Below, one piece after another: positions 1-47,059 of a stretch of 47,059 nt of DNA. The notes beneath the pieces are model-generated. The model was not told the origin of the DNA. It saw only the letters and a list, made by a program, of their open reading frames with translations, and did not search any database. The stretch is from NCBI GenBank assembly GCA_024693545.1, contig JAILKT010000016.1, positions 1 to 47,059 of the forward strand. Direction: 5' to 3'. This DNA comes from Lachnospiraceae bacterium (GTDB lineage Bacteria; Bacillota; Clostridia; Lachnospirales; Lachnospiraceae). A program made the position numbers and the translations under genes. Numbering within the stretch: the stretch's first letter is position 1; the number at the start of each line of letters is the position of its first letter.

Positions 1-31
1 TTACGCACACCTCTATAAATGGACGAAATGA
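1..31 (+). CDS. 3' end of a probable ABC exporter half-transporter (partial, extends off the window)
   Basis: Plus-strand frame from base 2 reads YAHLYKWTK-stop, nearly identical to the C-terminus (YAQLYKWTK) of the convergent ABC transporter at 130-1860. Confidence 0.5.
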   Translation, partial: YAHLYKWTK

Positions 32-160
32 TGACACCTGGGGGACGGGGGTTGGGGTCCATTCATGACACCCACCCCCCGTCCCCAAGGTGTCATGAAT
101 GGACCCCAACCCCCGTCCCCAAGGTGTCATCATTTCGTCCATTTATACAGTTGTGCGTAA
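1..160. repeat. Long inverted repeat, arms 1-72 and 89-160, about 69/72 matches, 16-bp spacer
   Basis: Reverse complement of 89-160 compared by eye with 1-72; G-rich core GGGGACGGGGGTTGGGGTCCATTCATGACACC. Confidence 0.9.
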
Positions 161-1860
161 ATCCCCTGCTTTGCCATCAGTTCATCATGCGTGCCGGACT
201 CTTCGATACCGTTTTCGGTGAGGACGAGTATCCTCTCTGCATTTCTGATCGTTGAAAGCCTATGCGCAATGACGAAAGTCGTTCTGTTCGCGGCAAGCCT
301 CTCAAGCGACTCTTTCACAATGTTCTCGCTCTCATTATCAAGCGCACTTGTCGCCTCATCGAAAATGAGGATCGGCGGGTTCTTCAGGAACACTCTCGCA
401 ATCGAAAGCCTCTGTTTCTGCCCTCCCGAAAGTTTCACGCCCCGCTGCCCGATATCGGTATCATAACCGTTCGGAAGCTCTTCTATGAACTCATGCGCGT
501 TAGCGAGCTTCGCCGCCTGCACAACTTCCTCGCGAGTCGCATTCGGCTTTCCGTAGAGAATATTCTCGTAAACGGTTCCCGCAAAGAGGTACACATCCTG
601 CTGCACGATACCGATGTTGTCCCTCAATGACTTGAGCGTTACTTCCCGTATATCCTTTCCGTCAACGCTTATGCTGCCGTTTGTCACTTCATAAAATCTC
701 GGTATCAAGCTGCAAAGAGTTGTCTTGCCGCCACCGGACGAGCCGACAAGCGCCACATATGAACCGGCCGAAACCTCAAGATTTATATGTCTCAGAACTC
801 TGTGGGCACTGTCTTTATATTTGAACGATACATCATCAAATCTGATATTACCCTTAACATCTTTAAGTTCCTTCGCTCCCGGTACGTCAGCAATATCCGG
901 CTCAACTGCCAGTATTTCCAGGAACCGTTCGAAACCTGTATATCCGTTTTGGAATTGCTCCGTAAAATCTATGAGCATTCTGATCGGATCGGTAAAAACG
1001 TTTATATACAAAAGAAATGTCACAAAATCCTCGACCGCAACGAGTTCCTTCGCCATAAAGATTCCGCCGGAAACTATCACTACAATGTTGATAAGCACGG
1101 TAAATGCATTGATTCCGGAATTAAAAAGCCCCATATAGTGATAACTGTTTCTTTTTGCAACAAGAAATGCATCATTGCCTTTTTTGAACTTACCTTTTTC
1201 TATATCTTCATTTGCAAACGACTTGACAACGCGGATGCCCGACAGATTATCCTCAATCTGCGAATTTATCTCCGCTATTTTTACCCTGTTTTCCCTGAAC
1301 GCCCTTTTCATTCTTTTGTTCATAAAAAACGCATATGTGAACATGGGCGGAAGTAGCGCAAATGCAGCAAGCGCCATATAAGGGCTGATGCTGAAAAGAA
1401 TGATAAATGCGCCTATGATCTTGATAAAAGAAATAGCGATATTTTCGGGTCCGTGATGCAAAAGCTCGCTTATCTCAAAAAGGTCGCTCGTTACCCTGCT
1501 CATGAGCTGACCAACCTTCTGTTCGTCATAAAAGGCAAACGAAAGCTTCTGATAATGTGCAAAGATTTCCGCTCTCATGTTATATTCCATCTTCGCACCC
1601 ATCACATGCCCGACATACGCAATATAATACTGAGCAACAAACTGTATGACGACAAGTACTATAAGCGCAATGCCGATTTTGATTATGAGCGTAACCGCCG
1701 AATCGGGCGTCATCTGATCTATATTTTGGGTAATATATCTCACCGGGAGCGGAATGATCAGGCTGACAAGTGATGCGATAAACGCAAAGAACATATCGAG
1801 ACAAAATGTCCCGATATATGGTTTGTAATAACTTGCCATCTTTTTTATGTTCTTACGCAT
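130..1860 (-). CDS. ABC transporter, fused permease/ATP-binding (MsbA/LmrA-like)
   Basis: 576 aa, TM domain plus Walker A GSSGGGKTT, signature LSGGQKQRLSIARVF, Walker B ILIFDEATSALD. Confidence 0.95.
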   Translation of the reverse strand: MRKNIKKMASYYKPYIGTFCLDMFFAFIASLVSLIIPLPVRYITQNIDQMTPDSAVTLIIKIGIALIVLVVIQFVAQYYIAYVGHVMGAKMEYNMRAEIFAHYQKLSFAFYDEQKVGQLMSRVTSDLFEISELLHHGPENIAISFIKIIGAFIILFSISPYMALAAFALLPPMFTYAFFMNKRMKRAFRENRVKIAEINSQIEDNLSGIRVVKSFANEDIEKGKFKKGNDAFLVAKRNSYHYMGLFNSGINAFTVLINIVVIVSGGIFMAKELVAVEDFVTFLLYINVFTDPIRMLIDFTEQFQNGYTGFERFLEILAVEPDIADVPGAKELKDVKGNIRFDDVSFKYKDSAHRVLRHINLEVSAGSYVALVGSSGGGKTTLCSLIPRFYEVTNGSISVDGKDIREVTLKSLRDNIGIVQQDVYLFAGTVYENILYGKPNATREEVVQAAKLANAHEFIEELPNGYDTDIGQRGVKLSGGQKQRLSIARVFLKNPPILIFDEATSALDNESENIVKESLERLAANRTTFVIAHRLSTIRNAERILVLTENGIEESGTHDELMAKQGIYAQLYKWTK

Positions 1861-1884
1861 ACAGATTTCTCCTCAATATCACAG

Positions 1885-2097
1885 CTATGCCGTTTCCAAC
1901 GTACCGATTTCCATACATCCCATTCGCTCCTTCCGACTATTTATCACCCTCGGGTGAACTACTCGGAAACAAGTCACCTTAGTAACATTTCCATTGTTCT
2001 TAAGGAGGTCTTCACCTATTTCCGTAACCAGATAAGAGTGACCGTTTACTGCGACATAGTCCGGTATTTTCTCTTTGACCAAACGCCCCACATACAT
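1885..2097 (-). CDS. Small hypothetical protein
   Basis: 70-aa ORF in register with the operon, start close to the stop of the upstream CDS. Confidence 0.4.
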   Translation of the reverse strand: MYVGRLVKEKIPDYVAVNGHSYLVTEIGEDLLKNNGNVTKVTCFRVVHPRVINSRKERMGCMEIGTLETA

Positions 2098-2540
2098 TAC
2101 CGCTCGGAACCGGGGGATTTTTCCGATAAAAGTTCTCCGTAAATCATCACTGCATTTCTAACACATTCTTCGCAGGGACACAGCGGTTTTCCGTCTGTGA
2201 CGGTTTTCAAATCCCTGCATTTTAATGCTCCGCACCGTTCCTTAAAAGTTTCCTGCATTTGGCGCGCTATCTTAAGCGTCCCTTTGCCCTCGGTTTTCAT
2301 CCCTGCAACCATAACAGCGCCTATGAGTGCTCCGCATGTAGCCTCAAGGTTCCCCATACCTGCGCAAAAGCCGGCCGACAGGTTCTTTAACTGTTCTTCG
2401 GTAAGATTTGTCTCATCGGCCAAAGCCGCGGTAACTGCCTGCGTACAGTTGTAGCCTCCGAAAATTTTAAGTTCTACAGCCTTTTTTGCTCTCTCTTCAA
2501 ATGTCACAGTCATCATCCTCCTATATGTTTCACCACCCAC
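2097..2540 (-). CDS. C_GCAxxG_C_C family redox-type protein
   Basis: GGYNCTQAV...GFCAGMGNLEATCGALIGAVM...CPCEECV motif pattern. Confidence 0.85.
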   Translation of the reverse strand: MGGETYRRMMTVTFEERAKKAVELKIFGGYNCTQAVTAALADETNLTEEQLKNLSAGFCAGMGNLEATCGALIGAVMVAGMKTEGKGTLKIARQMQETFKERCGALKCRDLKTVTDGKPLCPCEECVRNAVMIYGELLSEKSPGSER

Positions 2541-3232
2541 GCAAATGCCTTTGCGGTCCTTAGCTCGGCATCCCTGAAGTGATTTCCCTCATTAATTTCC
2601 AAAACCGTATTTATATTGTTTCTTCCAAAGCAGTCGTAGGCCCTGCGAATCCTATCGCCTACAGTTGACAATACCGGGTTACGCGCCTTTTCTTCTTTGT
2701 CTCCGATGCTTAAATATACATGCCTGCTCTTTATGCGGCATCCGCTCAAACTTTGTTCCCCGTCATTTTGATTTTCTTGACATGCGTCTACGTCTGTGTT
2801 GCCGGCCGTAACCTGCAATTCATCATTTCTCTCCATATATTCCGGGAATCCCGGAAACCACATCGATGGAGACGCCGCCGCAACGCCGTAAAACAAATCG
2901 GTTTGACAGGCAGCCCAAAGCGCAAAAAGCCCGGCCAGGGAGTATCCACCGATAATATAAGTCTTCGATCTGTCCTTACAATAAGACACAATCTCATCAA
3001 GCGTGCCTTGCGCACCATCGCCGAAATCATCCTTGCCAAACACGGCAGGAGCCTTCCACGGAGACAAGTCCTTGTTCCAATCGTTGACCGTGAAGGCAGC
3101 AAGCAGGAAGCTCCCGACCACACGTTTTTTTATCTCGGAATATTCACTTTCGAGCGTAGCCACGTCTCGCTCATCGATTGGCTGAATGAGGATAGTCGAG
3201 GCATCTTTGTTTCCGTACCCATATATGTCCAT
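2513..3232 (-). CDS. Alpha/beta-hydrolase (esterase-like)
   Basis: GGYSLAGLFALWAA nucleophile elbow, ASPSMWFPGF, C-terminal GNHF. Confidence 0.75.
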   Translation of the reverse strand: MDIYGYGNKDASTILIQPIDERDVATLESEYSEIKKRVVGSFLLAAFTVNDWNKDLSPWKAPAVFGKDDFGDGAQGTLDEIVSYCKDRSKTYIIGGYSLAGLFALWAACQTDLFYGVAAASPSMWFPGFPEYMERNDELQVTAGNTDVDACQENQNDGEQSLSGCRIKSRHVYLSIGDKEEKARNPVLSTVGDRIRRAYDCFGRNNINTVLEINEGNHFRDAELRTAKAFAWVVKHIGG

Positions 3233-3505
3233 ACACCACGTTCACTCCTTTCATGACAGATTCCGACTCGATCGTGTGCCTTGCGCACCGGTAATGAGGG
3301 TTGCGTGCAGTTCACGGATACGATTTTACTGCATACAACTCTTATGACAGTATAGCAAATCCAAGGACAAGTGCAAACAGTGGATAAAGCAGCGCAAAAA
3401 ATAGTACTATATAGAACCTTGACATAATTAGTTCTATATGGTACTATTTTGATCGTAGGAGGAAAAGTATGATTTTACGCTTGCAAGCATCATACAAATT
3501 GTTAT

Positions 3506-3955
3506 ATGGAAACTCGTACAGGTTTTTTGATATCAAAAATAAAACAGATTCAGGCGCGTCTTTTTCAAAGGATTTTGCAGGAAAGCGGGGTTGAGGAATT
3601 CAACGGTCCCCAGGGCAGGATTTTATATGTGCTGTGGCAAAAGGACGGTGTGCCTATCGTAGAGCTGTCCGACCAAACCGGTTTGGCGAAAAACACTCTT
3701 ACAGCTATGCTCGCGAGAATGGAAGCTTCCGGCCTGATTACGCGAACTCCCGATAAGGCAGATAAGCGTCAGTCGCTCATTTCGCTGACAAACAAAGCCA
3801 GAGACCTTGAAGCAAAGTACAATGAGGTTTCAGATCAAATGAATGAGTATTTTTACGAGGGCTTTTCGGAAAACGAAACGAGTCGGATGGACGAATATCT
3901 CTCCCGTATTCTTAAAAACCTTGAAGACGCAGAACAAAACTACAAAACAAAGTAA
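3506..3955 (+). CDS. MarR-family transcriptional regulator
   Basis: winged-helix pattern LSDQTGLAKNTLTAMLARMEASGLITRTPDKADKRQSLISLT. Confidence 0.9.
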   Translation: METRTGFLISKIKQIQARLFQRILQESGVEEFNGPQGRILYVLWQKDGVPIVELSDQTGLAKNTLTAMLARMEASGLITRTPDKADKRQSLISLTNKARDLEAKYNEVSDQMNEYFYEGFSENETSRMDEYLSRILKNLEDAEQNYKTK

Positions 3956-4011
3956 GCCCACACGACTCAGGTAGCGAGGCTTCTCACAAAGAAAGGAACA
4001 GGATTACTGCT

Positions 4012-4607
4012 ATGGCAAAGATACAAAGCAAAAATCACAATGACTTTTGCCCTCAGGCGTTATTTTTATACGGAACTTATAAGGAGGACAAGACTCCCGA
4101 CTTCGGTCTTTTCTGCTGGTTCAGCTACACATGGACACAGACCGATAACGGAACGGGAATGGGCGTTATGGCCTGCATAGGAACCGACAAACTCACAAAA
4201 GATCTCATCCGAAAGAACGGCATGTTCTCGGCAAACCTTGTTACAGAGGATATTCTTCCGCTTGCGGACTACTATGGGATTGTTAACGGACGAAAGGTTC
4301 CTGATAAAATGAAGTATATGCCGACTGTTGAAAAAGGTGTGGTACTTGACGTGCCCACTATCGCCGAATGCCCTGTCGCATGGAGCTTCGCGTCGATAAA
4401 GAAATTCATTTGTGTGAAGAAAGCGATGTTTATCTTTGTACCATCATGGGCGTTACGATGAAGGAAGAACTCACCGACAAGTCCGTTCCCTTCATTGAAA
4501 GATTCCGCATGGCCGCTCCCGTCTATGCCCCCGGAGAGGATCGATATTGCTCATTTGACGGTCGCGACCTTGGGAAATGGGGTACTCCGATGAAATCTCT
4601 CAAATGA
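4012..4607 (+). pseudogene. Flavin reductase-like domain protein, frameshifted
   Basis: 4012-4461 reads as flavin reductase to ...PTIAECPVAW; the continuation (ELRVDKEIHLCEESDVYLCTIMGV...) lies in another frame to 4607. Confidence 0.75.
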
Positions 4608-4616
4608 AATCAATCT

Positions 4617-4946
4617 TCACACACGAGTCTTATTTTTCTTCTTGTTTATGATTGCGGTTGAAACGATTACATAAATTATCATACCGATAACAACAAGGAT
4701 TTCAAGCAGAAGAATTTTGTCACTTTCCATAAGCGTTGCGAGTCCGACAATAAGAAAAATAAGACTCAAACAACAAAAGACAACCCCGCTCTGGATGTAG
4801 TAGGGTTTCTTATCCATGGTTTCACGTTCCTTATCGGATGCATAAAGATATGCATTGTTTAAAAGGCGACCTTTCCCCATAAACGAACGTATTCCCAGGC
4901 ACAGAATAAGTGCCGCTGTTACAAATATTACAATTGATATAATCAT
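4617..4946 (-). CDS. DUF3784-like small membrane protein
   Basis: 109 aa, three TM segments, YYIQSGVVFCCLSLIFLIVG. Confidence 0.6.
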   Translation of the reverse strand: MIISIVIFVTAALILCLGIRSFMGKGRLLNNAYLYASDKERETMDKKPYYIQSGVVFCCLSLIFLIVGLATLMESDKILLLEILVVIGMIIYVIVSTAIINKKKNKTRV

Positions 4947-5000
4947 TTTTCTATTCCTCCCTTTGATTTATAACACAATTTAGTGTTTTATTGGCAACTC

Positions 5001-5549
5001 TTACAATACGTCAAAAGACATATATTCTCTGCCTTCAAGGTCCTTCCACTTAAAAATTTCGTCTTCAAGAGTCATATATCCGTGCTTCGAATTCTGCTTG
5101 GGAATAGACACCGACCCCGGATTCATATAGACGTAATCATCACCGAAACGTTCGCAAACCGGAATGTGCGTGTGTCCGTGAAGCAGTATGTCTCCTTTCT
5201 TCATGGGCGGAATATTTTCGCAATTAAAAACATGTCCGTGAGTCGCAAATATCATTCGTTTTCCCACGGGGATCAGCGCGTAATCCGCCATCGTAGGGAA
5301 TCCGAGTACCATCTGATCGACTTCCGCCTCACAATTTCCGCGAAGTGAATAAATCTCATCTTTCTTTGCATTCAGCATCTCAATGACTTTTTTCGGCGCA
5401 TATTCCTCAGGCAGATCGTTTCTCGGCCCGTGATAGAGAATATCTCCGAGCAGCAGCATTCTGCCCGCTCCCTCACGCTCATATGCCTCAAGCATCATCC
5501 TGCAATATTTTGCCGAACCGTGAATGTCCGACGCTATAAAAATCTTCAT
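5001..5549 (-). CDS. YfcE/MJ0936-type metallophosphodiesterase
   Basis: SDIHGS, GDILYHGPRN, GNCEAEVD, THGH, HGHTHIP motifs. Confidence 0.92.
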   Translation of the reverse strand: MKIFIASDIHGSAKYCRMMLEAYEREGAGRMLLLGDILYHGPRNDLPEEYAPKKVIEMLNAKKDEIYSLRGNCEAEVDQMVLGFPTMADYALIPVGKRMIFATHGHVFNCENIPPMKKGDILLHGHTHIPVCERFGDDYVYMNPGSVSIPKQNSKHGYMTLEDEIFKWKDLEGREYMSFDVL

Positions 5550-5644
5550 AAAATTGCCTCCTAAAATCCTCCGTTTGAAGCCGACTTTAGATTATAAGTA
5601 TAGATCAACGATCTGTGCAACTGATTTTCTCATCATTGTACATA

Positions 5645-6298
5645 TTATTTCTTCCCTGTCAGATAATAAACCGCGAGAGCTGTCCTGTGCGACAGGTTCT
5701 CCTTCGAAAGGATCGATGTGATATAATTCTTGACCGTACCTTCGGAGAGGAAAAGCTTCTCGGATATCTCCTTGTTGGAAAGGCCGTCGGCAACCGCTTT
5801 GATGATATCAAGTTCCCGTTCGGTATACTTCGAAGCATCGAAGCCGATATTGCCTGTCGATATCTCCTGTTTTGATGCATTTGCAACCGTCAGGGATGCA
5901 AGGATGTTTTCTTCCATTACGCCCGTCCCGTTGTATACGGATTTGATCATCTGTTTTAAGTGATCCGGCGTATGATTCTTGATAAGATATCCCTTGGCAC
6001 CGGCTGCAAGTGCACGCGCTACAAGCTCATCATCATCGAAAGTTGTCAATATCAGAACTTTTCCGAGCCCCCGCCTCACAATCTCGGCAGTTGCGTCGAT
6101 CCCGTCCATGAGAGGCATCTGAATGTCCATAAGGAAAACATCCGGGGCCTCTTTCTCAGCGATTTCGATGGCCTCCTTCCCGTTCGAAGCACATCCGAGA
6201 ACACGGAATTCATCGTCCACATCAAGGATGATCTTCATTCCGTCACGCACAAAATCGCTGTCGTCTGCAATTATCACTTTAATCTTTTCCATGTACAC
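5645..6298 (-). CDS. NarL/LuxR-type response regulator
   Basis: receiver domain (IIADDSDFVRDG, VFLMDIQMPLMDG) plus LuxR HTH (TERELDIIKAVADGLSNKEISEKLFLSEGTVKNYI). Confidence 0.95.
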   Translation of the reverse strand: MYMEKIKVIIADDSDFVRDGMKIILDVDDEFRVLGCASNGKEAIEIAEKEAPDVFLMDIQMPLMDGIDATAEIVRRGLGKVLILTTFDDDELVARALAAGAKGYLIKNHTPDHLKQMIKSVYNGTGVMEENILASLTVANASKQEISTGNIGFDASKYTERELDIIKAVADGLSNKEISEKLFLSEGTVKNYITSILSKENLSHRTALAVYYLTGKK

Positions 6299-6400
6299 CT
6301 CTGTATATTCGGCTTGTGCCGTGTTCCCTTTATGCGGCCTTGCACTCTCACACCGCGCGCGGGTCTCTGAACTTGATCATCCGTGCCTACGCTTATAATC

Positions 6401-7597
6401 CTAAAGCGGCAGCAACATCGTCACCTTAAAGCCTACCTCTGTTTCAAAATCTATCGTTCCGTTTGCAGAACGAACCCTCTGACGCATGCCGGAGATTCCC
6501 ATTCCGTCCTCAAAGCCCGGACACCCTGAGCCGTCATCGCTGATACTGCACCTGACCATCTTGTTCAACACCACGATCTTAATGTCGATATGACGACATT
6601 TAGCATATTTGAGCGAATTTGTAATCGCCTCAACCGCATTATCGAGGATCACTTCCCAAACCGGATTGCTTATCTGCGCAGCGTCCCCCTCCACTTCAAG
6701 TTCGGCCCGGACTCCTTTATCCTCGCAGTTTTCGCAAAGTCTGTATAGTTCAAGCAACGCCAGATCCTTTTTTTCGGGGCGTTCTTTTCTGAGAATTCCC
6801 CTGATCTCGTCCATTCCCGTTCGCATCTGATCGATCACCGCCTGAAGCATATCTCTGGATTTCTGCGGGTCCTTCTCCATGAGCACCTTAACACCCTCAA
6901 GCTGATATATCGACCCGTTAATACTGTGGCCGAGCTTATCATGCAGTTTCTGCGAAAGCGACGCACGCTCCTCAAGTATCCTGTTTTCTGCCTGAAGCAT
7001 ATTTCTTTTCAGTTCGTTCTTCGCAGCATATTCGTTTTCCCTTATATCCCTTTTGAGTCCCTGCTCAAGAACCGTATCCTCGATCATTCTCTTCTTGTAT
7101 TTTTTGATAATGAAGACGTGTTGAACGTAAATGATCGAAAGCATGCTGAGTCCGATGATACGGGTAACGATCCCTACAGGACTGTCAAGCACCGCAAGCG
7201 CGAGCGGAAGAAAATAGACAGGCAGTGGGATTCCCGGGAACTGTACCATTATCTCATAGATCACCAACGGGATCAGTATCATAAAACCGTTTCCGCATTT
7301 AACGCACATGGCCATAAGCGTTACAGCGGCGCCCGCCATTAAAAGAAGCCTCACCTTTTTTCCGACCAGTTCTTTTACGGACATAAGACCTATAAAAACC
7401 GAAACAAGCAGGAATGTCTCTACAGACACCCCCGCATCCTGTTCATATGCATCGTCCACCCCGAGGTTTGCCATGATGCCGCACACTGAAAGTACAAGCA
7501 TCAAGGCAATCCTCACGGCAGGAAAATAGTTTTCCAAAAAACGTTCTTTCATAATGATATTCTGGTCTTTCAAAATTGTTGCCACTTTCATGAGCAT
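6401..7597 (-). CDS. Sensor histidine kinase (HisKA_3 type)
   Basis: N-terminal TM segments, LHDKLGHSINGSIYQLE, C-terminal ATPase DDGSGCPGFEDGMGISGMRQRV. Confidence 0.92.
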   Translation of the reverse strand: MLMKVATILKDQNIIMKERFLENYFPAVRIALMLVLSVCGIMANLGVDDAYEQDAGVSVETFLLVSVFIGLMSVKELVGKKVRLLLMAGAAVTLMAMCVKCGNGFMILIPLVIYEIMVQFPGIPLPVYFLPLALAVLDSPVGIVTRIIGLSMLSIIYVQHVFIIKKYKKRMIEDTVLEQGLKRDIRENEYAAKNELKRNMLQAENRILEERASLSQKLHDKLGHSINGSIYQLEGVKVLMEKDPQKSRDMLQAVIDQMRTGMDEIRGILRKERPEKKDLALLELYRLCENCEDKGVRAELEVEGDAAQISNPVWEVILDNAVEAITNSLKYAKCRHIDIKIVVLNKMVRCSISDDGSGCPGFEDGMGISGMRQRVRSANGTIDFETEVGFKVTMLLPL

Positions 7598-7618
7598 TTC
7601 TGCGCTTCGACGGACTCT

Positions 7619-8989
7619 TTAGTCCTCTGCGTTTCTCAGCTTAAGCCCGACGCTTCCCAGACCGATGAACACAAACAAATACGCTACCGTAACCAATAAT
7701 AACACAATATAGGCGTCGGTGTCGCCCAAAAATATCTTTTCGGTCCCGTCAACAAACCATTTCTGCGGCATCAACGAAGAAATCACACGTACGAATTTCG
7801 AAGTTCCCGTGAGCGGGAAATAAAGTCCCGCGAGCATGCTTGACAGGCACCAGATCGTGAAAGATGCGACCGATGCGCCCATCACGTTTCCGACAAGCAC
7901 TCCCGCAAGCAGCGACAGCGTGCAGAAAATAAGGCCCATGAGGAATATCATCGCGATGAGGCTGAGTCTGCTCATCCCCATTTGCCCGGCATCGAGGAAA
8001 AGCGTGCATACGGCAAGCACTCCCGAAAGCATCGCAGAGATGATGACACCCGATAAAAGCTTTGCGACAAAATACATGATCTCACTTGTTCCCGTCAGCT
8101 TGATCCTTTTTATTACATCGTTGTTTCGCTCGCTGATAACGGACGACGCGAGAAGCACGCCGCAAAGTACAAATCCGAGACTCATAAAGCAGAACGCATA
8201 TCCCATATTTGTTTTTTGATCTATCTGCTTTTTTGTAAGATTGACGTCGTTCCCGACAGCAAGAAGTACCGTGTTCTTCTGAGGAGCCGCCTCATCCGCT
8301 TTCTCAAGATACGCGAGGAGATTATCCGTTGCGGGCGCCGTGACTGCCTCCTGTGTTCCCGTGGGTGCCGTGATTTCCTCTGTTGTTCCCACAGGTACCG
8401 TAACAGCCTCCTGTGTTCCCGCGGGCACCCCGCTTCCGCTTCCTGCATTTACCACTGCATTCGCGGTATTTATCTTCCTCATCGTATAAAGAAGCTTTTG
8501 CTCAAGAAGGTCAATACGCTCATCATCAGAGAGCTTGTAAACAACAAGTGCCTTATCGTATTCGCCTTCTTTGACGTGTTTTTCAAAATCCCTGCTGATA
8601 TAGAGCGCAGCGCCCATACGGTCGTTTTGTCCGTCCGAGAGGACCTTTTCATCGGCATCCGCCTTTGTCATATCCGGAGTTCTTGCACGTCCGACTTTAA
8701 AAAGACCTGTTTTTACAAGTTTATCGAGCATATAATCCGTGAGCTTACTTTCGGACGGATCGTAAACTTTGACCACATACCGAAGGTCACTTGCGTAGTA
8801 GGCGACCTTTTCGTCCGCATCGGCCAGCTCCAAAGTCGTCATATCAGAATTGTTATGATAATAATATGACAGGTTTTCCTGCTTAATGCCCAGCATATAC
8901 GTTGAAAGGATCGGCAGACATATCAGACAAAGCCAGAAGCCTGCATTTCTGAAAAGTAGTTTACACGTGGCTTTCAGTATATTTATCAT
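7619..8989 (-). CDS. ABC-2 type permease
   Basis: 456 aa, N-terminal TM, large extracytoplasmic domain, five-plus C-terminal TM; overlaps the next permease. Confidence 0.88.
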   Translation of the reverse strand: MINILKATCKLLFRNAGFWLCLICLPILSTYMLGIKQENLSYYYHNNSDMTTLELADADEKVAYYASDLRYVVKVYDPSESKLTDYMLDKLVKTGLFKVGRARTPDMTKADADEKVLSDGQNDRMGAALYISRDFEKHVKEGEYDKALVVYKLSDDERIDLLEQKLLYTMRKINTANAVVNAGSGSGVPAGTQEAVTVPVGTTEEITAPTGTQEAVTAPATDNLLAYLEKADEAAPQKNTVLLAVGNDVNLTKKQIDQKTNMGYAFCFMSLGFVLCGVLLASSVISERNNDVIKRIKLTGTSEIMYFVAKLLSGVIISAMLSGVLAVCTLFLDAGQMGMSRLSLIAMIFLMGLIFCTLSLLAGVLVGNVMGASVASFTIWCLSSMLAGLYFPLTGTSKFVRVISSLMPQKWFVDGTEKIFLGDTDAYIVLLLVTVAYLFVFIGLGSVGLKLRNAED

Positions 8990-10155
8990 GTTCTTGTTCT
9001 CCTTATCTTACCTGCTGTCACAGCGAGTGCGGAAAAGACGATGCACATGCCGGTTGAAACCATGAGCGTTATCGGTACAAAGTCGCTTTGTCCCATGCAT
9101 GAAAGCTCGACGAGCGATCTGTTGGCATAGTAAATGGGTGATAGATTTTTGAGTGTTTGCGAATGATTTGAAAACATATACGTTTCAAACGAACCGCCCA
9201 CAAATCCCATGAGCCAGACGATCGCAAACGTGATTATAACCGTTGCCGCCATGCTGTTCGTCACTTCGAGAATAAACAGCTCCATCGCAAGTGTGCCGAG
9301 AATAAGCATGAATACTATTCCCGCCGAGAGCAGTGCGTTTCCCCACCTGACTCCCATCAATGCCGTCAGGACAAGCGTTGCCGCCAATATTCCGATCGAT
9401 ACGGCGATAGTGATCGAAATGAGCTTTGCGAGATACACTTTAGCTCCCGAAATATTCGAAACTCTCAGTTTTCTGTCGATCCTGTTTTTCTTCTCGTTCG
9501 AAAAGAACGCGGCGCCGCAGACAATGGCGATAGCTGAAAAATATACGATCTCTATTATGCCGTAGTAATCTGTCGAATCGATCGCAGGTATATACTCGGG
9601 ATACTCGGTTGTAATATGTCCGCCCACCTGAAGCATCCCGGCATTTGTGGTCCCCTGCGTACCACCCTGAAGCGTTCCGGCATTTGTGGTCTCACACGTG
9701 CCTGCCTGCGCCGTGCTCATAATCGCTGCCGCCATAAGCGCTGTGTCCGTGGCTGTTTCAAAAGTGTTCTCAAGCATATATTCGAGTATATGCCCCTGAG
9801 CCCTCGTATCCTTTGTTTCGTAGATTGTATAATCGTTTTTTCCGAAACTCACAAAACCCGCAAGCTGCTTTCTCTCGATTGCCTCTTCAGGTTGCTCGTT
9901 CATGTAAAGAGTAAATTTAATGCCGTTTTCATCGAAAGTATCGATCAGCGTCTCAATACCTGCCTCAAAAACACTTCCCTCTTCTATGGTATATCCGACT
10001 TCAAAAGTATCGACTCCCTCATATGTTTTCATCAGATTGGTGAATGCGCTTATAAGCACAGCCGCCACAACGGTAGGCCCCAAAATGTATATGAGTATCG
10101 TCAAGGGACTTCTCAGCATCATTTTTATGTAATTTTTGATCAAATATCGTACCAT
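8986..10155 (-). CDS. ABC-2 type permease
   Basis: 389 aa with the same topology, adjacent to an ABC ATPase. Confidence 0.88.
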   Translation of the reverse strand: MVRYLIKNYIKMMLRSPLTILIYILGPTVVAAVLISAFTNLMKTYEGVDTFEVGYTIEEGSVFEAGIETLIDTFDENGIKFTLYMNEQPEEAIERKQLAGFVSFGKNDYTIYETKDTRAQGHILEYMLENTFETATDTALMAAAIMSTAQAGTCETTNAGTLQGGTQGTTNAGMLQVGGHITTEYPEYIPAIDSTDYYGIIEIVYFSAIAIVCGAAFFSNEKKNRIDRKLRVSNISGAKVYLAKLISITIAVSIGILAATLVLTALMGVRWGNALLSAGIVFMLILGTLAMELFILEVTNSMAATVIITFAIVWLMGFVGGSFETYMFSNHSQTLKNLSPIYYANRSLVELSCMGQSDFVPITLMVSTGMCIVFSALAVTAGKIRRTRT

Positions 10156-10258
10156 TTTATCTTTCCTTTTCCCTGCAAATCCGGCTCGCGCGGATGCTCT
10201 ATCTGTGTTCGCTCATTCTCGCGTCGTTTGCATTTTTGTTTCAGTCGCACATGGCCTC

Positions 10259-11074
10259 TCACATGTCACGCAGATTTTTGCCCGTAAGCGTCAGGAAAAC
10301 CTCTTCGAGCGTCACCTTTGATGTGTCGTCAACCACGAGCTTCTTGAGTTCCTCGCTCGTTCCGATCGCGATGAGTTTTCCGTTGTCCATAATGGCTATC
10401 CTCGTACATATTGCCTCAACCTCTTCCATATAGTGGCTTGTGTAGATCACGGTCGCACCGTTTTTGTTCGATTCCTTTATCTTCTCAAGGATAAAATTTC
10501 TGGACTGCGGATCGATCCCGACGGTCGGTTCATCGAAGATGAGCAGTTCGGGATGATGCCCGATCGCACATGCGATATTTAAGCGTCTCTTCATTCCGCC
10601 CGAAAATGTTTTTGCGTACTCGTCTCTTTTATCGGAAAGACCAACGTACTCGAGGCTCTCGCTGATCCGTTCCTTCAGTTCCTTGCCCTTGATGCCGTAA
10701 AGCGAAGTAAAAAGCTCTACATTTTCCCATGCTTTAAGGCTTCCGTGGATTGCGAGATCCTGTGGTATAAATCCCAGATAGCGGCTGAGCTCTTTTTTGT
10801 TCTTCTTGAAATCCTTTCCCTTAAACTCAACATTCCCAAGGGTCGGCTTAACGATATTGCTTATCATGTTCATCGTGGTACTCTTGCCGGCACCGTTCGG
10901 GCCGAGCAGCCCGAATATCTCGCCCTTTCTGATCTCTATGTTAAGATTGTCCACAACTATGTGATTACCGTACTTTTTCGTAAGGTCGGTAGTCTTAAGG
11001 ATAACCTCGCTTTTATTATTCGCGGAGTCCGTAGTTTTAAAGATAACCTCGCTTTTATTACTGTTCGGATCCAT
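10259..11074 (-). CDS. ABC transporter ATP-binding protein
   Basis: LLGPNGAGKSTT, FSGGMKRRLNIACAI, LLIFDEPTVGID; likely start at MDPNSN (11074) rather than 11179. Confidence 0.93.
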   Translation of the reverse strand: MDPNSNKSEVIFKTTDSANNKSEVILKTTDLTKKYGNHIVVDNLNIEIRKGEIFGLLGPNGAGKSTTMNMISNIVKPTLGNVEFKGKDFKKNKKELSRYLGFIPQDLAIHGSLKAWENVELFTSLYGIKGKELKERISESLEYVGLSDKRDEYAKTFSGGMKRRLNIACAIGHHPELLIFDEPTVGIDPQSRNFILEKIKESNKNGATVIYTSHYMEEVEAICTRIAIMDNGKLIAIGTSEELKKLVVDDTSKVTLEEVFLTLTGKNLRDM

Positions 11075-11161
11075 TGTTTCTTCCTTTCCGTGTTTGTTTT
11101 TTCGCAGCCCCACGCTTATTCGCGCTACGCTTACCGATGTATGTGCCCCGGTCCTGTGATG

Positions 11162-11206
11162 TAAAAAAATCAAGTGCACCGGATCACTTTACATCCGATG
11201 CACTCA
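11162..11206 (-). terminator. Rho-independent terminator downstream of the MCP gene
   Basis: stem GAGTGCAtCGGAT...ATCCGgTGCACT followed on the minus strand by TTGATTTTTTT. Confidence 0.75.
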
Positions 11207-11275
11207 TTTTAGTTTTAGATATGAATGTTTGGTAGTGAAAAAAGAAATGATTCACGGGTGACTTTCGTCATGCTT

Positions 11276-13309
11276 TCAGCACTTAAAACCACTCACATGA
11301 CTTCTCAGCGTTGACGAGATTTTATCGATCGACTCGGCATCATTACCAACCTCAAGCGAAGCACTTACAAGATCCTGTGAACCTTCCGCTACGGCGATAA
11401 TACCGTGGGTATTATCCTCAACCGCTGAGTTAATGGCAGAAATTGAATCGCTTATCGTAACAATTGTTTCGGAAATATCTCTGTTGTCTTCTGAAATTGA
11501 CGACATAGCCGAATAGCACTCGTTTAACGAATTGATAAATTCGTTAATAAGCTGATCCTTTTCTTCTGTATTTTCCTTGGATATCTTGAGCATTATATCA
11601 GATACTTCCTCTGCTGCCTTAACAAGCTGCTCAACGATTCCGAGCACTTCATCCGAAACCTTTTGAATATTGTCAGCCATACTTGCGGAATTGTTGGCAA
11701 GATTTCCTATTTCATCGGCTACTACCGCAAATCCTCTTCCGGCCTCTCCTGCTCTGGCTGCCTCAATCGAAGCATTTAATGAAAGGAGGTTCGTCTGTGA
11801 AGCTACCTCTGCAATACCTTCCGTCATAGTACGGATTTCTTCAACCTTCTTTGTATCGCTGATCTTTTCCTGCAATTTTGAGATCGCCGCATCAAGACGT
11901 TCCGACATATCCTGATCGTTACGCTCGATTTCATTCTTGCGGACATCGATATGTTTGAGATTCCTGCTGATTTCCTCTGTCTTTTCGGCCGCATTCTTGC
12001 TGACTCTTATTGTAAGCGTATTAATATCATTTACCTGCTCGGAAACCTGAGCTGTGGACGCCGATGTTTCCTCTGAAGATGCGCTCATCTCTTCCATCGT
12101 AGCCGAAATAGTCGAAACATCGTCAGAAGTTTTGGCTGAGGCAGCCTTAAGCGACTCCACATTCTTAAGCAGTTCGCTCGATGCATCGTTGACATCGCCT
12201 ATGATCCCGCCCATTGCATTTTTCAGTTCATTTACAGCATTGACCAGTTGCCCGATCTCATCCTTTGACTTTATCTGAATATCTACCGAGAGATCGGCTT
12301 TTCCTTCTTTAACATCTGCTGCCAGAGCCTTAACTTTATTGCTTGCATCGATGATCGGCTTTGTTATCAGCAATCCGGCCACAAGCGCAAATATTATCGC
12401 AACGATCATACATATACCGAGAATGGTAATACCTGTTGTTTTGATCCCTCCCGTAACTATATCATAATTGGCTGCAGGATTTACGTAGAATACTTTCCAA
12501 CCGGAACTTCTCATATTCATCTGCGTCACATAAACATCTTCACCGTTATAATCGGTAATCACCTTCGATCTGTCGGATGAAGCTGCGGCAAGATAATCAA
12601 TACCGAGATCCTCTAATTTCATGATCTTTTCCGTAGTCGATCTGAATTCGGGATTAGGGTGATAAATGAGCGTATCGTTCTCATTTGTAACAAACAGATA
12701 TGATCCCTTTTCACCGTTTTCACTTACGAGTACGTCAATATCTGAGAGAAGCTGTGAAACAAAGATATCAATGGCCGCAATTCCTTCCCAGCCATTGGCA
12801 TTAAAATATTTAGAAACAGCAAGAACCAGTTCACCCGAGCTGGCATCGACATAGGGCTCGCTATAGCAATAAGCGCCGTTCGCTGCCACTGCATTCGTAT
12901 ACCATGCTCTTGTCAAACCGTTAAATTCCGGTGTGGGAACCCATCCGGAACCGTTAAGGAATACACCGTTTGATAACTGTATATAAACCATTGCAAGCGA
13001 AGGATTGTTTCTGGTTATTTCCTCAAGTGTCGTGGTAGCTGCTTGCTGGGACAAAAGAATCTGTTCCTCAGAAGCTCTCGAATTGGAAATAAGAGAAGCT
13101 TCAGCTGCCGCTACAACGCCTCTTGATTCAAGAAGCCATCCGTCGATAACCGCTCCAAAAAAATCTGTTCTGGCAGCATAATTCTCTTGCAAAGTTCTTT
13201 CAAAAGTAACTCTCGTTTTATCGTATGTAATAAAACATTCAGCAGTAAGAAGTATCGCGCACAGAATCGCAACCATCATAATCATCTTAATCTTCAGACT
13301 TTTAAACAT
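11276..13309 (-). CDS. Methyl-accepting chemotaxis protein (Cache sensor)
   Basis: N-terminal TM, periplasmic sensor, HAMP, signalling tip [38 protein letters not shown]. Confidence 0.95.
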
Positions 13310-13494
13310 TTCCTTTCTCCTTTCAAAGGCAATCGGTCATTCAATTCCGATTTACTGTACGCTTAAAAGTATATCATCTGATTTCATGATAGTCAATTAT
13401 ATTTTTCACATTTCGACATCTAATTAGCGAGCCCGTGTTTGCAATTTGTTTATTTCATTATGTAGTATGCGTTTTTGTGGATATTTAAATATAC

Positions 13495-16092
13495 CTACTC
13501 TTCCGTCTTACTATCAAACCAAAGAGCCTTATCTGCGACTATTCCGTCACGTTTAATATCAAGAGTGTTCAGAGTCTCTTTGAACGATTCCGGCTTACAA
13601 CCCAAAAGTATACAGTTTGCCGAGAACAGACTCATATCCATAGCTGCATTGTCTATAGTTATATCAGCTTGCAGATCGCGGCATCCCATTCCCGTAGCGG
13701 TATTACCCTCGATCGTGAGCGACAGTCTGCAGTGCCTGCAATCTATCGAAAGATTACCCTTCATAGCGCCTATAGCCACTATATTTGAACCCTTTATCAT
13801 TATATGAACACTACAGTCGCTGATCGTGATATCGCCCCGGGTCTTCTCGATCGCTCCTATACCTGTCACATGATTGCCCGCGCCGACAATATTAAGCGAT
13901 GTTCCGTAGATATGCGTATCCTGTTCTCCGAAGAGCGATCCTATCATCGTTCCCTTGTCAATTCCTATATTGATCGAGATATCCATATTGCTGATATATA
14001 CCGGCGGCTTATCCTGATACGAACCGATGCAGACACAATTGGAAGCTGCGCAGCTGCTCTTAAATGAACCGGATCTAAGGTCGATCGCCTTCTCTCTGTC
14101 GGACGATTTTCCACCGATGCATATACAGTTTTCGCCGCTGATATTAATTTCAAGCACACCCGACATTTCCGACTCGATCTTCCCGAATGTGCTGCGGTAA
14201 TCGTTGCCGATACCATAGGCGTTGGTAAATGTAGGTTTGATCAATAAGCTTCCGTTTCCTTCGAGCTTAAGCTCAGCACTTCCCGGAACGCGTATGCCGT
14301 TTCCGGTGAATACATTGTTTCCTTCAATATTCAGGATAAGCGAAGACTTCTTCCCCAGATCTATGCACGGCGTAGTATCAACATCTCCGATGCTGACGTT
14401 ATGGATCGTAAGACGGCACTTCGAGCGATCACTGACGCGTATGGAAACAGCCGACACAAACTCCGGATTACCCACCAGCGTAAGGTCGCCGTCCGAAAGC
14501 AACAATACATTGTATTTCTGGAGCGACAGGTCTATAAGCGAAAGCTGCGTTTCATCCTTAACAACATAAACCTTCTGTCTGGAATTATTGGAAACCATAT
14601 CAAGATTGGCTCTGCTTATATGTGAAAGCAATTCGGTGGACAGAGCCGGAAGTAATTGATGTTGCGGCTTTGCCGTAAAATAGCCCTGAATAAGATCTAC
14701 GCCCATTCCGATAACGGCATTGAGTTCCTCAAGCGTTTCAACTCCTTCTGCGAGTGCCAGGAAATCGTTATCATGCGCGAATTGGATGATCGTATTGACA
14801 AAGTGCTGTTTTCTGGGATCGATCTGCAGTTCAGATATAAGAAGCCTGTCGATCTTTACATAATTAGGAAGGAACTTAAGCAGATTTGTCACATTGGAAT
14901 AACCGGTGCCGAAATCATCTACCGCAACCTGGAAACCGTACTTCTGGCAGCGTTCGCTGAGCAGGCCGACGGTAATATCTTCCATGTTGGTTTCTTCCGT
15001 AACCTCTATAACCACCCTGTCAAACATTGACTGATACTTATCCGCAAATACCTGAAACTGTTCATCTGTAAGATAATGTCCGGGAATACTGTTGATGAAA
15101 ACCTTTCGGTTACCAAGTTCATCTTTCAGCTGCGTCATTTTCTCCATGACGTTAAAAAGAGTCAACCTCTCAACATCATCAAGTCTTTTTTCTTCGGTTG
15201 CATATTTCAGCAAAGTCAGAGGCGTCAAACCATACTTTTGAGGCATACGCATAAGTGCCTCATAACCGATTATCTCACCGGTCTTTGCACTGACTATAGG
15301 CTGAAAACAATAGTCGATCTCATTATTATCAAGAATATTATTAACAAGGGTGCGTAAATCGTAATCCTTATCCTGCGCAGTATTTGCTACATAGCGGCCG
15401 TTCACTGCATCAGCTACGGGATCGGACGCACATATGCGGCTTTTCATCTCATTTATGAAGAAGTTAAGCGCGATCCAAGTATATACAGAATAATAATATC
15501 CGTTCTCATCACAGCCGTTATTCATATATTCGCATGCCTTATCCAAAGTCACGAGCATGTAGTCCCCGATACGTTCGGCTTCCTCATTGCCGGAATATGT
15601 GATCATGCAAGTATCGGTAATATGTACATGTGCGCAAACAATGGCATTGCTTTCATCTGTAAGTCCGGGCGTACTGAACAACAGCGGATTGATGATGGAG
15701 ATTCTGTCACCGTGGGTGATCTCTATACCTGTTTCTTCACGAATCTCTCGTATTGCAGCTGAGATCACAGGATTAGATTTTTCAAGATCTGCTTTATCGA
15801 TCAATCCTGCCGGTACGCTGATAAGTGGTCTTCCGGCGGGATACCTGAACTCATGGGTAAGCAGAAGTCTCGGCTCCTGCTCCGGCATCTCAACGATCAC
15901 AATACAGCTGACCGCATCCGGTATCATATTGACAAACTCTTGTTTATCTTTAATTGCGACAAGATTATCAGCCTTACGTCTGGTAGCATTATAATAATGT
16001 TTTCCTTCAGCATATCTGTAATCAAAAACATTAACATAATCCGACGCAAATTCTGTTCTGACCATGTCTTGCGTTATTTTTAAATCATCCAT
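13495..16092 (-). CDS. NUDIX - EAL (c-di-GMP phosphodiesterase) - C-terminal beta-helix-like repeat protein
   Basis: NUDIX-like REIREETGI; EAL motifs EALMRMP, EVTEETN, DDFGTGYSN, KIDRLLI, AEGVET, LIQGYF; C-terminal short beta repeats (GNGIRVPGSAELKLEGNGSL...). Confidence 0.85.
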   Translation of the reverse strand: MDDLKITQDMVRTEFASDYVNVFDYRYAEGKHYYNATRRKADNLVAIKDKQEFVNMIPDAVSCIVIVEMPEQEPRLLLTHEFRYPAGRPLISVPAGLIDKADLEKSNPVISAAIREIREETGIEITHGDRISIINPLLFSTPGLTDESNAIVCAHVHITDTCMITYSGNEEAERIGDYMLVTLDKACEYMNNGCDENGYYYSVYTWIALNFFINEMKSRICASDPVADAVNGRYVANTAQDKDYDLRTLVNNILDNNEIDYCFQPIVSAKTGEIIGYEALMRMPQKYGLTPLTLLKYATEEKRLDDVERLTLFNVMEKMTQLKDELGNRKVFINSIPGHYLTDEQFQVFADKYQSMFDRVVIEVTEETNMEDITVGLLSERCQKYGFQVAVDDFGTGYSNVTNLLKFLPNYVKIDRLLISELQIDPRKQHFVNTIIQFAHDNDFLALAEGVETLEELNAVIGMGVDLIQGYFTAKPQHQLLPALSTELLSHISRANLDMVSNNSRQKVYVVKDETQLSLIDLSLQKYNVLLLSDGDLTLVGNPEFVSAVSIRVSDRSKCRLTIHNVSIGDVDTTPCIDLGKKSSLILNIEGNNVFTGNGIRVPGSAELKLEGNGSLLIKPTFTNAYGIGNDYRSTFGKIESEMSGVLEINISGENCICIGGKSSDREKAIDLRSGSFKSSCAASNCVCIGSYQDKPPVYISNMDISINIGIDKGTMIGSLFGEQDTHIYGTSLNIVGAGNHVTGIGAIEKTRGDITISDCSVHIMIKGSNIVAIGAMKGNLSIDCRHCRLSLTIEGNTATGMGCRDLQADITIDNAAMDMSLFSANCILLGCKPESFKETLNTLDIKRDGIVADKALWFDSKTEE

Positions 16093-16317
16093 CAAGTTAC
16101 TCCATCCCAAAAAACTTCAATTACAATTACGATTCATGTAATTTTCACGACCACTTTTTTTATTATCTTGTCCGACCATGTCAGACATCATATTATTATA
16201 TAATAATTTCAAGCATTTGAAAACAATGTTTTTTTTCATAAAATTCGTTGCGGTCCATAATCCCAAACATCCTCGCGGCCAGCCCCGCGATGTAACGCGC
16301 CGTCTCGCACAGACAGT

Positions 16318-16971
16318 CTACATACTCTTCACGATCTTGACCACGCGGCTGGTTCCGAGGCGACTTGCACCGAGTTCAAGGAACTTCTCTGCGTCCTCGA
16401 GTGAGGATATGCCGCCGGCTGCCTTGATTCTGACGTTCTTGCCAACGTGCTTTGCAAAAAGCTCAACATCCGCAAACGTGGCACCGCCTGTCGAGAAGCC
16501 CGTAGAGGTCTTGATAAAGTCAGCGCCCGACTCCGTAACGATTTTGCACATCTTGATCTTCTCCTCATCAGTCAGGAGGCAAGTCTCGATGATGACCTTG
16601 AGGATTTTGTCGCCGCAGGCTTTTTTGATTCGCTTTATCTCTTCGACCACATAGGCGTATTCACCGGCCTTGAGCATTCCAATGTTTATGACCATATCGA
16701 TCTCATCGGCTCCTTTTCTGATTGCGTCCTCAGTCTCAAAAACCTTGGTTTCTGTAGTCATGTTGCCGTTCGGGAAGCCGATGACGGTACAGATCTTAAC
16801 CTTGTCACCGACGTACTCCTTCGCAGGCTTTACGTAGCACGGAGGGATGCAGACCGATGCCGTCGCGTATTTAATGCCGTCATCGCAGATTGCCCTTATC
16901 TGCTCCCATGTTGCGCTCTGAAGTAAAAGTGTGTGATCACACGCCGATAATATTGAATTTATGTCTCTCAT
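16318..16971 (-). CDS. deoC: Deoxyribose-phosphate aldolase
   Basis: [55 protein letters not shown]. Confidence 0.96.
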
Positions 16972-17034
16972 TTCAAATCCTCCAACACATTTATTACCAA
17001 GCAGTTATCGAGGCTGATCCGTATCAAGTATTAT

Positions 17035-17181
17035 GGTCACCGGTCCGTAATTTACAGAAGCTACCTTATCTTGGTCACCGGTCCGTCATTTACGAAAGCG
17101 ACCTTATCTTGGTCACCGGTCCGTCATTTACGGAAGCTACCTTATCTTGGTCACCGGTCCGTCATTTACGGAAGCTACCTG
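17035..17181. repeat. 38-bp tandem repeat, about 3.9 copies
   Basis: GGTCACCGGTCCGTCATTTACGGAAGCTACCTTATCTT starting at 17035, 17073, 17111, 17149. Confidence 0.93.
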
Positions 17182-17453
17182 CATTCCGATGCATTTTTAT
17201 ACGATACTTCATAGCCAATAGCCATGGTCTGTTTTGATGTATATATTATAGCTTGTCCTCCCTTGGTAATGTCAATTGATTATAGGGATATATGTGACGA
17301 AATCCAGCAAGTATTTAATAATACCCGCCCGAATTCTTAAAACACCTCCGAAAAGTAGCGCAACAACTCAGATTTACTATTCAGAAAGCCTTATTTCGAT
17401 GTGGTCAGTATTATAAGATGTTTGAAGTCAATAATTAACGGAAGCGTTCAGCG

Positions 17454-17879
17454 AAATTGCGTCCAATAGAAAATGAATGCCCTCTGTGGACCACATTTTA
17501 GAGGTGTTTTTGCCAAAATTTCGCATTGATTTCGTATTGGACGCAATTTACCTATTTTCATCGGAAAGAGTAAAAAAAATGCGTCCACACGAACGATTGA
17601 TTTCGTATTGGACGCATTCTACCATATAAGCACTCCTGAAGCGTTCGCCGCAGCAAAGCTAAACATGAGTTCAGTAAAATTGCGTCCAATAGAAAATGAA
17701 TGCCCTCTGTGGACCACATTTTAGAGGTGTTTTTGCCAAAATTTCGCATCGATTTCGTATTGGACGCAATTTTCCTATTTTCATCGGAAAGAGTAAAAAA
17801 AATGCGTCCACACGAACGATTGATTTCGTATTGGACGCATTCTACCATATAAGCACTCCTGAAGCGTTCGCCGCAGCGA
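17454..17879. repeat. Direct duplication (223-bp period, about 203-bp copies) of a structured MITE-like sequence
   Basis: 17454-17656 repeated at 17677-17879; each copy holds inverted repeats AAATTGCGTCCAATA/TATTGGACGCAATTT and AATGCGTCCA/TGGACGCATT. Confidence 0.9.
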
Positions 17880-17983
17880 AGGCTTCTGACCCGTAGTAAA
17901 AGTTGCCACGCTTCAAGGCAACTTTTGCGGAGGGCAGCGACGTAACGAAGTTACGTCGGCGGCTTTAGCCGCCACCTCGAGCA

Positions 17984-18015
17984 AAAAAGGGATTCGCTTT
18001 AACGAATCCCTTTTT
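17984..18015 (-). terminator. Strong rho-independent terminator, probably the original tRNA-Pro terminator
   Basis: AAAAAGGGATTCG-cttta a-CGAATCCCTTTTT, 13-bp stem, immediately beside attL. Confidence 0.8.
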
Positions 18016-18017
18016 GA

Positions 18018-18038
18018 TCGAGGTGACTGGACTTGAAC
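18018..18038. repeat. attL: 21-bp direct repeat of the tRNA-Pro 3' end
   Basis: TCGAGGTGACTGGACTTGAAC, identical to 29539-29559. Confidence 0.92.
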
Positions 18039-18224
18039 TATAAAACTCATTCTGAAAGCCTTATATGAACAGATTTCCAAAACGAAGTCTACAACAAAGT
18101 CTACAAATCTACGAAAGGAGATTGCACAGTCTCTTTTTTAATGTTCTACATAGAGTTCAAACGAATGCAACCTTCAACTCGTGCTGAATACAGTATGTCT
18201 TATGAGAGAACAAGAACGATAAGA

Positions 18225-18254
18225 TTGTAATCATTGTCTTGTTCGGTGTATAAT
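18225..18254 (+). promoter_or_regulatory. Sigma-A-like promoter for the 77-aa ORF
   Basis: TTGTAA - 18 bp - TATAAT; GAAAGGAG at about 18293. Confidence 0.6.
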
Positions 18255-18309
18255 CAAAATAGTAATATAAAAACATCAAAAGAGAAAATGACGAAAGGAG
18301 ACAAAGAGT

Positions 18310-18543
18310 ATGACGGCTGAACAGGCATTGTTTGAAAAGGTGAGAAAGAAACATTCCACGTCCGAAACCACATTGAGAGACGATATTGACCGAAGAGCGC
18401 GGGAACAGTACCTAAATACCCATGATACTATACCGACACTTGAAGAGATAGATGAAGTCATTAACGAATATAGGAAGGGTGAAGCAAAAGGCGGTGGAAC
18501 TATTCCCGTGGCAGATGATAAAGCAGACATAGACACCCGTTAA
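18310..18543 (+). CDS. Small charged hypothetical protein of the element
   Basis: 77 aa, promoter and RBS upstream, first gene inside attL. Confidence 0.65.
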   Translation: MTAEQALFEKVRKKHSTSETTLRDDIDRRAREQYLNTHDTIPTLEEIDEVINEYRKGEAKGGGTIPVADDKADIDTR

Positions 18544-18560
18544 TTCCTTCTTACGAAAAC

Positions 18561-18647
18561 GCCCCGAGCGGAGCAGGATATAGTCTCAGTCCTGCCCTGC
18601 AATGATAGGCGGGTGAAAACCGATTGACGCTATGCGGGAATCGGGGT
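18561..18647. ncRNA. Candidate structured RNA (or folded DNA site), three-way junction
   Basis: P1 GCCCCGA/TCGGGGT, P2 GCAGGA/TCCTGC, P3 CCTGCA/TGCGGG with inner ATAG(g)CG/CGCTAT; strand unknown. Confidence 0.4.
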
Positions 18648-18662
18648 CTCTATCTACTCGTC

Positions 18663-18821
18663 GTGATTGCTTTGCAATCACTAGAAAACATTTCGATGGG
18701 TCACCGAATGTTTTCGGATAAGAGGTAGTAGAGGTATATCGTGATTGCTTTACAATCACTAGATAAGTGGTAGTAGAGGTATATAGTTCGGAAGTAACTA
18801 TCCGTGATTGTTTACAATCAC
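18663..18821. repeat. Three near-identical hairpins GTGATTGCTTTGCAATCAC plus repeated flanks
   Basis: Copies near 18663, 18741 and 18804, each followed by TAG; GATAAG(A/T)GGTAGTAGAGGTATAT also duplicated. Confidence 0.85.
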
Positions 18822-19087
18822 TAGTTCAATTCAATCTCTTGTTCTTTATCTTGCTCCTTAAAGTCCTCAAAGGATATAGGACAAGCCTCTCCTTTTTCAT
18901 TATACAATTTAACGAGTTCTACATACGCCTTTTCTGTTTCGCCCCTACCAACGAAGTTATTTAGTGCATAGTTGATTCCATGAGGTCTTACACCGTAACA
19001 ATCTTTATGCCAGTCAGAGAAACAAGAATCGTTATATATTTGACATAGCTCATCTGGAGCGGGCTTGACTCCCCGTATAAGACGCAT
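18821..19087 (-). CDS. Small hypothetical, phage-protein-like (WHKDCYGVRP)
   Basis: 88 aa; overlaps the 3' end of the truncated cpaF-like gene in another frame. Confidence 0.5.
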   Translation of the reverse strand: MRLIRGVKPAPDELCQIYNDSCFSDWHKDCYGVRPHGINYALNNFVGRGETEKAYVELVKLYNEKGEACPISFEDFKEQDKEQEIELN

Positions 19088-19970
19088 TTAAGAGGTATGA
19101 CGCTTCCGCACCTTTTATCTCACCGATGATGAATATATCCACATCACTCGTAAGACCCGCTATGGAAAGGTCTTTAAGGTCATACCTGACTGCGTTCTCA
19201 CCAACGCCCTCGAATGAGTGCAAGAACATCATATCGGGATGTCTCTTCGTTGTGAGTTCGTCCGCTTGCTGGATAACGAGTACGGAACGATTATCGGGTA
19301 TCCTTTCCTTTAAGGCATTGAGTAGTGTCGTCTTTCCGCACGCATTAGCCCCGCATATGAGGATAGAACCTTTTGTCCATTGATTTATCAGATAATCACT
19401 CATTTGCGGTGTGAGCATTTTCGCATTTACAAGGTCTTCCATTTCGGGAAAATCGAGTAATGATTTACGGATTACGAGTTTGAACTTCTTATCGGAAGTA
19501 AGGAACGGTGTGTAGAGCGTAAATCTGAGGATACAACCGTCGATACTCGAATCGTCAACAAACCTCTGTATCGCATTTTGTGTACTTGTATTTACCTTAT
19601 TTCGAGTGATTACACCACTTACGAAACGGTCATATTCTTCTTCACTGTCGAATGTCACATCGGAACTCATTCTCTGCCCGTTCTTTTTAATAGTGATGTG
19701 GTTATAATCATACAGTTTGATATCCGTTATCTCTTTATCGTAGATAAGGCTCGTGATGATGTTATAACCGAGTACGTTGTTGATTATGGCATCCGCAAGG
19801 TCTTCGGCATTATCGTTAGGGAAATACTTTACCGCATCCGCAATCAGTTTTTCCCTAAATTCTTCCTTACTCCGTTTCTTATCTCTGACATCAAAGAGGA
19901 ATTTTGAGTTTTCACTCTCCTTTGTGTACATTCCGAGAAGTGCGTCATAACTTACTTTGTTTACTTTCAT
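19050..19970 (-). CDS. CpaF/TadA-like secretion ATPase, C-terminally truncated
   Basis: Walker A GANACGKTTLLNAL, Walker B IFIIGEIKGAEASYLLNASYTG, then abrupt stop (SQARSR*); likely start MKVNKVSYD at 19970. Confidence 0.85.
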   Translation of the reverse strand: MKVNKVSYDALLGMYTKESENSKFLFDVRDKKRSKEEFREKLIADAVKYFPNDNAEDLADAIINNVLGYNIITSLIYDKEITDIKLYDYNHITIKKNGQRMSSDVTFDSEEEYDRFVSGVITRNKVNTSTQNAIQRFVDDSSIDGCILRFTLYTPFLTSDKKFKLVIRKSLLDFPEMEDLVNAKMLTPQMSDYLINQWTKGSILICGANACGKTTLLNALKERIPDNRSVLVIQQADELTTKRHPDMMFLHSFEGVGENAVRYDLKDLSIAGLTSDVDIFIIGEIKGAEASYLLNASYTGSQARSR

Positions 19971-20027
19971 TCTTACCCTTTCTTTTGGGGAGGGAAAGAC
20001 TGCGCTCTCTCCCTCTCCCATTTAATC

Positions 20028-23000
20028 TTACTGGTCTACTATTACCGTGTGTACTCCGTCATGGATACTCTTTGTGAGGTCTACCGTAAATCCTATCCCG
20101 TCCTGTTTACGTACACCATCATGTTCCGCTATGAGCGATAATGTGTAATTTGACGAGGCGTTACTTTCGGGTATAAGGAATACATATACGACTTCACATT
20201 TGTTCTTGTATTCCGTGTATATAACATTCACGGTACTAAGGTCTTCACTATGGACAGTTCCTACAACGCTATCGTATGTACCTTCCCTAAAGACGTTTAG
20301 AGGCGTCATGGAAGGTGTAAATAGTGACTGCACGGAATCCGCACCACCGAGTATCGTTGCCGTTACATATACCGCTTCTCCTAAACAGAAATTACTCTTT
20401 GCTACTCTGTCGGTATAACTTCCGATACTCGTTATCTTAATCTGAAGGTCACCGAAGTTATCGATATACTCCGTTACGTTTCCGAGTTTGTCTTCGAGAT
20501 GTACTTCTATGGAGAATCCGTTCTTAAAGAGGTTCTCACTCGTGTTGACCGTAACATTTCCGAAGTCGATATAATCTATCCTTCCGTAAGCATCAATATG
20601 AGGTGTTCCCGTGAGAGAACGCTCTGCTCCGCTCTTACGGTTTGTTATCTTTACAGTCGTTTTCGTACTGTCAAGACCAACGAAATAGTTATTTCCCGAA
20701 AGCGGATTGTCACGGGCGATATAATGACTTGTCTTACCGTTTAAGGCTTCCGAGTCCTTTCCGTTTGCTTCGTATATCGCTTTGAAATCATTAGTACCCG
20801 TAAAGTCAAGCCTCGGGGCTTCTCTGTCAAAGACGAGTTGATAACTCTGACTATCCGTTATCACTTCATTCTTTGAGGTATGTCTGTCGTTCCATCTGTC
20901 CGTGTATCTCCACGAAGAAGTAAGTATCCGACTTGTTCCCGTTTCGCCGCTTACGGAAACGCTACTATTTGTAAATATCTCCGTCTTCTTATAATCACCG
21001 CCTGCCTGTACTAGTGAATACGACAGTCCGTTACTCTTATCGTAAACAGTACCCGCATCACTTACACGGTAGTAATCAACCGTAGTATATGAGGGTGTTC
21101 TTATCGAGAAGTTTATCGTAGGCGTATAAGGACTACTACCTTTGAGATAATAAACGGGATATCCCGACAAAGGAATGTCACTGTAAACGTAATTTCCTCT
21201 GAACCCGATTTCCTTTGTTATCACGGGATTGACGTGTTTCCATATTGCTACGAATGTTACCGTTGACCTGTCATTAGTAGTCAGATTACGAAGAGATGTT
21301 CCCGCGGGAAGTCTGACCGCAACACTACTACTCGGGTCTGTATTCGTAGAACACGTATAAGATGTACTTCCGCTATATGGTTGCCAACCGAGGAAAGTAT
21401 ATCCTTCCCTACTTACATTCGGAAGTGATACGGTATCTTCGTACCTTATGGATTTATTATTACCGCTTACCGTACCGAGATTACCGTCAAATACAACACT
21501 ATACTCTATCGGTTCGTAGTAATAATATCCGCATACACTACAACCGAATTTCCTGTAACCCGTTCTATCGGAAGAAAGAGCATTAAACGCATGAGGTTCT
21601 CTATTTATAATCTCTGTACCCGTAATCTGTCTGTTCATAAGATGATTACATACGGAACAGTATGCGATACCATAAATAACTCTGTTCTTCCAATGCTCCG
21701 TTTCGTTACCGTCTTTCTTTCCGTTTCCGTTATCGTTAAATACCCAGCCCGATATCTCGGTTTCATTTCTTCGTCCGTTACTGTTATGATATTCATAATC
21801 ATCTGCAAGACTTATCGTTTCACTACAAGGACTCGGTGTTCCGTTACAATATTCCCATTTTGAACGGGCGTGATATGTATTGTTATAGTCGTACCAATTT
21901 CCATATGACGTTACCCAACTGTGAGTATGAACTAAACCGCCTCTTTCATTCTCTAACTTTGTGTATCCACAATAACATGTTGAGGTCTTCGTTCTATGGT
22001 AGTATCCATCCGAGCCTGCTGTCCACGAACCATATGATATCGTAAAGGAATGACCACTTTCACTTACTGTATTCTTTTTCGTTTCCTTATAACCGCAATT
22101 CAAGTAACATACCTTATTCACGGTTTCTTCTTTCCAATGCTTCGAATCATTGTATTTCCATCCCGAAACACTTTTGTTTGTTATTACCATGGAATGCGAT
22201 TCATATTCATAACTTGTTTCGAAAGATTGGTTACAAATAAAACATTTCGTAACGACGGGATATCTGTGCTTTGCGCTGTTATAGGATTCAATATCACCTT
22301 TAACTTTTATTTTTTCTGCGGGAATAAAAATCTTTTTTTCTTTTATCAATGAATGCCCGCCGCTACATGCCCTACAATCTGCTTGTGCCGTTGCTGTGTA
22401 TATGTATGTATATCCATGTCCGTCTGAGCCCACGCCATCACAAGCGATTGTCGTACAATTGATGCTAACGGGTTTAAGAGTTACGTTTGCTTCATGCCAC
22501 TTACAAGTAGGGTTAATCAAACTACTTGTTGCCGTTAACATAGGGTGTACGTAATTGTTCCCTATCCATCCACTCGGACCATTCTCATGCCAAGTTATGT
22601 CAAGCGTTAACGCACAACCGCCTGCCGCACCGAAATCAGTACAACCGCAGTCTCTATAAAGAGTTCCGTCTGAATCTTCGCACGTACCGCTCGTACAACT
22701 TCTTCCCGTGAGTTTGAAACCACATTGTTTGCACTCATTATTACTGTTGAACTCACAAGGCACATCTTCACTCCAAGTACCATCACAATACCGACAAGTA
22801 TAAGTCGCTTTGTGTACCTTATTACCGAGGGATTTATATGTGGTCTTGCTATCATCTTTCGTACAACTCGTATTACCGCTGTTTATTATCTTTTTACAGC
22901 CCTTGCATACTTTGTACCAATTATGAGTTCCACCACCGCAACAATACCTCGCCATTTCCGTATTCGGATGAGTACAAGACGCAGAGGGTTTTGTATACCC

Positions 23001-23648
23001 GCAATACTTACATGTATTGCCTTCAAAAGTACAGGCTTTATTTCCTGATTTATATTCCCCACATGCACATGTTGAATAGTAATAATGTGTTCCGTCTCCA
23101 TTTGATGAACGGGACTGAACTTTCCAATCATGTGTATGTGCAGAGGGTTTTGTATATCCACAATACTTACATGTATCACCATTGAAAGTACAACTTGTGT
23201 TCCCTGATTTATATTCCCCACATGCACATGTTGAATAGTAAGAATGCGTTCCATCACCATTCGATGAACGGGACTGAACTTTCCAATCATGTTCATGTGC
23301 GGGTTTTGTATACCCACAATTTGTACAAGTATTTCCCGAGAATGCGTGACTTACTACATTCCCATCATCCGAACTCGATGCTCCGCATTTCGAACAACTC
23401 TTATGATACGTACATGTCGAATCATTGTTAGCTGTATAATAGGATGACCAACTATGATTCGTAGAACTATCTACTATGGTAGGTGTACTATTTTTGGGCT
23501 TATCACCATACCGCCATGTATATGTCGTACAACCTTCTGTGGTAGTATAAGTATGCCATGCTGCCCAAATATCTTCCGCAGGAATTATAACACCTATCAG
23601 CAAGGCAAATAAAACTACATATGTTACAGTATTTTTGACCTTCTTCAT
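20028..23648 (-). CDS. Large secreted Cys-rich repeat protein (possible adhesin)
   Basis: 1206 aa; signal-like N-terminus; repeated CxxC/CGYTKP modules including 53-aa tandem repeats; Listeria-Bacteroides (InlB B-type) repeat YSVVFDGNLGTVSGNN...GYTFLGW. Confidence 0.85.
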   Translation of the reverse strand: MKKVKNTVTYVVLFALLIGVIIPAEDIWAAWHTYTTTEGCTTYTWRYGDKPKNSTPTIVDSSTNHSWSSYYTANNDSTCTYHKSCSKCGASSSDDGNVVSHAFSGNTCTNCGYTKPAHEHDWKVQSRSSNGDGTHSYYSTCACGEYKSGNTSCTFNGDTCKYCGYTKPSAHTHDWKVQSRSSNGDGTHYYYSTCACGEYKSGNKACTFEGNTCKYCGYTKPSASCTHPNTEMARYCCGGGTHNWYKVCKGCKKIINSGNTSCTKDDSKTTYKSLGNKVHKATYTCRYCDGTWSEDVPCEFNSNNECKQCGFKLTGRSCTSGTCEDSDGTLYRDCGCTDFGAAGGCALTLDITWHENGPSGWIGNNYVHPMLTATSSLINPTCKWHEANVTLKPVSINCTTIACDGVGSDGHGYTYIYTATAQADCRACSGGHSLIKEKKIFIPAEKIKVKGDIESYNSAKHRYPVVTKCFICNQSFETSYEYESHSMVITNKSVSGWKYNDSKHWKEETVNKVCYLNCGYKETKKNTVSESGHSFTISYGSWTAGSDGYYHRTKTSTCYCGYTKLENERGGLVHTHSWVTSYGNWYDYNNTYHARSKWEYCNGTPSPCSETISLADDYEYHNSNGRRNETEISGWVFNDNGNGKKDGNETEHWKNRVIYGIAYCSVCNHLMNRQITGTEIINREPHAFNALSSDRTGYRKFGCSVCGYYYYEPIEYSVVFDGNLGTVSGNNKSIRYEDTVSLPNVSREGYTFLGWQPYSGSTSYTCSTNTDPSSSVAVRLPAGTSLRNLTTNDRSTVTFVAIWKHVNPVITKEIGFRGNYVYSDIPLSGYPVYYLKGSSPYTPTINFSIRTPSYTTVDYYRVSDAGTVYDKSNGLSYSLVQAGGDYKKTEIFTNSSVSVSGETGTSRILTSSWRYTDRWNDRHTSKNEVITDSQSYQLVFDREAPRLDFTGTNDFKAIYEANGKDSEALNGKTSHYIARDNPLSGNNYFVGLDSTKTTVKITNRKSGAERSLTGTPHIDAYGRIDYIDFGNVTVNTSENLFKNGFSIEVHLEDKLGNVTEYIDNFGDLQIKITSIGSYTDRVAKSNFCLGEAVYVTATILGGADSVQSLFTPSMTPLNVFREGTYDSVVGTVHSEDLSTVNVIYTEYKNKCEVVYVFLIPESNASSNYTLSLIAEHDGVRKQDGIGFTVDLTKSIHDGVHTVIVDQ

Positions 23649-23740
23649 GTCTTTTTTCCTTTCTGTATATTCTCTTCTTTCGGAGTTTCTTTGAAGATTT
23701 TGCCATTACAAAACTTTCTTAAACACTTTTGAGTAATAAT

Positions 23741-23774
23741 AAGAAAAAAAAGAACACCCCGTAGGATGTTCTTT
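23741..23774 (-). terminator. Rho-independent terminator inside the Tad-like gene cluster
   Basis: AAAGAACAtcctacggggTGTTCTTTTTTTTCT on the minus strand. Confidence 0.8.
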
Positions 23775-23792
23775 CCGATATGTATGTCTGTT

Positions 23793-24452
23793 TTAATATT
23801 TTTGGAAATATCTGAGGTCATCAAAGCCTTTATCTATACAGTCCTGTATGTTTAAGCAAGGAACTTGAACACCTACATACATTTTCTCTCCGTCTGTTTT
23901 TTCAATCTCAAATGTCAGTTTAAGTGATACACTGTATGCGTAAAGGTAATTTCCCCATTCGGGATGTGAGATATTAAAGTATGTTCCCGCTTGATTCATG
24001 TGAATATCATGAGCGATATCTTCTATAGGCAAAGGTTCTTTGACATATACGGTAGCCTTATTGTCTTTACACTTGACTACTAACCAATCAAAAGGGTCTG
24101 CGTTCCATTTAATCGTTTCTTCTTCACCGAGGTTATTGTATGTGTAACCGTATATATATCCATTAGAACATAACGACCCGCCGTATTCTTTTACAGAGAG
24201 TTTTGCACCTTCAGGAAAGTTCTTGAATGTAATCTTGAACTTCTCTCCTACTTCAAGGTAATTTCCCGCTTTAAGTTGCTTCCACTTCTTGTCGATGACG
24301 TTTACTATCGACAAATTACTTTTCACGGTCTTATTGAACTTCTTATCCCATGTGTACTTTGACTTCGCCTGTGCATTTGTCGTGGGTAACATACTACACA
24401 CGAGTGACAGAGCAACCACTACACCGAGTAACCTTCCGAGTATCTTTTTCAT
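23793..24452 (-). CDS. Secreted hypothetical protein
   Basis: 219 aa, signal peptide MKKILGRLLGVVVALSLVCSMLPTTNAQA. Confidence 0.8.
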   Translation of the reverse strand: MKKILGRLLGVVVALSLVCSMLPTTNAQAKSKYTWDKKFNKTVKSNLSIVNVIDKKWKQLKAGNYLEVGEKFKITFKNFPEGAKLSVKEYGGSLCSNGYIYGYTYNNLGEEETIKWNADPFDWLVVKCKDNKATVYVKEPLPIEDIAHDIHMNQAGTYFNISHPEWGNYLYAYSVSLKLTFEIEKTDGEKMYVGVQVPCLNIQDCIDKGFDDLRYFQKY

Positions 24453-24506
24453 AATAATCTCCTTTATGTTGAGTAGTATCTCTACTTCGTTTCTGTGTAT
24501 ATTATC

Positions 24507-25115
24507 TCATAATAAGATAAAACTGTCGAGGGTTATCGTACAGATAAACCCTAGAAACAGAGCGGGAATGAAAGGAAATTTAAGTCCTTTCTTCCTCGTT
24601 TTTATATAAGTCCTTACATGAACTACCGATTGTATCATATATCCGATTAAAAATCCTATCATTACGGTGAGCGGATTTCCATAGCATAGTCCGTAAAGAC
24701 AATAACCCGTCATGAGAACCGTATCCGCAAATCCTCTTGTCTTAAAGGTTGCTATCGTAAATATCAGAGGAAGTAATTCAAATATCAAGTCCGCGGGTAA
24801 CACAAACCGTCCCGAAAATATCTGAATGATACATACTACCGTTCCGTAAAGGACGGGCGGGTATATGAGCCAGCCATATACCATTTTCGTGTGATAATCC
24901 ATATCCGCAGATACCGCAGAGAAGATTATCAATACATAAAGCCATATCAGAGCAGATAAACCGAGTTTGTCCGTAAGGAAAGCGTATAAGCCTATAGTCA
25001 GTCCGATTAGTCCGAGTATGTCCCAAGGGCATAGGGCGCTCGTCCGATAAGACAGCCCTTCGGATTTCCTTGCCTTTTCTGATAACGCTTTTAAGAATGC
25101 AAGTCCAAACATCAT
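24507..25115 (-). CDS. A24-type prepilin peptidase (TadV/CpaA-like)
   Basis: polytopic, SADMDYHTKMVYGWLIYPP and GFADTVLM, KFPFIPALFLG. Confidence 0.8.
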   Translation of the reverse strand: MMFGLAFLKALSEKARKSEGLSYRTSALCPWDILGLIGLTIGLYAFLTDKLGLSALIWLYVLIIFSAVSADMDYHTKMVYGWLIYPPVLYGTVVCIIQIFSGRFVLPADLIFELLPLIFTIATFKTRGFADTVLMTGYCLYGLCYGNPLTVMIGFLIGYMIQSVVHVRTYIKTRKKGLKFPFIPALFLGFICTITLDSFILL

Positions 25116-25288
25116 TCTGTCCCTTCCACAGTCAAGATATTCTCCATACTACGCATGTATTCCTGCATACTCGGAAGAACTTGTTTTAAGGAATAAATAT
25201 CGGACGGGTCTATCTTACGTAAGGCTCGGTACATATCCGTTCTTAATTCTTCTATCTTCATTTGTGTTTCTACACTCATCTCTTTCAT
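25112..25288 (-). CDS. 58-aa hypothetical protein (missing from ORF track)
   Basis: MKEMSVETQMKIEELRTDMYRALRKIDPSDIYSLKQVLPSMQEYMRSMENILTVEGTE*, ATGA overlaps with both neighbours. Confidence 0.7.
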   Translation of the reverse strand: MKEMSVETQMKIEELRTDMYRALRKIDPSDIYSLKQVLPSMQEYMRSMENILTVEGTE

Positions 25289-25995
25289 GCCGCCACCAAA
25301 TCAATCCATACTCTGTAACCAAGGGATAACATACTGATTATCTTATCCGCATCCTTTTCGTTTACGGTTATATCAAAAGAAGTCGCAAGTCTTATCGTAT
25401 CATCATTCGGAATCACAATTCCGTCCGCATCATATACGGCGTCAAGTACAAGTCCCGCATATGTTTCGGATAGTGCCGTGAAGACTGCCGCCTTTTCCTC
25501 ATTTCCGTCTTCTTCCGTAGTCTGTGTTTCCTCTTTATAGGATGTGGGTATCAGATACAAGTCAATCTTATCACTCGCCCTCAGTCTTCCGTTCACCGCT
25601 TGAGAGATATCCTCAACTCTTATCGAAAGTGTTCGACTGTCTTCATCCTTTAAGGGTAAATCACCAAAACGGTCAGTCGTACAAAGTGTTCGTTCCGATA
25701 CATCACTTAAAACATATTTCCCTAAAAGTGAATCCGCATCAAGAACACAGTTCTCGGGTACTACGTCTTTATTGATGTTGAGAGTGGTGAACACCGACAA
25801 GTCCTTTATCTGTGTTCCCTTACCGAGAGATGTGTTGAACGCAAGATAAACTTGTGTGTCATGCTTACTCAGTATCGAATCCTCAACGAATATGAGCAAT
25901 CCCCAAATACTGACAGCCAATACTATAGCGATGATACCCGCTACGAGATAACCCTTTGCGGAACGCTCTTTACTCTTCTTCTTTATTTTCTCCAT
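25285..25995 (-). CDS. CpaB/RcpC-like protein (SAF-type)
   Basis: N-terminal TM then SAF-like region, typical position in Tad loci. Confidence 0.7.
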   Translation of the reverse strand: MEKIKKKSKERSAKGYLVAGIIAIVLAVSIWGLLIFVEDSILSKHDTQVYLAFNTSLGKGTQIKDLSVFTTLNINKDVVPENCVLDADSLLGKYVLSDVSERTLCTTDRFGDLPLKDEDSRTLSIRVEDISQAVNGRLRASDKIDLYLIPTSYKEETQTTEEDGNEEKAAVFTALSETYAGLVLDAVYDADGIVIPNDDTIRLATSFDITVNEKDADKIISMLSLGYRVWIDLVAA

Positions 25996-26146
25996 TGTAA
26001 ATTACCTCATTCTGATGTTTACGAAATCCTTTGGGAACTATAAGTACCTTACACCACGGACAACGCATTTTTTCTACGTCACTACAGGGAAGTTCGTTCC
26101 CGCAAGACGGACAATCAAACAATTTCTTACTCTTACTCTTCTTCAT
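25970..26146 (-). CDS. 58-aa zinc-ribbon protein (missing from ORF track)
   Basis: MKKSKSKKLFDCPSCGNELPCSDVEKMRCPWCKVLIVPKGF..., two CxxC pairs, overlaps next gene. Confidence 0.7.
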   Translation of the reverse strand: MKKSKSKKLFDCPSCGNELPCSDVEKMRCPWCKVLIVPKGFRKHQNEVIYNGENKEEE

Positions 26147-26155
26147 ACCTCTCCT

Positions 26156-26752
26156 TTACTTTAATGCAACCGTCATCTCTTTATGGTTAGCATACTCAAT
26201 TCCCATGAACCTTATGGGATAAATCATGTTCACATAACAACTCGTTTTCTCAATCACCGTTCCGTTCGGAGTGACGGGAGAAGTGTTCTGTTCATAAAAC
26301 TTCTTCTCTACACTCACACCGTTAGATGTGTATTCGTGTATCAGCCACTTTCCCGTTACATCCTTACAGTAATATATCGTTTTAGGCAGATATATCGTAG
26401 TCTGTGAAGAACCACTCAGTCTGAAACCGCTTGTCGTTATCCCGCCGATGTTATACGGAACTCTTTCATAATTGAAGTTTAATTCCAAAAGGTGACATAA
26501 CGAATTGTAATTTTCACAATTATGTTTCACAAACTCTGAAATCATATGCTCTTTATCGAGAGCATGTGACGGTCTGTCGTAAATCATACTACCGAGAACG
26601 GAAGCCGTTATCTCGTCTTCGGCAATCTCGGCATCACCCGTGATACGATACCAACCGAGTATCATGAGCATGAGTGTAAGTGCCGTCATGATGATATACA
26701 CCCCAAGTAACCATGAATATCCTTCATACTTTTTTCGTAACTTCTCTGTCAT
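26156..26752 (-). CDS. Tad-associated pseudopilin-like membrane protein
   Basis: 198 aa, single N-terminal TM, in operon. Confidence 0.65.
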   Translation of the reverse strand: MTEKLRKKYEGYSWLLGVYIIMTALTLMLMILGWYRITGDAEIAEDEITASVLGSMIYDRPSHALDKEHMISEFVKHNCENYNSLCHLLELNFNYERVPYNIGGITTSGFRLSGSSQTTIYLPKTIYYCKDVTGKWLIHEYTSNGVSVEKKFYEQNTSPVTPNGTVIEKTSCYVNMIYPIRFMGIEYANHKEMTVALK

Positions 26753-26761
26753 GATACTCCT

Positions 26762-27178
26762 CTAGTGCTTTGCGATGGAATCTTGACTCGTGTGGAATGT
26801 CTGTACATCCCCGAATAATCCGTCTATTCCCGAAATGTCGAGGTCTGCCGAATCACATGTTACGGTCAGGTCAAAATTTACATACTCTCCATAACCTACT
26901 TTTCTGTTAGTTCCGTTGTATCTGATATCTATCACGGCATTCGGAAACTGCTCTCTTATCTTATTCGTTATGAGTGTTCTGTCCGAAGAAGTCAGTTCCC
27001 CTTGTTCTTCGAGAAGTAATATCGCCGTTCTTCCGATACGTTCTACAGACCTACTCAGACTAAGAATCTGCGTGTACTGAATGGTCACAACGAGAATAGT
27101 CATGAGAAGTACCATACACATAGCAGTACCGAGGATATCTCCAATGCTTCCTTTATATTTTCTGTACAGTAATCTCAT
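26762..27178 (-). CDS. TadE/F-like pseudopilin
   Basis: 138 aa, N-terminal GSIGDILGTAMCMVLLMTILVVTIQ hydrophobic helix. Confidence 0.7.
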   Translation of the reverse strand: MRLLYRKYKGSIGDILGTAMCMVLLMTILVVTIQYTQILSLSRSVERIGRTAILLLEEQGELTSSDRTLITNKIREQFPNAVIDIRYNGTNRKVGYGEYVNFDLTVTCDSADLDISGIDGLFGDVQTFHTSQDSIAKH

Positions 27179-27198
27179 GACCGTTCTCTCCTTCTCCG

Positions 27199-27444
27199 TT
27201 AGGGTGTACTGTGGCTAATACCACCATTAAGCGAATCAAGGTCGGTTTTCGCACCGTTGAGCAAACTCTCTACGGTAGCGTAAATCTTATCCTTAAAGAT
27301 AAGAAGTACAGCAACAACGACGATGATAAGTCCAACGGCGACTACGATACCGTCAATACCCTCTCTCTTCTTCGATAAGGCAACCTTTGTACGTATCATT
27401 GCGTCAGTAACCTTCGCCTTCATGGAATTGAAAATCTTACTCAT
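27199..27444 (-). CDS. Flp-type pilin-like protein
   Basis: 81 aa from MSKIFNSMKAK; KKREGIDGIVVAVGLIIVVVAVLLIF helix; tool ORF start at 27630 is probably too early. Confidence 0.75.
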   Translation of the reverse strand: MSKIFNSMKAKVTDAMIRTKVALSKKREGIDGIVVAVGLIIVVVAVLLIFKDKIYATVESLLNGAKTDLDSLNGGISHSTP

Positions 27445-27461
27445 AATTTTTTCTCCTTCTA

Positions 27462-28169
27462 TTATAATTGTGATGTGAGACTCACAATGAATCTCCAAAA
27501 TACAAATCCGATACCGTCTGCGAATAAAATGAGCATCGCAATAGTTGAGGTTCGGTCGAGATGTCCTTTCTTTGCACTGAAAGCGGAATCTCTGTTTGTA
27601 AGACACTGTTTCGACAGGTCTCGACTGCACTCTATCATTCTTCCCGTTTCAAGTCCTTGCTTTAGTACCGTACATAACGCAAGTATCTCTTCGGAAGTGA
27701 ACTTTTCGGAAAAGTCGTCAATATTTTCCGTAATGGTAAGGTCATTACACTTTAAGTGGATATCAAACTCTTCAAGTGCCTTTTTAAGTCTCGGTGTATA
27801 TACGATATCCCTACATTCCGCAAGGGCGATACCGACATATTCACCACCCGTTACCTGTATGGACAGAGCCGAAGATATAGTCATTACGTCCTGTATCATC
27901 TTATTGTTATCACTCTTATCAGTCTTTCCGAAGTACCAGTCGGGAAGAAACGCACCGAGGATACCAAAGGGACACAGATAGACCGAAATCAAGGATAACG
28001 AGAGTGCTACGATTACTACCATTCCTAAACATAACAGAATGTACATATGCGGTTTTAAGAACGACGGGTGATGAAATTCCACACCCTCGGCTCGTAACTT
28101 CATACGTTTCCTTGCCCAGTTGAACCTACTCGTTGTGTCCTGTACACGTCCGTCTATCCATGCAAACAC
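27462..28169 (-). CDS. TadB/TadC-like T2SF-domain inner-membrane protein
   Basis: 235 aa, GTG start, MIQDVMTISSALSIQVTGGEYVGIALAECRD, flanking TM. Confidence 0.75.
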   Translation of the reverse strand: MFAWIDGRVQDTTSRFNWARKRMKLRAEGVEFHHPSFLKPHMYILLCLGMVVIVALSLSLISVYLCPFGILGAFLPDWYFGKTDKSDNNKMIQDVMTISSALSIQVTGGEYVGIALAECRDIVYTPRLKKALEEFDIHLKCNDLTITENIDDFSEKFTSEEILALCTVLKQGLETGRMIECSRDLSKQCLTNRDSAFSAKKGHLDRTSTIAMLILFADGIGFVFWRFIVSLTSQL

Positions 28170-28251
28170 TTTCTCGCCCGCTTCCGAACGCTGTTAACGA
28201 CAATATTTCCGATGCTATCCTTATCGGGCTTGCGTATATAAAGGAGTTTTC

Positions 28252-29514
28252 ATGAAAGAGAAGTGCGGTCTCTCCCCGCCCTCATTGAAAAAGTGCGAAG
28301 AGTTGTATAAAATGCTCATAGAGACTGTGCAGACCGATATGGAAAGGAGAAACTATCTCAATGAGCATAAATACTCAGTATACACGGATAAACACGGGAA
28401 ATGGATAACTACACTTCCCGCAGATAACAAAGAGGGGCGTAGGATAGTAAGGCGTAACACTCGGGAAGAACTCGAACGGGTGATAACCGATTACTATAGA
28501 GAACATGAAGAGACGGGAATCACTTTAAGTGAGTTATATCCGAAGTGGCTTGAACTCAAAAGAGATGAAACCGCCTCGAAACCTAAGACATTACAGAGGT
28601 ACATTTCGGATTACAATACGTTCCTTAAAGGCAGTAATCTTTCAGAAACTCGGATAAAGGATATCACGCCTGTTATGCTGATAAAGTTCTTCCGAAACGT
28701 AACGAAGTATAGGAGTTATACTTCGAAACGTATAACGGCTCTTAAAGGGTTACTGTCGGGAATACTGTCTTATGCGGTAGAAACGGGGATAATAACCCAC
28801 AATCCCGCTCTTGAAGTGAATATAAGAGGGCTTCCTTACAAACAGGAACAGATAAGATATAAACAAGTATATCGTGAAAGTGATGTCAGAAAATTACTTC
28901 TTCATTTACGGAAAGTAAAAGATATCTATGCTTATGCGATAAGGCTCATGTTCAATCTGTTCTGTAGGATAGGCGAATTAAAGGCGTTAAAATGGTCAGA
29001 TTTCGATTTTGAGGGAAGAACGGTATTTATTCACGCTCAAGTCCTAGAAAGCCAAGAATGGACACAGGAGGGACTCTTGCCGAGGAAATGTACGTACTCG
29101 GGACAGACAAAAGGAAATACTTCACGCGGAGCAAGGTATCAATATCTTACCGATGAAACACTTGAAATCTTAAATGATTTACGGAAAGATATGACGAGTG
29201 AATTTGTTTTTACCGTTAACGGACACTTCTTACTCACGAACATATTTAACAGGCACTTAAAGAGGTACTGCGAAGAAGTAGGTATCCCGTATTATTCTTC
29301 TCATAAGATACGTTTCTATAATGCGAGTGTATCTTATACAGGGGATAATCTTACGGAATTACAGATACTCATGGGACATTCCGAATCATCTACTACTCTG
29401 CATTACTTACGGAATGTACACAAAACTGACTTATCACAGAACTTTACACGTTTAGGTCTACAAGGGTCTACAGACGTGGAGGAAAGCGAAAAAGACGGAA
29501 ACCCTTCGGATTAA
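28252..29514 (+). CDS. Tyrosine-type site-specific integrase
   Basis: R (FCRIGELKALKW), HxxR-type (SHKIRFYN), LMGHSESSTTLHYLR; next to attR. Confidence 0.95.
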   Translation: MKEKCGLSPPSLKKCEELYKMLIETVQTDMERRNYLNEHKYSVYTDKHGKWITTLPADNKEGRRIVRRNTREELERVITDYYREHEETGITLSELYPKWLELKRDETASKPKTLQRYISDYNTFLKGSNLSETRIKDITPVMLIKFFRNVTKYRSYTSKRITALKGLLSGILSYAVETGIITHNPALEVNIRGLPYKQEQIRYKQVYRESDVRKLLLHLRKVKDIYAYAIRLMFNLFCRIGELKALKWSDFDFEGRTVFIHAQVLESQEWTQEGLLPRKCTYSGQTKGNTSRGARYQYLTDETLEILNDLRKDMTSEFVFTVNGHFLLTNIFNRHLKRYCEEVGIPYYSSHKIRFYNASVSYTGDNLTELQILMGHSESSTTLHYLRNVHKTDLSQNFTRLGLQGSTDVEESEKDGNPSD

Positions 29515-29524
29515 AGGATTTCCG
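29489..29524 (-). terminator. Possible element-supplied terminator for tRNA-Pro
   Basis: minus strand CGGAAATCCTT...AAGGGTTTCCG followed by TCTTTTTC. Confidence 0.5.
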
Positions 29525-29538
29525 CCCTCAGTTTCAAG

Positions 29539-29559
29539 TCGAGGTGACTGGACTTGAAC
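29539..29559. repeat. attR: 21-bp direct repeat
   Basis: TCGAGGTGACTGGACTTGAAC at the tRNA-Pro 3' end. Confidence 0.92.
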
Positions 29560-29613
29560 CAGCGACCTCCACGTCCCTAACGTGGCGCTCTAGCCAAACT
29601 GAGCCACACCTCG
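29540..29613 (-). tRNA. tRNA-Pro (AGG)
   Basis: CGAGGTG/CACCTCG acceptor, CCACG-TTAGGGA-CGTGG anticodon arm, GCTGG-TTCAAGT-CCAGT T arm. Confidence 0.93.
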
Positions 29614-29660
29614 TAACATATTAAATTTTCCTCAACCGAGCCGTTAATAAACACGGCAGA

Positions 29661-29732
29661 GCTACTAACCAGGATTGAACTGGTGACCTCATCCTTACCG
29701 AGGATGCGCTCTACCGGCTGAGCTATAGTAGC
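29661..29732 (-). tRNA. tRNA-Thr (GGT)
   Basis: GCTACTA/TAGTAGC acceptor, CATCC-TCGGTAA-GGATG anticodon arm. Confidence 0.93.
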
Positions 29733-29799
29733 AAACATGACTCTTTCGTGAAGTCCGTCGATTATATTATCACAGACATTTATTAAATGCAAGCATTAT

Positions 29800-29843
29800 T
29801 TTAAAAGTCTGCCTCTTTTTGATAATGCTCAAAAAAGGCAGAC
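29800..29843 (-). terminator. Rho-independent terminator
   Basis: GTCTGCCT...AGGCAGAC with minus-strand T-rich tail. Confidence 0.75.
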
Positions 29844-29854
29844 AATCCAATTAT

Positions 29855-30211
29855 TTAGAACCTGTCTTTACCGCCCGGGATGTCGTAGTAAGGAGTTCCT
29901 GCAGGACCTTCTTCCTGAGTCGAGTTGAATTCGGCATCAATCTCCGCCTCAATATCCTCTGAAATCGGAACAACAAAATCCACATCACCGGAATATTCTT
30001 CATGAGGTTCATCCGTAGAAGAATAGTAAAAATCCATGTCGTATTTCTTTATGAGCATCTTGCAGAATTTCTTAGCTTCCTCTTCTGTCTCATACTGCTT
30101 TGCTTTCTCAAACTCCTCCGTGAGTCCGGGGAATTCACAACTCTGAACCACCTTTTTCTTTCCTGTAAAAAAGGCTCTTCCGGTAGGAAGATCTACCTTG
30201 AGTACGTACAT
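29855..30211 (-). CDS. Hypothetical protein
   Basis: 118 aa, acidic, RBS upstream, terminator downstream. Confidence 0.75.
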   Translation of the reverse strand: MYVLKVDLPTGRAFFTGKKKVVQSCEFPGLTEEFEKAKQYETEEEAKKFCKMLIKKYDMDFYYSSTDEPHEEYSGDVDFVVPISEDIEAEIDAEFNSTQEEGPAGTPYYDIPGGKDRF

Positions 30212-30465
30212 ATTTACCTCCTCTAAGGAAACGTTTTAAACGCACCTTCCGCCATTACCACAAACGCACATATAGAACTGCGATCACCCTCTCGGCTGAC
30301 TCTTTATCAAATTTCGCTGTTTGTAATGGCTAACCGATATCAAGCACCCCCGCAAACGGAGCGAAATACGGCTATTTAGTCCTTACACATGTAGGATTAT
30401 AGCATAACCATAATTAGTTGTCCACGATATTTAAAACACAAAATATAGTCATATCTCCAAATATA

Positions 30466-30595
30466 TTCCGCGGACCTCGAAAACACCTATGCACAAATCT
30501 CCCGATCCTGCTCCTCAGACCTCGAAAACGCCTATATATAAATCTCCCGATCCTGCTCCGCGGACCTCGAAAACGCCTATGCACATATGCGTTTC
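30466..30595. repeat. 45-bp tandem repeat, about 2.7 copies
   Basis: CCTCGAAAACGCCTAT...AATCTCCCGATCCTGCTCC starting at 30475, 30520, 30565. Confidence 0.92.
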
Positions 30596-30631
30596 ATGCT
30601 CTCAAGCAGCTTTTCAGCGTGAAGATCTTTG

Positions 30632-32005
30632 CTATATCGTTATATTTTTCGCCCATATTCCCGAGCGATAAATAAAGAATCCGACGGTCACCTTTATTAT
30701 ATCAACTGCCTGACAGCAAAGGTACAGGATAGCTATATTAAGACCGGTAAAATGCGACAGCACGTAAGCGACCGGGAACACGATCAGCCACGTGTAACCG
30801 CTGTCAAACATAAATGTAACAAACGTTTTTCCCCCGCTTCTTATCGCGAAATAGACAGCATGAAGGAACCCGTGTATCGGCATAAAATATGCGCATATGC
30901 GTATGAGCGTAGCCGCTATATCCTTGACCTCGTCAGTCGTATTGTAGACATTCGGGAACCAGAACGACATGGCGATCATAAGAATCCCACCGATCGACGC
31001 ACATATCATAGACATTACTATTATCTTCTTCGAGGAATCCTTTGCCTCTTCGATCTCGCCTGCGCCGAGCAGCTGTCCGACTACGATAGCGAGTGAATCG
31101 CCCATGGCTATAAACATTATATTAAATATGTTATAAAGCGTGCTCTGAATATTTGTCGCTGCGACCACGGAAAGGCCTCTTTGAGCATAGCATGAATTGA
31201 TCGCAGTCATTCCCGCTGCCCACAATGTCTCGTTGGCCATAAGCGGTGCTGCAAGAACTATAACCTTTTTGAAAAGTACTCCCGAAAGCTTAAAGTTCTT
31301 GTACAGGCCTTCGAAATAAGGATTTTGCTTTGTGTGCGTGTGCGAATATGCAACCACAAGTGCCGCCTGTATATATCTCGAAACAACGGTTGCGATCGCC
31401 GCACCCGCAACTCCGAGCTCAGGTGCGCCGAATTTTCCGAAGATAAGGATATAGTTGAGCAGGAGGTTCACAAACACGGCAACAATCGACGCGAGCATGG
31501 GAATCTTTGTCTGTCCCGATTCGCGAAGTGTTGACGAATAGCTCATTTCGATAGCAAGTGGAGGCATTCCGATCAGCATAATCGCCAGATATTCCTTTCC
31601 GTAAGCCAGCGTGGCCGCGAGATCCAGGGCCTCATCCGTTTCTTTCAGAAAGATTGATATAAGCGTGTCATCAAATAAAATGAAAACCGCCCCGGCTATA
31701 AGCATAAGCGTCATCGAAATAACAAGCTTTATCCTCATTACCTTTCTGACGCCGTCCACATTGCCCTGCCCGTAATATTGCGCTCCGAGGATTCCCGCTC
31801 CCGAAACCACTCCGAACATGCACAAGAGAAAAACAAAATTAAACTGATTAACGATCGAAACACCGCTCATCTCCTCGGTTCCGACCTGTCCTATCATTAT
31901 GTTGTCAAGCAATCCGACAAAATTCGTGATGCCGTTCTGTATCATGATCGGAAGTGCTATCCATAAAACTTTCTTATTAAATTTTTTATCACCTATCAAA
32001 CTCAT
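30632..32005 (-). CDS. MATE family efflux transporter
   Basis: 457 aa, 12 TM, IALPIMIQNGITNFVGLLDNIMIGQVGTEEMSGVSI. Confidence 0.93.
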   Translation of the reverse strand: MSLIGDKKFNKKVLWIALPIMIQNGITNFVGLLDNIMIGQVGTEEMSGVSIVNQFNFVFLLCMFGVVSGAGILGAQYYGQGNVDGVRKVMRIKLVISMTLMLIAGAVFILFDDTLISIFLKETDEALDLAATLAYGKEYLAIMLIGMPPLAIEMSYSSTLRESGQTKIPMLASIVAVFVNLLLNYILIFGKFGAPELGVAGAAIATVVSRYIQAALVVAYSHTHTKQNPYFEGLYKNFKLSGVLFKKVIVLAAPLMANETLWAAGMTAINSCYAQRGLSVVAATNIQSTLYNIFNIMFIAMGDSLAIVVGQLLGAGEIEEAKDSSKKIIVMSMICASIGGILMIAMSFWFPNVYNTTDEVKDIAATLIRICAYFMPIHGFLHAVYFAIRSGGKTFVTFMFDSGYTWLIVFPVAYVLSHFTGLNIAILYLCCQAVDIIKVTVGFFIYRSGIWAKNITI

Positions 32006-32034
32006 ATTTCTTTAATTCAACCTCTTACAGACGC

Positions 32035-32784
32035 TTATAATTTGATCCCGCGTCTCTGTCTTGCCGCCTCAAACATGATTATCCCGGCCGCTACGGACGC
32101 ATTAAGGGAGTCTATGTCCCCTTTCATGGGAATGCTTGCCGTAAAATCACAATGTTCCTTCACAAGTCTCGAAACGCCGTCTCCTTCGGCTCCGATCACA
32201 AGTCCGAGAGAGCCTGTGAAATTACACTCATACATGCTCTGTCCGCCCATATCGGCACACGCGAACCACATTCCCTGCTTCTTGAGATCCTCCATCGTTG
32301 CAGTAATGTTGGTAACCTTGGCAACGGGAGTGTAATTGAGCGCGCCGGCGCTTGTCTTGGCTACCGTAGACGTAAGTCCCGCCGCTCTCCTCTTGGGGAT
32401 GATCACACCGTGTGCTCCCGCAAGATTTGCGCTCCTGATGATCGCACCGAGATTGTGCGGATCCTCGATACCGTCGAGGATGATAACGAAAGGTGCTTCA
32501 CCTTTTTCTTTGGCGGCTTCGAGTATATCGCTGACCTCGGCATATTCGTATGCTGCCGCATATGCGATAACGCCCTGATGATTCTTCGTCTGTGACATGC
32601 TGTCAAGACGTTCTTTCTTCACAAACGTGATGATCGTGTCATTCTTCTTTGCTTCGCGCAGGATGCTCGAAATAGCACCCTCTCTGGCGCCGTCAAGGAC
32701 AAAGAGTCTGTCTATCGTTTTGCCCGCGCGGAATGCCTCAAGAACCGCATTTTTCCCTTCTATCGTACTTTCCTGATATCTCAT
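32035..32784 (-). CDS. rlmB: 23S rRNA (guanosine-2'-O)-methyltransferase RlmB/TrmH family
   Basis: EGKNAVLEAFRAG, ILDGIEDPHNLGAIIRSA, GLVIGAEGDGVSRLV, IPMKGDIDSLNASVAAGI. Confidence 0.93.
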   Translation of the reverse strand: MRYQESTIEGKNAVLEAFRAGKTIDRLFVLDGAREGAISSILREAKKNDTIITFVKKERLDSMSQTKNHQGVIAYAAAYEYAEVSDILEAAKEKGEAPFVIILDGIEDPHNLGAIIRSANLAGAHGVIIPKRRAAGLTSTVAKTSAGALNYTPVAKVTNITATMEDLKKQGMWFACADMGGQSMYECNFTGSLGLVIGAEGDGVSRLVKEHCDFTASIPMKGDIDSLNASVAAGIIMFEAARQRRGIKL

Positions 32785-32804
32785 GTTATCGCTCCTTTTT
32801 TATC

Positions 32805-32998
32805 GAACCGGCCGTAGCCTCCGTTACCGGCTTTCCATTTATTGCTTCGAACCTGCCGGCAGCCAAAGTTACCGGCTTTCCCATTTGTTACTGCGAACCG
32901 GCCGGCAACCAAAGTTACCGGCTTTCCATTTGTTACTGCGAACCGGCCGGCAGCCAAAGTTACCGGCTTTCCATTTGTTACTGTGAACAGGCCGCATG
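32805..32998. repeat. About 45-bp tandem repeat, four copies
   Basis: GAACCGGCCGGCAGCCAAAGTTACCGGCTTTCCATTTGTTACTGC starting at 32805, 32849, 32895, 32940. Confidence 0.93.
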
Positions 32999-33037
32999 TG
33001 CCTGTGCGCCGTTAAAGTCTGTCAGAATCCCCGCCGA

Positions 33038-33077
33038 GAAAAAACAAACTCAGCCGAAGCCGGAGCCGGGGCTGAGT
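33038..33077 (-). terminator. Rho-independent terminator downstream of the PTS IIC gene
   Basis: ACTCAGCC...GGCTGAGT then TTTGTTTTTTCT on minus strand. Confidence 0.85.
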
Positions 33078-33095
33078 CTGAATCAACTCTCTCTG

Positions 33096-34205
33096 TCACT
33101 TCTCAAGCTTTAGGTCGCCTTCCTTGATCCAGCCGACTTTTCTGAGCAGCAGGCCAAACGCCCATGTGAGCACTCCGGGAAGTACAAAGCTTATAAGCAC
33201 AAGTCCTATCCAGTCCATGGCTCCTGCCATACAATGTCCTGCCTCGTCAAGCCAGCCCGTATATACGCCGATCTGTCCGACAAGACCGCATGTACCCATA
33301 CCGGAAGATATGGGCGCTCCGTTCATCTCCAGTTTAAAGATACACGTAGCGATCGGGCCTGTGATAGCCGACGCAAGAATCGGAGGTATCCAGATTCTTG
33401 GATTTTTAATTATGTTACCCATCTGAAGCATACTCGTACCGAGGCCCTGTGAAACAAGTCCGCCGATCTTGTTCTCGCGAAAACTCATTACGGCGAAACC
33501 GATCATCTGAGCCGAGCATCCCGCTACAGCCGCACCACCCGCAAGTCCCGTAAGTCCGAGTGCCGCGCAGATAGCTGCCGAGCTGATGGGAAGTGTAAGT
33601 GCGATACCGATAACAACCGAAACTACAATTCCCATTACGAACGGTTGCTGATCCGTAGCCCACATTATTATATTACCTACCGAACTTGCAGCCTCTCCGA
33701 TATAAGGTGCAACGAGCATCGAAAGTCCGACGCCGGTGCAGATCGTAACGGAAGGCGTAACAAGGATATCCACTTTTGTTGTTTTCGACACAAGCTTGCC
33801 CATCTCGGTCGCTATGATCGCGATAAAGAATACCGCAAGCGGTCCACCCGCTCCTCCGAGGGCGTTAGCCGCACTTCCGACTGCGATCATTGAAAAAATT
33901 ACGAGAGGCGAGCCTTTGAGTGAATATGCGATAGCGGCTGCCATTGCCGGACCTGCCACTGCTTTTGCATAATTACCTGCTTCAACAAAAAATTCGATAT
34001 CAAACTGCGTTCCGATAGTCGAAAGTATCGTTCCGATAAGAAGAGATGCGAATAATCCGTTCGCCATGGCACTCATAGCGTCAATAAAGTACGCTTTGGC
34101 CGAGAATACAATGTTCTGCTTTTTCAGGAATGCCTTAAAACCTCCTGCTTTTGCAGTATTGTTTTCCTTTGTCTCTTCCTTTTTTTCTTCCCTTTTTTCT
34201 TCCAT
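33096..34205 (-). CDS. PTS_EIIC_2-type stand-alone transporter protein
   Basis: 369 aa polytopic, GPAMAAAIAYSLKGSPLVIFS, ILASAITGPIATCIFKLEMNGAPISSGMGTCGLVGQIGVY. Confidence 0.8.
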   Translation of the reverse strand: MEEKREEKKEETKENNTAKAGGFKAFLKKQNIVFSAKAYFIDAMSAMANGLFASLLIGTILSTIGTQFDIEFFVEAGNYAKAVAGPAMAAAIAYSLKGSPLVIFSMIAVGSAANALGGAGGPLAVFFIAIIATEMGKLVSKTTKVDILVTPSVTICTGVGLSMLVAPYIGEAASSVGNIIMWATDQQPFVMGIVVSVVIGIALTLPISSAAICAALGLTGLAGGAAVAGCSAQMIGFAVMSFRENKIGGLVSQGLGTSMLQMGNIIKNPRIWIPPILASAITGPIATCIFKLEMNGAPISSGMGTCGLVGQIGVYTGWLDEAGHCMAGAMDWIGLVLISFVLPGVLTWAFGLLLRKVGWIKEGDLKLEK

Positions 34206-34296
34206 GTTACTTCGTCCGCACTATTTTGTGCAGACTCTCCTTTCGCCTTTAGGCTGTATTTGTAAATCCCCGTTACAATAGCCCTTGCTACCCCGT

Positions 34297-34450
34297 CAGC
34301 CCTATCTTTGACAAATCCTTTTCACTTCGGCCTTTGTTTTTTCATCAGCCCTATCTTTGGCAAATCCTTATCACATCGGCCTTTGTTTTTTCATCAGCCC
34401 TATCTTTGGCAAATCCTTATCACATCGGCCTTTGCTTTTCGTCAGCCCTG
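34297..34450. repeat. 49-bp tandem repeat, about three copies, last one reaching the mrnC stop
   Basis: CAGCCCTATCTTTGGCAAATCCTTATCACATCGGCCTTTG... starting at 34297, 34346, 34395, and again CAGCCC at 34443. Confidence 0.92.
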
Positions 34451-34900
34451 CTTTTTACGCACAGCTTCCTGCAAAAGCGGAGTACATATCTCCAATATTC
34501 TTTCCGTCTTCCCCGCCAGAAAGAGATAACCCATCAGCGCTTCAAATCCGGTCGCCGTGTGGTACTCCACTCTTGTTGCCGATTTCGGGATCGATGTACT
34601 GTTTGCATTTTTTCCTCGTCTGTAGGCATCTTTTTCATCGGGTTCAAGCATTTCTTCGATAGTCTTCATAAACGCTGCCTGTGCTTTGGCACTGACTATT
34701 CCGGTAGCGATCTTATTGAGTTCGCTCACGTGATTCATTCCTTTTTCTACAAGAGTAGACCTTACAACTATCTCAAAAACACAATCTCCGACATATGCCA
34801 GTGTCAGACCCGGAAGAGTCTTCGGATCCCTCTCCTTGAGACCCAGCCTCTCGCAAATGTCATTCACCAATCCTTCACCTGTCATTTTGTTTTCTCCCAA
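34442..34900 (-). CDS. mrnC: Mini-ribonuclease III
   Basis: TLAYVGDCVFEIVVRSTLVEKG, GFEALMGYLFLAGKTERI, overlaps cysS. Confidence 0.93.
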   Translation of the reverse strand: MGENKMTGEGLVNDICERLGLKERDPKTLPGLTLAYVGDCVFEIVVRSTLVEKGMNHVSELNKIATGIVSAKAQAAFMKTIEEMLEPDEKDAYRRGKNANSTSIPKSATRVEYHTATGFEALMGYLFLAGKTERILEICTPLLQEAVRKKQG

Positions 34901-36297
34901 ACAACGCCTTCACGTGTATCCTTGATAACGATCCCCTTGGACGCAAGTTCGTCACGGATGCTGTCGGCAAGTGCGAAGTCTTTTGCCTTCTTTGCCTCGG
35001 CACGCTTTGCGATCATTTCTTCAACATAAGCTTTAAGTTCTTCATCAATACTCTCTTCTTTTTCCTCTTCGGGTTTCAAGAGATCGAGTCCGAGCACGTA
35101 ATCAAAGGATTTAAGCAGTTCTACTTTTGTAGAATTACTGATATCGGCCTTGATCACTTCATATACAACGGTGAGTGCAGACGATGTATTTACATCATTC
35201 GAGATTGCCGCGATAAACTTGTCTTTGTATTCACGAACGGCAGCCTCATCAACACTGCCCTGCTCTCCCTCCGTCAAACGAAGAGCCGACTTTCTGAGCT
35301 TGTCATAGGCGCTGACAGCGTTATCGAGAGCATCATATGAAAACTCAAGCGGTTTACGATAATGTGACTGAAGACAGAAGAACCTGTATGCAAGAGGATT
35401 ATATCCCTGCTCTTTGAGAACCGTCACTGTCAGGATATTTCCCTTTGACTTGCTCATCTTTCCTGAACGGTCATTGAGGTGATGAACGTGGAACCAGTAA
35501 TTACACCACTTATGTCCGATGAACGACTCACTCTGGGCGATCTCATTCGTGTGATGAGGGAAAATGTTATCAACACCGCCGCAATGGATATCCATATACT
35601 CACCAAGGTGCTTCATACCGATGCATGAGCATTCGATGTGCCATCCGGGATATCCCACGCCCCAGGGGCTGTTCCACTTAAGTGCCTGTTTTTCAAATTT
35701 TGAACGTGTAAACCAAAGAACGAAATCGTTCTTATTACGCTTATTTGTATCTTCCTCAACATCGTCTCTTACGCCGACCTTGAGTTCATCCTCGTTTTGA
35801 TTGCCGAACACATAGTATTCGCTCAGTTTTGACGTATCGAAGTAAATGTTCTCTCCTGCCTTATAGGCGTAGCCCTTCTCAAGAAGGCCTTCGATCATCT
35901 TTATAAATTCCGGGATGCAGTTTGTTGCCGGCTCAACAACATCGGGAGTCTTGATATTGAGGGCTGCGCAGTCACCGAAAAACGCCTTCGTATAGTAATC
36001 GGCGATCTCCATGACCGACTTATGTTCACGCCTCGCGCCCTTGAGCATCTTGTCTTCGCCCGTGTCCGCGTCGCTTGAGAGGTGTCCGACATCTGTTATG
36101 TTCATAACTCTTTTGACATCATATCCCACGTATCTGAGCGACTTTTCAAGGACATCCTCACAAATATAGCTTCGAAGGTTTCCTATATGCGCATAGTGAT
36201 AAACCGTGGGGCCGCATGTGTACATGCTAACCTTTCCCTCTCTGTGAGGAACGAATTCCTCAACCTTGCCGGTTAAAGTATTGTAGATCTTGAACAT
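34882..36297 (-). CDS. cysS: Cysteinyl-tRNA synthetase
   Basis: MYTCGPTVYHYAHIGNLRSYI, GYPGWHIECS, KMSKSKGN. Confidence 0.97.
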   Translation of the reverse strand: MFKIYNTLTGKVEEFVPHREGKVSMYTCGPTVYHYAHIGNLRSYICEDVLEKSLRYVGYDVKRVMNITDVGHLSSDADTGEDKMLKGARREHKSVMEIADYYTKAFFGDCAALNIKTPDVVEPATNCIPEFIKMIEGLLEKGYAYKAGENIYFDTSKLSEYYVFGNQNEDELKVGVRDDVEEDTNKRNKNDFVLWFTRSKFEKQALKWNSPWGVGYPGWHIECSCIGMKHLGEYMDIHCGGVDNIFPHHTNEIAQSESFIGHKWCNYWFHVHHLNDRSGKMSKSKGNILTVTVLKEQGYNPLAYRFFCLQSHYRKPLEFSYDALDNAVSAYDKLRKSALRLTEGEQGSVDEAAVREYKDKFIAAISNDVNTSSALTVVYEVIKADISNSTKVELLKSFDYVLGLDLLKPEEEKEESIDEELKAYVEEMIAKRAEAKKAKDFALADSIRDELASKGIVIKDTREGVVWEKTK

Positions 36298-36348
36298 AGC
36301 TTTTTACCTGTCTCTTTCCTATAGTTTTTACTCCCCTGTCTCCTGCGC

Positions 36349-36426
36349 GGATCTCACTTCTTTATCTCCGGTCCGGATCTCACTTCTTTACCTCCGGTCC
36401 GGATCTCACTTCTTTATCTCCTGTGC
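36349..36426. repeat. 26-bp tandem repeat, three copies, overlapping the cysE stop codon
   Basis: GGATCTCACTTCTTTATCTCCGGTCC starting at 36349, 36375, 36401. Confidence 0.92.
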
Positions 36427-37059
36427 AAGTTCCTCAACCATTCTCCTAAGCTGCGCATTCTCCTCGCGAAGCTCGTTTATATTCTGCATAACCGGGTCCG
36501 GAAGATGTACCTGGTCAAGCGTTTCACGCGGTATCTTGATCTGTTCGTGTCTGACGATCCTGCCGGGAACGCCGACAACGGTAGAGTTCGGAGGGACCTC
36601 CGAAAGTATCACCGCTCCGGCGCCGATCATAGAGTTCTCCCCGACCGTAAACGATCCGAGTACCTTTGCTCCCGCGCCGATCATAACGTTGTCACAGATT
36701 GTCGGATGACGCTTACCTGTCTCTTTTCCGGTACCGCCGAGCGTCACTCCCTGATAAAGAGTTACGTTGTCGCCGATTATCGCGGTTTCTCCGATAATAA
36801 CGCCCATGCCGTGATCGATAAAGAATCCTTTCCCTATCTGCGCTCCGGGATGGATTTCAATACCTGTTTTACGGACAGTTTTCTGGGAAATCTTTCTGGC
36901 CCAGAAATAATGACCTTTTTTATACAGCCTGTGAGCAAGTCTGTGTCTGAGTATAGCCTTAAAGCTCGGATAGAGGAACACCTCCATCACGCTCTTGATA
37001 GCAGGATCGCGCTCGCGGATCACAGCTATCTCTTCCTTAACATATTTTAAAAATCCCAT
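36406..37059 (-). CDS. cysE: Serine O-acetyltransferase
   Basis: hexapeptide repeats, EIHPGAQIGKGFFIDHGMGVIIGETAIIGDNVTLYQGVTLGGTGKETGKRHP; start reassigned to MGFLKYV. Confidence 0.94.
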   Translation of the reverse strand: MGFLKYVKEEIAVIRERDPAIKSVMEVFLYPSFKAILRHRLAHRLYKKGHYFWARKISQKTVRKTGIEIHPGAQIGKGFFIDHGMGVIIGETAIIGDNVTLYQGVTLGGTGKETGKRHPTICDNVMIGAGAKVLGSFTVGENSMIGAGAVILSEVPPNSTVVGVPGRIVRHEQIKIPRETLDQVHLPDPVMQNINELREENAQLRRMVEELAQEIKK

Positions 37060-37060
37060 A

Positions 37061-38758
37061 TCAGAAGATCCTCCATCCACAGATGAAGCGGTTGCTCCAC
37101 CACGAGGACAGCTTTCTGTGCATAATCTGCTGGCGTGATGACGATGCATCGATAACGGTGCCGTCTTCGCCTATAATACCCACGTGACCTGTTACAACGA
37201 TGATATCGCCGGCCTTGAGGGATGAATACGAATTGATCTTTTTGTACTTACCTATTGTACGCCACTGATAAGACGTTATATAACTCTGCTTTACGCCAAC
37301 CTGATTGAGACACCAATATACAAAGCCCGAACAGTCGAACTTGTCAGGTCCTTTTGCTCCGTATTTGTAAGGACAACCAAGCTTTGAAAGCGCAACCTTC
37401 AGGAGCGACTTAACAGAGCCACCGCTTGCACCTCCGGTTTCAACCGCACCCGAAGATCCCGACGAGCTCTTTCCGCCGTCCGTGAGCATAGCCATCGTCT
37501 TTCGTCCGACATTACCGTCGGCAACAAGTCCGTTATTCTTCTGGAAACTCTTGACCGCTTTATCCGTAACATCACCGAAATATCCGGTTGCGCTGCCCTT
37601 TGAAAGGTAACCGAGTTTTATGAGAAGCTCCTGAACACGCTTAACGGTATCACCCTCATCTCCGATAACCAGACCGTTGGGTGTGGCCGATGAGCTCATA
37701 AGCTTTTCTCTTGTCGTGGGTCCGAGATAACCGTCAACGACGAGGTCATTTCTCGACTGGAAGAGCTTAACAGCAGCAAGAGTATCTCCGCCGTAAAGCC
37801 CATCGGGACTCGTCGTCAGATATCCGAGATCCTTAAGTTTGTTCTGGCATTCAAGGATAATATCGCTCTTATCGCCGAACGAAAGGAGATTTGCCTTAAC
37901 GTCGCCGTAATAAAGCATTTCGGTTGTAGCTGCGCCGATAAGACCGTCTGCCGTAAGGCCGTTGGCTTTCTGAAGAGCCCTGACGGCATCTTCGGTATCG
38001 GATCCGAAAGAACCGGTAATAAGTGATTTATTTTCAAGATATCCAAGCTCGTACAAACGTGTCTGGATCATCTCGACATCATCACCCTCCATACCCTTTT
38101 TAAGAAGGTATGCTTTTGCTTCGGGATCGAGTATCATAGCGATCGTTTCCTGACCCATGATACCGTCCTGCTTAAGTTCGTTCTGCCTCTGGAAGCGTTT
38201 TACCGCATCCATCGTAATACTTCCGTAGTAATCCGTAGGTTCCGCAGGATCCATAAATCCGAGATCCATGAGCTTTGACTGGATGACCGCCACACTGTCG
38301 TCCCTGGTTCCGTGCGTGTAGATCGGCAGAAACTCAACTTCGTTAATATCAAGGATAACTTCTTCGTCGTCTTCACCGATCATTGTCAGCTCATATTGTG
38401 AAAGGATTTCTCCCATGATTTCCTCGGTCAGGTCCCCGTCAGACACCACCACCGGATCCCCCTCCGGCTCGGTTGTTTCAGTATCGATCTGTTCTGCTGC
38501 CGGATCACTAACCTGATGTTGATCGGCGTCAGCAGAAATTACCGCCGGCGCTTGCGTAGGCGTCGGCATTTCTTTCGATATCACGGTTGTAACACCTGCT
38601 TCTGTTTCGTTTTCCTGATTCTCGGAAACGGTTGAAACGTCCGGTTCTTCTGCGGTTCCGGATGTATCAAATAACACAGAGCATATTATCATACAGGTCA
38701 TCACCACGATCATGGAGATGATTCCCACCCTGTACTTCAGGATATGCGATTTAAACAT
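37061..38758 (-). CDS. Peptidoglycan-binding (x4) NlpC/P60 hydrolase
   Basis: four PG_binding_1-like repeats and KFDCSGFVYWCLNQVG...GHVGI C-terminal domain. Confidence 0.92.
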   Translation of the reverse strand: MFKSHILKYRVGIISMIVVMTCMIICSVLFDTSGTAEEPDVSTVSENQENETEAGVTTVISKEMPTPTQAPAVISADADQHQVSDPAAEQIDTETTEPEGDPVVVSDGDLTEEIMGEILSQYELTMIGEDDEEVILDINEVEFLPIYTHGTRDDSVAVIQSKLMDLGFMDPAEPTDYYGSITMDAVKRFQRQNELKQDGIMGQETIAMILDPEAKAYLLKKGMEGDDVEMIQTRLYELGYLENKSLITGSFGSDTEDAVRALQKANGLTADGLIGAATTEMLYYGDVKANLLSFGDKSDIILECQNKLKDLGYLTTSPDGLYGGDTLAAVKLFQSRNDLVVDGYLGPTTREKLMSSSATPNGLVIGDEGDTVKRVQELLIKLGYLSKGSATGYFGDVTDKAVKSFQKNNGLVADGNVGRKTMAMLTDGGKSSSGSSGAVETGGASGGSVKSLLKVALSKLGCPYKYGAKGPDKFDCSGFVYWCLNQVGVKQSYITSYQWRTIGKYKKINSYSSLKAGDIIVVTGHVGIIGEDGTVIDASSSRQQIMHRKLSSWWSNRFICGWRIF

Positions 38759-39075
38759 TTCTCAGTAGTTTTCCTTCCCCGGAACAAATCCGTCATAAAC
38801 GCCTGCTCGGTCCTTCTCCCTTACAGTCCGTTATCTAAAGCTTCTCGCACGGGACAACGCCCATGTGATCCGCCGTTATCTCTCTCCCGGCATACAGATT
38901 TTTACCGGGATATACAGGCACACAAATTCACCATGATATTATAGCAAAAAATATTGATTTTTCAAGGAAAACCGTTATAACACAATCCGAAATCATCCTT
39001 GCCGAAACAGGGCATGAAATATCCATGTGTTCACGGGCAATAATCGACGCGGATTACATGTCCGTTTTTACACAG

Positions 39076-39110
39076 AAAAGGTCTCCCACATCCGTGGAAG
39101 ACCTTTGTTT
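39076..39110. terminator. Terminator-like hairpin
   Basis: AAAGGTCTCCCACATCCGTGGAAGACCTTTGTTTT. Confidence 0.6.
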
Positions 39111-39166
39111 TGGCATCTTAAAGCTGTGCTACGACCCGGTATTTTACACATATACGTTAATCCGGT

Positions 39167-39288
39167 GCTCTGCGCATATGCATCAGAGAGGTGTACCTCA
39201 TGTGCATACCGTTTATCCGCGCTCTGCGCATATGCATCAGAGAGGTGTACCTCATGTGCATACCGTTTATCCGCGCCTTACGCACATA
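39167..39288. repeat. 54-bp tandem repeat, about 2.2 copies
   Basis: GCTCTGCGCATATGCATCAGAGAGGTGTACCTCATGTGCATACCGTTTATCCGC at 39167, 39221, partial at 39275. Confidence 0.93.
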
Positions 39289-39308
39289 CAGCATTTTCCG
39301 GCGTCACA

Positions 39309-40154
39309 TCAGAAGAGTGACTTTAAGAGATCGCCGTAGCTTGAAAGCGAACGTGCTGCAGCTCTGCCTGCAATGAATGAGCCGTATCCGCCCATTGCCA
39401 GGTTAGCGATAACAAGTACTCCTGCGATTATGATAGCGAAGAGGAATACCTTGTTGGCATCTTTAACGTACGTACTGATGAACATTACATAATATACAAG
39501 TGAAATAAGGAGTGCTGCCGCGAAGAAGAATCCCGAAAGGAATCCTGCCGCAAGACCGAGTGTCCCGTATAAGAACCAGCAAATGGTTGCGGGGATCGAT
39601 GTAGTGAGGCAAACAGCAAGAGACTTCTTAAATGTAATGCCGGCGCCTTTGGCAAATACACTGATAAGAGCGGCAATGCCTACTCTGAAACCACAAACAA
39701 CAATGGCTGCAAGAAGAGACCAAATGATCGACATGGGACCTGCTCCCGAAACAAATCCAACGATCATGAGCATGATCCAAACAACAACCGCATAAAGTCC
39801 GCCAAGTACCAGGGTTGCTTCAAAAGGAATCTTTCCTTCAACAGAATCGGTAATAAGTGAAACCGGTTTCGTGAAAAATGATCCGAACTGAGCAAATGCT
39901 TTCCCGAAGAATCCGTTTCCTGCAGGGTTTCCGGGATACGGCTGATACATGGGAACAGGCTGAACTGCGGGTACGGGCTGCTGACCTACGGGTGCGGGCT
40001 GAGGAGCTGCAGGTGCAGGCTGAGGAGCCACAGGTGCGGGTTGAACCGCAGGTGCCGGCTGAGAAACATTCCCCGCTGCTTCTGCTTGAGCCTGAGGACA
40101 ATTACAAACACCACCCTCCGGGATCTGAGCCCCACAATACTTACAAAACGCCAT
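39309..40154 (-). CDS. Zinc-ribbon, Pro/Ala/Gln-rich linker, YIP1-like membrane protein
   Basis: FCKYCGAQIPEGGVCNC, PAP/QPAP repeats, five TM helices. Confidence 0.7.
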   Translation of the reverse strand: MAFCKYCGAQIPEGGVCNCPQAQAEAAGNVSQPAPAVQPAPVAPQPAPAAPQPAPVGQQPVPAVQPVPMYQPYPGNPAGNGFFGKAFAQFGSFFTKPVSLITDSVEGKIPFEATLVLGGLYAVVVWIMLMIVGFVSGAGPMSIIWSLLAAIVVCGFRVGIAALISVFAKGAGITFKKSLAVCLTTSIPATICWFLYGTLGLAAGFLSGFFFAAALLISLVYYVMFISTYVKDANKVFLFAIIIAGVLVIANLAMGGYGSFIAGRAAARSLSSYGDLLKSLF

Positions 40155-40365
40155 GTTAATACCTCCTTCACATTTATAAAATATCTGTTTTATATTATAT
40201 CATACATGATTATCCGATGTGCAATTATTTCTTTATTTTCCCGATATTTTTTATCACAATGAGGATGCGCGGAACCCGGTTTGGAGATGCAGGCTTTTAC
40301 CGGCCCGAATCCCCCGCCGAGTCTTGTAAGCGCGGCAGCGGCTCATTCAGAGATCCATGATAACA

Positions 40366-40399
40366 GAAAAAGACTCTTGTAAGTACAAGAGTCTTTTCT
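40366..40399 (-). terminator. Terminator downstream of tRNA-Met
   Basis: AAAAGACTCTTGTACTTACAAGAGTCTTTTTCTG on minus strand. Confidence 0.85.
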
Positions 40400-40406
40400 T
40401 TATAAG

Positions 40407-40480
40407 TAGCGAAGGGGGGATTCGAACCCTCGACACCGCGGGTATGAACCGCGTGCTCTGGCCAACTGAGCTACTTCGCC
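40407..40480 (-). tRNA. tRNA-Met (CAT)
   Basis: CGCGG-TTCATAC-CCGCG anticodon arm, GGTTCGAATCC T arm. Confidence 0.92.
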
Positions 40481-40511
40481 GTATAACGGAAGCAATCGCT
40501 TCCGTAAAAAG

Positions 40512-40584
40512 TGGGACCTATAGGGCTCGAACCTATGACCCTCTGCTTGTAAGGCAGATGCTCTCCCAGCTGAGCTAAGATCCC
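40512..40584 (-). tRNA. tRNA-Val (TAC)
   Basis: TCTGC-CTTACAA-GCAGA anticodon arm, GGGATCT/AGGTCCC acceptor. Confidence 0.92.
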
Positions 40585-40839
40585 CCATGACCACCAAACT
40601 TGCGAAGCAAGTTTGCGTGCTTTGCGGTAAGAATCGTGAAACGATTCGTTAGCAAAGTCGCGGAGCTTGCGAAGCGAGTCATTAGAAAATTTTCGAGTCT
40701 CCCGAAGGGTGACGATGAAAATTTTCGATTGTAACACTTCTCAAAATGGCAACGATGAAAATTTCCGCGCAACAAAGAGATTATACAGCCCTGATTCCCT
40801 TCTTGTCAAGGAGAAGTTTTTACTCTTCTCAATCAACCG

Positions 40840-43026
40840 TCATCCTGCTGTTCCGGCTTCTGTAATAGCAGTCACATCGGCGTTATCACCGATAAATGTC
40901 GCGAACTCGGCACTCTCTACTTTTTCGGTGATTCTCTTTTTCTCTATCTCGTTCTGTTTCATACGCTCTTCATATTCATTACCGGGCATGGGTTTTGCAT
41001 AATAATACCCCTGGATCATATCGCAGCCCTGGCCTGCAAGGAAATCAACCTGTTCCTTGACCTCAACGCCTTCCGCAACAGTACGCATGTTCAGACACTT
41101 TGCAAGCCTTATAGCTTCGCTGACAACAATCTCTCCCCGAGTATTGTTGTTCCCTCCCCTGAAGAATTCCGCATCAAGCTTAAGCACATCAAGCGGCATA
41201 TCCTTAAGGGAATTCAGCGACGAGTAGCCCGAGCCGAAATCATCCATCGATACCATAAATCCATATGATCTGAGCTTTTTGATCGTACTTACAAGTGCCT
41301 TTTTGTCATCAAAGAAAGCACTTTCCGTAAGTTCAAGCTCGATAAGCTCGTGAGGAGTTCCTTCTGCATCGACCATATCCCGTATCTGCTCCGCAAGATC
41401 GTTTTCAATAAAGTGGGCTCTGGAAATATTGACCGAAACAGGAACACATTCGAAGCCGCTGTCGATCCACCTTTTCTGATCTCTTGCCACATGTGTCACC
41501 ATATAGTGATCAATCTCGGTAATGAACCCGTTTTTCTCAAATATAGGAATAAACTTACCCGGAGGTACAAGCCCAAATTCGGGAGATATCCATCGTATAA
41601 GCGCTTCCGCGCCTTTAAGTTCATCCGTCTGAGGGTCATATTTCGGCTGATAAAATACTTTAAACTCCTCGTTTTCAACAGCATGTCTCTGATTCTCCTG
41701 AACCCTGTCAACCCAGCGCTGTTCCTCAACCATTCTCTCGTCAAAGAAAGCAAGACCCGACTCTTCCGTTCCCGCGAGGGTTGCACGGGTTGTACATGCG
41801 TTGTTATATGCAACCTCCATATCGAAGTAGCGTCTTTTGGTTACTTTCCCGTTTGCGTTGCGGGCCACGCCGATAAGTTCAACACCCGCCTGGAAATGGA
41901 AAATGTGTTCTCCGTCGACACTCGAAAGTTCTTCGATGATCTCCCTTATTCTTGCCTCAAGTGCTCTTTTGTCATGGAATTTAAGCAAAAGCGCAAATTC
42001 AGCGCCTGTAACTCTCGCACATATCTCATTACGATTCAGCTTGGCGTTTATCCGTTTGTCAATCTCTTTTAAAAGATCGTCTCCCGCTGCCAGAGAATGG
42101 CATACACAGTAATTTCTGTAATTGACAAAAACAAGGTTGACGATCGCAAATGTATCCTTCTTGGCGAACGTGCTTTTCATATACTGCTCGCCGTGAAGGA
42201 GGAACCACATCCAGTTTCTTCCTCTGGTGGAAATATCCGTAAAGAATATTTTTGCTGCATTCCTTTTTCTGACAAGTCCTTTTATGAGATTTACGAAGAT
42301 TATCACGAACATAACCATCACAAGGACGAAGAGCGACAAAAACAGCGCGCTGATCCATGCGAAATCGCTCATATTTACTTTAATGAACGTCTTTCCGCAA
42401 AGTACATTTCCTTCGTTTCCGATCGGCAGTTCAAACCATATCGGTATCTTGGCCACTGTGCCCGGTTCAATGTCAAATATCCTCGTCAGGAAATTATCGT
42501 TTCCCGTTGTCCCTATCTCATTAGATGACTCGACAATTTCGGGGAACTGCATGATCAGCCCCAACTCATCAATGTCTATATATCCTTCATCATCCGTTGA
42601 AAGAAGATGGCGCTCCGAGTCAAACCTTATTATTACCTTTTCAGCCTCAGCGGCTTCATTTTCCCCATCCGTCATGTATGAAAGGAAAGCGCTGACCTTT
42701 TGAGGTTCTGCTGTATTGCGACCGTATTCATAAATTATTTTTCCGTCTTTCGATGTGATAAAATAATCGCGGCCTTCCACATTGAGCAGCTCGTATATCC
42801 GATCATCCTCAAGTTCACCTTCGGCAGTCTCGTAAATCCTCGTCATGTACTGAAGGTCTCTGTACTCGGAACCAAGCTTAGAATCGATTATATAACTTAT
42901 TATCAACGATGCTATTGTGCCGACCAAAAGCGTCAGCGCAACACACAAAGCCACAAACATGCCGATTGAAACGATCGGATGTCCTTTTTTCAGGGCTCGA
43001 AATTGCTTTTTTCTGCGTTTGTCCAT
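40840..43026 (-). CDS. Membrane c-di-GMP phosphodiesterase with degenerate GGDEF and intact EAL
   Basis: GGDEF position reads VTGAEFALLL; EAL motifs EALIRW, DDFGSGYSSL, AEGVE, IQGYYYAKPMP. Confidence 0.92.
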   Translation of the reverse strand: MDKRRKKQFRALKKGHPIVSIGMFVALCVALTLLVGTIASLIISYIIDSKLGSEYRDLQYMTRIYETAEGELEDDRIYELLNVEGRDYFITSKDGKIIYEYGRNTAEPQKVSAFLSYMTDGENEAAEAEKVIIRFDSERHLLSTDDEGYIDIDELGLIMQFPEIVESSNEIGTTGNDNFLTRIFDIEPGTVAKIPIWFELPIGNEGNVLCGKTFIKVNMSDFAWISALFLSLFVLVMVMFVIIFVNLIKGLVRKRNAAKIFFTDISTRGRNWMWFLLHGEQYMKSTFAKKDTFAIVNLVFVNYRNYCVCHSLAAGDDLLKEIDKRINAKLNRNEICARVTGAEFALLLKFHDKRALEARIREIIEELSSVDGEHIFHFQAGVELIGVARNANGKVTKRRYFDMEVAYNNACTTRATLAGTEESGLAFFDERMVEEQRWVDRVQENQRHAVENEEFKVFYQPKYDPQTDELKGAEALIRWISPEFGLVPPGKFIPIFEKNGFITEIDHYMVTHVARDQKRWIDSGFECVPVSVNISRAHFIENDLAEQIRDMVDAEGTPHELIELELTESAFFDDKKALVSTIKKLRSYGFMVSMDDFGSGYSSLNSLKDMPLDVLKLDAEFFRGGNNNTRGEIVVSEAIRLAKCLNMRTVAEGVEVKEQVDFLAGQGCDMIQGYYYAKPMPGNEYEERMKQNEIEKKRITEKVESAEFATFIGDNADVTAITEAGTAG

Positions 43027-43158
43027 ATATCATTAACTCCAATTACCAATAGTTTCCCAGCAAAAGCGCGCGCCCGGTACCCTTTTATAATTGATCCGAT
43101 ATTCGTTTTCAGCTTATGTTATATCATGAAAAAACTCTGAGCGCCACTTTTTTATCAT

Positions 43159-44148
43159 TTATCCTCTGCGTGATATCTTTACGGTTGTGTCAAATTCACT
43201 GCCGGAAAGGCCTCTTTCTTCAAATTCCGCCTCACCGTAAAGATTGTATTTTTCATCCGAACGCCTATGATCCCTCGCCGGATAATGCCCGGCTCCGAGC
43301 CGCGATGCCGTCGGTACGCGAAGTGCGTCGATCCCACCGAAATAAAAGTCTGCAAGTTCTCTGTCGCCTTCCCCGATCGACTCGTAAGCAGCCTGAGCAT
43401 CCATATATATCCATCCGTAAGGTGCTGCATGCACGATTGCCCAATCTGCGGCGACCGCAGATCCGTCTTTCAGCCTGAAGCCTCCCTGCCATCGCGCAGG
43501 TACCCTGCAGGCCCGCATAAGCGTTACAAGCGTTTCGTTCCGCGAAAGGTTTTCGGCGGACACTTTAAACTTTTCTCCGGCACAATAATCAAAGATCGTC
43601 TTTATCAGATTTCCGGGTGTCTTCCACAGTTCTTCGATCCCGCCTTCGCCAATGCCCATCAGCTCTGCCGCCTCCCCGATTCTGGGAACCTTCAGCCACG
43701 TTTCCGAAGTAAGATCCATGATCGATATTTTTTTTGCAAGCGGCCCCGTATAAGATGTGCAGTCACAGTGGCTGATCTTTTCATATTCCTTTATCATTTC
43801 GGGATCTACCGCGCGCCCCGGCTGTTGTGTTTTATTTATTTCGTCCGGATCCGGCTTTATCGTTTCCGTCGCACTCTCAAACGCATATGTGATACTGAAC
43901 TCTCTGTTCTCGTCAATGACTTCATCAAACCATGCCGACCGCTGCGGATGATCCTCAATGCTTATCATTCTGAACTCAGGCGAGGAATCGAGAACCTGAC
44001 CCATGAACAGCCAATCGGCGTTTATGGGCGCCGGTAAATGCACTCTCACTCTTCCGGGTCTGAATACTTCATCTTTGATCCTGAGAGAAATCGTGCATTC
44101 CATCTCCGCCTCAAGTATAGGACCGTTCTTCGCGTTTTTTGACATCAT
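43159..44148 (-). CDS. Transglutaminase-like domain protein
   Basis: LVTLMRACRVPARWQGGFRL, WAIVHAAPYGWIYMDAQAAYES. Confidence 0.85.
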   Translation of the reverse strand: MMSKNAKNGPILEAEMECTISLRIKDEVFRPGRVRVHLPAPINADWLFMGQVLDSSPEFRMISIEDHPQRSAWFDEVIDENREFSITYAFESATETIKPDPDEINKTQQPGRAVDPEMIKEYEKISHCDCTSYTGPLAKKISIMDLTSETWLKVPRIGEAAELMGIGEGGIEELWKTPGNLIKTIFDYCAGEKFKVSAENLSRNETLVTLMRACRVPARWQGGFRLKDGSAVAADWAIVHAAPYGWIYMDAQAAYESIGEGDRELADFYFGGIDALRVPTASRLGAGHYPARDHRRSDEKYNLYGEAEFEERGLSGSEFDTTVKISRRG

Positions 44149-44302
44149 GTGACCCTCTTTCCGAATTTGATTTTTCTCCTGCCTCGTGGTACAACTAGTA
44201 TAATGATTTTAAAACAATCGGACCGATGCGGCAAATCCTTTCATCCGGTTCAGTTGTTTAAGATCCGTTTTTCGGTACAGGCATGGAACGAAAGGATAAT
44301 GT

Positions 44303-44887
44303 ATGCAAGATACTTCACTTTATGAAAAAGCGGTGGCATTTGCATCAAAGGCTCATTCAGGTGTTGTACGTAAAGGGAAAACGATCCCTTACCTGCTTCA
44401 TCCGCTTGAGGCTTCCGTAATTGTATCTTCCGTCAGTGAAGATCCGGAGCTTCTTGCCGCAGCTGTTCTTCACGACGTTGTTGAAGATACTCCCGCAACA
44501 CTTGATGATATTTCCGAGGAATTCGGCCACAGAGTTGCCGAAATCGTTGACGTCCTGACTGACCGCTTTTCTCCCTTGAATGTGGGACTCTCTCCCGCCG
44601 AATCATGGCGCCTCCGCAAGCAGGATTCTCTTGCCCGCATCGCTGCCGCATCCCGCGAGATCAAGATCGTCGTCCTCGGTGACAAGCTTTCCAACATGCG
44701 CTCAATCGCACGCGACGCCGTAAAACGTGACGAACGCCTATGGTCCACCTTCAAAGCCGGCAGCCGTGAAGCCATCGGCTGGTATTATTTAAGCCTTGCC
44801 GAGGCTCTCAAAGAGCTTTCCGACCTTGCACCCTGGCAGGAATTTGATGCCCTTACCAAGGCCACCTTCGGCACTCAGGTAAAGTAA
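44303..44887 (+). CDS. HD-domain (RelA/SpoT hydrolase-like) protein
   Basis: HSGVVRKGKTIPYLLHPLEAS, AAAVLHDVVEDTPAT, LGDKLSNMRSI. Confidence 0.88.
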   Translation: MQDTSLYEKAVAFASKAHSGVVRKGKTIPYLLHPLEASVIVSSVSEDPELLAAAVLHDVVEDTPATLDDISEEFGHRVAEIVDVLTDRFSPLNVGLSPAESWRLRKQDSLARIAAASREIKIVVLGDKLSNMRSIARDAVKRDERLWSTFKAGSREAIGWYYLSLAEALKELSDLAPWQEFDALTKATFGTQVK

Positions 44888-44889
44888 CA

Positions 44890-45000
44890 TCATTCATCGC
44901 CCGGTGCTTCGCCCCCCGGATCATGTGATTTCATTCACTGCCCGGCGCTTCGGCCTCCGGATCATGTGATTTCATTCATTGCCCGGCGCTTCGGCCCCGG
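44890..45000. repeat. 41-bp tandem repeat, about 2.6 copies
   Basis: CCCGGCGCTTCGGCCTCCGGATCATGTGATTTCATTCACTG at 44900, 44941, 44982. Confidence 0.92.
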
Positions 45001-45014
45001 GGTTACTTTCAGAT

Positions 45015-46673
45015 TTATTCCTCACTTATAGAATAACATATGCTGACGACCGCGTTGTCCTTTATTATAAACTTCAGTTTTATTCCGCCTTTAACGTATG
45101 AAAGGCTTCTGTCATTCGTATCATCGGCTGTCCCGCCGAATTCCGGATTTGCATTTTCGTCCGGCGCCTCATCATCTTTCCCGGTTTCATCCTCACCGTA
45201 AAGCGTCTCTATCATATTTCCGGAGCAGCCGATATAAGCGCCTTCGGGAGTTGTTATGGAATCATCAAGCAGATAAACACTCGACACTGCCTCACCGCCC
45301 GATCCGTCGGGACTCACATCCACCTCGAATCCCGGATAAGTGTACATCCTGTCGATTCCCTCAAACACACAGCTCTTCGCCTCAAAATAACTGATAGGTT
45401 CGCCGAGTTCGTTCCTGATCTTCTCATCCCATTTCATTCCGGGGACCAGAGACGAGCCTTTATATTCGAATACATAGGCGTCAGTCTCCGAATTTTCCTT
45501 AGAATCTGACGGAGCCGAAGGCTGAGTTTCATTATTATCCACATCTTTGCCCGCGTCTGTGACTCCGTCCACGTCTTTGTTTTTCTCTTTATCCGCTCCG
45601 CCGGTTTGTCCGATTTCAGCGGCAGGAGCCTTTTTGTCTACAATTGTAGTATCAGTATTTACAAGGGTTTTGAGCGGTGCGGAAAAGAATCTGCTAAGCT
45701 CCCCGGCTCCCTCTTTGTTGAGGTGAAGTCCTCCGTCGTAAGTATGCTTCGCAAAATCGACCCCGGTCTGCCCGGCAAGCGTCCTGTCGAGAAGGTTCAC
45801 GTATGAGAGGCCGTTTTTTTCGGCATATTCCGATACCTCGTCATCCCATTCATCATACCAGAACGGATAGACGGAAGGTGCCTTGATCAGTATGAGCTTG
45901 ATCCCGTTTTCCTCGCAGAGCGTGCGGATCTTCTCCATATATTTCCATGCATTGTCACCGAATTCATATGAATCAAGCGGTTTCCCCTCCGGAACATGCT
46001 CCGCCGGCACAACGCCCTCTCTCAGATACGCCCCGTCCGCGGTAAGCTTCGGCGACTCAAAGAAATACTTAAAGTCATCTGCGCTCAGGTTCCTGATCCT
46101 GTCGTGATATCTGAGGATAGGGAAGATGTATGTGACGAGCGACTCCTCTTCGGTCATCGACGCGTTGATCGCAGCGATCTTCGAAGTTGACCACTCCATT
46201 CCCTCAAGGGTCATTCTGTTGTAGGCTTCGTTCTGAGGCTCGTTGTATTTGAGTGAAAGAACGTTAAAGACGACGGCCTTCGGCGTTTCGTAGCGAAGCG
46301 TATCTTCGAGAAGATAGTATGACTGCCATATGAGCTGCTGCGCACTCCCTCGTATATAGCACTTCAGGCCCGATTCCTTTTCAATGACCTCGGGATCGAA
46401 ATTCTCGTAAACCTCGCAATCACCGAGGAATATGACATCATGGTTCTTTTCCGAATCATAATACGATGCGATAAGCCCTCCTTCGGCCATATCGCCTTCC
46501 GTATATTTGGGAGTGACGAGCCGCTGCAGTGCCGCAAAAACAACCAGGCAAACGCCCATAGCGCAAAGGATTTTCGCGATCTTCAAACTCTTCGAACCCG
46601 CCGAAGAATTACCGGCGGTTTCTTCCGTCCCTTCGATTGTTTCGCCTTTTACGGTTTCTTTTGTATCTTCCAC
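45015..46673 (-). CDS. SGNH-hydrolase-like membrane-anchored protein
   Basis: N-terminal TM, VIFLGDCEVYENFDPEVI, YIRGSAQQLIWQSYYLLEDTLRYETPKAVVFNVLSL, next to MBOAT. Confidence 0.75.
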   Translation of the reverse strand: MEDTKETVKGETIEGTEETAGNSSAGSKSLKIAKILCAMGVCLVVFAALQRLVTPKYTEGDMAEGGLIASYYDSEKNHDVIFLGDCEVYENFDPEVIEKESGLKCYIRGSAQQLIWQSYYLLEDTLRYETPKAVVFNVLSLKYNEPQNEAYNRMTLEGMEWSTSKIAAINASMTEEESLVTYIFPILRYHDRIRNLSADDFKYFFESPKLTADGAYLREGVVPAEHVPEGKPLDSYEFGDNAWKYMEKIRTLCEENGIKLILIKAPSVYPFWYDEWDDEVSEYAEKNGLSYVNLLDRTLAGQTGVDFAKHTYDGGLHLNKEGAGELSRFFSAPLKTLVNTDTTIVDKKAPAAEIGQTGGADKEKNKDVDGVTDAGKDVDNNETQPSAPSDSKENSETDAYVFEYKGSSLVPGMKWDEKIRNELGEPISYFEAKSCVFEGIDRMYTYPGFEVDVSPDGSGGEAVSSVYLLDDSITTPEGAYIGCSGNMIETLYGEDETGKDDEAPDENANPEFGGTADDTNDRSLSYVKGGIKLKFIIKDNAVVSICYSISEE

Positions 46674-46752
46674 CTCTCGTCCCTCCTTTCCTTATGGTAT
46701 GCGGACAACCGCGCAACGCTGCGTTTATTACTCATGAGCGCACGGCACTTCA

Positions 46753-46832
46753 TGTCCTGCCTCAAAATCTGTTATATATGAACTGTCCCTCTTAGTGTCC
46801 TGCCTCAGAATCTGTTATATATGAACTGTCCC
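46753..46832. repeat. 43-bp tandem duplication overlapping the MBOAT stop codon
   Basis: TGTCCTGCCTCA(A/G)AATCTGTTATATATGAACTGTCCC at 46753 and 46796. Confidence 0.92.
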
Positions 46833-47059
46833 ACGTCGTATCCGGGACCATAGGCGCCGAGAAGAATGAGTGCTGCCAAAACAGCGATCACGACACCCGC
46901 GCGCAGTGCGAACGGAGCCGCAAAGAGACGTTTTCGCACGCTTCCTTTTCTCTGCACCATGCTGACCGCAAACAAAACGATCACTCCGGCGATAAGAACC
47001 GTCAAATCAAACATATCGAGTCCGATCGTAGCAAGGAATCCTGCCGAGGCCGCGCCCGC
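46805..47059 (-). CDS. C-terminal part of a probable MBOAT acyltransferase (runs off the window)
   Basis: frame open to the window edge; terminal TM segments and ...GAYGPGYDVGQFIYNRF, adjacent to the SGNH gene. Confidence 0.65.
   Translation of the reverse strand, partial: AGAASAGFLATIGLDMFDLTVLIAGVIVLFAVSMVQRKGSVRKRLFAAPFALRAGVVIAVLAALILLGAYGPGYDVGQFIYNRF

Follow-up and report, generated by a model that had tools for sequence, protein, structure and literature searches.

An 11.5-kb segment in the genome of a gut-type Lachnospiraceae bacterium is an integrative element that was inserted at a tRNA-Pro gene and carries a Tad-type operon whose motor genes are broken in the present assembly. Most probably this island is a relative of the integrative and mobilizable elements (IMEs) that has decayed or can at most be mobilized in trans, and it holds the remnant of a Tad operon. 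The window, i.e., the whole stretch of DNA that was analyzed, comprises positions 1 to 47,059 of contig JAILKT010000016.1 of assembly GCA_024693545.1 (G000), a draft genome that is 84% complete and consists of 172 contigs.

Results

The 21-bp sequence TCGAGGTGACTGGACTTGAAC is present in exactly two copies in the window, at positions 18018 to 18038 and 29539 to 29559, and no such repeat was obtained in 100 shuffles, even when 3 mismatches were allowed. The 11.5 kb spanned by the two copies adjoin an intact tRNA-Pro(AGG) gene (29538 to 29613, minus strand) called by ARAGORN and Rfam, and the direct repeat at both boundaries is identical to the tRNA 3′ end. The proximal copy, which forms the 3′ end of the intact tRNA, was assigned as the attR core, and the distal copy, which formed the 3′ end of tRNA-Pro when the site was still empty, as the attL core; the assignment is based on the exact repeat and the uninterrupted join in congeners described below. 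A perfect 21-bp repeat around about 11.5 kb, with one copy formed by the 3′ end of an intact tRNA-Pro, had already been reported in the initial annotation. The G+C content of the element is 0.408 versus 0.463 in the flanks. In its left part, the element contains a 77-aa open reading frame (ORF) without a Pfam match (18310 to 18543, plus strand) and three copies of the palindrome-like repeat GTGATTGCTTTGCAATCAC (18661 to 18824).

The same annotation had proposed an integrative element with tRNA-Pro as its target and had named the lack of an empty site in relatives as a result that would speak against it. We searched the tRNA-Pro/tRNA-Thr neighborhood in 24 genomes of the genus and found an uninterrupted attB site in four congeners (G023, G017, G011, and G014), which confirms the proposal. 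In G023, G017, and G011, the terminator hairpin of the left flank runs straight into an intact tRNA-Pro, exactly at the 21-bp core, and the 21 bp are the only stretch common to both flanks at the junction. Compared across the junction, the predicted joined sequence and these three sites were 88 to 90% identical along roughly 200 bp; the left flank of the G014 site was more diverged (70%). As the left flank joins the tRNA-Pro directly at the core in the congeners, the 11.5 kb represent an insertion, and the tRNA 3′ end represents attB. Two further copies of the 21-mer, with different tails, are located downstream of the tRNA-Pro of G011 (L084:11283 and 14971), which suggests an earlier use of the integration site.

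The tyrosine integrase that the initial annotation had placed inside the right end is encoded at 28252 to 29514 (plus strand); it reads rightward and lies 23 bp from the tRNA end. The protein matches PF00589 (E = 1.3e-14) and phrog_1 (E = 5e-46), and the catalytic residues R-H-R-H-Y could be read from its sequence (R239, H351, R354, H376, and Y385). The 100 bp inside each repeat contain two copies of GTCTACA in the same orientation, at 18086 to 18105 in the left arm and at 29455 to 29472 in the right arm (plus strand), the latter within the 3′ end of the integrase gene. Any 7-mer occurring twice in both arms was found in 8 of 20,000 shuffled arm pairs, GTCTACA having been noticed before this test. 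The two pairs look like candidate arm-type sites, as expected for such an integrase. The closest integrases in the family sample, from five genomes, showed 45% identity, and the relatives as a whole spanned 31 to 45%. At the loci that were read, the nearest and more distant relatives alike have a tRNA-Leu or tRNA-Gly gene as their neighbor. In several cases a gene of the REP_ORF2-G2P, Viral_Rep, or Mob_Pre kind precedes the integrase; genes of these kinds, RCR-type initiators included, serve IMEs as relaxases (PMC5704250). No relative was found in IMG/VR, and plasmids in PLSDB gave only 21 to 29% identity. The nearest counterparts of the integrase are those encoded by mobilizable elements located at tRNA genes.

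In agreement with the initial annotation, neither a relaxase nor a type IV secretion system (T4SS) was found between the repeats; an RCR-type initiator or another Rep protein was likewise absent, and no unassigned gap is longer than 277 bp. The element might still excise and be mobilized in trans by a conjugative element via an unrecognized oriT. The intact integrase with its catalytic residues, the perfect core repeats, the paired arm repeats, and the relaxase-type genes beside related integrases at tRNA genes all fit such a behavior. However, relaxase, Rep, and a recognized excisionase are all absent from the element, and no second copy of it, which could also have confirmed the junctions, was found among the genomes searched, so that we consider persisting mobility possible but doubtful.

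The content of the element proved to be what had initially been described, one leftward cluster of Tad-type genes together with a 1206-aa secreted protein. Read leftward, the order is tadC-flp-tadE-tadF-cpaB, the genes of a peptidase, a 219-aa protein, and the giant protein, and tadA, all on the minus strand. Several assignments draw on comparison with G374, another genome of the family. The cluster begins with a TadC-like platform protein without the N-terminal membrane segment (27462 to 28169; profile alignment, E = 9e-41 to G374) and an Flp-type pilin (27199 to 27444; PF16982, E = 3.8e-5, which is below the cut-off, and comparison with G374). These are followed by a TadE-like pseudopilin (26762 to 27178; E = 7e-17 to G374), a TadF-like pseudopilin (26156 to 26752; E = 3e-8 to G374), and a CpaB/RcpC-like protein (25285 to 25995; TIGR03177, E = 0.00096, below the cut-off, and E = 6e-27 to the G374 homologue). 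A membrane protein of 202 aa (24507 to 25115) is a probable prepilin peptidase, as judged only from the motifs D...K..Y..W and GFAD, which fit; a profile comparison with relatives was not significant. A secreted protein of 219 aa (23793 to 24452) comes next and is followed by the giant protein (20028 to 23648) and a truncated TadA/CpaF-type ATPase (19050 to 20021). The element thus contains an Flp pilin and TadE/TadF-type pseudopilins, and its cargo is a Tad-type operon.

The closest relatives of the cargo are located on contig C16 of G374, which is at least 79.8 kb long, has ends that do not overlap, and carries genes of conjugation, ParM, and DNA polymerase (VirD4/TraG, VirB4-like, PrgI, ParM, and PolIII alpha). 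The tadC, flp, tadE, tadF, cpaB, and tadA genes of this contig and a giant protein with InlB-type repeat match the window, and tadB is present as well. In a TadA tree, the window protein and that of the G374 locus (L234) were grouped with 99/99 support. As the identity is only about 52% and the G+C content differs (0.41 versus 0.30 to 0.32), G374 is kin rather than the source. Within a divergent TadA clade, the proteins closer to the window TadA are about 45 to 54% identical to it, compared with about 25 to 30% for ordinary TadA, and this Tad clade was absent from the 23 further genomes sampled in the genus. In 17 of 17 loci of the clade tadA is the first gene, and the order, where resolved, is tadA-tadB-tadC-flp-tadE-tadF-cpaB-giant protein-peptidase; eleven further loci agreed with this. 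A search of PLSDB with CpaB gave no match, and the TadA clade had one match only in IMG/VR (28%). pCY360 of Butyrivibrio encodes a TadA-like ATPase adjoining ParM, but the 45 kb examined held nothing else homologous to the element, and the 1828-aa protein of pCY360 is without a Pfam match.

While the chromosomal relatives all start with tadA, in the window the cut tadC comes first and the cut tadA last, with the cut side of each gene turned toward the integrase cassette. This arrangement would result if a cassette of integrase and attP had entered the tadA-tadB-tadC region on a circular molecule that then integrated. In G374, however, the order tadB-tadC-flp-tadE-tadF-cpaB ... tadA is linear, and cutting it at both ends suffices to explain the order in the window. 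The linear order weakens circular permutation as the sole reading of the gene order; we regard it as conceivable, though rather unlikely and not needed.

The 1206-aa protein contains 52 Cys residues, 11 CxxC motifs, a signal-like N terminus, and an InlB-type repeat (PF09479). It has a relative in L252 (E of about 1e-19) and matches the giant of G374 with the InlB-type repeat with E values of about 1e-19 to 3e-19. Chromosomal relatives also encode giant secreted proteins after cpaB, with 460 to 1518 aa in the loci first read, and the InlB-type repeat was present in the chromosomal giants tested (L106 and L108). As direct similarity of the window protein to the chromosomal giants is weak (a collinear C-terminal match with E = 0.0012 and a probability of 19%), their orthology rests on position and on the InlB-type repeat shared in some of them. 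The giant Cys-rich protein is not a special cargo of the element; such proteins regularly accompany this Tad clade, on chromosomes as well, and the one found here is probably an adhesin.

At about position 19068, the TadA homology ends, just past the Walker B region but short of the HIS box, so that about 70 to 75 C-terminal residues are lost. In Caulobacter, where the system cannot do without CpaF, the HIS-box residue H382 of this protein is located at the nucleotide pocket (PMC11300603). The sequence beyond the cut is unrelated to the TadA C terminus; the cut tadA end is fused out of frame to an unrelated ORF (18821 to 19069, minus strand) for which no homologue was found in 299 genomes of the family. 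An 88-aa ORF considered as a frameshifted TadA C terminus was rejected, as it showed no similarity to the TadA C termini of L106 or G374. TadC aligns only from profile position 57 onward, the first about 56 positions being missing. TadB was not found anywhere in the draft genome of the host, and the idea that it is encoded elsewhere in this genome was dropped, the best match having an E value of only 0.06; with a draft that is 84% complete and split into 172 contigs, however, tadB may belong to a part that the assembly does not contain. In this assembly the motor is broken: TadA is cut, TadB is absent, and TadC is without its N terminus, three defects that the initial annotation had overlooked. 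Misassembly at the cut points may have occurred in this draft. The initial view of the element as one that moves a reduced Tad module could not be upheld if a working module is meant, as the relatives encode full-length TadA and, where resolved, TadB. With tadB, the terminal part of tadA, and the beginning of tadC missing, the module very probably cannot work alone, and a pilus is very likely not built by the element alone. No ORF between the cut tadC and the cut tadA is interrupted, so that the decay may have set in recently or the genes may be in use even now.

The latter would be the case if the element were a working Tad satellite that keeps the genes for pilin, pseudopilin, CpaB, peptidase, and adhesin and borrows TadA and TadB of a resident Tad system or a helper plasmid. 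The open ORFs would fit this explanation, as would the separate, ordinary TadA that the host encodes on another contig (C104) and the location of the nearest relatives on a contig with conjugation genes. Against it, the motor and platform genes were cut in mid-gene with pieces left over rather than being cleanly omitted, and the resident TadA is only 26% identical to that of the window, which makes an exchange of motor parts doubtful. We consider such a satellite improbable, and slightly more improbable still in the form of a small element with only subunits, processing genes, and a giant adhesin that depends on a motor encoded by a resident Tad system or by a conjugative element in the same cell. 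If it existed, a surface phenotype would spread without the machine.

Discussion

The explanation that we prefer is that a genomic island of 11.5 kb used its own phage-type tyrosine integrase to enter tRNA-Pro(AGG) at the 3′ end. The incoming attP would have supplied a substitute for this end and thereby kept the tRNA intact, while the 21 bp that were displaced would now mark the far end; the chemistry of recombination is assumed here from the integrase family. The cargo is a Tad operon that belongs to a divergent clade within the Lachnospiraceae; its nearest relative in the sample lies beside conjugation genes. In the present assembly this operon is cut at both ends, and the tail of tadA, all of tadB, and the beginning of tadC are lost. 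Given the shortened pilus motor and the loss of one of its parts, the cargo is probably a decaying passenger and not a working mobile pilus kit; we thus infer decay rather than use. That the repeat led the assembler to join unrelated pieces is very improbable despite the 172 contigs of the draft, as both flanks match the empty site of the congeners with the core placed exactly, and no second copy of the element is present elsewhere in the host genome.

The element provides a case of a Tad pilus operon that entered a bacterial lineage by site-specific integration, proven by the empty sites, and its cargo is linked to a Tad lineage found beside conjugation genes in related bacteria. With a cargo that still functioned, a single step would be enough to transfer adhesion, but the truncated motor argues otherwise here. 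The element is also a warning that gene count alone does not prove a functional Tad cluster.

NBU1 and IME_Sag2603_tRNAlys are integrative and mobilizable elements located at tRNA 3′ ends (PMC5704250). Like these, the window element is small, has a tyrosine integrase by the tRNA and a repeat formed by the tRNA 3′ end, and is without a T4SS, and the relatives of its integrase (31 to 45% identity) sit in IME-type settings. Unlike these, it encodes neither a relaxase nor an RCR initiator and carries a truncated Tad operon. As there is also no room for such a gene, the element falls outside the definition of an IME as tested, although its integrase is of the IME sort.

With the chromosomal Tad loci (L085-L096, L106-L110, and L235-L245), the element shares homologous TadA, TadC, Flp, TadE, TadF, and CpaB proteins and a giant secreted protein, in some loci with an InlB-type repeat. 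In contrast to the window, these loci have tadA as the first gene and encode a full-length TadA and, where resolved, TadB; an integrase and a tRNA boundary were not seen at those examined closely. The set on the G374 contig resembles the cargo in TadA (52 to 54% identity), TadC (E = 9e-41), CpaB (E = 6e-27), and the giant protein (E = 3e-19), but has an intact TadA, TadB, and a G+C content of 30 to 32%, and a matching integrase was not found there.

A 54-kb element of Propionibacterium acnes (PMC3316620) provides a precedent, being mobile, able to cross between species, and equipped with a Tad locus. It differs from ours by a Tad cluster of 20.2 kb with TadZABC-like genes and parA, is possibly extrachromosomal, and, in the part of the report available to us, is not reported to have a tRNA-bounded integrase. 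Thus, tRNA-bounded islands and Tad loci on mobile elements, as in P. acnes (PMC3316620), were already known, and the present element is a further case, with a broken Tad operon as its cargo.

The left end of the element (window:18661-18824) carries a short palindrome-like repeat, GTGATTGCTTTGCAATCAC, in three copies. Imperfect repeats were also present in the left flank (window:17446-17886), where two adjoining stretches match one and the same stretch of G014 (L052), a congener with an empty tRNA-Pro site, at ~80%. The gene product of window:13495-16110 is 871 aa long and combines a NUDIX domain at its N-terminus with an EAL domain; its long C-terminal part had no match in Pfam.

In G011, another congener with an empty site, two extra copies of the 21-bp core formed by the 3′ end of tRNA-Pro lie downstream of the tRNA (L084:11283 and L084:14971). 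The tails of these copies differ, and the copies were probably left behind by other elements that occupied this tRNA-Pro site.

Giant secreted proteins, some of them with InlB-type repeats, are regular operon members in a divergent Lachnospiraceae Tad clade (L085-L096, L106-L110, L235-L245). A Tad set including a giant InlB-repeat protein was likewise found on G374:C16 (L252, L234, L248-L250), a contig of at least 79.8 kb from another genome of the family, together with conjugation genes (VirD4/TraG, VirB4-like, PrgI, NlpC/P60) and genes for ParM, PolIII alpha, a RecD2-like helicase, and tRNAs. This set might represent a Tad system of conjugative megaplasmids. In pCY360, a megaplasmid of Butyrivibrio proteoclasticus that also contains T4SS genes, the gene for a TadA-like ATPase adjoins a ParM/StbA gene (L251:34427-36289).
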